In this document: positions 1 through 36,261 of the stretch, in pieces | How the letters are laid out: the number at the start of each line of letters is the position of its first letter | Position numbering within the stretch: the first letter of the stretch is position 1 | Source: Nanobdellati archaeon | Lineage (GTDB): Archaea; Nanobdellota; Nanobdellia; Woesearchaeales; GCA-2686295 | Assembly: GCA_014384375.1 (NCBI GenBank) | Contig: JACNFY010000019.1 | Location: 1-36,261, forward strand | Reading direction: 5' to 3' | DNA: 36,261 nt | Notes under the pieces: model-generated | Database searches by the model: none | Seen by the model: only the letters and a program-made list of their open reading frames with translations | Told to the model about the DNA's origin: nothing | Program-made: the position numbers and the translations under genes

Positions 1-46
1 AAGTATTCTTATCGTTGTGGTTTTATCACCACAACACACAATACTT
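1..46. other. Nested inverted repeat downstream of the surface-protein operon
   Basis: Bases 14-21 (GTTGTGGT) pair perfectly with 28-35 around a six-base loop, and 1-7 (AAGTATT) pair with 40-46. The structure starts 13 bases beyond the stop codon of the last minus-strand gene, so it could be a 3' end or processing structure of that transcript. There is no T-tract typical of an intrinsic terminator, and the sequence beyond position 1 is not visible. Confidence 0.4.
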
Positions 47-58
47 GACTTAACCCTA

Positions 59-532
59 TCACTCACAGATATCCATTCTAATAACTATTGTTCCGGGATA
101 AGGATATAAGCTGATTGGTTGGAAAGCAGAATCCTTTTCTTGGTCTGCTGTGCAATCGGCTTCAAACAATATTTCTTCACTTACACCTTCAATTTCAAAC
201 TTGAACTTCTTCCCCAACTTTTTAAGAGTTTTATCTAAGAAAACATTTATTGTTTCGTTCACATACTTACAGGATGATAATCCATTGCAATTAATCCTCT
301 TCTCTATGGCACAGTCTTGAATCATATTCTCTATGGTGTGCTTCCTACAGTCACTGTTTGTTTTTAAAAAAGCAATAATAAAGTTAGATGCTAACTGGTC
401 ATCCTCGTATGATTTTTTCACTTCTCTCTTGGGTTGTGATGTCTTGAAAGAGACTATGAATACCATACCAAGTGTTAGCAAGATCACTATGACGATTAAT
501 CCCATGATTTCCATTTGTCCTTTTCTACGCAT
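59..532 (-). CDS. Small pilin-like secreted/membrane protein
   Basis: The family is not recognised. I start it at the ATG at 532 (MRRKGQMEIMG), because upstream codons lie inside the preceding gene and this start leaves a class III-like signal peptide: positive residues, then KG-Q, then a hydrophobic helix of about 20 residues. Known archaeal prepilins are cut between the G/A and the following residue by a GxGD prepilin peptidase; applying that here is inference. The remaining ~130 residues are polar, with several cysteines (DCR, DCA, NCN, SCK, DCT) that could form disulfides outside the cell. It overlaps the preceding gene by 8 bases and is the last gene of the run. It could be a minor pilin or simply an anchored exported protein. 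Confidence 0.75.
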   Translation of the reverse strand: MRRKGQMEIMGLIVIVILLTLGMVFIVSFKTSQPKREVKKSYEDDQLASNFIIAFLKTNSDCRKHTIENMIQDCAIEKRINCNGLSSCKYVNETINVFLDKTLKKLGKKFKFEIEGVSEEILFEADCTADQEKDSAFQPISLYPYPGTIVIRMDICE

Positions 533-1025
533 ATTTTTCAACCACCAAAACTCCAAAAGTATTCTTGTCAGTACTAGGGTCATATAATACTATAGGCATG
601 AAGATAGTGTTCTTAGATGACCATGTTCTGTTAGTTTTGTACAAATCCCAAGACTCTATATCTCCATTATTCTCAATCTTATCAAGGCTTATCTTTGCAG
701 TTCCAAATAACTCTCTGTAGTAAAAGTAAATGCTCTTATTAGATCCATCAAAGCTTTCGTTTATCATCTTAGCTAGATAGATGAATTTCAGCTTGTCAAT
801 ACATCCGTAGTCAGGTACCTCTGCAAACGAGCATTGAACCTCAGGTAGTGAATAAGCTATCTGTGCTAACTTCACAACATCCAACTCTTCAAACAAAGTT
901 TTCTTCTCCATTATACTAGCTTCCTTTATCCTGCTGTAAAATATGAACGCAAAGACCATCAGTATAAGTAAGACTATGATTATCGCAATTGATTCACCCA
1001 TCTGTATCTGTGCTTTTCTTTTCAA
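525..1025 (-). CDS. Small pilin-like secreted/membrane protein
   Basis: A 166-residue protein of unrecognised family. The start is a TTG at 1025 with GGTGA 4 bases upstream, the same arrangement as the gene starting at 2528. The N-terminus MKRKAQIQMGES followed by a strongly hydrophobic stretch (about residues 13-32) fits a class III/prepilin-type signal with KA-Q at the processing site. The exported part is mixed alpha/beta with two or three cysteines (VQCSF, DYGCI). It follows the 336-residue gene by 12 bases and overlaps the last gene by 8 bases, so translation is probably coupled. A pilus-related or surface-complex subunit is an inference from context. Confidence 0.75.
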   Translation of the reverse strand: MKRKAQIQMGESIAIIIVLLILMVFAFIFYSRIKEASIMEKKTLFEELDVVKLAQIAYSLPEVQCSFAEVPDYGCIDKLKFIYLAKMINESFDGSNKSIYFYYRELFGTAKISLDKIENNGDIESWDLYKTNRTWSSKNTIFMPIVLYDPSTDKNTFGVLVVEKYA

Positions 1026-1037
1026 AAAATCACCTAG

Positions 1038-2048
1038 TTAATATATCAAAGGACAGTTTCTTCCTCTTATTAAGTTTTGATTTCCTCTTGCTAATTGCTT
1101 CGAGGCTTCATAAATGCTATCAGCTCCATTTAATCCAGAAGCATCAATAGTGGATAGTATGTTATCTATGTCATCCAGACTCCACTCGTACAATGTAGAG
1201 CACTTAGTATCAGAGACTTCAACACGTAACTGTGAGGTTCTATCATGGCTTAACGTCATCAAGGTTTTCAATCTTTCAAAAGCCTTAGCCATAGTACAAT
1301 TATAGAAATCAACATCCTCAGCAAATATTGCGCCGAACAAAGATTCTTTCTTCAAGAATTTCAAAACCTTGTTTTCCCTTGTAAAATTGACAGTGCCATG
1401 TGCATTAAGATCATTGGTTTCAATCATTATAATCTGGACTTTGTCATCAGGGGCTTTAACATCTCCTCCGTGTTCGTTACCTTTAAACTGTATTATCTTG
1501 TAATAGTCATAGCCTTTGTCCTCAACATCTTCTCCTTGTTCTATCAGTATTTTCGTTATGTTTTTTGGCAACATCTTGAAGAGTTTCTCTGATAATCCTC
1601 CTTGAGATTCATCTAAGATGTCATTAACAATTATGTACTGCGCTCTTCTAGTTGTTAAATATTGGAAGAATCCTATCCTGAAGGGAACATTCCAACTCTG
1701 AGTCCAACTTATAAGCTCTGTTCCAGAGAGTTCTTTCTGTGAAAATATTATATCATGAGGAGTATCTTTACTCACACCATTGCCTATATCGTAGAAAGAT
1801 ACCTTTGTGTCAGGCTCACAAACAAATTCTATCGTCACGTCAGGAATCTTAATCATTTTCAATGTGCCTGCTGTTTGTTCAGAACTCTTCACAACAGTAT
1901 CTAGATTTTTTATTATCTCTCCAGCCAACTCATAATCTGCATCTTTTGTCTGAGACCTTACGATTACTAAGAAGAACAAGAGTATGACTGCTCCAACGAT
2001 GAATACGAATATCCAGTTGAACTGCAAGCTAATCTGTGCTTTCTTCAT
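1038..2048 (-). CDS. Pilin-like N-terminus, 336-residue exported protein
   Basis: The ATG at 2048 has a GGTGG ribosome binding site overlapping the end of the preceding gene. The N-terminus MKKAQISLQFNW followed by about 20 hydrophobic residues fits the KA-Q prepilin-like signal shared by its neighbours. The remaining ~300 residues should lie outside the cell. I see no known catalytic motif. Segments such as AQYIIVNDIL and KIIQFKG look like alternating strands, and a few cysteines (CEP, NCTM, TKCST, NCPL) could form disulfides. It is the largest of the four small exported proteins in the run. Function unknown; a structural surface subunit is plausible. Confidence 0.75.
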   Translation of the reverse strand: MKKAQISLQFNWIFVFIVGAVILLFFLVIVRSQTKDADYELAGEIIKNLDTVVKSSEQTAGTLKMIKIPDVTIEFVCEPDTKVSFYDIGNGVSKDTPHDIIFSQKELSGTELISWTQSWNVPFRIGFFQYLTTRRAQYIIVNDILDESQGGLSEKLFKMLPKNITKILIEQGEDVEDKGYDYYKIIQFKGNEHGGDVKAPDDKVQIIMIETNDLNAHGTVNFTRENKVLKFLKKESLFGAIFAEDVDFYNCTMAKAFERLKTLMTLSHDRTSQLRVEVSDTKCSTLYEWSLDDIDNILSTIDASGLNGADSIYEASKQLARGNQNLIRGRNCPLIY

Positions 2049-2051
2049 CAG

Positions 2052-2528
2052 CTAACCACCGGAAGAAATGTTTGTTTTCTTACCAAGACCATGAAACGCG
2101 ATGTAGAAGTTTCCATTCGAGTTGTTGATACAAACTATTCCGTTATCAACATGTATCTCTGACATGAAGCCTGCTGGCTCTATAACCTTTGTTTTAACTA
2201 GGAAAATATTTTCTTGGATATTATCTAATACGCTCTGTCTAACCACTTCTGGAGCAGTAGGGAAATCTGTTCCGTCTTCAATATCTTGTGTGTCTACAAA
2301 GCAGATACTCGCGAATGAGCAAGGCGCTTTCATGGTTTCCTCGTGAAAAGAGCCGTAAGAGGCGTACTTTGTTATGAAGGATTCTAAATTACTCTTGAAG
2401 GTTATCATTTCAACCTTGCAGCCTTTTTCCATCAATCCGCCAATAGCCTTGTAACCAATCAAGAGGATTAATCCTACGACGATTATTGTTAGAATGTATA
2501 TGAAGACTTGCTGTATTTGCCCTTTCAA
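2052..2528 (-). CDS. Small pilin-like secreted/membrane protein
   Basis: A longer reading starts upstream at 2558, but I choose the TTG at 2528. It has GGTGA at optimal spacing (GGTGATTTTTTG, identical to the gene at 1025) and gives MKGQIQQVFIYIL, a KG-Q class III-like signal followed by a hydrophobic helix. The 158-residue product then has a short exported domain with cysteines (GCKVEM, APCSFASICF, GIVCINN). It ends glycine/serine-rich and is followed by the next gene after three bases. Family not recognised; probably a minor pilin-like or anchored surface subunit made with its neighbours. Confidence 0.75.
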   Translation of the reverse strand: MKGQIQQVFIYILTIIVVGLILLIGYKAIGGLMEKGCKVEMITFKSNLESFITKYASYGSFHEETMKAPCSFASICFVDTQDIEDGTDFPTAPEVVRQSVLDNIQENIFLVKTKVIEPAGFMSEIHVDNGIVCINNSNGNFYIAFHGLGKKTNISSGG

Positions 2529-2578
2529 AAAATCACCTGTTATTTTTTGACAATACAAAATCTAAGGATTTTGTTATT

Positions 2579-5500
2579 TTATTTCGCTGTTAATTCAAGG
2601 TCATTTATCAAGTCAGAGACTTCCTTCTTTGTCAATAGCTCAGTGTCGAGGAATTCAAATAGTATCTCTGCAACTGTTTGTTTAGAGACTTGACCTCTCT
2701 TTAATAATTGTGAAAGTATTGCTTTAAAAACATTTGCATCAATCTGCTTTTTAGAAGTAACATTGGCAAATACTTTCATGATGTCTTCGCTGGAAACCTC
2801 TTTCTTATCTACTGTTTTCTTAACCTCTTCATGACTCTGACCTGCTAGCTCTGCAAGCTTCTTGAATATGTCATCCTGACTTAACTCTTCCTCTTCAGCC
2901 TCTTTCTCCTCTTTTTCCTTTTCTTCTCCTTCTATTTCTAATGGTAATTCTTCTTCTTTTTCCTCTGTTTTTTCTTCAGTTTCTTTCTTTTCTTTTTCCT
3001 TTTCTTCTCCTTCTTTCTTAATCATTTCAAGCTCTTGAAACACGTCTTTTCCAATATCTTTCTCTTTCAAATCCTCTTCTTTCTTCAATGTTGATAGCTC
3101 AACATAACCCTCTTTTTTCTTCTCCTTACCTTCTTCTTTTTCTAATGGTTTCTTAGTCTCTTTCTTGGCTTCTTCCTCAAGCTCCTTGACTTTTATTCCC
3201 TTTTCTGCGGTTGCTTGGAATTCCTTCATTAAATCCTTTCTTTTCATCTTTTTCTTATCAGCTGTTTTCTCGAAAACTTTCTTTTCTTCTTCACTAAATG
3301 CTTTAGATTTTTCTTCCTCACCTAACTCTTCCATTACAGGGATTTCTCCTTTTTCATCAATTAGTCTTGGCTCAAGGTGTTTCTCTTTTTGCTTCTTTTT
3401 CTCAATAAACAGAAAACTAAGTCCTGAAACCACCAGAAGTGAACCTATAATTATGAATGTCAATGGTATGAAATTATTCTTTGTTTTTTGTGGTGGATGT
3501 GGTGGAGTGACATCTTTATCTTCCTTAGATGGTTTGCTTGCTTTATCTCTAGGATCTGTTCCTGCTAAAAATTCTTCAAGGTTTGATAAACCATCAAAGT
3601 CAGAGTCTTCATCTGCATCAGATGGGTCGTTAGGATTAAGGTTGTATTTCTCTTCCCAGTAGTCAGGCATGCCATCTTCGTCTGTGTCCTCGTTCACATC
3701 TTCTGAGCAAATATTATAATCACAAAAGTTGGAAATACAGTCAGAATCATAAACACAATCTTTTCCTAACTCGCATGATGAGCAGTCTCCTCCACAGTCA
3801 ATATCTGATTCGTATCCATCTTTGTATTCATTATCACAGCCAGATGCTACACAAACATTTGTTATTGGGTCACATGATTTTGTGCCACAATCATCATTTA
3901 TTGAGCAACTAGATCCTTCTTCTTCACAGACAGCACAATATCCTCCACAGTCAATATCTGTCTCTGTTTCATCCATTACCTCATTGAAACAGTGAGCTGG
4001 ATAAGATTCTTCTGCAGTTTCGTATTCTACAAATTCAGTGTCGCTTTCATTATTATTATTTTTATCATAGACAGTCCAGCAGAAATATGTGTCTTCACTT
4101 ATCAATATTCCATCATCAAGATTATGTGTCTGGCTAGCTACACACTCATCTGAATCAGACGCGAATCCATATCTAAATGTTTGTTGACAACCCGAGTCTG
4201 AGTCAAGACAAATAACCTTTACTAATACTCCTTCGTTAGTAGGCATCAGTGATATGAAAGTATTTGGTTTGGTTACATCACAAACGATAGCAGAATCATC
4301 AGATGCAGTGAAAGTTGCTTCTCCTTCCTCAAAGTTTTCTGCCTCGTCATAGGCAATAACGCTAATTCTGTGGCTTTCTCCTTCTTCCAAATCAATATTC
4401 TCAGAGATAGAGCCTTGTGTAGTAGAGCCTTTAGTTAACACCTCGCCCCCTTTGCTGATAGTGTAGTTGAACCTGTCAATACCACTCTCTTCATCAGTAG
4501 CAGAAACAGTTCCAGAAACCTTATTCAAAGAGCAAGACGGATCTTTAATGTCAATAGCAAGATTAGTTGGTTTAGTCCTATCAATTTCGAATTCAAATGT
4601 TTTTTCTCTGTCAGTGAGAGCTATGCAGCTCACTATGTACGAATAGTCTCCTTCCTCAAGTTCTCCAAGGTTCGCACTATAAATTTTGTTACCTGTGATG
4701 GTTGTAAAATCAGTAGTTGGGGAATTCTCGCCGTATCTGCATCCGCCTGGTGTTTGGATGCTTGTTTCTACTTCGAAGTCAATTGATTGATCATTCGTGT
4801 AGCTTCCTGGGTTGTTCATTTTTATGGAGAATTCTTCTTCAAAAGCAACTCTTAATGTTGCTTGTGCAGGTTCTGACATAAGTCCTGCTAGATTAATACA
4901 TGTTATTTCAAAATCTACAGTCTCCTCTTGGAAGAGTTCTGGAATTGATCTTCTTGCTAGGTTTGTGAAATCTAAGTTTAGGGTGTGCTCTTTCTTGTAA
5001 GCTGAGAAATTCTCTCTATCATAGTTTTCAAACTCATGGAATTGTCCATCCTTAGTGTATGAACAGATAGTTCTGTCACTTGTTGAAACCTGTAAAATGG
5101 TTGTTGGTTCTTGGGTGTCAATAATAGGATTGGGAGTTATAAAAACTCCCAAAGATGGTGGTGTGGCATCATAAGCTAGATAAAGAGATGTAGGGTGCAC
5201 CAATTCGTTTTCATCAACGCATTTCACATAGATTGTTCTCTCTTTTCCATCTTCATCTGGAGAGTCATCATTCAAGTAAAAGCTGTTATCAGTATTTATC
5301 CCTTGTATTGTATGGTATAGTCCTGCGTCAATTTGGAAGAGAAAGTTAAAATTATCTATCTGAGGAGGTGGCACATAGAATGTTGAATATTTGCATGTAG
5401 AGTTTCTCCCTGTTTTCACAACCGCATCGAATACCTCTGTTTGTGAAACTCCTAAGTGTGGAGATTCAAGACTTATTTCCATAAAAGGAGCGTCTACTGT

Positions 5501-5818
5501 GAATGGTTGGATAACCTCACTTGGATTACGCAAAGTATCCTGAGATAATATATGAAGTTCGTAGTCTCCGTTTATTAAGTAATCATCCGCGTACATTATG
5601 AAGGTGATATTATCAGATGTTAGGTAATCAACGTCGAACTGGACGTTATCATTTCTTAAAATGTAAACCACTAATATTTCGATTGGCTCATCATAAACTA
5701 CTAGTATTTCAGGATAAGCATTTGTAACAGTGATGGAGTCTTTTTCGTAAACAGGTATTTCAATAGATTGCACTAAAGGAATTAAAAGCAATAGTAAAAT
5801 TAAAATTGATTTTTTCAT
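2579..5818 (-). CDS. Type I membrane surface protein: Ig-like, Cys-rich and Ca-binding repeats outside, charged tail inside
   Basis: Residues 1-18 form a Sec signal peptide (MKKSILILLLLLIPLVQS). Residues ~20-600 are beta-rich with Ig/Big-like segments (DRTKPTNLAIDI, VSGTVSATDEESGID). Residues ~605-700 hold two repeats of the type TDIDCGGxCxxC followed by cysteine clusters. Residues ~705-750 (DTDEDGMPDYWEE, DSDFDGLSNLEEF) match thrombospondin type 3-like calcium-binding repeats. A transmembrane helix lies at ~785-808, and the last ~270 residues are a Glu/Lys-rich cytoplasmic tail ending in a helical segment. It starts 13 bases after the stop of the 2167-residue protein, so the two are probably co-expressed. 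It likely anchors an external complex and contacts the cytoplasm; the exact role is unknown. Confidence 0.8.
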   Translation of the reverse strand: MKKSILILLLLLIPLVQSIEIPVYEKDSITVTNAYPEILVVYDEPIEILVVYILRNDNVQFDVDYLTSDNITFIMYADDYLINGDYELHILSQDTLRNPSEVIQPFTVDAPFMEISLESPHLGVSQTEVFDAVVKTGRNSTCKYSTFYVPPPQIDNFNFLFQIDAGLYHTIQGINTDNSFYLNDDSPDEDGKERTIYVKCVDENELVHPTSLYLAYDATPPSLGVFITPNPIIDTQEPTTILQVSTSDRTICSYTKDGQFHEFENYDRENFSAYKKEHTLNLDFTNLARRSIPELFQEETVDFEITCINLAGLMSEPAQATLRVAFEEEFSIKMNNPGSYTNDQSIDFEVETSIQTPGGCRYGENSPTTDFTTITGNKIYSANLGELEEGDYSYIVSCIALTDREKTFEFEIDRTKPTNLAIDIKDPSCSLNKVSGTVSATDEESGIDRFNYTISKGGEVLTKGSTTQGSISENIDLEEGESHRISVIAYDEAENFEEGEATFTASDDSAIVCDVTKPNTFISLMPTNEGVLVKVICLDSDSGCQQTFRYGFASDSDECVASQTHNLDDGILISEDTYFCWTVYDKNNNNESDTEFVEYETAEESYPAHCFNEVMDETETDIDCGGYCAVCEEEGSSCSINDDCGTKSCDPITNVCVASGCDNEYKDGYESDIDCGGDCSSCELGKDCVYDSDCISNFCDYNICSEDVNEDTDEDGMPDYWEEKYNLNPNDPSDADEDSDFDGLSNLEEFLAGTDPRDKASKPSKEDKDVTPPHPPQKTKNNFIPLTFIIIGSLLVVSGLSFLFIEKKKQKEKHLEPRLIDEKGEIPVMEELGEEEKSKAFSEEEKKVFEKTADKKKMKRKDLMKEFQATAEKGIKVKELEEEAKKETKKPLEKEEGKEKKKEGYVELSTLKKEEDLKEKDIGKDVFQELEMIKKEGEEKEKEKKETEEKTEEKEEELPLEIEGEEKEKEEKEAEEEELSQDDIFKKLAELAGQSHEEVKKTVDKKEVSSEDIMKVFANVTSKKQIDANVFKAILSQLLKRGQVSKQTVAEILFEFLDTELLTKKEVSDLINDLELTAK

Positions 5819-5831
5819 ATTAACAAGCTGC

Positions 5832-8800
5832 TTATGTGAATGTTATCGTTGGTTCTCCAGGTGGTTCCAGGTCTAGAAGTATGTATAATGAGCTTGTTGT
5901 TTCATGACCTGAGAAGTCTGTTAGTGTTATGAAAACAGCGTTTAATGTTTCTGCTGAGTTACTACCATCAACAATTATTGTGACCTGGAATGTGTCATCG
6001 CCAAGAGGAACTCTGCGGATACATTCATCTTCGTTTCCAACACACTCAAATATGCAGCTCGTCTCACCTCCTGTTTGCTGGTAACACAAAGTATTTGTGT
6101 CACTATCTACTGTTCCTATTAATGTGATTTCTCTAACACCAACAGTTGCATTAGTGTTGGAAGTTAGGAATCCTTGATCTGCTCCTATAGCTGTTACTAT
6201 GATTTCTGGTGGGGACGCGTCAAATATGACATTTGCTGTTTCAGTTGTTTGATGACCTGCATAATCACTTATCGTTGCTTGTATAGTTTTTGTGCCTTCA
6301 AGTCCCCAGTCGAAGGTTTCTGGAATTATGAACAGGTATTGGTTTTCAGATTTTTCTACTTCTAACAATACTTCTTCTCCTTCCACTATAACTCCTACTA
6401 ATAAGTCATATTGTTCGTTTGTCACATCTGCAAACACAGTTAGGGCGTGTCCTGGGCGGATATATGAACTCTCTGGTTGTAATGTGAATGTTGGAGCTGT
6501 CTGGTCAACTATTATTGTTAATGATTTGCTTTCTCTGTCTTGGATGTAAGTGCCTTCAGGCCCTAAACTTCCATTTGGTAATACTTTGCTTGCAGAAACC
6601 GCTATTGAGTATAGTCCTCCACTCAAAGTATTATCAAAGTTGCAGATGAAGAGATTCTTTGATTGCATTGAACAAGTAGCAGAGGTGTTTATTTCAGATT
6701 CTAACATGGTGACAGCCGGTACTGTTATGTCAAGCTGTTCTACTGAGCCATCAGCTCTTCTTGTAAAGTCTAATTCGAAAGAAGGCTGATTATTATCAAC
6801 AACTGTTCTTTTATGACTGTCTATGTTGTCAGCTGTTGTGTCAACAACTGTGAATAATGGTTGGCTTGGTCTGTTTCTATCAACGACGAATGATATCTGC
6901 TCATCATAGAATCCTGCTGGATCTAGTTTATTACCTGCTTGGTCCTCAACATTTATGGTTATGTTGTAATGACCATCAGTCCAATCACCTCCAGGGAGAT
7001 ATTCTATTCTGTATTTATTGTAAGCATCCTCTTCTCCTAAGTTAGTCAATATTATTCCATCAGAGGTTGTTTTTATACTTAATATGCCGTTTTTTCTTAC
7101 TCCAAAGCTTAATGAATCTTGTTTTAGTCCTGAGCCACCCAAGTGTTCTTTGAGCTCTATTGCTATTGGTTCATCACTGTTCACAGTTCCTCCAAGTGGA
7201 GAAGCAGCAGTTGTGATCGGAGCCCCATTATCTACGAATAGGAATATTTCATCAGTAAAGCCAAGATTCAAACTGTCGTTCAAGCCAAGTACGAATTTGT
7301 AAAGGTTATCTCCAGATGGAGAGTATTCTAGCTCTATCTCTTCGCCAAACCATTTGTGGTGATAATCTTTTTCATATAAATAGACATTGTCTCCTACGTC
7401 TAAGTCTTCTTGTAAGCTTGGTGTGAAGTTGATTCTATGACCTGCTGCAGCTCCTTCAAACACTGATTCAGTTATCAAGTAGAACTTTCCATAGTTTTCA
7501 TAATCTGTTCTGGCAGTTTTTTCTGTTAATGAATGGAAGTTTATGTATTTATCAGGTGTCCATGTGCCAAGAGCTCCAGGTACATCTAGCATTATATGAT
7601 TTGAGTTTCTTCCAGCTGAAATTTTTAATGGCTTTGATTCCGCGTCTACTGAAACTCCTGGATATGCTAGCTGGTCATATCTGTATCTTGGGATGAATGC
7701 GTCTCTTAATCCTTTTATGAGATAGAACAATACTTCTCCTTGGATGTCAAAAGTGTAACCTGTCACAGACAAGTTGGTTTGTCTTATTAAGTATGTTTCA
7801 TTATAAGTTGTTCCATCACCAACTGTGACTGTATCGTAATATATGAATGGATACCAATTACCAAGTTCGTCTCTATAGCTTTCACCAGAGATGTCTGGTT
7901 CTAATAATTCTAGCTTTGCAATGTTGAATATGGGTTCTGGCTCTGGTGCAGGAGGACCTCTAGTTACAAATTCAAGCTGGAATATTTCTGCCTTTTTCAT
8001 TTCATGAGTATCTTCTACCTCTACAATAATATTAATTTGTCCTTCTTGATTGTAGAACCTGTCTATATCAACTGTTAGATGAGCGTAGAAGCTGTAATCA
8101 TCAATTTCTTCAACTTGGGATGCTAGGGAGATAGTATCTGATTGGGAGCCACTTTCATAGTTTATGACGTATGAGAATCTCGTCACATTAGCTATGGGCT
8201 TTGTAGAGTCTACTGTCAGCTTGTAAGTTCCGTAAGTCAGTGTTTCAACGACTTCTTCGCCTTTTGTAACTGTTAAATCTAGTTCTGCATCTGTTGAATC
8301 AATCATTACAGTGATGCTTCTCAACTCTTCTGTGTTATTTAGTGCAGTTGCGTTATCTTTTGACTTGAAGAAAAAAGTATAATTCTTCACAGAGTCACCT
8401 GGTTCAGGTAGATGCTTGTCAACACTTGATTCTCCATGCCACTCGCATATGTCATCTTGGCACAGATATATGGTTTTGGTTTCATCTACACATCCAAAGG
8501 AGCCGTCCCATGTTTGTCCAAGAGTCATCCCCCATTCATTTCCGTTATTATCAATGTAGAAGTTTGGCTCTTCACACACAAATTCTAGGTCAACGCTCTT
8601 ATAGTATCTGTTGAAATCCATCTCTTCTCCTGTCCCTGAGTTATATATCACTGTAACAGGTGAGATTCTATCGATTGATAATACTATCCAGTCAGCGTCG
8701 CTTCCTTCAGTTACATTCCAAACAATAGTCTCTTGTTTTTCATAGGAAATATTGCATGCAGTGTAGAACTTGTAAACATCTGATCCTGGGAAGTTAATTG

Positions 8801-11800
8801 TTTTTGTGTGGTATAATCCATCTGTATCTGTTTCGAAGCTTCCTTCAAATTTGTGGTTGACAGAGTCGTGATTATCAGTTTCACTCATATCAGAGTATCT
8901 GTAAGTTTCTGTGCTGTACCTACACTTTGCAAAGTTGCTAGTGTTGACAGAAAGTGTGATATCTGTTTCGAAGAATCTTTCATACTCAGGTTTAGGATCT
9001 GTTATGCTCTTATCACCTTCCACCTTTATTTGTCTCTCATCACTAATCTTATTACCAACCACATCGCTGCAGTTTATTTCAAACCAGTAGGTTCCATCAG
9101 CTAACTCAGGATACTCTACATGGAAGTTAGTGCCTGGCTTGTTTACAGTGCTATCGCCTTTTTCCTCTCCGTCAATGTCTTTTAGTATGATAGTACATGT
9201 AACTGGTTCGTCAAAGCTGAAATTAGCCCACATATCATTCCTCCAACCAATAAATGTTTCATAAGAGTTATAGTCATATTCGAATTCAAATTCAGGGTCT
9301 TTTGCATCAATAAAGAAGTTAAACACATTTACAGGCTCTAAGTTCTTAGCAGAGTCCTTGGAGAAGTAGTAAAGGTAGTACTCATCTTGAGGGTTTAATG
9401 AATCCTCGAATTCTCTAGCAAAAAGTCTTTCACTATCTTCCTCAGAAAGGTCAAGTAACTCATATTCAGTAGGTTCTGCACTGTGAGCATTAGATTTTGC
9501 ATCAGCGCAGTCACCAGGCTTATTATCTCCCTCAGTGATGCAGAAGTAAGTTTTTAAATTAGATAAGGGATAAACATCTTCACTCACACTAAACGGAAGT
9601 GTGAAGTTCTTGTTAAACATAGTTCCATCTGGGAATAATGAATCATCAATTCTAGTTACTGGTGATTCGAAATCTTTCTCACAAGTTAAATCACCTGCGT
9701 TACAATCAGGTTCTTGTCCAGGTGGAGGAACCTGAGGTGCATCGTCATCAGCGTCTCTATAACAGACTTCATCATCAGAATCCCATTTACATTTTCCCAA
9801 ATTGAAGTAATCATTACTTAACTCACCTACACTATTATTTTCATTCAAGTAGAAGGTTATTTCGCCAGTACAATCAATCTCGTTGTCATAATCTCGGCAT
9901 GTAGTATCTGCTATTCCTCCACATTTTGGATAATTTTCATCGTCTGAGTTGTAATTATTTTTTTCAGAAAAATAACACTCTCCAAACAAACTACATAAGT
10001 TATAATTGCAAACAGGGAAAATAGGATTATCATTTGTTGTACAGATACTGCAGTTTTGAAGATTTAAATTTGTTGGATGACATACTCCTAAGTGGAATTC
10101 ATCTACTCCAGGAGTTGGCTCGTAAGATTCCCATTCACATCCATAGTTGTTACTAATGTCAAGGAATTTGCCACAAGGATTACTTAAGCAGGAATCGTAG
10201 GATTTATAACCATAACAAGAAGTCACGTTAGTACAAGATTCTAATTTATCAACTGTTTTTGTTGTTTGATCAAGCTTACAAACATTACTTTCCTTAAGAG
10301 TTTGACAAGCCCATTTTTCCTCATTATCTGGTGTTGGTTCATATGTAACCTTCCAGAAATTCTCACCAGAATCTATACCTAAGGAGAAATTAGCAAACAC
10401 ACCATACAAGCTGTTGCAGTCCTTGCAAATACCAGAGCCTATACAAACATCATTACGTTCAGGTTCTGTTATATAACAATAACCAGAGCATGATTCTATG
10501 ACACCAAGGATATTTTCTTGGTCATCACAGATATACAAGTCTTTTCTGTCATCAACACAGAATTCATTCTTGTGAGGCTCCATACATTCTGCATCACCAG
10601 TCGTAATAGATTCAGGTTCAGAATTATTTATTGAGCCATCAGTATACATCATTGAAACATAGAATCTATACGTTTTTCTCGGTTGGATATTGTACGTTGC
10701 CAATTGAGTAGTATCTGGATTTAATTCTTGACCGTTTGGAAGAGGAAAGAAATCATTACACTCTTCATCAATTTCACCATAGCATCCTCTAACAGTTATG
10801 CTATCAAATAATTGTCCGCAGGTATTTGGGTTGATCCATGATATTGTTATCTCAGCTGCTTCAGGGACTAATCCAAGGTCTGGCTTTGATGGAGATTGCT
10901 TATCTAAACGACAAGCAGGGACACAGCTACACAATTCACAATCAGTATATGCTGGTGGAGGACAGTGATTTTCCCAATGATCAGGATTAGGATTTTCCAA
11001 ATCATCAAATTCAGGTATCGATGAGTCGCATTCCTCTATTTGAGAGTCATATACTCCATTGTCACAAGTTTCAGGAGTTGTTGATTGGCAGTTACTATCA
11101 CAGTATGTTGATGGAGGATCACATTGTTCACCAAACTCTAAGATTCCGTTTCCGCAATCACTCTCGCAGTCAACAGGGTCCTGCAGAGCGCAGTGTGAAC
11201 AATAATTATCTAGTTCATCCTGAACATCTACATCGAAGTGAGCTAATCCGGGATCCCCATATATTCCAAAAGTATCACACCAGTCATCAGTGTCAGGGTA
11301 ACAGTCAGGGGCGCAGTCAGGATCGTCTCCAGGACCACAATTAGCAGGGCAGACACCATTGCATGTGTTGTCTGATTGGCAAGGCCTGTGCAAGCAGTTG
11401 GCATCGTACGCACACAAAGCACAATAAGCATCTAACTCAGTGTTTATGTCATAGACACGCCACTCGTTATTGGCTTCACAATAAGCATTGTTAGGAGTTG
11501 AGCATTCACCGTAACTACACTCTTCTCCAGAGAGGTCTATTATAGTGCATGTATCTCCAGGAGAACAACCGCCGCCTTCATAGCAGGTGTACCCTGAAGC
11601 ACAATCCAGCTGACCAACAGAGTTTCCTCCAACACATTCAGTATTGGGAGCACAACAAGCTCCTGCACAGGAGCCAGTTACAACGCCACATGTAAGTGTG
11701 AAATTAAGACTTTCATCTTGCATAAAAGAGGTTGTTTGGCTTGATTCTATGCAGTTAGGAGCAGCAGCAACTGCAGTTAATGCAGCTCTTTCAGGAATAT

Positions 11801-12335
11801 TTTCAATGGAGTATTCACCATTATCATCTGTTGTTCCTGTATAGATGCTTTCAACAGTGACAGTAGCGCCTACAATTATCTGAGAGTCTTGGTCATAAAC
11901 GAAACCAGTTAATGTATGTTCTGGTAGAGCTCCTGCACACGCAGTATTTGTTTCACAAGCTGTTTTGGTGTCATATATTTTTTGATAAGAATCTGCAGCA
12001 CAGCAAAACTTGTCACTTGTAGCCGTAATCAAATCAGTTCCACACGCGCAAGGAATCTCTATGTTTTCAGCACTGCAAGAAAGATATTCACAAGCAGACG
12101 CGCATGTTTGCTGACACTCTAGATCATCTGTTGGCTGTGTGCTGAAAGACCAGTCAGTGTATAGACTACATTCAGATTGGTTTATCCCATAATAATAAAA
12201 GGTTTCCCCTTCATTAACACAGCAACAGCCAGTAGGGTCCTGTGCAGACGAAAAACTACTAAACAAAATAGAGAACATGAATAAAAGAAACACTAATGAA
12301 AACCTCTTCAAATTAAACACCACCATCTTTTTCAA
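5832..12335 (-). CDS. Giant secreted cysteine-rich multidomain surface protein (2167 aa)
   Basis: A signal peptide ends near residue 31 (SSFSSAQ). The N-terminal half is very cysteine-rich (CCCV, CAGACCAP, NCGPGDDPDC), which suggests many disulfides outside the cell. A carboxypeptidase-regulatory-like module spans ~140-215 (HTLTGFVYDQ, DDNGEYSIENIP) and a fibronectin type III-like module lies at ~500-590 (ITISWINPNTCG, KTYRFYVSM). The C-terminal half has several Ig/Big-like modules (VDRNRPSQPLFTV, VDQTAPTFTLQP). No C-terminal membrane helix is visible, and the protein stops within a PPGEP-type segment. The start is uncertain: the TTG at 12335 lies 25 bases from a TATA box, but the ATG at 12326 is also possible. 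An adhesin or surface-layer role is inferred. Confidence 0.8.
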   Translation of the reverse strand: MKKMVVFNLKRFSLVFLLFMFSILFSSFSSAQDPTGCCCVNEGETFYYYGINQSECSLYTDWSFSTQPTDDLECQQTCASACEYLSCSAENIEIPCACGTDLITATSDKFCCAADSYQKIYDTKTACETNTACAGALPEHTLTGFVYDQDSQIIVGATVTVESIYTGTTDDNGEYSIENIPERAALTAVAAAPNCIESSQTTSFMQDESLNFTLTCGVVTGSCAGACCAPNTECVGGNSVGQLDCASGYTCYEGGGCSPGDTCTIIDLSGEECSYGECSTPNNAYCEANNEWRVYDINTELDAYCALCAYDANCLHRPCQSDNTCNGVCPANCGPGDDPDCAPDCYPDTDDWCDTFGIYGDPGLAHFDVDVQDELDNYCSHCALQDPVDCESDCGNGILEFGEQCDPPSTYCDSNCQSTTPETCDNGVYDSQIEECDSSIPEFDDLENPNPDHWENHCPPPAYTDCELCSCVPACRLDKQSPSKPDLGLVPEAAEITISWINPNTCGQLFDSITVRGCYGEIDEECNDFFPLPNGQELNPDTTQLATYNIQPRKTYRFYVSMMYTDGSINNSEPESITTGDAECMEPHKNEFCVDDRKDLYICDDQENILGVIESCSGYCYITEPERNDVCIGSGICKDCNSLYGVFANFSLGIDSGENFWKVTYEPTPDNEEKWACQTLKESNVCKLDQTTKTVDKLESCTNVTSCYGYKSYDSCLSNPCGKFLDISNNYGCEWESYEPTPGVDEFHLGVCHPTNLNLQNCSICTTNDNPIFPVCNYNLCSLFGECYFSEKNNYNSDDENYPKCGGIADTTCRDYDNEIDCTGEITFYLNENNSVGELSNDYFNLGKCKWDSDDEVCYRDADDDAPQVPPPGQEPDCNAGDLTCEKDFESPVTRIDDSLFPDGTMFNKNFTLPFSVSEDVYPLSNLKTYFCITEGDNKPGDCADAKSNAHSAEPTEYELLDLSEEDSERLFAREFEDSLNPQDEYYLYYFSKDSAKNLEPVNVFNFFIDAKDPEFEFEYDYNSYETFIGWRNDMWANFSFDEPVTCTIILKDIDGEEKGDSTVNKPGTNFHVEYPELADGTYWFEINCSDVVGNKISDERQIKVEGDKSITDPKPEYERFFETDITLSVNTSNFAKCRYSTETYRYSDMSETDNHDSVNHKFEGSFETDTDGLYHTKTINFPGSDVYKFYTACNISYEKQETIVWNVTEGSDADWIVLSIDRISPVTVIYNSGTGEEMDFNRYYKSVDLEFVCEEPNFYIDNNGNEWGMTLGQTWDGSFGCVDETKTIYLCQDDICEWHGESSVDKHLPEPGDSVKNYTFFFKSKDNATALNNTEELRSITVMIDSTDAELDLTVTKGEEVVETLTYGTYKLTVDSTKPIANVTRFSYVINYESGSQSDTISLASQVEEIDDYSFYAHLTVDIDRFYNQEGQINIIVEVEDTHEMKKAEIFQLEFVTRGPPAPEPEPIFNIAKLELLEPDISGESYRDELGNWYPFIYYDTVTVGDGTTYNETYLIRQTNLSVTGYTFDIQGEVLFYLIKGLRDAFIPRYRYDQLAYPGVSVDAESKPLKISAGRNSNHIMLDVPGALGTWTPDKYINFHSLTEKTARTDYENYGKFYLITESVFEGAAAGHRINFTPSLQEDLDVGDNVYLYEKDYHHKWFGEEIELEYSPSGDNLYKFVLGLNDSLNLGFTDEIFLFVDNGAPITTAASPLGGTVNSDEPIAIELKEHLGGSGLKQDSLSFGVRKNGILSIKTTSDGIILTNLGEEDAYNKYRIEYLPGGDWTDGHYNITINVEDQAGNKLDPAGFYDEQISFVVDRNRPSQPLFTVVDTTADNIDSHKRTVVDNNQPSFELDFTRRADGSVEQLDITVPAVTMLESEINTSATCSMQSKNLFICNFDNTLSGGLYSIAVSASKVLPNGSLGPEGTYIQDRESKSLTIIVDQTAPTFTLQPESSYIRPGHALTVFADVTNEQYDLLVGVIVEGEEVLLEVEKSENQYLFIIPETFDWGLEGTKTIQATISDYAGHQTTETANVIFDASPPEIIVTAIGADQGFLTSNTNATVGVREITLIGTVDSDTNTLCYQQTGGETSCIFECVGNEDECIRRVPLGDDTFQVTIIVDGSNSAETLNAVFITLTDFSGHETTSSLYILLDLEPPGEPTITFT

Positions 12336-12355
12336 AACAAATTATTATACTACTA

Positions 12356-12365
12356 CTATATATAG
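12356..12365 (-). promoter_or_regulatory. TATA box of the 2167-aa protein transcript
   Basis: The sequence CTATATATAG is centred about 25 bases before the TTG at 12335 and 34 bases before the ATG at 12326. This suggests that the surface-protein run from 12335 down to 59 has its own promoter with little or no leader. Confidence 0.5.
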
Positions 12366-12375
12366 TTTTTGAAAA

Positions 12376-15300
12376 TTAAAAAACAAGTATACATTCACAA
12401 TTTGAATTGCATTCTCTATTTGTATCACAAGTTTCTCCTTCTGTTTTTTCATTACAAGAATTATCTCCTGAGTAACTTGGACATCTGGAATCGCATTTGT
12501 TTGTAGGTTGTTGGTATAAACAAAAGGAACTACAAAAACCACCAGTATTAATATTTTCAGAGCATATTGCTTTATTAGGTTCTTTTTCGTCACATTGTAA
12601 GTCTGCATTGCAATTGGAATCAGGGCTTGTTGGATCTGATTCACAAAGATTGTCAACTTCATCAGGTTTCCCAAATTTTTCTACAGAGTTCCCGTCACAT
12701 CTAATGCACTTGTTTCCGTCAACTTCATGATAATAGTCATCATCACAATGAGAATCACTTGTAGAAATTGACCTGCAAGAATTCCCTTGAAAAATATACG
12801 GGGAGCATGCTAATTCTTGACAAGTATTTGAACAGCCTCTCTCTGTTTTTCCATAAAGGCCTCCGGTTATACTTCGTGAAGTACCAGGAAGCTTATCATC
12901 ACACCAAGGAGAGGCCCCACAATTTTGATTTAAATCATCAAATTGTCCACAGACACATTCAGCAGGGTAATCACATCCTCCCCCGTTGCATAACCCTTTG
13001 CATTTAAAGTTTCCACCCCCAATAAGTTTAAAAAGTCCTCCTTCACCAGTCGCACATCTCAAACCTTCGTTGCATATGCCATTGGAGGGATTATCAAATC
13101 TATCAAGTGTTGAAAACAATTTTTCAAAACTATCGTGCAGTCCATAGGAAAAGCATGATACTGCGCTAGTGCTTGGGGTCGTATATTCCGGTCCAGAACA
13201 TCTTTCATCATCAAGCAGACTAGGTGTTAAATCAGTGTAATCATCACAATCATCCTCTTTTGTTCTCATATCTGTTATACTTCCATTACAAATGTTCCCT
13301 CTGCTTCCATCACATAACCTGAAAATCTCTCTTTTAATTATGTCATTTTCATCAAAAATATCGGGTTCTAGATGAAATACCTCTGGAGGATTTATTGATG
13401 GGTTTCCATAAAAATTGTTAATGTCTAAAAATGAAATATTTGAGCCATATTCTGTGTATTCAAAGCAATTAGTATTTGTGTTAGCTGACAAAATTTTTCC
13501 CCATTCAACTACACTTCCATCATCACAACACGCATGTGATGCTTGGAATTCATCACCTGTGTTATATGGGTATGGCCATGGATCTCCATCGTTTATATGT
13601 GGCAAGCATTCATGCACATCTAATACCATCATTGACGGCGGATCTGTCCATCTTTCTACGCCGTTGTCGTCATATCTTCCTTTCAATGTTATTTCACGTT
13701 GTGGATTAAGCAGATCAAGCTCTTTGAAAATCTTTGTATCGATATCTTCAATAGTAGTAGTCGGATCGAGTTCATAAGGCAGGGTTATCTCTGTCTCTGT
13801 TGTGAATATTGTGAATGGCTCAAGAGTGTCCTGCCATTTGAACTCTAACACATCAGTAAAGTATGACCTTGCCAACGCGTTTAAGATGTACGGGTCTTCT
13901 ATAGATGCATTTAAGGAGCTTATATCATCATAAATGTTGTCTCCAGATGGTACAACTACAGGTATGTCGCCCACCATTATCGATATATTCTGATAATCCT
14001 CTAAACCGCCTTCATCCTTGACATGCACTAATGTGTAATGCAAACCTAGGTCTCTCCTAGAGGTTCTGTAGCTAGCGTTTCTTCTAGTTTCTTGGAATAA
14101 CTCTGAGTTAGTCCAGTTCCTAACTTTGTTCCAAGGTTGGTTACCCACATATAAGGAAGGATTAGCTCTGCAACCTTCAGGGTCAGCCTCGCAACCTACC
14201 TCATTAAAACTACTGTTAAACTCCTCCATCCATCCAGAATAATTATACACAACAAAGTTTTCATCAGGATCTAATCCAAATGGATCAATCCTTATATCCT
14301 GTCCTTCTTTCACCACTATGTTGTATCTCATACCAAAGTGAATCCAGTCTAGTACTGGAGCTCGATTCTTCACAGCAAACTGGAATATCAAAGGGTTTCC
14401 TCCTATCAAGGATTCATTATCAACTAATTGGAATATGTCATCAAATTGTCCAACACCACACTCTTTACAAGGATTGACAGCTCTTATTAGTGTTATCTTA
14501 GTATCCCACCCAAGACGAGGGTTTCTATAATCGCTTTCAATGTTGAAGTGTATATTCTTGTACTCCTGCTCAAGAAGCCTTTGGATATACTCATACACCT
14601 GTTTTAGCCTTACGTTCTTTTTCAGTTCAAAATCAGCATATGTTCTGAACTTTGACCTTCCAAGTTTGACTAAGAATGGATAAGTAGCATTTGTCACAAA
14701 GTATTTCTCTGCAAGTGTTACTGTGCTGTTAGGATCATTGAGGACTGTTACATTATACCCTATGTTTTCAAATATTGAGAAGTTAACACAACTCTTCAAA
14801 GAATTGGAAATGTAAGTCTGTAACTGTTCTTGAACACTGTTATTTCCATAACCGAACTTGCAAGCCCCAAAGCGATATAACGAAGCATCCTGACCAGAAG
14901 CATTAAGTCTGTTAGTGCCGTTTGGGTCACATAGTGGAGGCAAGGAAAGAACACCTAGAGCTCCTGTATTAAGACTACACCCATATAATAAAGAACTCTT
15001 GTTATGGTAAGTCCATTTTATCAAATCAATGCTTGTATTTGGAAAAGGGTAAGAAGGGGGGCTAGGATAAACACAACTACTATTAAAGTTTGGCAAGATT
15101 CCATAAGAAACATTTGTGTAATTGTAGAAGCTTATGTTATAGAATGTGCTTGTAAGATTGAAAACCAAGTAATCTTGACCAACATCTATAGGATTTGGGT
15201 AACTCCCTCCTTGGTTTTTATAGAGCTTTCCCCCTTGTAATGACAATAGATAAACAGCGTCATCAACTACCCTATCAAGACAACTCTTAACATAAAAGTT

Positions 15301-15462
15301 AATATTACTGCTTCTTATTGCTTCTTGGACAATCATATCTGCTTGTGTTCTTAACTTATCTTGAACAACAATGCTTCTAGCAAATAAAAGAAATGCAAAA
15401 CTAGAGATTAAAACAAAACCAAGAACAATGGAAATAGTGAACTGCCCTCTTTTCCCAACCAT
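12376..15462 (-). CDS. Large surface protein with pilin-like N-terminus and Cys-rich C-terminus (1028 aa)
   Basis: The protein begins MVGKRGQFTISIVLGFVL: an RG-Q class III-like signal and one hydrophobic helix, after which the rest should be exported. Residues ~40-600 are asparagine/tyrosine-rich with many possible N-glycosylation sites (NST, NFS, NVS) and repetitive beta segments. From ~620 to the end it is cysteine-rich with short EGF/disulfide-like clusters (CDDKLPG, NCNADLQC, CNSNCEC). No catalytic motif is seen. The ATG at 15462 lies about 25 bases from a TATA box, so it is probably the first gene of a leaderless transcript. It may share function with the giant protein encoded next. The exact family is not recognised. 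Confidence 0.8.
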   Translation of the reverse strand: MVGKRGQFTISIVLGFVLISSFAFLLFARSIVVQDKLRTQADMIVQEAIRSSNINFYVKSCLDRVVDDAVYLLSLQGGKLYKNQGGSYPNPIDVGQDYLVFNLTSTFYNISFYNYTNVSYGILPNFNSSCVYPSPPSYPFPNTSIDLIKWTYHNKSSLLYGCSLNTGALGVLSLPPLCDPNGTNRLNASGQDASLYRFGACKFGYGNNSVQEQLQTYISNSLKSCVNFSIFENIGYNVTVLNDPNSTVTLAEKYFVTNATYPFLVKLGRSKFRTYADFELKKNVRLKQVYEYIQRLLEQEYKNIHFNIESDYRNPRLGWDTKITLIRAVNPCKECGVGQFDDIFQLVDNESLIGGNPLIFQFAVKNRAPVLDWIHFGMRYNIVVKEGQDIRIDPFGLDPDENFVVYNYSGWMEEFNSSFNEVGCEADPEGCRANPSLYVGNQPWNKVRNWTNSELFQETRRNASYRTSRRDLGLHYTLVHVKDEGGLEDYQNISIMVGDIPVVVPSGDNIYDDISSLNASIEDPYILNALARSYFTDVLEFKWQDTLEPFTIFTTETEITLPYELDPTTTIEDIDTKIFKELDLLNPQREITLKGRYDDNGVERWTDPPSMMVLDVHECLPHINDGDPWPYPYNTGDEFQASHACCDDGSVVEWGKILSANTNTNCFEYTEYGSNISFLDINNFYGNPSINPPEVFHLEPDIFDENDIIKREIFRLCDGSRGNICNGSITDMRTKEDDCDDYTDLTPSLLDDERCSGPEYTTPSTSAVSCFSYGLHDSFEKLFSTLDRFDNPSNGICNEGLRCATGEGGLFKLIGGGNFKCKGLCNGGGCDYPAECVCGQFDDLNQNCGASPWCDDKLPGTSRSITGGLYGKTERGCSNTCQELACSPYIFQGNSCRSISTSDSHCDDDYYHEVDGNKCIRCDGNSVEKFGKPDEVDNLCESDPTSPDSNCNADLQCDEKEPNKAICSENINTGGFCSSFCLYQQPTNKCDSRCPSYSGDNSCNEKTEGETCDTNRECNSNCECILVF

Positions 15463-15482
15463 GAAAGAGCATTAATCTATTA

Positions 15483-15493
15483 ACTATATAAAA
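15483..15493 (-). promoter_or_regulatory. TATA box of the 1028-aa surface protein
   Basis: On the minus strand TTTTTATATAG is centred about 25 bases upstream of the ATG at 15462, in the 35-base gap after the thioredoxin-like gene. The spacing predicts a leaderless mRNA. Confidence 0.6.
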
Positions 15494-15497
15494 ATTA

Positions 15498-15932
15498 TTA
15501 TTCACTGGGCAAAGGACAACCGGAAATTTCACTTAATCTCTCAAAGCTTTGAGCCCTTGGGTATCTCTGACCTTCAAACTCCCAAGTAGGAGTAGTAGTG
15601 ACACCTGTAGTCTCAGCGTAGTCTTTATAGTTCAAATATTCAGCCGATTTACCAAACATCTGCTTCTGTCCTGCAGTATACTTGCACCAACTAGCGCCAT
15701 ATATAACCATGCCCTTCTCAGACAAGCACTTGGCAAAGTCATCATAGTATTCTGGTTTCTGCTTGTTTGAGACAATTGAGAAAACGATAAAAGCAACAGC
15801 AATAACAACAATTCCGGCTACGATAACATTTCTTTTGGTGCTCTTCTTCCTCCTCTTAGATTCCAAGCGAGCCCTCTCTTCAGCTCTCTTATGTTTTTTC
15901 AGCTTTCGCTTCTCAGCCTTTGTCAAAGCCAA
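15498..15932 (-). CDS. Membrane-anchored thioredoxin-like protein with a monothiol site
   Basis: I choose the TTG at 15932 (MALTKAEKRK), which has GGTGA five bases upstream; a GTG at 15941 lies inside that binding site. Residues 1-34 are strongly basic, ~35-54 form one membrane helix, and the C-terminal ~85 residues resemble the thioredoxin domain fused to or found beside VKOR proteins: FAKCLSEKGMVIYGASWC, then TPTWEFEG (cis-Pro region, 114-121) and a final helix. The usual CxxC is here C83-K-Y-T, so the resolving cysteine is missing; C69 and C139 remain. It may act on disulfides of the cysteine-rich surface proteins encoded downstream, but that is inference. It follows the lipoprotein gene with the ribosome binding site overlapping its stop codon. 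Confidence 0.75.
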   Translation of the reverse strand: MALTKAEKRKLKKHKRAEERARLESKRRKKSTKRNVIVAGIVVIAVAFIVFSIVSNKQKPEYYDDFAKCLSEKGMVIYGASWCKYTAGQKQMFGKSAEYLNYKDYAETTGVTTTPTWEFEGQRYPRAQSFERLSEISGCPLPSE

Positions 15933-15941
15933 AATAATCAC

Positions 15942-16139
15942 CTAAAAAGCAGTTGCTAAGGCATTAGAATGTTTGCTCACAGATTCTACATCCTCAGGAA
16001 CTCCAGCAACACCGCAGCCACCACCAACATATCCGCCAGTTGGTCCTGTTGGAGGTCTGTTGTAATCCTTGTTGGAACAACCAACTACTAAAATCAATCC
16101 AACAATCAACAATATCATCAATATCTTCCCTAGCTTCAT
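15942..16139 (-). CDS. Small lipoprotein
   Basis: The ATG at 16139 has GAGGTG upstream and gives a 65-residue protein: MKLGKILMILLIVGLILVVG then cysteine 21, a lipobox-like site (VVGC). The mature part is short, proline/glycine-rich (RPPTGPTGGYVGGGCG), with one further cysteine. An upstream ATG at 16160 would add residues lacking a ribosome binding site. It is the first gene on the minus strand beyond the ribosomal operon and is probably transcribed with the thioredoxin-like gene. The family is not recognised; lipid anchoring in archaea is assumed from the motif only. Confidence 0.65.
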   Translation of the reverse strand: MKLGKILMILLIVGLILVVGCSNKDYNRPPTGPTGGYVGGGCGVAGVPEDVESVSKHSNALATAF

Positions 16140-16175
16140 AAAAAGCACCTCGTATAACAAAACAAGATTAATGTT

Positions 16176-16185
16176 ATATTAAAAT
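16176..16185 (-). promoter_or_regulatory. Likely TATA box for the lipoprotein/thioredoxin-like pair
   Basis: On the minus strand ATTTTAATAT is centred ~41 bases before the ATG at 16139. That predicts a leader of about 15 bases containing the GAGGTG binding site. Confidence 0.4.
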
Positions 16186-16219
16186 ACTTTTCGTTTTAAA
16201 AACAATTTTTTCCAAAAGG

Positions 16220-16228
16220 TTTATAAAG
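16220..16228 (+). promoter_or_regulatory. TATA box of the ribosomal protein operon
   Basis: TTTATAAAG preceded by a purine-rich AAAAGG stretch (BRE-like) predicts transcription start near 16250. The mRNA would have a leader of about 60 bases before rps13, unlike most first genes in this window, which look leaderless. Confidence 0.65.
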
Positions 16229-16253
16229 CAAATATTTTTCCAAAGAATAAAGC

Positions 16254-16297
16254 CCGAGTGAATAGCGCATAGGGTTAAAACAGGCTATTTCTCTCGG
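16254..16297 (+). promoter_or_regulatory. Structured 5' leader of the rps13 operon
   Basis: CCGAG (16254-16258) pairs with CTCGG (16293-16297), and AATAGC (16261-16266) pairs with GCTATT (16284-16289), forming a two-part stem with a 17-base loop. It lies entirely within the predicted leader, 11 bases before the start codon. Ribosomal protein operons are often autoregulated through such leaders; the ligand here is unknown. Confidence 0.5.
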
Positions 16298-16308
16298 AAC
16301 TATAAAAA

Positions 16309-16788
16309 ATGACTCAAAGAGAATTTCAATATATAATAAGGGTAGTAAACACAGACCTAGATGGTAATAAAAAGATTCTATACGCTTTAAGAAAGATTAA
16401 AGGCGTAAATACGATGCTTGCAAACGCTGTTTGTAACATTGCAAAAGTAAATAAGAATATGAAAGCAGGTAATCTTTCAGAAAAAGATGTTGAGAAGTTG
16501 GATTCTACCTTAAAACAAATCACAAAGACAGAGCTTCCAGAATGGTTTCTGAACAGAAGAAAAGACCCTGAAACAGGCGAAAATAAGCATTTGTTAGGAC
16601 CTGACATGAAGTTCACGATTGAAAATGATATCAAGATGATGAAGAAAACAAAATCCTACAAAGGACTAAGACACCAGTGGGGTGTACCTGTAAGAGGACA
16701 AAGAACAAAATCTAACTTTAGAAAGAACAAAGGAAAAGGGTCCCTTGGTGTAAAGAGAAAAGCAGGCGTAAAGGCAGGAAAGGTATAA
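16309..16788 (+). CDS. rps13: 30S ribosomal protein S13 (uS13)
   Basis: A small-subunit head protein that contacts 16S rRNA and the P-site tRNA region. The 159-residue length fits archaeal S13, which is longer than the bacterial form. Family features are visible: an N-terminal FQYIIRVVNTDLDGNK segment, a helical GVNTMLANAVC region, and the conserved C-terminal LRHQWGVPVRGQRTKSN followed by a basic tail. It is the first gene of the operon and is followed by rps4 after a single base, as in other archaea. Its leader contains a hairpin that could mediate feedback control. Confidence 0.97.
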   Translation: MTQREFQYIIRVVNTDLDGNKKILYALRKIKGVNTMLANAVCNIAKVNKNMKAGNLSEKDVEKLDSTLKQITKTELPEWFLNRRKDPETGENKHLLGPDMKFTIENDIKMMKKTKSYKGLRHQWGVPVRGQRTKSNFRKNKGKGSLGVKRKAGVKAGKV

Positions 16789-16789
16789 A

Positions 16790-17536
16790 ATGGGTGACCC
16801 AAAAAAAATCAGAAAGAAGTATAGCACGCCAACGCATCCATGGCAGAAAGACAGAATAGAAGAAGAAATAGCTCTAAAGAAAGAGTATGGTCTGAAGAAC
16901 AAGAGAGAGATATGGGTAGTGGCTTCAAAACTGAACAAATTTAAAGATCAATTTAAAACACTAAACGCACAGACAGGAACCCAAGCAGAGAAGGAGAAAG
17001 AACAATTAAAAGACAAGTTATTATCATTAGGATTAATAAAAACAGATTCTCCTTTGGGTGTTGTCCTTGGATTAGATACAAAAGATTTAATGGAGAGAAG
17101 ACTCCAGACAATAGTTTTCAGAAAAAATCTGGCAAGATCGATAAACCAGGCAAGACAATTCATAGTTCACAGACATATAATAGCAGGAGGAAAAAAAGTT
17201 ACTTCACCATCATACATAGTAAAAGTAGGTGAGGAAAACCAGGTTTCTTTTGTCCAGACATCAACTCTTTCAGATCCAAGTCACCCTGAAAGATATGAAG
17301 AAGTGCCAAAGGGCAGGGGAGTGAAAAAGAAGAAAGAAGAAAAGAAGAAAGAAGAAGTTCCTGTAGATGAAGAAGAAATTGTGAAAGAAATTGATTCAAA
17401 GAAAGAAGAACCAAAAGATCCTGAAGTAAAACAAACAGAAGAGAGCAAGGAAGAATCTGCACCGAAAAAAAGAAAGAAACTCCTAAGCCCCAGAAGGAAG
17501 AAGGTGAAAAACAAAAATGAAACAATCAACAACTAG
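16790..17536 (+). CDS. rps4: 30S ribosomal protein S4 (uS4) with charged C-terminal extension
   Basis: A primary 16S rRNA-binding protein of the small subunit. The N-terminal [16 protein letters not shown] and the S4 RNA-binding domain (about residues 101-155: [30 protein letters not shown]) are clear. Archaeal S4 is normally about 170-180 residues; this one has 248. The extra ~70 residues from ~175 are almost entirely Lys/Glu-rich with a final basic patch ([15 protein letters not shown]). The last 20 bases overlap the start of rps11. The tail may be disordered and lineage-specific. Confidence 0.96.
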
Positions 17537-17915
17537 GTGGGGAGTAGCACACATATATTCATCATATAATAATACTATAATACACATAACAGACATAACA
17601 GGAACAGAAACAATAACAGTGACAAGCGGCGGACAAGTAGTTAAGGCTCACAGATTAGAATCAAGTCCAACAGCAGCAATGATAGCAGCTAAGAAAGCAG
17701 CAGAGATTTGTCTAGATAAAGGGATAACAGGACTACATGTGAAGATAAAAGCACCAGGAGGCCATAATGGTCCGATGAATCCAGGACCTGGAGCCCAGGC
17801 AGCGATAAGAGCCTTGTCAAGAAGAGGGTTAAAAATAGGGTTCATAGAAGATGTAACGCCTATTCCACACGGTGGGTGTAGAAAGAAAGGCGGAAGAAGA
17901 GGGAGGCGAGTATAA
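17517..17915 (+). CDS. rps11: 30S ribosomal protein S11 (uS11)
   Basis: A platform protein of the small subunit. Conserved motifs [41 protein letters not shown] and [21 protein letters not shown] cover nearly the whole 132 residues, the normal archaeal length. The gene starts inside the last codons of rps4 (20-base overlap), implying coupled translation, and abuts rpoD. Confidence 0.98.
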
Positions 17916-18659
17916 ATGGAAATAAAAAAGCTTTCAAAGAGCAAGGACAAAATGAGCTTCCTAGTTAAAGGAATAAATCACGCATATGCAAACGCTTTGA
18001 GAAGGTTGATAATGTCAGAAGTGCCAACACTAGCAATAGAAGAAGTAGAATTCAAGAAGAACAACTCAATTCTCTATGATGAAATAATAGCGCATAGACT
18101 AGGCCTTTTGCCATTAAAAACAAACCTGAAGAGCTGCGATGAAAAGACGCAGATACAATTTACACTGAAAGCAAAAGGAGCAGGGTATGTGTATGCTTCA
18201 GACTTAAAGTCAAAAGATGCTAAGTGTAAGCCAATATATCCTAAAACTCCCATTGTGAAGCTATTAGACAAACAAGAAGTGCAATTAGTAGCAACTGCTG
18301 TTTTAGGAAGAGGAAGTGAACATGTTAAGTGGAGTCCCGGCATAATCCACTACGTTCAGGAACCTACAATCACAATCAACAATAAAAGTTCTCTATTTGA
18401 AAAATTCAAAGATAAATATCCATCTAAAGCATTCGATAAAAAAGGAATGTTGGACAAGAAAAAAATATTGGACAACAACTTAGTCGATGCATGTGAAGAA
18501 GTATGCGATAACGTGTTGAAAGTAGAATACAGCAATACCAACTTCATATTCCATGTTGAATCATGGGGACAGCTAGACTGTAAAGCCATAGTAACAACTG
18601 CTGTGGAAGTATTCAACAACGAACTAACAGAATTTTCAAAACTGATGAAGAAAAAATAA
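17916..18659 (+). CDS. rpoD: DNA-directed RNA polymerase subunit D (Rpo3)
   Basis: The archaeal counterpart of the bacterial alpha N-terminal domain; with subunit L it forms the RNA polymerase assembly platform. Family motifs include HAYANALRRLIMSEVPT, AIEEVEF, LYDEIIAHRLGLLPLKT and the C-terminal FIFHVESWGQL. At 247 residues it lacks the CxxCxxC ferredoxin-like insert present in some archaeal D subunits, so no iron-sulfur cluster is expected. It begins directly after the rps11 stop codon and is followed by tRNA-Leu 18 bases downstream. Confidence 0.96.
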   Translation: MEIKKLSKSKDKMSFLVKGINHAYANALRRLIMSEVPTLAIEEVEFKKNNSILYDEIIAHRLGLLPLKTNLKSCDEKTQIQFTLKAKGAGYVYASDLKSKDAKCKPIYPKTPIVKLLDKQEVQLVATAVLGRGSEHVKWSPGIIHYVQEPTITINNKSSLFEKFKDKYPSKAFDKKGMLDKKKILDNNLVDACEEVCDNVLKVEYSNTNFIFHVESWGQLDCKAIVTTAVEVFNNELTEFSKLMKKK

Positions 18660-18677
18660 ACTGACACTCCTTATCAC

Positions 18678-18763
18678 GCGAGGGTGTCAGAGTCTGGTCA
18701 AATGACTACGGTCGAGGGCCGTAGGCCTTAGTGGCTGCGCGGGTTCGAATCCCGTCCCTCGCA
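18678..18763 (+). tRNA. tRNA-Leu (GAG)
   Basis: A class II tRNA of 86 nt without an encoded CCA. The acceptor stem is GCGAGGG (18678-18684) with CCCTCGC (18756-18762) and discriminator A, as expected for leucine (archaeal serine tRNAs have G). The three-pair D stem and CTGGTCAAA loop are leucine-like. The anticodon stem TACGG/CCGTA encloses TCGAGGG with GAG at 18714-18716, a long variable arm follows, and the T arm is GCGGG-TTCGAAT-CCCGT. Position 33 is C (18713) instead of the near-universal U. A tRNA-Leu between rpoD and rpl18e is also seen in haloarchaea. Confidence 0.93.
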
Positions 18764-18765
18764 TA

Positions 18766-18853
18766 TAATGGTTTCGTCCATTAACACCGAGTGTGGCATA
18801 AAGCCACACGAGACGCCAAAGGCGTCGTGACCGAAGGGAACACAATCCCGGTC
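18766..18853 (+). ncRNA. Chain of four hairpins between tRNA-Leu and rpl18e
   Basis: Four successive inverted repeats fill the gap: TAATGG/CCATTA (18766-18783), GTGTGGC/GCCACAC (18791-18809), GACGCC/GGCGTC (18812-18826), and GACC..GGGA/TCCC..GGTC (18829-18853). They are GC-richer than the surroundings and end 19 bases before the rpl18e start codon. CAC at 18785-18787 could close a junction with GTG at 18827-18829. It could be a leader regulating rpl18e, a guide RNA, or a tRNA-processing signal. I do not recognise a known class. Confidence 0.5.
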
Positions 18854-18872
18854 AAGCCTGATAAGGATTGAA

Positions 18873-19217
18873 ATGAAACACGAACAACTAAGAAAACTAG
18901 TAAATGAATTGAAGAAGAACTCAATAGTTAATAATGTAAGGATATGGAAAAAAATAGCTGTAGATTTAGAGAAGCCAACAAGGAATAGGAGAGAGATAAA
19001 CATATACAAGATAGAGAAATATGCAAATCCTAATGAGACAGTAGTTGTTCCAGGCAAAGTTCTCGGAACAGGAGAACTGACAAAGAAAGTTAATGTAGCA
19101 GCATTCAACTTTTCAGACTCTGCTTATAGAAAGATAAAAGAGAAAGGACAAGCAATGTCAATATCAGAGTTACTAAAAAACAATCCAAAAGGAAAGAAAG
19201 TGAGGATACTAGGATGA
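18873..19217 (+). CDS. rpl18e: 50S ribosomal protein L18e (eL18)
   Basis: An archaeal/eukaryotic large-subunit protein. The N-terminal half has the helical LRKLVNELKKNS and IWKKIAVDLEKPTRNRREINIYKIEKYA; the C-terminal half has the conserved VVVPGKVLGTGELTKKV and VAAFNFSDSAYRKI. The length of 114 residues is normal for archaea. It overlaps rpl13 by four bases (ATGA), implying coupled translation, and lies directly after a structured RNA region. Confidence 0.96.
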   Translation: MKHEQLRKLVNELKKNSIVNNVRIWKKIAVDLEKPTRNRREINIYKIEKYANPNETVVVPGKVLGTGELTKKVNVAAFNFSDSAYRKIKEKGQAMSISELLKNNPKGKKVRILG

Positions 19218-19627
19218 TCATAGATGCAACAGACTTAATACTTGGAAGGATGGCAACAGTTGTTGCAAAGAAAGCATTACAAGGAGAAAAAATAGATGTA
19301 GTAAACAGTGAAAAAGCTATAATCACAGGTAACAAGAAAAAAATCCTAGCAAGATACAGACAGAGAAGGGAAAGAGGAGCACCATTAACAGGACCATACT
19401 TTCCAAAACAATCAGACAGATTTGTGAAGAGAACAATCAGAGGAATGATACCATACAAGCGGCCAAAAGGGAGAGAAGCATTCAAAAAAGTGATGTGCTA
19501 CAGAGGAATTCCAACAGAATTTCGAGATAAAAAAGCAGAAACAATAAAAGAAGCAAACATTTCAAAACTTTCACACACAAAATATTTAAGAGTAGACGAT
19601 ATCTGCTCATTTTTAGGAGGAAAATGA
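19214..19627 (+). CDS. rpl13: 50S ribosomal protein L13 (uL13)
   Basis: A large-subunit protein that binds 23S rRNA. Visible motifs are IIDATDLILGRMATVVAKKAL, VVNSEKAIITGNK and the archaeal MIPYKRPKGREAFKKVMCYRG. The 137-residue length fits archaeal L13. The start codon overlaps the rpl18e stop, and rps9 follows after 52 bases containing a short AT-rich hairpin (AAAATTT-GAA-AAATTTT) and a GAGGTGA binding site. Confidence 0.97.
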   Translation: MIIDATDLILGRMATVVAKKALQGEKIDVVNSEKAIITGNKKKILARYRQRRERGAPLTGPYFPKQSDRFVKRTIRGMIPYKRPKGREAFKKVMCYRGIPTEFRDKKAETIKEANISKLSHTKYLRVDDICSFLGGK

Positions 19628-19679
19628 AACAGAAAAATTTGAAAAATTTTGCGTTCCATAATTTCATAGAGGTGAAATT

Positions 19680-20075
19680 ATGAAACCAATACATGTATCT
19701 GGAAAAAGGAAGAGAGCAGTTGCAAGAGTAACGTTGAAAAATGGAACTGGAAAAATAACAATTAATAATCTAAATCTCGACTATTATGAACCAAAACTTG
19801 CAAGGATGAAGATAAAAGAACCCCTTTTGTTAGCAAAAGACATAACTGACAGAGTAGATATTGAAGTGAATGTGTTTGGCGGTGGCTATATGAGCCAGGC
19901 AGATGCAGCCAGATTAGCGATTGGAAGAGCCCTCATAAAATACAATTCGAAACTAAAAGATTTATTCCTGAATTACGACAGGCAGTTATTAGTTGCAGAT
20001 GTTAGAAGGAAGGAATGTTCAAAGCCAAACAGTCGCGGCAATGCTCGGTCGAAGCGTCAAAAGTCGTATCGTTAA
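19680..20075 (+). CDS. rps9: 30S ribosomal protein S9 (uS9) with recoded 3' end
   Basis: A small-subunit head protein whose C-terminal tail reaches the P-site tRNA. It starts VSGKRKRAVARVTLKNGTG, has GGGYMSQADAARLAIGRAL, and ends RSKRQKSYR, the typical archaeal terminus, so the protein is intact at 131 residues. The ribosome binding site is GAGGTGA. Of 14 arginine codons, the first 10 are AGA/AGG and the last 4, all after base ~20029, are CGC, CGG, CGT and CGT. That abrupt switch right before an inserted endonuclease gene suggests that the 3' end came in with the insertion. Confidence 0.95.
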   Translation: MKPIHVSGKRKRAVARVTLKNGTGKITINNLNLDYYEPKLARMKIKEPLLLAKDITDRVDIEVNVFGGGYMSQADAARLAIGRALIKYNSKLKDLFLNYDRQLLVADVRRKECSKPNSRGNARSKRQKSYR

Positions 20076-20121
20076 AGCAGTAATAGAATTCTTTTTTAAT
20101 ATAAATTTGATATTAAAATGG

Positions 20122-20159
20122 GTGCTATCCACTAATCACTGGACATCCTCGCATAGCAC
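20122..20159. repeat. Hairpin between rps9 and the endonuclease gene
   Basis: GTGCTAT (20122-20128) pairs perfectly with ATAGCAC (20153-20159); inside, CCA (20129-20131) can pair with TGG (20140-20142). It sits just before the endonuclease promoter. It may end the ribosomal transcript or belong to the inserted element. Confidence 0.4.
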
Positions 20160-20167
20160 TTATAAAG
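20160..20167 (+). promoter_or_regulatory. TATA box of the LAGLIDADG endonuclease gene
   Basis: TTATAAAG, the same core as the rps13 operon promoter, is centred about 25 bases before the GTG at 20189. This predicts a leaderless mRNA and supports the GTG start. An inverted repeat AAAGAA-TGAG-TTCTTT (20164-20179) overlaps the box. Confidence 0.55.
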
Positions 20168-20188
20168 AATGAGTTCTTTAAATCTAGT

Positions 20189-21562
20189 GTGAATTTAACT
20201 AATCAAGAATTGCAAATTAAGAGATTATCTTTTAGTAAATCCAGTTCTAATCTTAGGATTATTTTAAATCCCGAGTTCAAAAAAGAAATTTTTGATGAAT
20301 TATTTAAGAAACATTCTTCTTCAAAATCTTCTGTAATATTAAACATTTCTAGAGGCACGTTATACCATTATAAAAATAATAGGGTAGAATCTGTTTCGTT
20401 CACAATAATTGAAAAAATTAGAAGATTATTAGATTTAAGTAAAGAAGAGATTAATAAGAATTCAATTGAAATTCTAAAGAGTGAAGAAGTCAGGGATAAA
20501 GGTTTAGTTTTCGGAAGGAAATTTAGAAGAATACAATTAAAAAAATTTAGAGAGAAAATTCCGAAAGTCAAGAATATTGTTGAAGATAACTTCTTAAATT
20601 TAGAAAAATGGTTTTCTTTTTATAAGAAATTAATTGATTTCGGATGTAGAGAGATTAAAAGTATTCAACGAGAAAACAACATATTAAAGGTTAAGTATAC
20701 AAATTATGCAAAAGGAAAGAAAAAATTATTTACAATATTGTTACCTAGAAAAATAAAATTAGACGAAGATTTTCAATATTTCTTTGGTTTATGGGTTGGG
20801 GACAAAGCAGGGGGAGGAAGAATTGGAGTGATTAATAAAGAGAAAGTATTAAACCTTTATACTGCAGAGTACTTGAGGAAACTTTATCAAAGACCTGAAT
20901 TTGTTTTATATATCCACAAGAAAACAAAGTTACGTAAGTTAAATTACGATATTGATAAAATAATTAGAATAAATAGTTCGTACCAAGGATACGCTATTTC
21001 TGTTCATGCAACAAATGGTGTTCTTAAGTCATTCTTTGAGTATTTAGAGAAAGATTTAGATGAGTTTCTTAATTTAATTCCAAACAGAAACGTGTTCTTT
21101 GCAGGTCTCTTTGATGCAGAAGGAAACGTTTTTTTAGAAGACCATTGTTTCAGATGGTCTTGTAAGGACCAGATTAATATCAAAATTTTTTCTAGTTATC
21201 TCAAGGAAACGGGTTTGTTTCATAGGTTTGATGGTTCAAACATAGTTACTTACAATAAAGAAGTTTTCTCTAAAAGCATTCTCCCTTTTATAAGGCATCC
21301 AGTGAAAATAAATGATTCACAGTTTATTTGTTTTAAAAAAGGAATATTAAATGAAAGGTTTAAAGAAATTTTAAGAGTTATTAACAATAATCCTGGGAAA
21401 AAAGCTAATGAAATTGCGAAAGCTTTAAAAAAAGTCAAGCTTTTCGCTCAACTAAGATTTTTAGAGGACAATAATTATATTCACAGAAAGAGTTATCCTC
21501 ATAAGATTTATATCACTAATAAAGGTGTGGCTTCTCTTAGCCACGGAGGGAAGGATTTATGA
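20189..21562 (+). CDS. Free-standing LAGLIDADG homing endonuclease
   Basis: A 457-residue protein. The N-terminal ~90 residues contain a helix-turn-helix-like segment (VILNISRGTLYHYKN). The catalytic part carries two LAGLIDADG-type motifs, FFGLWVGDKAGG (198-209, less canonical) and FAGLFDAEGN (304-313, clear), which form the two-helix core with acidic residues. The C-terminal ~65 residues look like a winged helix (NEIAKALKKVKLFAQLRFLE). No intein splicing residues (N-terminal Cys/Ser, C-terminal HN) frame it, so it is not an intein. It begins at a GTG about 25 bases from a TATA box and overlaps the rpoN start codon (ATGA). It splits the normally adjacent rps9 and rpoN, and both flanks look recoded, as expected of a homing insertion. 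Confidence 0.88.
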   Translation: MNLTNQELQIKRLSFSKSSSNLRIILNPEFKKEIFDELFKKHSSSKSSVILNISRGTLYHYKNNRVESVSFTIIEKIRRLLDLSKEEINKNSIEILKSEEVRDKGLVFGRKFRRIQLKKFREKIPKVKNIVEDNFLNLEKWFSFYKKLIDFGCREIKSIQRENNILKVKYTNYAKGKKKLFTILLPRKIKLDEDFQYFFGLWVGDKAGGGRIGVINKEKVLNLYTAEYLRKLYQRPEFVLYIHKKTKLRKLNYDIDKIIRINSSYQGYAISVHATNGVLKSFFEYLEKDLDEFLNLIPNRNVFFAGLFDAEGNVFLEDHCFRWSCKDQINIKIFSSYLKETGLFHRFDGSNIVTYNKEVFSKSILPFIRHPVKINDSQFICFKKGILNERFKEILRVINNNPGKKANEIAKALKKVKLFAQLRFLEDNNYIHRKSYPHKIYITNKGVASLSHGGKDL

Positions 21563-21757
21563 TTATACCTGTCCGCTGTTTTTAGCTGTGGAAAACCAGT
21601 AGGTCACCTCTGGGAAGAATACCAGGAAAGATTGAAGAAGAAAGAAGATACAAAAAAAATCCTTAACTCATTAGGGTTGGAAAGATACTGTTGCAGAGCA
21701 TTATTCCTCGGGCATGTTGATTTGATTGATACTGCAGCACAATTTAAGAAGTTTTAA
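21559..21757 (+). CDS. rpoN: RNA polymerase subunit N (Rpo10), interrupted by a one-base frameshift
   Basis: A small zinc-binding subunit of archaeal RNA polymerase (the eukaryotic Rpb10 counterpart). Starting from the ATG inside the endonuclease stop, the reading is MIIPVRCF then a TAG at 21583-21585. Dropping one T from the run at 21579-21583 restores a perfect 65-residue RpoN: MIIPVRCFSCGKPVGHLW, then the conserved ERYCCRALFLGHVDLID. Zinc ligands CxxC and CC are present only if the frame is restored. The gene is essential elsewhere, so this is a sequence error, a real slippage site, or a lesion left by the endonuclease insertion. The arginine codon before the break is CGC; after it both are AGA. 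GGAGGG upstream serves as ribosome binding site. Confidence 0.85.
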
Positions 21758-21837
21758 AATGTTAAACACAGCAGAAAACACATTGGTTATGCTGTTGTTA
21801 TAGATAGAGTTCTCGATTTTCTAGAGAGCTAAAGAAA

Positions 21838-21848
21838 AAATATATTAA
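21838..21848 (+). promoter_or_regulatory. TATA box of leuS
   Basis: AAATATATTAA lies about 26-30 bases before the leuS ATG, predicting a leaderless or very short-leader mRNA. The 115 bases between rpoN and leuS hold no recognisable gene; rpoK, often found here in archaea, is absent. Confidence 0.5.
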
Positions 21849-21872
21849 TCAGCAGACTAACCTTAACATAAA

Positions 21873-24536
21873 ATGAAAAAACCAGACTTTAACAAGATTG
21901 CCAAGAAATGGCAAGCAAAGTGGGAGAAAGCAAATATATTCCAAGTAAAAGAAGACTCTAAGAAAAACAAATTCTACGTTCTAGAGATGTACCCATACCC
22001 TAGTGCTTCTGGTTTGCACATGGGTCATGCAAGGAATTACTGCATAGGAGACGTTTATTCAAGATACAAAAGGATGAAAGGTTTCAACGTTCTTTACCCA
22101 ATGGGTTATGACTCTTTTGGCTTACCAGCTGAGAACGCAGCTATAAATGCAAAATCTCATCCTAAGAAGTTTACTGAAGCAGCTATTAAGAACTTTATCA
22201 AACAACAGAAATCTCTTGGCCTAAGCTATGATTGGAGTCGAATGATAACATCTCATAGCACAGAATATTACAGATGGGACCAGTGGATATTCCTGAAGAT
22301 GTACAAGAAAGGACTAGCCTATAAGAGAAAATCAACTGTTAATTGGTGCCCCAAATGTGATACTGTGCTTGCTAATGAACAGGTGCACAATGGCAAATGC
22401 TGGAGACATGAAAATATTGATGTTGAGATGAAGGAGTTAGAGCAGTGGTTTTTCAAGATAACAGACTATGCAAACGAACTATTGAAAGATATTAAGAAAC
22501 TGAAAGGATGGTCAGAGGATGTTAAGCTCATGCAGGAAAATTGGATTGGAAGAAGCGAAGGAGCCCTAATGAGTTTCAAGATAGAGAATTCTGATAAAGT
22601 ATTATCTGTCTTTACAACCAGGCCAGATACTTTCTTTGGAATAACCTTTTTGGTTTATGCTCCTGAACACCCAGATGTTATGGACTTAGTTAAGAGCACC
22701 AAGTATGAGAAATCTGTTAAAAAATTTGTGAGAAAAGTAGTTGTTGAAGACAGATTTATGAGAACAGCTGAAGATAGAGAAAAAGAGGGAATGTTTATAG
22801 GGAAATACGCTGTAAACCCAATCACAAAGGAGAAAATCCCTGTTTATATAGCCAACTTTGTTCTTTACGAATATGGTACAGGAGCGATTATCGCAGTTCC
22901 TGCCCATGACCAGAGAGATTTTGAGTTTGCCAAGAAGTATAAAATCCCAATCAGGGTTGTTATAAATCCGCCAAATTATGAATTAAGCCCAGATAAGATG
23001 ACAAGGTCTTACATGGGTGACGGGAATATGACAAATTCTAAGCATTTTGATGGAATGAACAACAGAGATGCTATCCCAAAAATAACAAAGTTTTTAGAAA
23101 AAAACAAATGCGGAAAAGCAACAGTCCAATACAAGCTTAGAGACTGGTTGATCTCAAGACAGAGATTCTGGGGCTGCCCTATACCAATAATTTACTGTGA
23201 CAAGTGTGGTATAGTCTCTGTACCTGAAAAGCATCTGCCTGTTAGATTGCCTGAGAACTTCAAATTTACAATAGGAAAAGGAAATCCTTTAGAGCACTGC
23301 AAGGGGTTTGTGAATACGAAATGTCCGAAGTGTAAAGGGAAAGCAAGAAGAGAAACCGATACAATGGATACATTCGTGGATTCTAGCTGGTACTTTCTAC
23401 GGTACTGTGACGCTAAGAATAAAAAGAAGATTTTTGACCAAAAAAAGGTTGACTATTGGATGCCCATAGATCAGTACATAGGCGGAAAAGAACATGCGAC
23501 AATGCATCTTATCTACTTCAGGTACTTCACGAAGTTCCTGAGAGATATAGGATTATTGAACTTCGATGAGCCAACATTGAACCTCTTCAACCAAGGAATG
23601 CTTCACAAGGGAGGAGTCGTGATGTCCAAGTCAAAAGGAAACGTTGTGACACCTGAAGAGGTAAGTAAGAAGTATGGAATCGATGCTGCTCGCTTATTCT
23701 TGTTGTTCATAGCTTCACCTGATAAGGATATGGAGTGGAGTGATAAAGGAATGGAAGGATCATTTAGATTTGTGAACAAGTTCTATAACTTGATGAACAA
23801 AAAAATGGTTAATAAAAAGGAGAGAAAGGAGACAAGCAGATTGCACAAAACGATAAAAGAAGTTTCTGAAGCTTTAGAAGCAATCAAGTTTAACTTTGCT
23901 TTGATAAAACTAATGAGCTTCACAAACTATCTTCACAACAAGGAAAAGATTTCAAAGGAATCATTTGAGAAGCTCTTAATTATGATGGCTCCATTCACAC
24001 CACATATCTGTGAGGAGTTATGGGTGAAAATAGGAAAGAAACCATTCATATCGTTAAAGAAATGGCCTAAGCATAATGATAAGAAAATAGATGAAAAAGC
24101 AGAAGCAGAGGAAGGATTAACAGGTACAGCTAGTGCAGATATTGAAAAAGTGTTAGATTTGATAGGGAAAAAGAAGAAAAAGAAGATAACATTAATAGTT
24201 TCTCTACAATGGAAGTATGGTTTCTTTAAAGCACTTCAAAAAGAAATGGAAAAAACAAGAGATATAAAGTCGCTTATTAGTATAATATCAAGGAATAAGA
24301 TACTAAAAAAGCACGGACAAGATATAGCAAAATTATTGCCTTCTTTAGTGAAAAATCCTGCCAAAATACCAAAGAAAATTCTTGACCAAAAAGCGGAGTT
24401 GAAAATTCTAAAAGGTACGAAGAAAGAATTAGAAGCAGTGTTTTTATGCAAAGTCAAAGTAGAACTGGCAGAGAAATCTAAAGAAGCAAAAGCAAAGCAA
24501 GCAAATCCTGGGAAACCAGCAATAGTTGTAGAATAA
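21873..24536 (+). CDS. leuS: Leucyl-tRNA synthetase, bacterial-type body
   Basis: Charges tRNA-Leu with leucine. The class I signature is YPYPSASGLHMGH (HMGH at 49-52) and the KMSKS loop is MSKSK (584-588). The editing domain has TTRPDTFFG and VPAHDQRDFEFA. Zinc-binding clusters are NWCPKCDTVLANEQV and CDKC/CPKC. NWCPKC, NWIGRSEGA and FVDSSWYFLRYCDA are typical of bacterial LeuRS rather than the classical archaeal type, suggesting transfer in the lineage. The last ~130 residues (ADIEKVLDLIGK, LQWKYGFFK, KAKQANPGKPAIVVE) instead resemble the C-terminal domain of archaeal-type enzymes as I recall them. Length 887 residues, complete. Confidence 0.95.
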   Translation: MKKPDFNKIAKKWQAKWEKANIFQVKEDSKKNKFYVLEMYPYPSASGLHMGHARNYCIGDVYSRYKRMKGFNVLYPMGYDSFGLPAENAAINAKSHPKKFTEAAIKNFIKQQKSLGLSYDWSRMITSHSTEYYRWDQWIFLKMYKKGLAYKRKSTVNWCPKCDTVLANEQVHNGKCWRHENIDVEMKELEQWFFKITDYANELLKDIKKLKGWSEDVKLMQENWIGRSEGALMSFKIENSDKVLSVFTTRPDTFFGITFLVYAPEHPDVMDLVKSTKYEKSVKKFVRKVVVEDRFMRTAEDREKEGMFIGKYAVNPITKEKIPVYIANFVLYEYGTGAIIAVPAHDQRDFEFAKKYKIPIRVVINPPNYELSPDKMTRSYMGDGNMTNSKHFDGMNNRDAIPKITKFLEKNKCGKATVQYKLRDWLISRQRFWGCPIPIIYCDKCGIVSVPEKHLPVRLPENFKFTIGKGNPLEHCKGFVNTKCPKCKGKARRETDTMDTFVDSSWYFLRYCDAKNKKKIFDQKKVDYWMPIDQYIGGKEHATMHLIYFRYFTKFLRDIGLLNFDEPTLNLFNQGMLHKGGVVMSKSKGNVVTPEEVSKKYGIDAARLFLLFIASPDKDMEWSDKGMEGSFRFVNKFYNLMNKKMVNKKERKETSRLHKTIKEVSEALEAIKFNFALIKLMSFTNYLHNKEKISKESFEKLLIMMAPFTPHICEELWVKIGKKPFISLKKWPKHNDKKIDEKAEAEEGLTGTASADIEKVLDLIGKKKKKKITLIVSLQWKYGFFKALQKEMEKTRDIKSLISIISRNKILKKHGQDIAKLLPSLVKNPAKIPKKILDQKAELKILKGTKKELEAVFLCKVKVELAEKSKEAKAKQANPGKPAIVVE

Positions 24537-24848
24537 TTATTTTTTCAAGTTCTTTCTAAAATCATTTATCTTGTCTTTGTCAATCTTTGGAACCAATCCT
24601 TCATAGCCACAGTCTGCACATTCAAAATTATGAGCAGGTACTGCGCCTATAAAGCGAGTGGCAGGGGGCAGCTTGTCATGTAAAGAAAGTCTTAAGCTGC
24701 TACATTTGGGACATATATATGCATCCTTTGCATTCTCAGCTTTCTTGACAGCCATCTTCTTTGTGATGACATAGAAGATATAGATTGCAAATAATATGAA
24801 AACAATGCTAAGAATCCTAGAGAGAATCTCTGCAGTTAGTTGGTTCAT
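24537..24848 (-). CDS. Membrane-anchored zinc-ribbon protein
   Basis: A 103-residue protein. Residues ~9-29 form one membrane helix (ILSRILSIVFILFAIYIFYV), followed by a basic stretch and a zinc ribbon with paired cysteines CPKC and CADC (YICPKCSSLRLSLHD, NFECADCGYEGLVPKI). The ribbon probably faces the cytoplasm. The start codon overlaps the stop of the 40-residue zinc-ribbon gene (TAATG), so both are translated together. It converges tail-to-tail with leuS without a gap. Function unknown; similar short ribbons are common in archaea. Confidence 0.8.
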   Translation of the reverse strand: MNQLTAEILSRILSIVFILFAIYIFYVITKKMAVKKAENAKDAYICPKCSSLRLSLHDKLPPATRFIGAVPAHNFECADCGYEGLVPKIDKDKINDFRKNLKK

Positions 24849-24970
24849 TATCTTTTCTCAACTTTATAACCGCATTCGCTACACTTCCATAGCTCAAAGA
24901 CATCTGTCTTGAAGGAGAATGGTAGCAGTGTTCCTTTTTCACACTTTGGGCAGTTTGGGAATAATGTCAT
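24848..24970 (-). CDS. 40-residue zinc-ribbon protein
   Basis: A tiny gene from the ATG at 24970, encoding MTLFPNCPKCEKGTLLPF, ending in WKCSECGYKVEKR. Two CxxC pairs (CPKC and CSEC) separated by about 20 residues form a complete zinc ribbon, so the protein is likely real despite its size. It lies just downstream of the SRP RNA gene on the same strand and overlaps the next zinc-ribbon gene by one base. Possibly it is cotranscribed with the SRP RNA or has its own start. Function unknown. Confidence 0.75.
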   Translation of the reverse strand: MTLFPNCPKCEKGTLLPFSFKTDVFELWKCSECGYKVEKR

Positions 24971-24992
24971 CTTAACGTCTCTTTTTTAATAA

Positions 24993-25254
24993 GTGCGTGC
25001 CTGAAGGTGGACGTAAACTAAAGTCAAAAGCGACCTTGATTTTTCCTCAGCCCTGCGACCCTCTAAGCACCATGATTAATATTTAGAGCTGCTTCATTCC
25101 TGATCTGACTCAGTTCATAAAAATCATGATCCTAGAGGACAAGGCATCGACGGTCCAACCAAGACTTCTGGCTCAAGCAACGCCGCCCCTCAGGCTTCAA
25201 CCCCGCCAACATCCATTTGCGGTAACAGGTGAGGATGAGCCACCCAGTCTAGCA
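24993..25254 (-). ncRNA. Signal recognition particle RNA (archaeal 7S RNA)
   Basis: Read on the minus strand, helix 8 with the SRP54-binding core is clear at about 25086-25113: GTCAG, a GGAA tip, then GAAGCAGC. The 5' Alu domain has TCACCTGTTACCG and GGCGGGGTTGAAGCC followed by GAGGGGCGG, as in archaeal 7S RNAs. The 5' CTGGGTGG pairs with 3' CCACCTTCAG to close helix 1. The 5' end is set by a TATA box 26 bases upstream; the 3' end is approximate. The RNA targets signal-peptide proteins such as those in region 1. Confidence 0.88.
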
Positions 25255-25275
25255 ATATGGGAAAAGAATGAGTTC

Positions 25276-25283
25276 TTTTTAAA
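25276..25283 (-). promoter_or_regulatory. TATA box of the SRP RNA gene
   Basis: TTTAAAAA on the minus strand is centred 26 bases upstream of the inferred SRP RNA 5' end at 25254. The 16-base inverted repeat AAAGAATGAGTTCTTT (25263-25278) next to it is identical to the one at the endonuclease promoter (20164-20179). Confidence 0.5.
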
Positions 25284-25355
25284 GCTATCTTAATATTTTT
25301 CTGAAAATAGAAAGTTTTATTAACTTTTAAGGAATATTCACTGTAGGGGGAGCAA

Positions 25356-26165
25356 ATGAAGAATTCCATTGTATTTCTAGGAACAGGAGGGGATTCAATA
25401 GTTGTTGGAAAACAGGTCAGGGCTTCTGGAGGCATAGTGTTTAAGTTTAATGACAACCAGTTCCATGTTGATCCTGGTCCTGGAGCAATTGTCAGGGCAA
25501 AGCAATATGACGTAAATCCGAGGGAAACAACAGCTCTGCTGGTTTCACATAACCATTTAAATCATACTGCAGGTCTTAATTCTTTGGTTTCTGCAATGAC
25601 TTATTCAGGTATAGATAAACGTGGAGTGTTGGCTTGTGATGAAGAAACACTCCACGGCTCTCCTAACGAGAACCCTGCGATTTCAAACTATCATAAAGGT
25701 CTTGTTGAAAGGTTCATAGCGATGAAACCAGGCATGAGGATAGGAATAAACGAGATAAATATTGTTGCGACAACAGCGAAACACACACCGACATCCATAG
25801 GTTTCAAGTTCTACACAGAGAAATTCGTCGTATCATACACCTCTGATACAGAGTATTGTAAAGAGTTAGTAAGTGAACATAAAGATGCCGATGTTGTAAT
25901 AGTGAATTGTAAATATCCTGTTGGTCTAAGGCAGAGAGGACACATGAACTCTGAAGACATTGTTAAATTCTTGCAGAAGACAAAGCCAAAACTCGCTATA
26001 TTGACACATTTTGGTGTGAAGATGCTTGACGCAGATCCTATCTATGAAGCTAGGGAAATCCAGAAAAAGACCAACAGTCAAGTAATAGCCGCGAAGGATG
26101 GCTTAGTTGTCAATCCTGTTTCCTACGCAGCTTCCCTGAAACAGAGAAAGCTAGATTCTTTCTAA
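25356..26165 (+). CDS. Metallo-beta-lactamase-fold hydrolase
   Basis: A 269-residue single-domain protein of the MBL fold. The metal motif is SHNHLNH (H65, H67, H70), where the usual HxHxDH has Asn at position 69 instead of Asp. Other likely ligands are H143 (AKHTPTS), D164 (SYTSDTEY) and H218 (THFG). The N-terminal FLGTGG and HVDPGPG strands are typical. The loss of the aspartate may reduce binding of the second metal or shift activity. The substrate is not evident; related archaeal proteins are annotated only as metal-dependent hydrolases. A GGGGGAG stretch precedes the ATG, and an AT-rich TATA-like run lies about 26 bases upstream. Confidence 0.85.
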   Translation: MKNSIVFLGTGGDSIVVGKQVRASGGIVFKFNDNQFHVDPGPGAIVRAKQYDVNPRETTALLVSHNHLNHTAGLNSLVSAMTYSGIDKRGVLACDEETLHGSPNENPAISNYHKGLVERFIAMKPGMRIGINEINIVATTAKHTPTSIGFKFYTEKFVVSYTSDTEYCKELVSEHKDADVVIVNCKYPVGLRQRGHMNSEDIVKFLQKTKPKLAILTHFGVKMLDADPIYEAREIQKKTNSQVIAAKDGLVVNPVSYAASLKQRKLDSF

Positions 26166-26207
26166 ATTGACAAAATTTAAATATCTTATTTTCAAGAATC
26201 AGATTTG

Positions 26208-26762
26208 ATGCTAGAGTCAATTGCTGGTTATATACAATCAAATTCTGGAGAAATATTAGCAAGGTTCATAGATTTCTTTAGAAAGCCGTTTATAAACAAA
26301 GAAATGGTTTGGATGATAATACCCGCTGTAGTAACTATTATAGTTATGGAGATATATTATTCCAAGCACAAAAAGGAACTTACAGGTTGGAACACAGCCA
26401 CTGCTAACAGTCTAGTGCTTATTTTCATAGCTATGGATCTGTTTCGTTTCCTATCTAACAAAGGTTCATTATCATTTTCAAATCCAGGCTCTTATGCTTT
26501 TTCAGCTAGTGTATTGGTGTCGATTGTTTTGTTGGAGGCAATATTTATGTTTGTAATGGACTTCAGCCATATATGGCCAAGATTCTTAGCGTTTCATTTC
26601 TCGTCACATTTAACAGTTAATCTGATAGCGTACACTTCGATAGTTATACTATATGGAGGAATTCCCTTAACGCCTCCTACATTCATAGCTGCAATAATCT
26701 TTTTTCTATTGATGAACCTGTTGTTCTTCCTGGTTAGAATTCTCTATCCTTCAAAAGGCTAA
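26208..26762 (+). CDS. Five-helix membrane protein of unknown function
   Basis: I use the ATG at 26208; the TTG just before it is possible but unnecessary. A TATA-like TTTAAATAT at 26176-26184 lies about 28 bases upstream, predicting a leaderless mRNA. After an amphipathic N-terminus there are about five membrane helices (VWMIIPAVVTIIVMEIYY, SLVLIFIAMDLFRFL, VLVSIVLLEAIFMFVMDF, LIAYTSIVILYGG, FIAAIIFFLLMNLLFFLV). Charged residues inside helices (E in MEIYY, D in MDLF and MDFSH) might be functional. The 3' end overlaps the convergent presenilin-like gene by 12 bases. No family recognised. Confidence 0.75.
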   Translation: MLESIAGYIQSNSGEILARFIDFFRKPFINKEMVWMIIPAVVTIIVMEIYYSKHKKELTGWNTATANSLVLIFIAMDLFRFLSNKGSLSFSNPGSYAFSASVLVSIVLLEAIFMFVMDFSHIWPRFLAFHFSSHLTVNLIAYTSIVILYGGIPLTPPTFIAAIIFFLLMNLLFFLVRILYPSKG

Positions 26763-27659
26763 CACTATCAAGTATCCGATAACGCAACCAAGAGTTACAA
26801 TGGGCATTGCAGGATAGAATTTTTCTTTTTTTGCAAAAACAAACAATCCAAGGATTGCTATCGTAACAGTGACGCTTATGATTGTTGTCTGGAAGAATGC
26901 AAGAGTTGATGACACTCCTTGTTTGATTAGGTTTTCCATCACAACAGCTGAGAAAATTAGCGGGAACGCTACATCACCGCCGCCAAGAATAGCGTTTCTG
27001 ACCTTTTTTTTCTTTGGCATTAAATCAGGTTTTTGTGGAATTTCTAATCTAATACCTTTCTTCTCTTCGTAAGGTATCATTAATCCAGCAAACAATTTGC
27101 TTTTGGCTTGGAACTTAGCCATTTTTATCATATGTTTGCTCTTCCAAACAGCGTACATGTCATAGATGGAAATAACTAATAATAACATGAACGCCCAGAA
27201 CAAGTCAAAGATAGGGGCTAATAGCACTGCCAACCCAGAGTACATCAGCACCTCTGTAAAGTTATGTATCAAGACATTTCTTTTAATAATCTTCAAGGAA
27301 GCAAATATGAATGCAAAGAAGAAAGCAAGGGTTGAATCCATCAAAACGCCTAATGATATGCTGATGGCAAAGAATACAGCCATGAAGAACCACGTCTTCC
27401 AGAGTTTTATCTTGCCGTACTTCATAATTATCAAGATAAGGATTGTTCCTATAAAAACAGCAACCGCTATGTAGAGGAATGATTCAAAGCCGGTTGTTTC
27501 AGGCCTTGGACCTACAGAGGTGTCTTGATGCTGTATGATTATAGTACCATTAATCTCTTGAACACTACTGATATCCTTATTAACCAGAAACAAGCCAACT
27601 ATCTGCGTTAAGAAGAAAACACTTATAATTACTGCAGTAACGTTTAAGTCGTGTTTCAT
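26751..27659 (-). CDS. Presenilin/signal peptide peptidase-like GxGD intramembrane aspartyl protease
   Basis: A 302-residue protein with about nine membrane helices. The catalytic aspartates are seen in IYDMYAVW (D167, YD motif) and LGGGDVAFP (D229, GxGD motif), with a cytoplasmic loop between them. The third motif, PAL in presenilins, reads PAMP at 283-286. This family cuts substrates within the membrane; archaeal homologues are known, and the prepilin peptidases FlaK/PibD are distant GxGD relatives. The start codon overlaps the stop of the DNase I-like gene (ATGA), so the two are translationally coupled. The substrate is unknown. Confidence 0.88.
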   Translation of the reverse strand: MKHDLNVTAVIISVFFLTQIVGLFLVNKDISSVQEINGTIIIQHQDTSVGPRPETTGFESFLYIAVAVFIGTILILIIMKYGKIKLWKTWFFMAVFFAISISLGVLMDSTLAFFFAFIFASLKIIKRNVLIHNFTEVLMYSGLAVLLAPIFDLFWAFMLLLVISIYDMYAVWKSKHMIKMAKFQAKSKLFAGLMIPYEEKKGIRLEIPQKPDLMPKKKKVRNAILGGGDVAFPLIFSAVVMENLIKQGVSSTLAFFQTTIISVTVTIAILGLFVFAKKEKFYPAMPIVTLGCVIGYLIVLAF

Positions 27660-28594
27660 TTTGTATCTTTATTTGTATGAAATCTAGCCCAGACAGGATA
27701 ATGATCTGATACTTCTATTGTTAGTTCATAGCTAATATCATAAACTTTGTCAAACATGAAAACTCCTTTATGACCCGCGTAGTCTTCTACTGATTCTGAG
27801 CTGATAATTATTCTGTCATAAGTGCAATTAGTACTTTTTGTTGTTGTATCTGCGTTATTTGGAATTAACCATTTATATTCTTTGTCATTCAAAAAAACTT
27901 TTTCTTTGTTTTCATCATAGTAACTGCAATCCGCATTCAAATCTCCTAAAATAATTATATCCTCTTCTTCTACAAACTTTGTTTTAATATCAATAATTAC
28001 CTCTGTTAATTTTCTTATTTCACTTTCTGCATTATCTGGTTTGATATGAATATTAACTAGTATAAAATCAAATTCGTTTGCTTTAAATTGAGCAATAAAA
28101 GGCTCACGTTCAAAGTAATCTTCTATATCCTGATAAACATATGAGGATTCAGGCACATAAGCAACTTTTTTAGGATTATATATAAAAGCGTAATTCTCTT
28201 TATAGCTACTTCTTCCTATTTGTGGACTTATAATATAATCTCTATAACTATTATTGCAAACATAATTGCTTAAATTTACATAGTATTCAATAGTCGTTTC
28301 TGTCTTATCTCTTATTTCCTGAATTGCCATAATATCAAACTTACAAAGAATGTTTGCTAAGATATTCATAACACGTGTTTTTTCTCTTTTGCTTTTACCA
28401 AATGTTTGAATGTTGAAACTTGCAATTGTTATTGAATCTTTGCTGCTTGGAACAGTTATTGTGTATATAAAGTCGTTAAATAAATCTTCCTCTATAGATT
28501 CGTTATATAACAATAACTCTTTAATAATTTCAGAAACGAAAACATACAATAGAACAATTACTAAGACAATAATTATTATTTTTCCTTTTTTCAT
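27656..28594 (-). CDS. Membrane-anchored DNase I-like endonuclease/exonuclease/phosphatase family protein
   Basis: The ATG at 28594 (MKKGKIIIIVLVIVLLYVFV) is chosen because a TATA box lies 27 bases upstream; a TTG at 28612 is possible. One N-terminal helix anchors it and the enzyme domain should lie outside the cell. The DNase I-like signature is complete: SFNIQTFG, IQEIRD (metal-binding Glu), VNIHIKPDN, ILGDLNADC and VSDHYPVWA (catalytic His). It may degrade external DNA, for example to obtain nucleotides from a host or environment; a phosphodiesterase acting on other substrates is equally possible. It is coupled to the presenilin-like protease gene. Confidence 0.88.
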   Translation of the reverse strand: MKKGKIIIIVLVIVLLYVFVSEIIKELLLYNESIEEDLFNDFIYTITVPSSKDSITIASFNIQTFGKSKREKTRVMNILANILCKFDIMAIQEIRDKTETTIEYYVNLSNYVCNNSYRDYIISPQIGRSSYKENYAFIYNPKKVAYVPESSYVYQDIEDYFEREPFIAQFKANEFDFILVNIHIKPDNAESEIRKLTEVIIDIKTKFVEEEDIIILGDLNADCSYYDENKEKVFLNDKEYKWLIPNNADTTTKSTNCTYDRIIISSESVEDYAGHKGVFMFDKVYDISYELTIEVSDHYPVWARFHTNKDTK

Positions 28595-28616
28595 ATTTTT
28601 AACTTTTATCAAGTTG

Positions 28617-28626
28617 AATATATAAA
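28617..28626 (-). promoter_or_regulatory. TATA box of the DNase I-like/presenilin-like pair
   Basis: CTTTATATAT on the minus strand is centred about 27 bases from the ATG at 28594. This predicts a leaderless bicistronic mRNA. Confidence 0.6.
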
Positions 28627-28651
28627 GAATTCGGAGTTTTTCTTGAAAATA

Positions 28652-29176
28652 TTACGGAAATATCTTTTTAAGACTCTTTGCCAAGGCGAATTTTGTTCCT
28701 GGATAGGGTTTCTCAATTGATTCTATTAGAGAATTCTTTTTTTCTTTTTTCCCTATTTTGATTTTTTTTATCCTGCACATCTCTATTATCTCTTCTTCTA
28801 ACACATTATGCAGTATTTTTTTCCTAGAAGGTTTTTCTTTCTTGTTTTCCAAATATATTTCTAGTTTTTCTTTTACCTCTCTGTCTAGATTTGTTGGAAT
28901 CAAGGTTTCTTTGCTTGCTTTCTTCACTTCTTTTATTGTTAGGTGTTTTCCGAATATGTTTTTTAGGAGTTGTTTTGTCAGAAAGAATTCTTTAGAGTCA
29001 TCGTTTAATAGTTTTACACTACCTCTTGGTTCTATCTTGTTGCTTGTTCTTATGTCTTTCCTAACTCTTTTTTCTATCATTTTTAGAAAGCAGGAATCAC
29101 AGTAATTTCTCTTGTCATAGCTAAGATTAATAGTTGCTTTTCTTCCACATTTTGAACATTTTTGATTTGTTACCAT
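28652..29176 (-). CDS. Zinc-finger protein with possible degenerate PP-loop (NCS6/CTU-like)
   Basis: The ATG at 29176 (MVTNQKCSKCGRK) is preferred because a TATA box lies about 27 bases upstream. Cysteines 7, 10, 26 and 29 form a zinc finger like that at the N-terminus of TtuA/NCS6 tRNA thiolation enzymes (CSKCGRKATINLSYD, YCDSCFLKMIEKRVRKDIR). The following LLNDDSKEFFLTKQLLK sits where the ATP-binding SGGKDS loop would be, and IPTNLDREVKEKL resembles the later HNLDDxAE motif. The loop is degraded, so ATP binding is doubtful; at 174 residues it is shorter than active enzymes. It may be a CTU2-like partner or an unrelated zinc-finger protein. Confidence 0.55.
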   Translation of the reverse strand: MVTNQKCSKCGRKATINLSYDKRNYCDSCFLKMIEKRVRKDIRTSNKIEPRGSVKLLNDDSKEFFLTKQLLKNIFGKHLTIKEVKKASKETLIPTNLDREVKEKLEIYLENKKEKPSRKKILHNVLEEEIIEMCRIKKIKIGKKEKKNSLIESIEKPYPGTKFALAKSLKKIFP

Positions 29177-29187
29177 TCTAGAATGGA

Positions 29188-29209
29188 TATAAATCGAAAG
29201 ATTTAAATA
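29188..29209 (-). promoter_or_regulatory. Promoter element with palindrome, copy 1
   Basis: A 22-base sequence identical to 32420-32441 in the other orientation. It contains the TATA-like ATTTAAAT centred ~28 bases before the ATG at 29176, and the perfect inverted repeat TAAATC-GAAA-GATTTA. It could bind a shared regulator. Confidence 0.5.
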
Positions 29210-29243
29210 TTCTGTTTGATATTCTAAATAATATAAACGAATC

Positions 29244-29305
29244 AGGTGAGGCAAGAGGAGGGTGATGCTTTTCTAAACTAATATTCAACAAGTTCCAACT
29301 CACCT
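29244..29305. other. Gap with distant inverted repeat AGGTGAG/CTCACCT
   Basis: AGGTGAG (29244-29250) can pair with CTCACCT (29299-29305), which is followed by five T on the plus strand. This might be a small plus-strand RNA with its own terminator. TGATGC near 29262 is only a weak C-box match, so I make no guide-RNA call. Confidence 0.25.
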
Positions 29306-29315
29306 CTTTTTCCCG

Positions 29316-29344
29316 GGAAGATTCCGATTTTCTTGGAATCTTCC
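29316..29344. repeat. Perfect 10-bp inverted repeat after the Lon-like gene
   Basis: GGAAGATTCC (29316-29325) pairs exactly with GGAATCTTCC (29335-29344) around a 9-base loop. It is located 6 bases beyond the stop of the Lon-like protease gene, so it is probably a 3' end or stability structure of that mRNA. No T-run follows on the minus strand. Confidence 0.5.
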
Positions 29345-29350
29345 AGGGTT

Positions 29351-31030
29351 TTAAAATCTTGATTTTTTTCTCTTTCTTAATGTTATAAGCAACACAAGGG
29401 CTGCTCCTATGACAAACCCGAATAGGAATGTCTGAATCCCTGCAGGATCTATATTAATAGAGATTCTTTTCTTGGTTGGAAAGTACATATCAAGCTTACT
29501 TAGCTCTAATGCGTATTCTGCAAAAGTAAGACTTAAGACTATGTCATAATCAATTAATGAACGTGAATATTCAAAATAGCTGTAACCAAGGATTGGGAAT
29601 ATCTTCTTAGCTTCCTGCTCAAGTATTACTTTCTTTATTGCTTCGAATTTCTCTTCCAAAACATTTTCCATTTCATCTTCATGAATAGCAAGAGCTGTCA
29701 GAAGAATGTTAGCTTCTGCTTTTGCTTTACTGGCCTTAAAGATACAAAGAGCAAATTCTCCTTGATTGTAGTTCTCAAATGCATCCTCTACAATCTCTTT
29801 TGTAGCTCCAAGAAATCCTGGCAGATATAATTCTGCATAATTTATTCTCTCCTCTGCCTCTGCAATCTTTTTCAAACAACCATTTTTCAAATGATTTTCA
29901 TCCAGCTCTGTCTTTCTACCTTTTAATCCAAAGAATTTCGACCAAGTAACAGCGCTGAAAAGTCTCTCCTTGGTATAAGCCAGAACAGAGGATGAGACGT
30001 TTTCATAAGTAATGGTGTCAAAATGTCCTTCTGCTTCTGATAATCTCTCCTTCACAACCATGTAAGTCTCTAGGTCAGACAGGGTTGTGAGGTTTTTCTG
30101 ATAAACTGATTCCTTAACTGATTTAAGGTCTTCTTTTGTCTCATTGTAGAGATTTTGTAATTCTTCAATGCTTTTATTTGAAAACTCTATGTCCCTTAGT
30201 CTGAGATTTGCTGAGAAGCAATAACTGGCTCTTGCGTAGTAATAATTCTTGATTTTTGCATCTTCAGATCTGTTCAGGAAGTTCTCTGCAATTGTGTAAA
30301 GGGAACTGTTTGTCTCGTTTATTTTTAACAGAATGTCCTGGCTTCTTTGGCATAATGTTTCTGCTACTTCTTCCATTCTGTTAGAGTACTCTTTTAAAAC
30401 AGCCACGTTCTGATCAACTCTTGAGAAGTCCTTTCCTGTGAGATGATACAATGCCTCTTCTAAGTTCTTAACTTTTACAATAGTTATTTTTTTGTCAAGT
30501 TTTTTTTCTTCTATCTTTGATATATTTAAAGATGACTGCCATTTTGGTATAAGCACCTTTGTGAAATCATTGTCGATTGCTGCTTCAATCTTCTTATTTA
30601 TTCCAGCGACAGGGCCTATCAGTCCCCCAGAGTTTATGGTTCCTGTTAGTATTGTGTTCTCATCTAATTCCAAATCTGAAAGAACGCTTATTGTTAAGAC
30701 AGTAATAGCTGCACCTGCACTTGGTCCGCCAACAATAGTTGCTTTTGCTCTTATGGTGTAGAAGAAGTCATACTTGCTGCAATCCTTCTTCAAAAAGTCG
30801 CATGCGACCTCATTTGCAAATCTTGTAGATATCTGTGTATCGAGTTTTGTTAAAGGGAATGAATCGATGTATATTGTTCCTTTTCCAGGTTTAACCTCTA
30901 AGAACAAGTCTGCAACCCCCCCTTTGGTTTCATCAGGTCCCCCAACTGTTAATAGACTCATCTTTCCTGATTTAGCATGAACTAGTGGAATCAACAGCAG
31001 CATGATGATAACTATATTTAACAATCTCAT
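29351..31030 (-). CDS. Secreted, membrane-anchored Lon-like (S16) serine protease
   Basis: A signal peptide (residues 1-19, MRLLNIVIIMLLLIPLVHA) leads into an S16 protease domain. Catalytic Ser104 lies in IVGGPSAGAA and Lys147 in GPVAGINKKIEAA, 43 residues apart as in Lon; GTINSGGLIGPV is also conserved. No AAA+ ATPase domain is present. Residues ~200-520 are helical, with regularly spaced ALY, EEA and YYARA segments that may be repeats binding a partner. A membrane helix at ~528-548 and a basic tail (RKRKKSRF) put the protease outside the cell. Possible targets are misfolded or surface proteins. It overlaps bud32 by four bases. Confidence 0.9.
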   Translation of the reverse strand: MRLLNIVIIMLLLIPLVHAKSGKMSLLTVGGPDETKGGVADLFLEVKPGKGTIYIDSFPLTKLDTQISTRFANEVACDFLKKDCSKYDFFYTIRAKATIVGGPSAGAAITVLTISVLSDLELDENTILTGTINSGGLIGPVAGINKKIEAAIDNDFTKVLIPKWQSSLNISKIEEKKLDKKITIVKVKNLEEALYHLTGKDFSRVDQNVAVLKEYSNRMEEVAETLCQRSQDILLKINETNSSLYTIAENFLNRSEDAKIKNYYYARASYCFSANLRLRDIEFSNKSIEELQNLYNETKEDLKSVKESVYQKNLTTLSDLETYMVVKERLSEAEGHFDTITYENVSSSVLAYTKERLFSAVTWSKFFGLKGRKTELDENHLKNGCLKKIAEAEERINYAELYLPGFLGATKEIVEDAFENYNQGEFALCIFKASKAKAEANILLTALAIHEDEMENVLEEKFEAIKKVILEQEAKKIFPILGYSYFEYSRSLIDYDIVLSLTFAEYALELSKLDMYFPTKKRISINIDPAGIQTFLFGFVIGAALVLLITLRKRKKSRF

Positions 31031-31605
31031 TTTTTCTTATATCTGCCTCTAGCTTCAACTATTTTGAATCTTTCCATTATTTGTTTATAATTCTTCGCTT
31101 TATTGTATCCTTTCAAGAAATATTTGAATGCTTTCTCCCATATCTTGTAGTGTTTGCTCTCCAAAGCTTGTTTGAAGAGATGAATATCAACTGCTTTGTC
31201 CTCTATTTTTTCTGAAAAGAATGAAAGTCCGAAATCTATAAAATAAATCTCATTCTTTAAAATCATGTTTGACGTTGTTAAGTCACCATGTATAATGCCT
31301 GCGTTATGAATGGCAGCCACTTTTTCTCCGATTTCTTCTGCAAGTTCTGGTTTTTTGTTAAGCACATCCCTAATCTTATCCCCCTTGATAAAATTCATCT
31401 TCAAGGTTTCTTCCCTGTCAGTCTCTATTAGTTTAGGTGCTTTAACAGGAATCTTTTCAAGTATCTTGGCCTCTGTTCTAGTACGAGTTTTTCTGAGGGT
31501 AGAATCTATCTCTTTTATCCTATAGCTCTTTTTGATTCTCTTTTTCACCACCTTGTTATTATCAAGGTATATGATTGCTTCTGCACCAGAACCTATCTCT
31601 CTCAT
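31027..31605 (-). CDS. bud32: KEOPS complex kinase/ATPase Bud32
   Basis: Bud32 supports Kae1 in making the t6A modification of tRNA. The 192-residue protein is the small RIO-like kinase: GSGAEAIIYL (P-loop), VVKKRIKKSYR with the catalytic lysine near 21-22, E45, IIHGDLTTSNMIL (D108, N113) and FIDFGLSFF (D124). These motifs and length are typical of archaeal Bud32, which is often fused to Kae1 in other archaea but is separate here; Kae1 is not in this window. A TATA box 26 bases upstream predicts a leaderless start. The last four bases overlap the Lon-like gene. Confidence 0.93.
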   Translation of the reverse strand: MREIGSGAEAIIYLDNNKVVKKRIKKSYRIKEIDSTLRKTRTRTEAKILEKIPVKAPKLIETDREETLKMNFIKGDKIRDVLNKKPELAEEIGEKVAAIHNAGIIHGDLTTSNMILKNEIYFIDFGLSFFSEKIEDKAVDIHLFKQALESKHYKIWEKAFKYFLKGYNKAKNYKQIMERFKIVEARGRYKKK

Positions 31606-31625
31606 AAATATATTAGAAAAATAAG

Positions 31626-31636
31626 AAATTTAAAAG
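31626..31636 (-). promoter_or_regulatory. TATA box of bud32
   Basis: CTTTTAAATTT on the minus strand is centred 26 bases before the ATG at 31605. It lies between bud32 and the stop codon of the small 45-residue gene. Confidence 0.55.
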
Positions 31637-31643
31637 GGTTTTG

Positions 31644-31781
31644 CTATAAATCACAGAATATCTCATCAAGTTCGTCATCAGAAAGATTTTTACGATTAAG
31701 GTCGATTATGCTCTTCTTGTGATTAGAATCCCTTATTCGTTTTAATTCCTCTTCCTCATCCATTAATAATGTTTCTTCCAT
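31644..31781 (-). CDS. 45-residue acidic protein
   Basis: A small reading frame from the ATG at 31781 (MEETLLMDEEEELKRIRDSN) to TAG at 31644. It is acidic, probably helical, and ends DELDEIFCDL. It begins 6 bases after the LysM-like gene, and the four tiny genes here are packed with overlaps or very short gaps, supporting a real operon. No family recognised; two CGN arginine codons occur, as elsewhere in this cluster. Confidence 0.5.
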   Translation of the reverse strand: MEETLLMDEEEELKRIRDSNHKKSIIDLNRKNLSDDELDEIFCDL

Positions 31782-31787
31782 TTTCAA

Positions 31788-32183
31788 TCAGTTTAATGCT
31801 CCATGATAATTATTGTGTTGTTTAGAACCTACTTTGTTATCTCTATTGACATCCAAAAGTTCGACTGTGTCTCCAACCTTTAATTTCAATCCTTCTCCAT
31901 TCCAATCATATGTGTGGTTATTCACAAGAAATAGTTCTCTTTGATATAGTCCAAAATCCCCTCCCTCAGATTCTTCTGATCTAAAGTAAGCCCATTCACT
32001 TTCACCTTGTTTGACAACATGATTAATAGTGTCTGCTCTTTCATATTTATTTGGAAACATTACTATGCCAAGAGCTAGAATAACGGTTGCAGTTAGACCC
32101 AGCATCACTCTTCCACGAATTTTTTGTATTCTTTTCTGTTTTCTTTCCATTCTTAGTTGTTCATTAATTGTTAGAGTTCTCAT
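31788..32183 (-). CDS. Single-pass membrane protein with LysM-like external domain
   Basis: A 131-residue protein: a basic cytoplasmic N-terminus (MERKQKRIQKIRGR), one membrane helix at ~26-43 (MLGLTATVILALGIVMF), then an external segment resembling a divergent LysM: HVVKQGESEWAYFRSE aligns with the YxVKxGDTLWxIA start, and LKLKVGDTVELLDV with the closing LxxGxxLxIP strand. LysM domains bind N-acetylglucosamine-containing polymers; the spacing here is enlarged by an acidic insert, so binding is uncertain. The start overlaps the previous stop (ATGA). The C-terminus is asparagine/histidine-rich. Confidence 0.7.
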   Translation of the reverse strand: MRTLTINEQLRMERKQKRIQKIRGRVMLGLTATVILALGIVMFPNKYERADTINHVVKQGESEWAYFRSEESEGGDFGLYQRELFLVNNHTYDWNGEGLKLKVGDTVELLDVNRDNKVGSKQHNNYHGALN

Positions 32184-32299
32184 TCCTCCACCTCTTTCAT
32201 GAACTCGTATTTAGCCTCTTTCTCAACTTCCTCTTCAGCTTCTTTTGAAATAGGTTCGTTTTTGACGATCTTGATTAGTGTGTCGATATCCATCTTCAT
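32180..32299 (-). CDS. 39-residue acidic helical protein
   Basis: A small frame from the ATG at 32299 (MKMDIDTLIKIVKNEPISK) ending in a Glu-rich helix. GGAGG four bases upstream supports this start over the ATG at 32293. Its start overlaps the stop of the 27-residue frame and its stop overlaps the start of the LysM-like gene (ATGA both times), a strong sign of coupled real genes. Family unknown. Confidence 0.55.
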   Translation of the reverse strand: MKMDIDTLIKIVKNEPISKEAEEEVEKEAKYEFMKEVEE

Positions 32300-32379
32300 A
32301 AGCCCTCCAATAGGTATTCACTATACACTTTGACTTTGTTTGTGACATTTGTTTTCCTTACCTCTTTTTCCAAAGTCAT
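32296..32379 (-). CDS. 27-residue basic peptide, first gene of mini-operon
   Basis: A very short frame from the ATG at 32379 (MTLEKEVRKTNVTNKVKVYS). The strong GAGGTGA binding site and the overlapping downstream start argue that it is translated, either as a functional peptide or a leader peptide controlling the next gene. No family recognised. Confidence 0.4.
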   Translation of the reverse strand: MTLEKEVRKTNVTNKVKVYSEYLLEGL

Positions 32380-32419
32380 GTTGTTCACCTCTAATTAGTA
32401 GTTAAAATGTAAGAACTAG

Positions 32420-32441
32420 TATTTAAATCTTTCGATTTATA
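32420..32441. promoter_or_regulatory. Promoter element with palindrome, copy 2
   Basis: Identical over 22 bases to 29188-29209. On the minus strand ATTTAAATAC would place transcription start near 32398, giving the mini-operon a ~19-base leader with GAGGTGA. It contains AAATC-GAAA-GATTT as an inverted repeat, a possible operator. Confidence 0.45.
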
Positions 32442-32462
32442 ACCATTTTTCAGTAGTTACAA

Positions 32463-32777
32463 TTACTTTTTTAATGGAAAACGAGAGAATTTCTTACACG
32501 AGAAACAAGTATAAACAAGCTTGCCAGACTGAGTTCTTACACGACAATTAACACCAGCTCTAAGATAATTATAACAGTGCTTGCAGAACTTTCTCTTGTA
32601 TTCTGACTTTAACTTTACCTTATACTTCATAGCAGTCTTTCTAGCCAAATCAACATATCTGTCAGCTAGCTCAGTATCCTCAGAGAAAACTTCATCAGCC
32701 TGAGAAAAGAGTTTATCGATGTGACTCTTGGCAATCTTTACATGCTCCGAGGATTTTTTAGAATAACTTGTAACCAT
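32463..32777 (-). CDS. rnp4: Ribonuclease P protein component 4 (Rpp21)
   Basis: A protein subunit of archaeal RNase P, which trims the 5' leader of pre-tRNAs; it pairs with Rpp29. The N-terminal half is helical (IAKSHIDKLFSQADEVF, ADRYVDLARKTAMKYK) and the C-terminal half is the zinc ribbon with C65, C68, C91 and C94 (RKFCKHCYNYLRAGVNCRVR, VYTCFSCKK). The length of 104 residues is typical. A TATA box about 26 bases upstream (32799-32807) predicts a leaderless mRNA. Confidence 0.93.
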   Translation of the reverse strand: MVTSYSKKSSEHVKIAKSHIDKLFSQADEVFSEDTELADRYVDLARKTAMKYKVKLKSEYKRKFCKHCYNYLRAGVNCRVRTQSGKLVYTCFSCKKFSRFPLKK

Positions 32778-32826
32778 AGCAATACAAAAGTTTTCTTATT
32801 ATAAAAATTTAATCCAAAGGAAAAGC

Positions 32827-32836
32827 ATTATAAATA
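32827..32836 (+). promoter_or_regulatory. TATA box of the coiled-coil/Nip7-like pair
   Basis: ATTATAAATA is centred 26 bases before the ATG at 32857, predicting a leaderless mRNA. It is divergent from the rnp4 promoter 20-30 bases away. Confidence 0.6.
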
Positions 32837-32856
32837 ACCCTTTCTTCTCACGGATT

Positions 32857-34080
32857 ATGGGGTTCTTCGATTTTCTAAAGAAGAAAAAAGAGGAGGAGAC
32901 AGTAAAATTCAATGAAGTAGAGAGCTGGATAACCAGATACTTAGAAAACAAAAATCTGGATAAGAAGATAAGCCAGTTCAAAGAAGAGATGAATCATAAG
33001 ATAGAGGAAGCAAAAGAGCTCCTTACAGCGCTTGACAAGGCAGGTCTTCTAAATGAGAACATCCCTGATAGGGTCAAGCATATAATGGAAGGTAATAGGA
33101 ATAACTACATACAAAAAATAACCTTGTTCCTCGACGATATAAGAATTCCAGATAACTATCTTCAAATAAGAGAATTCTCAAAAAAACTCACAGATGATAT
33201 GGACAGGCTGAGTAAGGAGACACAGAAAAGTTACTTTGTGTTGAAAGAGTTCCTAGAAACAGAGTTAGTAGCCGTAGCTAAGAAAATCAAAGAGATGGAG
33301 AATGAAGCAATAAAATTCAGACAAAAGATAGAGAAAGAGAATCTGCATAAATTAGAGGAAATAAAAGAGAAATTAGTAGATTATGAGAATTCAGAACAAA
33401 CATTATCAGAATTGAAAAATCTAAAGGAAGAACAAGGAAAGGAATTACAGGAGCTAAAAAATAAGGAGAAAACAATAGATAAAAGAATATCTGAGTTGAA
33501 AAACGCTAAGAGCTACAAAGAATATAATGAATTAAAGAAAGAGAGAGAAAGAATCTTAGAAGATATACAGAGACAGAAGAAAGAGATAATAACACATTTC
33601 TCGACGTTGGAGAAAGCTTTCAAAAAATACAAAAGAATGTCCTTGAATGAAGCGTTAATAGACAAATACTTGAAAGACCCTACGCAAGCATTATTAGCAG
33701 ACGAGAATTTAGGAATATCAGAAGTACTTGGAAAGATGCTCTTGTCATTAGATAAATTGGAACTCAAAGACAAGAAGGCAGAAAAAACAAAGGAAGAGAT
33801 AGGAAAACTCAGCAAAGATTTATTGACGAAGATAAAAGAAGATTTACACTCACTTTATGAAAAGGAGAAGAAGAACAAAAATATCTTACTTGCCAATACT
33901 TCAGCAATGAATATTTCAGAACAGGAAACATGGCTTGAAAACACTAAACACAAAATAAAAGGTCAAGAACAAGCAATTGAAGAAACAGAACATAAAATCG
34001 AGAGAGTCAATCCTCGATTAATAAAACAGCAAGTAAGAGATATACTAAAAGAATTCTCAGTCACTATGAAAAATGCATAA
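32857..34080 (+). CDS. Coiled-coil protein of unknown function
   Basis: A 407-residue soluble protein rich in Lys/Glu. The start MGFFDFLKKKKEEE is a common N-terminus in DPANN proteins and may sit at the membrane. Residues ~120-250 (KKIKEMENEAIKFRQKIEKE, LKNLKEEQGKELQELKNKEK) and ~330-400 are long coiled coils, separated by a possible globular segment (NEALIDKYLKDPTQALLADE). No catalytic motif is visible. The next gene starts within its last codons (8-base overlap), so the products may work together, but the partner's ribosome link does not establish this protein's role. Confidence 0.75.
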   Translation: MGFFDFLKKKKEEETVKFNEVESWITRYLENKNLDKKISQFKEEMNHKIEEAKELLTALDKAGLLNENIPDRVKHIMEGNRNNYIQKITLFLDDIRIPDNYLQIREFSKKLTDDMDRLSKETQKSYFVLKEFLETELVAVAKKIKEMENEAIKFRQKIEKENLHKLEEIKEKLVDYENSEQTLSELKNLKEEQGKELQELKNKEKTIDKRISELKNAKSYKEYNELKKERERILEDIQRQKKEIITHFSTLEKAFKKYKRMSLNEALIDKYLKDPTQALLADENLGISEVLGKMLLSLDKLELKDKKAEKTKEEIGKLSKDLLTKIKEDLHSLYEKEKKNKNILLANTSAMNISEQETWLENTKHKIKGQEQAIEETEHKIERVNPRLIKQQVRDILKEFSVTMKNA

Positions 34081-34510
34081 AGTAAAAGATTTCATCTCAC
34101 AATTTACAGACAAAGAAATAATCAATATAGTAAAGATTGGAAGATCGTACTTCTTAGCAGGAGAAGAGCAAAAAAGGTTGAGTGAAAAGATAAATCAAGA
34201 AATGTTTTCAATAGGGATATTCCTAGGTGAAAGCAAAAAAGAGTTCAAACCAAGCCCAGCATTAATAGATATAATAGCAGGGTTATCAGACAAGAAAGTT
34301 TTTATCACGAAGAAAGCAGAGTGGTTGTTCCTCTGTAGAAGAGATGTCTTTGAAAAGAACATCGTAAAAAAGAATGTAGAGAAAGGACTTGTCTTAGTAC
34401 AGAACGACAAAGACGAAAACCTAGGTTATGGTAGGATTGTGACTAAAGGCAAGAAAATCTTCATAAAAAATCTACTTGATAAAGGATATTATCTTAGAAG
34501 AGAAAACTAA
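34073..34510 (+). CDS. Nip7-like protein with C-terminal PUA domain
   Basis: A 145-residue protein. The N-terminal ~85 residues form a mixed alpha/beta domain (FITKKAEWLFLCRRDVF), and the C-terminal ~60 a PUA-like RNA-binding domain (VLVQNDKDENLGYGRIV, KIFIKNLLDKGYYLRRE). This layout matches archaeal Nip7 homologues, which assist ribosome assembly; the identification rests mainly on the PUA part. It overlaps the upstream coiled-coil gene by 8 bases and the convergent pgk gene by 4. Confidence 0.65.
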   Translation: MHKVKDFISQFTDKEIINIVKIGRSYFLAGEEQKRLSEKINQEMFSIGIFLGESKKEFKPSPALIDIIAGLSDKKVFITKKAEWLFLCRRDVFEKNIVKKNVEKGLVLVQNDKDENLGYGRIVTKGKKIFIKNLLDKGYYLRREN

Positions 34511-35640
34511 TTCTTCAAAACTTCAAGACCTGGAAGTGTCCCTTTTTGGATAAGTTCTAAAGAAGCCCCTCCGCCAGTTGAGACAAAGTCGAACTTATCT
34601 TTCATTCCTAACTTGTCAATTGCTGCGACTATGTCTCCTCCACCAATTATTACTTTAGCTTTAAGCTTTGATAAAATCTCTGCTAGTTCATTAGTTGCTT
34701 TTGCGAACTTCTCTATTTCATAGATCCCAAGTGGTCCATTCCAGAAGACAGTCTTGGCATTTTTTAATTCTTTTTTGAAATCATTGATGGTTTCTTCACC
34801 AACATCTACTCCAACCCATTTTTTGGGGATTTTATTGCTATCAACAATTTTTGACTTTGCATTTTCGTTGATATCAGAGGCAACAACAACATCTCTTGGC
34901 AAGATTATTTTTTCGTTGTTCAAAAGTAGTTTAGCAGTTACAAGATGATTATCTTCACATAATGAGTTACCGATTTCAAAGCCAAGAGCTTTGTAGAAAG
35001 TGAATATCATAGCTCCACCCAATAACAATCTATCAACCTTTGGAAGTAAGGCGTTGATTATAGGAAACTTTGTTGAAAGTTTTGAACCAGCCATTATCAC
35101 AACCAAAGGACTCTTAGCCTTACTAAAGTTTAGGTTTTCAACCTCTTTCTGAACAAGCAAACCTGCGCATGAAGGCAAGAACTTTGCTACGCCAACAACA
35201 GATGCGTGTTCCCTATGGGATACTCCAAAAGCATCATTCACAAATACATCTGCATGAGAAGCTAGTTTCTTTGCGAATGATTCATTATTCTCTTTTTCTT
35301 CTTTGTGAAACCTTAAGTTTTCAAGAAGTACAACTTTTTCATTAGGAATAACCACATCAACGCAGTCATCGAGTTTAGCAACATTTCTACCAACGAATTT
35401 CATCAAACGAACAGCTACTTTGTCCATTCGCAGCTCTTTAACAACTTTGCCATCAGGCCTGCCAAGATGACTCATAATGATGACTTGCTTAGCTCTCTTC
35501 AAGATATACTTCAAAGTCGGCAAACTGTTCTTTATCTTGAAATCGTCCAAAATGTTCCTATTTTTATCCATAGGAACATTGTAATCAACTCTTAGAAGAA
35601 CTCTTAAGCTTGTGATGTCAACCTGAGTTAGCGTTCTCAT
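34507..35640 (-). CDS. pgk: Phosphoglycerate kinase
   Basis: Transfers phosphate from 1,3-bisphosphoglycerate to ADP in glycolysis. Family motifs: LLRVDYNVPMDKN, MSHLGRPDGK, LLENLRFHKEE, VNDAFGVSHREHAS, VFWNGPLGIYE and FVSTGGGASLELI near the C-terminus. At 377 residues it is slightly short for the family but complete. GSKLSTKF replaces the usual GAKVSDK. A TATA box at 35662-35671 lies 27 bases upstream, so it can be transcribed alone as a leaderless mRNA even though it directly follows gap. Confidence 0.97.
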   Translation of the reverse strand: MRTLTQVDITSLRVLLRVDYNVPMDKNRNILDDFKIKNSLPTLKYILKRAKQVIIMSHLGRPDGKVVKELRMDKVAVRLMKFVGRNVAKLDDCVDVVIPNEKVVLLENLRFHKEEKENNESFAKKLASHADVFVNDAFGVSHREHASVVGVAKFLPSCAGLLVQKEVENLNFSKAKSPLVVIMAGSKLSTKFPIINALLPKVDRLLLGGAMIFTFYKALGFEIGNSLCEDNHLVTAKLLLNNEKIILPRDVVVASDINENAKSKIVDSNKIPKKWVGVDVGEETINDFKKELKNAKTVFWNGPLGIYEIEKFAKATNELAEILSKLKAKVIIGGGDIVAAIDKLGMKDKFDFVSTGGGASLELIQKGTLPGLEVLKN

Positions 35641-35661
35641 AAGAATAATAAAAGATAATAA

Positions 35662-35671
35662 GTTTAAAAAA
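35662..35671 (-). promoter_or_regulatory. TATA box of pgk
   Basis: TTTTTTAAAC on the minus strand is centred ~27 bases before the ATG at 35640, in the 35-base gap after gap. Confidence 0.5.
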
Positions 35672-35675
35672 TTAA

Positions 35676-36261
<586 letters not shown>

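What the first reader, a model, noticed from the sequence alone, without database searches (positions are those of the whole stretch)
20029..21583. A LAGLIDADG cassette that appears to carry recoded ends of both neighbouring essential genes
The endonuclease gene lies between rps9 and rpoN, which are adjacent in most archaea. The last four arginine codons of rps9 are CGN after ten AGR codons, and the only arginine codon in the first eight of rpoN is CGC while the two downstream are AGA. The simplest reading is a homing element that replaced the rps9-rpoN junction with a functional but resistant recoded copy. Yeast WHO elements, which carry a recoded FBA1 3' end next to a homing endonuclease gene, are the nearest described parallel I know; I know of no archaeal case at rps9/rpoN.
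Basis: partly seen in the sequence, partly recalled or inferred. Interest (0 to 1): 0.85.

Follow-up and report, generated by a model that had tools for sequence, protein, structure and literature searches.

The report
Homing element that rewrites rpoN's start
A selfish DNA-cutting gene in tiny archaea sits in an essential RNA polymerase gene, supplies a rewritten start for the gene it disrupts, and leaves that gene one base out of frame, so cells seem to need a ribosome slip to make the protein.

Summary
Between rps9 and rpoN lies an intact-looking LAGLIDADG endonuclease gene. rpoN as written is not open: eight codons run into an in-frame UAG and the body follows in the +1 frame. It is the only rpoN match in each of the nine shifted genomes searched. 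The same +1 junction after codon 8 occurs in 12 loci, each linked to this endonuclease, a remnant of it, or a second endonuclease core. One genome deleted the endonuclease but kept its last codons, a covarying RNA hairpin and the shifted rpoN. In a second order, six of six full-length relatives have a truncated rpoN head upstream of the endonuclease and a second head downstream. So the element inserts into rpoN near codon 8 and supplies a recoded 5' end: a natural cleave-and-rescue element, mirror image of yeast WHO elements and fungal mitochondrial mobile ORFs, which replace 3' ends. The rps9-tail recoding is real here but patchy elsewhere; it probably mixes imported flank with loss of rpoN's ribosome-binding site. 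Cleavage, homing and frameshifting are inferred, not shown.

The parts
19680..20075 (+). rps9 (ribosomal protein S9), left flank
   Evidence: single match in G000; S9 found in 57 of 60 genomes searched
20031..20085 (+). Recoded rps9 tail and the stretch after it shared with some other copies (TCGTAYCGNTARAGYAGT..., from 20064); candidate left edge of imported DNA
   Evidence: four CGN codons here; AGYAGT directly after the rps9 stop in 4 of 15 endonuclease-linked loci and 0 of 75 others (counted by eye; test)
20137..20167 (+). Endonuclease promoter region: CACTGGACA motif (20137-20145) and TATA box TTATAAAG (20160-20167)
   Evidence: motif seen by eye in 11 of 13 loci of the window's order; predicted start about 25 nt downstream falls at the GTG (inference)
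20189..21562 (+). LAGLIDADG homing endonuclease gene, 457 aa: N-terminal Cro/C1-like HTH, two-motif core about 190-385 (D205, E311), C-terminal winged helix 386-457; stop TGA overlaps the rpoN start (ATGA)
21527..21544 (+). RNA hairpin GTGGCT-tctctt-AGCCAC inside the 3' end of the endonuclease gene
   Evidence: 5 of 6 pairs show changes on both sides across 12 loci, 86% of cells paired
21545..21558 (+). Purine-rich stretch GGAGGGAAGGATTT before the rpoN start, candidate ribosome-binding site
   Evidence: GGnGGnAAGGA-like in all 12 loci, by eye
21559..21582 (+). Recoded rpoN codons 1-8 (MIIPVRCF), carried by the element
   Evidence: RTC-CGY in 12 of 12 against 2 of 72
21583..21585 (+). Extra T creating in-frame UAG(C); proposed +1 frameshift site and right edge of the element
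   Evidence: the same +1 junction after codon 8 in 12 loci (extra T in 11, C in one)
21584..21757 (+). rpoN body in the +1 frame (SCGKPVGHLW...KKF)
   Evidence: 78.3 bits to PF01194 unshifted, 100.7 bits over positions 1-57 when read with the +1 shift

Best explanation
This is a homing element that targets the 5' end of the essential gene rpoN. Shown by sequence: a LAGLIDADG endonuclease gene sits at rpoN codon 8, followed by a recoded copy of codons 1-8 that replaces the resident start; the junction after codon 8 is one base out of frame in a whole clade of these elements. Inferred: the endonuclease cuts empty rpoN alleles near codons 7-9; repair from an element-bearing donor runs leftward into rps9, which copies in the element and sometimes the donor's rps9 tail; the recoded, base-inserted head can no longer be cut. 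Inferred: RpoN is made by ribosomes that start at ATG 21559, reinitiating after the overlapping endonuclease stop (ATGA), read MIIPVRCF, and shift +1 at UUU UAG C to continue as SCGKP. The hairpin and purine stretch would aid that step. The host then depends on the element's 3' module even after the endonuclease is lost.
For: Site: all 9 strong homologues in the order (352 genomes) lie after rps9 and before rpoN. In a second order, 6 of 6 full-length homologues lie directly before rpoN. Insertion into rpoN: truncated heads upstream of the endonuclease in those 6 of 6, breaking at codons 6-9, the place of the frameshift in the other clade. Rescue copy: RTC-CGY 12 of 12 against 2 of 72; one rpoN match in each of 19 genomes tested. 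Shift in use: codons 1-7 vary at four sites, three of them third positions; codon 8 is F, W, L, V or H, and ordinary heads have F or W in 63 of 72; the body varies mostly at third positions of the +1 frame (990/493/2082); CX2C is kept only by +1. Retention without endonuclease: G153 keeps its last codons, the hairpin and the shift. G252 has the same module behind a different core. Transfer: 1 of 6 genomes of the genus has it; its identity to five f37/f10 copies is 58.8-65.3% (G148: 48.5%) against 56.4-66.4% for S9 of the same pairs, although within families the endonuclease diverges faster than S9. Fold: PI-PfuI Z 17.8, I-DmoI Z about 15.
Against: No cleavage, homing or frameshift product has been measured. 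The frameshifted clade keeps no displaced rpoN head upstream (by eye), so its insertion history leans on the other clade. G621 has CAT C AGC without the UAG, and TGG UAG (3 loci) does not allow re-pairing, so a simple slippage rule does not cover all loci. G147 carries the leader and a second core with rpoN in frame and its head duplicated. In G252 one frame reads SHGGKDL straight into MIIPIRCF without a stop (no usual start codon upstream, by eye), so the stop-start overlap there rests on a second, hand-read leader ORF. The G157 match has an internal stop, leaving a 371-aa ORF. The 12 loci share ancestry, so p values overstate independence. Genomes are metagenome assemblies; G000 is 95.5% complete, and G621 was not searched for a second rpoN.
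Confidence: 0.72

Rival explanations
1. The endonuclease is in an intron of rpoN (group I or bulge-helix-bulge), and splicing, not frameshifting, restores the frame.
For: Group I introns, many with LAGLIDADG genes, occur in rRNA of Woesearchaeota and Pacearchaeota (PMC6125680, passages). The displaced heads upstream in the second order look like 5' exons.
Against: No Rfam intron family at E up to 1 in 12 loci. The displaced heads are truncated, and 4 of 6 have a stop codon within codons 6-9. The frameshifted clade has no head upstream to splice from, and a conserved recoded head sits directly before the body. Bulge-helix-bulge introns were not tested by a dedicated tool.
Confidence: 0.08
2. 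rpoN is broken here: an assembly error, or a dead gene in element-bearing genomes.
For: Singleton rpoN frame breaks at other places exist in genomes without the element (G226, G286).
Against: The same +1 junction recurs in 12 genomes; in six of them it is not a run of four T (TGGT three times, CTTT, GTTT and CATC once each). The body stays conserved. One rpoN match each in the nine shifted genomes and in G153 and G252; G621 was not searched.
Confidence: 0.07
3. An ordinary intergenic homing endonuclease with drifted flanking codons; no rescue function, codon changes due to relaxed selection after the two genes were separated.
For: The rps9 change from AGG to other codons fits loss of the AGGTGA ribosome-binding site of rpoN (AGG in 43 of 75 without and 0 of 15 with the element).
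Against: Does not explain displaced heads upstream in 6 of 6 loci, RTC-CGY in 12 of 12, or the conserved one-base shift and hairpin.
Confidence: 0.08

Closest known systems
WHO elements of Torulaspora and Lachancea yeasts (PMC7282813; passages read)
   Same: Free-standing endonuclease gene beside an essential gene; homing replaces one end of that gene with a resistant version; a gene fragment stays on the far side. Survivors of Who6 cutting included 1-bp TTT to TTTT insertions at the cut site, the same kind of change as the extra T here.
   Different: WHO replaces the 3' end of FBA1 and resembles inteins; here the 5' end of rpoN, with a new start, in archaea, with a permanent frame break.
Mobile ORFs (mORFs) of fungal mitochondria, e.g. 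Allomyces and Glomus atp6 (PMC3630166; passages read)
   Same: An endonuclease ORF brings a divergent copy of one end of the host gene; the native end can remain as a duplicate.
   Different: Carboxy-terminal end, mitochondria; [quoted passage not shown]
Synthetic Cleave and Rescue gene drives (PMC7951863; abstract and outline)
   Same: Cutter of an essential gene tightly linked to a recoded, uncuttable version.
   Different: Engineered with Cas9; spreads because those without it die, not by homing.
prfB (release factor 2) +1 frameshift, CUU UGA C (recalled, from no call)
   Same: Early +1 shift at a stop codon followed by C.
   Different: UAG not UGA, varied codon before it, no ribosome-binding site directly upstream of the shift; no autoregulatory logic evident.

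Membership tests
LAGLIDADG homing endonuclease | Two-motif LAGLIDADG fold with acidic catalytic residues | tested here: met
   FGLWVGD and FAGLFDAEG; D205 invariant, E311 nearly invariant in 11 rows; core aligns to PI-PfuI Z 17.8 (rmsd 2.2, 167 aligned) and I-DmoI Z 15.4. Pfam LAGLIDADG_3 is below cut-off for the window protein (15.1 of 22.5 bits) but above it for L034 and L160
WHO element | Replaces the 3' end of the host gene | tested here: not met
   The 5' end is replaced
WHO element | Fragment of the displaced gene end left on the far side | tested here: met
   6 of 6 full-length loci of the second order; not seen in the window's clade
WHO element | Intein-like protein, related to HO | tested here: inconclusive
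   No intein splicing or zinc-finger family at E up to 1 in Pfam for three endonucleases of this family; Hom_end only at E 0.11 for L160; best PDB sequence match PI-SceI at E 0.015
WHO element | Cuts sensitive, not resistant, alleles | not testable with these tools
   Needs purified enzyme
Programmed +1 frameshift | Conserved site with in-frame stop and continuation in the +1 frame | tested here: met
   11 of 12 loci have UAG C; G621 has CAG C, with UAA three codons later
Programmed +1 frameshift | Shift product made in cells | not testable with these tools
   No proteome or ribosome profiling at hand
Programmed +1 frameshift, prfB type | Shift codon able to re-pair in the +1 frame | tested here: not met
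   Possible for TTT (6 loci) and CTT (1); not for TGG (3), GTT (1), CAT (1) (codons; pairing judged by hand)
Group I intron | Matches a group I covariance model | tested here: not met
   No intron match at E up to 1 in 12 loci
Bulge-helix-bulge intron | BHB motif at both junctions | not tested
   No dedicated tool used; no 5' exon seen in the window's clade

The most novel reading that the evidence does not exclude
A homing element has made an essential RNA polymerase subunit depend on its own sequence. Full-length RpoN is made only if ribosomes finish the endonuclease (or a short remnant of it), restart at an overlapping AUG, and shift +1 after eight codons. This wiring outlives the endonuclease (G153) and survives a change of core (G252), so it may act as an addiction device that resists loss of the element and makes the resident gene uncuttable.
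Probability: 0.55. Interest if true: 0.93.

Novelty: new variant of a known kind. Interest (0 to 1): 0.86.

Why it matters
It would be a natural cleave-and-rescue element in archaea, the 5'-end mirror image of WHO elements and fungal mitochondrial mobile ORFs, in a core transcription gene. It would also be a conserved +1 frameshift needed for a universal archaeal RNA polymerase subunit. Annotation that expects one open frame would mis-call rpoN in such genomes. It offers a testable answer to how homing endonucleases avoid decay after fixation: by tying translation of the host gene to their own reading frame.

Tried and rejected
Readthrough of the endonuclease stop as the source of RpoN: rejected. 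The endonuclease frame equals the body frame in the nine main loci but not in G252 or G621, and that reading loses the first zinc cysteine. A start in the +1 frame: rejected, no ATG, GTG or TTG between the endonuclease stop and SCGK in the nine loci printed (by eye). A -2 shift would give CX3C. Transcript slippage on a T run fails for TGGT and CATC. GGAY-RTCC pairing around the rpoN start: three pairs almost invariant and the fourth paired in 8 of 12, so weak evidence. Leader structure before the endonuclease in f10/f37 copies: the consensus fold was weak on a poor alignment (-2.35), not claimed. Foldseek on the whole model gave mostly winged-helix repressors on top (no match at E up to 0.001); the second look found the LAGLIDADG core.

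Paper searches returned nothing for programmed frameshift + archaea + RNA polymerase subunit + homing endonuclease and for rpoN + frameshift + Woesearchaeota; homing endonuclease + Nanoarchaeota + DPANN gave one paper, on CRISPR classification (listing). Searches gave listings without a paper on this element by title. These cover only open-licence PMC papers.

Counts: the 75 'without' rps9 rows include the relic genome G153; the 15 'with' rows include L060, where rps9 is 3.7 kb away, and L165 of the second order. The 72 in-frame heads are distinct sequences among loci held (close relatives, best and weakest PF01194 matches), not a random sample; nine endonuclease-linked loci were left out beforehand. 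L062 (contig end, rpoN on another contig) was left out of the rpoN counts. The pattern that collected the 12 heads already requires RTCCGY and AGC, but all 12 loci put in, found earlier by family match or by a looser pattern, passed it. G126 was not re-checked for a shift. The match list was cut; positions were seen only for listed rows, the 36 weak matches and those. The phylum pattern (371 genomes) misses heads like G271 (SCNK).

Full report
WHAT IS THERE. The window is a contig of a small archaeal genome (1.27 Mb, 39 contigs). Named relatives carrying the endonuclease are Woesearchaeota, Pacearchaeota and Nanoarchaeota metagenome assemblies. Genes run rps9 (19680-20075), a 457-aa endonuclease ORF (20189-21562), rpoN (ATG 21559) and leuS (21873; gene names from sequence, leuS recalled).

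THE FRAME BREAK. Reading rpoN from its ATG gives MIIPVRCF and then UAG; the rest, SCGKPVGHLW to KKF, is in the +1 frame. PF01194 matches only from profile position 7 (78.3 bits). Read with TTTT as one step, the protein matches positions 1-57 with 100.7 bits. There is one rpoN match in each of 19 genomes searched. In that set the match begins at position 7 or 8 in the nine genomes with the window's clade of endonuclease, and at 1 or 2 in the other ten: five congeners and two family members without it, and G014, G353 and G354, which carry more distant copies.

HOW WIDESPREAD. A screen of the order (329 of 352 genomes with rpoN) and a look at weak matches (36 genomes) added G153 and G252. A pattern search of 371 genomes of the phylum gave five matches: G000, G153, G154, G291 and one new, G621. 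In all, 12 loci share the junction: G000, G272, G271, G151, G154, G157, G148, G291, G153, G252, G352 (ARS1172, NZCU01000016.1) and G621. Codon 8 is TTT in six, TGG in three, CTT, GTT and CAT in one each; the extra base is T in 11 and C in G621; AGC follows in 12 of 12, against 27 of 72 ordinary heads.

THE HEAD IS TRANSLATED (inference from substitutions). Across the 12 heads, codons 1-7 vary at four sites, three of them third positions, the fourth I/V. Codon 8 varies F, W, L, V, H; ordinary heads have F 41, W 22, M 6, Y 2, V 1 of 72. The body differs mostly at third positions of its own frame (990, 493, 2082 pairwise differences by position). Only a +1 step keeps the CX2C zinc motif.

IT IS AN INSERTION INTO rpoN. 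All nine strong homologues in the order lie between rps9 and rpoN. In the order of G354 (200 genomes), six full-length homologues sit directly before rpoN. All six have a second, truncated rpoN head upstream of the endonuclease, for example ATG ATA ATC CCT ATT AGA TGT, broken at codons 6-9, followed in most by a TATA-like box; the head joined to the body is downstream. There that head often begins with ATT or ATC behind a GGA-type site, whereas 25 of 30 sampled heads of that order start with ATG. Of the five others, one (G390) has endonuclease sequence upstream; four have none detectable at E up to 0.01 but share an AGGA(3-4 nt)TAAAAT context by eye, as does one ATG head (L195). The insertion point equals the frame break of the window's clade. 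The simplest reading is a target around codons 7-9.

THE 3' MODULE IS KEPT WITHOUT THE ENDONUCLEASE. G153 lost the endonuclease, yet keeps its last codons as a small ORF (MTITNKGSKVLLRGGKDL, read by hand) with its own ATG behind GGAGG, ending in the ATGA overlap, then the shifted rpoN. G252 has another core (no Pfam match at cut-off) but the same module; a 2-nt loop insertion and a 1-nt insertion change the peptide, and a leader ORF still ends at ATGA (read by hand), although another open frame without a usual start reads through into the head. The hairpin covaries: 5 of 6 pairs with changes on both sides; for the whole structure 17 cells with both-side changes against 7.2 in shuffles. Part of that can reflect relatedness.

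MOVEMENT. In the window's genus 1 of 6 genomes has the element, and the five others show the uninterrupted junction. Its endonuclease is 62.5% identical to that of G272 while S9 is 60.8%; within families, S9 is 77-86% and the endonuclease 61-73% for G271/G272, G151/G154 and G151/G157. This favours transfer between families, though G271 (58.8 against 66.4%), G148 and G291 go the other way.

THE rps9 TAIL. Last codon CGN in 9 of 15 linked loci and 16 of 75 others; AGG in 0 of 15 and 43 of 75. AGGTGA just before the rpoN ATG looks like its ribosome-binding site (inference), so losing AGG is expected once an insert separates the genes. The extra CGN codons of the window, and a shared stretch after the stop codon in 4 of 15 linked loci (0 of 75), suggest imported donor flank. 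So the left boundary looks like a variable conversion tract, not a fixed resistant copy.

MECHANISM. The enzyme is predicted intact: helix-turn-helix, two-motif core, winged helix. The rest is inference: cut near codon 8, repair from the donor, rescue by the recoded head. In the WHO study, some survivors of cutting had TTT to TTTT insertions at the cut site (PMC7282813, passages); here the codon-8 TTT has gained a T. The frame break may thus have begun as a resistance scar, later made tolerable by ribosomal shifting. 'Savior' indels with compensating frameshifting are a described class (PMC5009743, passages).

VERDICT.

Noticed in passing
L145 (G147), reverse strand about 2433-4187: Second endonuclease core behind a clade-A leader and N-terminus; rpoN head in frame (TTTTTCATG) and duplicated, with a TATA-like box before the head. 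Recent repair or assembly duplication.
   Followed up: partly
L142 and L145 endonuclease ORFs: Their core (FEVLGLLQAEMGK, FMRGIIAGESNVEF) has no Pfam nuclease match at E up to 1; it looks like a divergent LAGLIDADG protein that replaced the usual core between the same flanks.
   Followed up: partly
L037, L038, L039, L040, L041 leaders before the endonuclease ATG: Leader of about 150 nt with AATCACC...GGTGATT-like and other complementary stretches that could hide the endonuclease start codon.
   Followed up: partly
L163, L164, L165, L166, L170, L181 and L191, L192, L201, L210 (rpoN starts): Non-AUG (ATT or ATC) starts of rpoN behind GGA-type ribosome-binding sites in the second order, with or without the endonuclease; possible footprints of lost elements.
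   Followed up: partly
L148 (G209), reverse strand 3705-4281: rps9 tail and rpoN body joined by a deletion that removes the rps9 end and about 20 rpoN codons; assembly error or repair scar.
   Followed up: no
L143 (G226) and L144 (G286): Singleton rpoN frame breaks at other positions without an endonuclease in the stretch fetched.
   Followed up: no
G000:C9:22737-22994 (L001): LAGLIDADG_3 match inside a 1049-aa open frame elsewhere in the same genome, perhaps an intein.
   Followed up: no
L142 (G252), reverse strand 3-935: Another LAGLIDADG-like ORF (MSLGDGS, GFFDTDGS) a few genes upstream of the rpoN element.
   Followed up: no

What the first reader, a model, noticed from the sequence alone, without database searches (positions are those of the whole stretch)
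20029..20075. Abrupt arginine codon switch in the final codons of rps9
All ten arginine codons before ~20029 are AGA/AGG and all four after it are CGN; TCG serine codons also cluster there. The encoded protein end (RSKRQKSYR) stays canonical, so selection kept the protein while the DNA changed.
Basis: seen in the sequence. Interest (0 to 1): 0.6.

Follow-up and report, generated by a model that had tools for sequence, protein, structure and literature searches.

The report
Homing gene cassette forces RNA-polymerase frameshift
The odd codons at the end of this archaeal ribosomal gene mark the left edge of a selfish DNA-cutting gene wedged between rps9 and rpoN, and its right edge carries an extra base in the essential gene rpoN that 11 lineages share, so the ribosome must apparently skip one base to make a working RNA polymerase.

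Summary
In detail: rps9 (19680-20075) has 10 AGA/AGG arginine codons, then 4 CGN in its last 13 codons; the rest of the window has 10% CGN. The explanation lies just downstream. A 457-aa LAGLIDADG endonuclease gene (20189-21562) sits between rps9 and rpoN, which are adjacent in most relatives, including all five congeners. Its homologues (8 further genomes of the order, one further MAG) all sit at the same spot. The rps9 tail is best read as the imported left edge of this cassette. Its last codon also escaped a constraint: where the genes lie within 8 nt, the rps9 end (AGG TGA) doubles as the rpoN ribosome-binding site.

The larger find is the right edge. In all nine close carriers the endonuclease stop overlaps the rpoN start (ATGA), and rpoN has one extra T after codon 8, creating an in-frame UAG. 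Two further lineages without this endonuclease keep the extra base and the upstream hairpin. rpoN is single-copy where tested and selected in frame 0 before, frame +1 after, the extra base. Best reading: a homing cassette whose cleavage-resistant target carries an indel compensated by obligate +1 recoding, working like T4 mobA/gene 60 and yeast WHO elements. Cleavage and frameshifting are inferred, not shown.

The parts
19680..20075 (+). rps9 (uS9), host gene left of the cassette
   Evidence: Pfam Ribosomal_S9
20034..20075 (+). CGN-rich rps9 tail (13 codons and stop), probable imported left edge of the cassette
   Evidence: Same-residue codons identical to congeners 1-3 of 9-11 in the tail against 35-47 of 80-88 in the body; similarity to other inserted loci runs past the stop codon
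20137..20166 (+). CACTGGACAT-N14-TTATAAA promoter-like motif in front of the endonuclease gene
   Evidence: Shared by nearly all inserted loci; also at 4 other places in the same genome and common in relatives
20189..21562 (+). LAGLIDADG endonuclease gene (HEG1), 457 aa: N-terminal HTH, two LAGLIDADG motifs with invariant D205 and E311, C-terminal winged helix; GTG start by alignment
21526..21545 (+). Hairpin UGUGGCU/AGCCACG at the 3' end of the endonuclease gene, just upstream of the rpoN Shine-Dalgarno
   Evidence: Covaries in 11 lineages, 5 of 7 pairs with changes on both sides; kept in G183 and G267, which lack HEG1
21545..21550 (+). GGAGGG Shine-Dalgarno-like run for rpoN
   Evidence: sequence; G-rich run present in all 11
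21559..21582 (+). rpoN codons 1-8 (MIIPVRCF), recoded start; its ATG overlaps the endonuclease TGA (21560-21562)
21583..21583 (+). Extra T in rpoN; makes in-frame UAG (21583-21585) followed by C
   Evidence: Same position in 11 lineages, always TAGC
21584..21757 (+). rest of rpoN (codons 9-65 and stop) in the +1 frame
   Evidence: Pfam RNA_pol_N; third-position diversity in the +1 frame

Best explanation
A free-standing LAGLIDADG homing-endonuclease cassette has homed into the rps9-rpoN junction of this Woesearchaeales-type archaeon. Shown: the gene, its invariable site, the intact junctions of relatives, the conserved hairpin, the single-copy rpoN with one extra T, and selection in two frames on either side of that T. 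Inferred: (1) the endonuclease cuts the conserved start of empty rpoN, around TGY NNN | AGY TGY; (2) repair copies in the endonuclease gene together with the donor's resistant rpoN start on the right and a short stretch of donor rps9 on the left, which is the CGN-rich tail first noticed; (3) the final AGG codon is also free to change, because it no longer serves as the rpoN Shine-Dalgarno site; (4) resistance comes from the recoded, one-base-longer target; (5) the host survives because ribosomes, reinitiating at the ATGA overlap, skip the extra base at the UAG C stop by a +1 frameshift and make full-length RpoN. The upstream hairpin and mini-ORF probably help, since they persist after the endonuclease is lost.
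For: All HEG1 homologues sit between rps9 and rpoN. Congeners of the carriers mostly have the two genes adjacent with rpoN in frame; those that do not carry other endonucleases. All 8 HEG1 carriers of the order have the +1 base against 2 of the other 345 genomes (Fisher p 8e-15, which treats related genomes as independent). rpoN is single-copy in all 9 carriers tested, G014 included. Codon-position diversity: frame 0 before the base, +1 frame after it. G183 lost HEG1 but keeps mini-ORF, hairpin and extra base; G267 keeps them with another endonuclease. Hairpin covariation. Endonuclease similarity does not follow host kinship. Both LAGLIDADG acids invariant. Last rps9 codon AGG in 17/17 close junctions, 0/13 inserted. 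Left flank shared with other inserted loci. Precedents: T4 gene 60 (PMC5009743) and WHO elements (PMC7282813).
Against: No expression, protein or cleavage data. Import of the rps9 tail rests on a short tract, and no near-identical donor was found. Two carriers and G183 have UGG before the UAG, a poor codon for simple P-site slippage. The distant homologue G014 and the HEG2/HEG3 insertions in genus g134 have no extra base, so the base is not needed for every endonuclease at this site. The LAGLIDADG Pfam match of the window protein is below the curated cut-off, and the whole-chain fold match is weak (TM 0.28).
Confidence: 0.62

Rival explanations
1. The rps9 codon switch has nothing to do with transfer: once the endonuclease gene separated rps9 from rpoN, constraints on the rps9 3' end (Shine-Dalgarno for rpoN) vanished and the codons drifted or were selected locally.
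For: AGG TGA serves as Shine-Dalgarno in close junctions; AGG is the last codon in 17/17 of these and 0/13 inserted loci. No close donor of the tail.
Against: Explains only the last codon. The CGC, CGG and first CGT lie 15-36 nt upstream. Similarity of the window flank to inserted loci of other families continues past the stop codon.
Confidence: 0.25
2. RpoN is made without ribosomal frameshifting: the extra base is removed from the RNA, or an intron is spliced out.
For: Archaea have BHB introns and some group I introns (PMC6125680).
Against: No Rfam match in the window region or in ten carrier loci at gathering threshold. No upstream copy of the rpoN 5' exon is seen between rps9 and the endonuclease gene. 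Slippage on a T run cannot serve the TGGT, CTTT and GTTT sites.
Confidence: 0.1
3. rpoN is broken here and another copy, or a shortened RpoN, serves.
For: Carrier genomes are drafts, mostly 78-95% complete.
Against: Eleven assemblies share the same base at the same position. No second copy in 9 carriers. The downstream part shows normal purifying selection, and all 11 give the same 65-aa protein length after one skip. A shortened protein would lose the first zinc cysteine, which frame 0 keeps in all 11.
Confidence: 0.08
4. The codon switch is a chance cluster and its nearness to the endonuclease gene is coincidence.
For: Only four codons; CGN is not absent from the genome.
Against: P about 1e-4 and 1/1001; the tail departs from congeners exactly next to an insertion.
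Confidence: 0.07

Closest known systems
Phage T4 mobA / gene 60 (50-nt translational bypass)
   Same: Homing-endonuclease insertion next to an essential gene that carries extra nucleotides skipped in translation; the review says the T4 insert may have protected against the nuclease (PMC5009743).
   Different: T4 has 50 nt, HNH MobA, a phage. Here one base, LAGLIDADG, an archaeal chromosome, several families.
Yeast WHO elements at FBA1
   Same: Free-standing LAGLIDADG-type endonuclease gene beside an essential gene; homing replaces the end of that gene with a resistant version (PMC7282813).
   Different: WHO elements replace a gene's 3' end and leave fragments; here the presumed target is the 5' end of the downstream gene with an indel, and no rps9 or rpoN fragment was seen.
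Programmed +1 frameshifting at stop codons (bacterial RF2, eukaryotic antizyme)
   Same: In-frame stop in a gene whose full protein is made only after +1. G178 has CUU UAG C; RF2 has CUU UGA C (general knowledge).
   Different: UAG not UGA, no Shine-Dalgarno-like stimulator at RF2 spacing, P-site codon variable (UUU, UGG, CUU, GUU), tied to a mobile cassette.
Archaeal BHB or group I introns with LAGLIDADG genes
   Same: Same nuclease class; Woesearchaeota carry group I introns in rRNA (PMC6125680).
   Different: No intron structure found; the gene lies between two ORFs, not inside one.

Membership tests
LAGLIDADG homing endonuclease | two LAGLIDADG motifs with catalytic acids | tested here: met
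   GLWVGD (D205) and GLFDAEG (E311) invariant in ten homologues; Pfam LAGLIDADG_3 below cut-off for the window protein but above it for G014; best PDB fold match is an endonuclease-bearing intein, weakly
LAGLIDADG homing endonuclease | cleaves a long specific target in the empty allele | not testable with these tools
   needs purified protein
Free-standing (intronless) homing element, WHO-like | empty and occupied alleles at one fixed site | tested here: met
Free-standing (intronless) homing element, WHO-like | flanking gene replaced by a donor version | tested here: inconclusive
   rpoN start shared by carriers; rps9 tail foreign to the genus but donor not found
Free-standing (intronless) homing element, WHO-like | the carried version resists the nuclease | not testable with these tools
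   inferred from the association of extra base and HEG1 only
T4 mobA / gene 60 type | insertion in the target confers nuclease resistance and is skipped in translation | not testable with these tools
   architecture fits; no assay
Programmed +1 frameshifting | both segments conserved as protein in different frames | tested here: met
Programmed +1 frameshifting | conserved shift site | tested here: met
   TAGC in 11 of 11
Programmed +1 frameshifting | frameshift product demonstrated | not testable with these tools
   needs reporter or proteomics
Intein | in-frame insertion inside one host ORF | tested here: not met
   stop codons separate it from rps9 and rpoN
Group I or BHB intron | intron RNA structure around the insertion | tested here: not met
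   no Rfam match; BHB inspected by eye only

The most novel reading that the evidence does not exclude
A selfish homing cassette has made its host's essential RNA polymerase subunit gene permanently dependent on +1 frameshifting (perhaps UAGC read as a four-base codon by tRNA-Ser GCU with A37), and the dependence persists after the endonuclease is lost: a cellular, archaeal counterpart of T4 gene 60 in which the protective insertion is a single base.
Probability: 0.5. Interest if true: 0.9.

Novelty: new variant of a known kind. Interest (0 to 1): 0.8.

Why it matters
Recoding in archaeal chromosomes is barely documented: a 2016 review lists only a few, mostly -1 or viral, cases (PMC5009743). 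A conserved, apparently obligatory +1 frameshift in a core transcription gene would be a strong case. It would also show how a selfish nuclease can entrench itself, through an indel that blocks cutting but that the ribosome can forgive, and it makes that idea directly testable.

Tried and rejected
Simple chance: rejected. Known RNA families or group I intron: none. Sequencing error in rpoN: rejected, since 11 lineages share it. Second rpoN copy: none. Near-identical donor of the rps9 tail: not found. Viral carriers of the endonuclease: none found. CACTGGACAT as an operator private to the cassette: rejected, since it is a widespread promoter-like motif in these genomes. A first alignment had two rows on the wrong strand and was replaced. 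A start-codon helix GGAY/RUCC (helix 2) is weak and was not relied on. No sequence match in the PDB; NCBIfam and PHROGs gave only weak matches.

Full report
Observation. rps9 at 19680-20075 has ten AGA/AGG codons followed by four CGN codons, all in the last 13 codons (20034-20072). CGN makes up 38 of 380 Arg codons in the other 29 window ORFs counted and 3 of 59 in the neighbouring ribosomal/rpoD genes. Chance of 4/4 is about 1e-4. Compared with five same-genus genomes, codons for the same residue are identical in 35-47 of 80-88 body positions but only 1-3 of 9-11 tail positions. So the switch is real.

What lies next to it. Downstream is a 457-aa ORF (20189-21562) with an N-terminal HTH, two LAGLIDADG motifs and a C-terminal winged helix, ending with a TGA that overlaps the ATG of rpoN. 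In all five same-genus genomes rps9 and rpoN are adjacent (6-69 nt apart) and no endonuclease homologue is present. Searching all 353 held genomes of the order and one public collection gave homologues in 8 further genomes of the order and one further archaeal MAG (NZCU); every one sits between rps9 and rpoN. The closest nine (called HEG1 here) are 44-69% identical to each other; a tenth (G014) is about 27% identical. Endonuclease similarity does not follow host kinship: window-G281, different families, 61%; G280-G281, same genus, 60%; G178-G181, same genus, 46%. This patchiness is what a horizontally moving homing gene gives.

Other endonucleases use the same spot. G177, G182 and G185, and G267 of another family, carry a second endonuclease type (HEG2; a LAGLIDADG-like protein by eye, no clear Pfam match), and G172 a third (HEG3, clear LAGLIDADG_3). 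The HEG2 copies in G177, G182 and G185 and HEG3 share the leader MNSxRNQKI(C/S)L with HEG1, and most inserted loci share a CACTGGACAT...TATAAA upstream region. The junction is a hot spot where endonuclease cores appear to have been exchanged under one leader.

The extra base in rpoN. In all nine HEG1 carriers rpoN starts ATGATYATACCWRTCCGYTGTNNN and then has one extra T before AGC, which gives an in-frame UAG followed by C. A pattern allowing any extra base at this place, searched in 353 genomes, hit exactly 10, all with TAGC: the eight HEG1 carriers of the order, plus G183 and G267. With NZCU that makes 11 lineages. A TAG-specific search of a 371-genome sample of the phylum found no new case. 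rpoN is single-copy in all nine carriers tested, G014 included; G014 itself lacks the extra base. With one base skipped, all 11 give a 65-aa RpoN. Before the extra base, nucleotide diversity by codon position in frame 0 is 0.07/0.00/0.24; after it, in the +1 frame, 0.24/0.11/0.52, close to 51 non-carriers. Both segments are therefore under protein-level selection in different frames. Some silent positions are fixed in carriers as well (ATA, NTC, CGY, TGT, AGC), beyond what the protein asks.

Loss of the endonuclease does not repair the frame. G183 has lost HEG1 except for its last codons, which form a mini-ORF MTITNKGSKVLLRGGKDL with its own Shine-Dalgarno, still overlapping the rpoN ATG; the hairpin and the extra base remain. 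G267 has HEG2, then a mini-ORF whose peptide has changed (MILITKKGMAAHLAMGARIL) while the hairpin, G-rich run and overlap persist. The hairpin covaries: 5 of 7 pairs with changes on both sides and 92% paired; for the whole structure counted, slid controls fall to 32-45% paired. The last HEG1 residues are disordered in the model. So the RNA is conserved apart from the nuclease, and the HEG1 protein is not needed for expression of rpoN in G183.

Mechanism. Shown: architecture, invariable site, empty sites, extra base, two-frame selection, hairpin. Inferred: HEG1 cuts empty rpoN near its start; repair imports the cassette with a resistant rpoN start on the right, while the rpoN sequence just beyond the shift stays as in congeners (TGTGGAAAACCAGTA in the window and G002), and a length of rps9 on the left. 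Resistance through the changed codons and extra base is inferred from their association with HEG1. Full-length RpoN requires +1 recoding at UAG C. Invariant TAGC across UUU, UGG, CUU and GUU P-site codons suggests that the A-site, perhaps tRNA-Ser GCU pairing A37 with the extra U, matters more than P-site slippage; this is speculation.

Back to the rps9 tail. Two causes are separable. First, where rps9 and rpoN lie within 8 nt, the last sense codon is always AGG (17/17; 16 are AGG TGA), evidently the Shine-Dalgarno of rpoN; with an insert it is never AGG (0/13). This frees the last codon only. Second, the rest of the tail and the bases beyond the stop resemble other inserted loci: TCGTATCGTTAAAGCAGTAAT in the window, TCGTACCGTTAGAGTAGTAAC in G280, TCGTACCGATAGAGTAGTAAC in G181; TAGAGTAGTAAC is identical in G280, G181 and G185 of two families. 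This fits a short imported left flank of variable length. No near-identical donor was found, so this step is probable, not proven.

Comparison. T4 mobA/gene 60 is the nearest working analogue (PMC5009743) and WHO elements the nearest for end replacement of an essential gene (PMC7282813). Neither is archaeal, and neither uses a single-base insertion. Searches of the open literature held here for homing endonucleases in Woesearchaeota found only a paper on rRNA group I introns (PMC6125680), and for frameshift plus DPANN plus homing endonuclease nothing. Most subscription papers are not covered, so novelty is provisional.

Noticed in passing
20137-20166; also G000 contigs C1, C14, C17, C31 (L054-L057): CACTGGACAT exactly 14 nt before TWTAAA recurs 5 times in this genome and 1-16 times in most relatives tested; downstream genes in a small sample include other LAGLIDADG genes and what look by eye like DNA-metabolism genes: a possible shared promoter or regulon.
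   Followed up: partly
L077/L092 (G177): A different endonuclease (HEG2) at the same junction reads in frame, without a stop, into rpoN (..FSTSNMIIPIRCFSCGK), so a fusion protein or an internal start is expected.
   Followed up: partly
L081 (G172), L085 (G185), L089 (G182), L053 (G267): Unrelated-looking endonuclease cores at the rps9-rpoN junction; in G172, G182 and G185 under the same leader peptide MNSYRNQKI, suggesting core swapping.
   Followed up: partly
L039 (G014): Distant homologue (about 27% identical) at the same site; rpoN has no extra base, but its usual ATG is ACG, so it probably starts at an upstream GTG.
   Followed up: no
L053:1045-1938 (G267): A further ORF with LAGLIDADG-like motifs lies between rpoD and rpl18e in the same operon.
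   Followed up: no
window 18678-18763: tRNA-Leu (GAG) between rpoD and rpl18e inside the ribosomal operon.
   Followed up: no
rps9-rpoN junctions of non-carriers: The rps9 end AGG TGA apparently doubles as the Shine-Dalgarno of rpoN when the genes are within 8 nt.
   Followed up: yes
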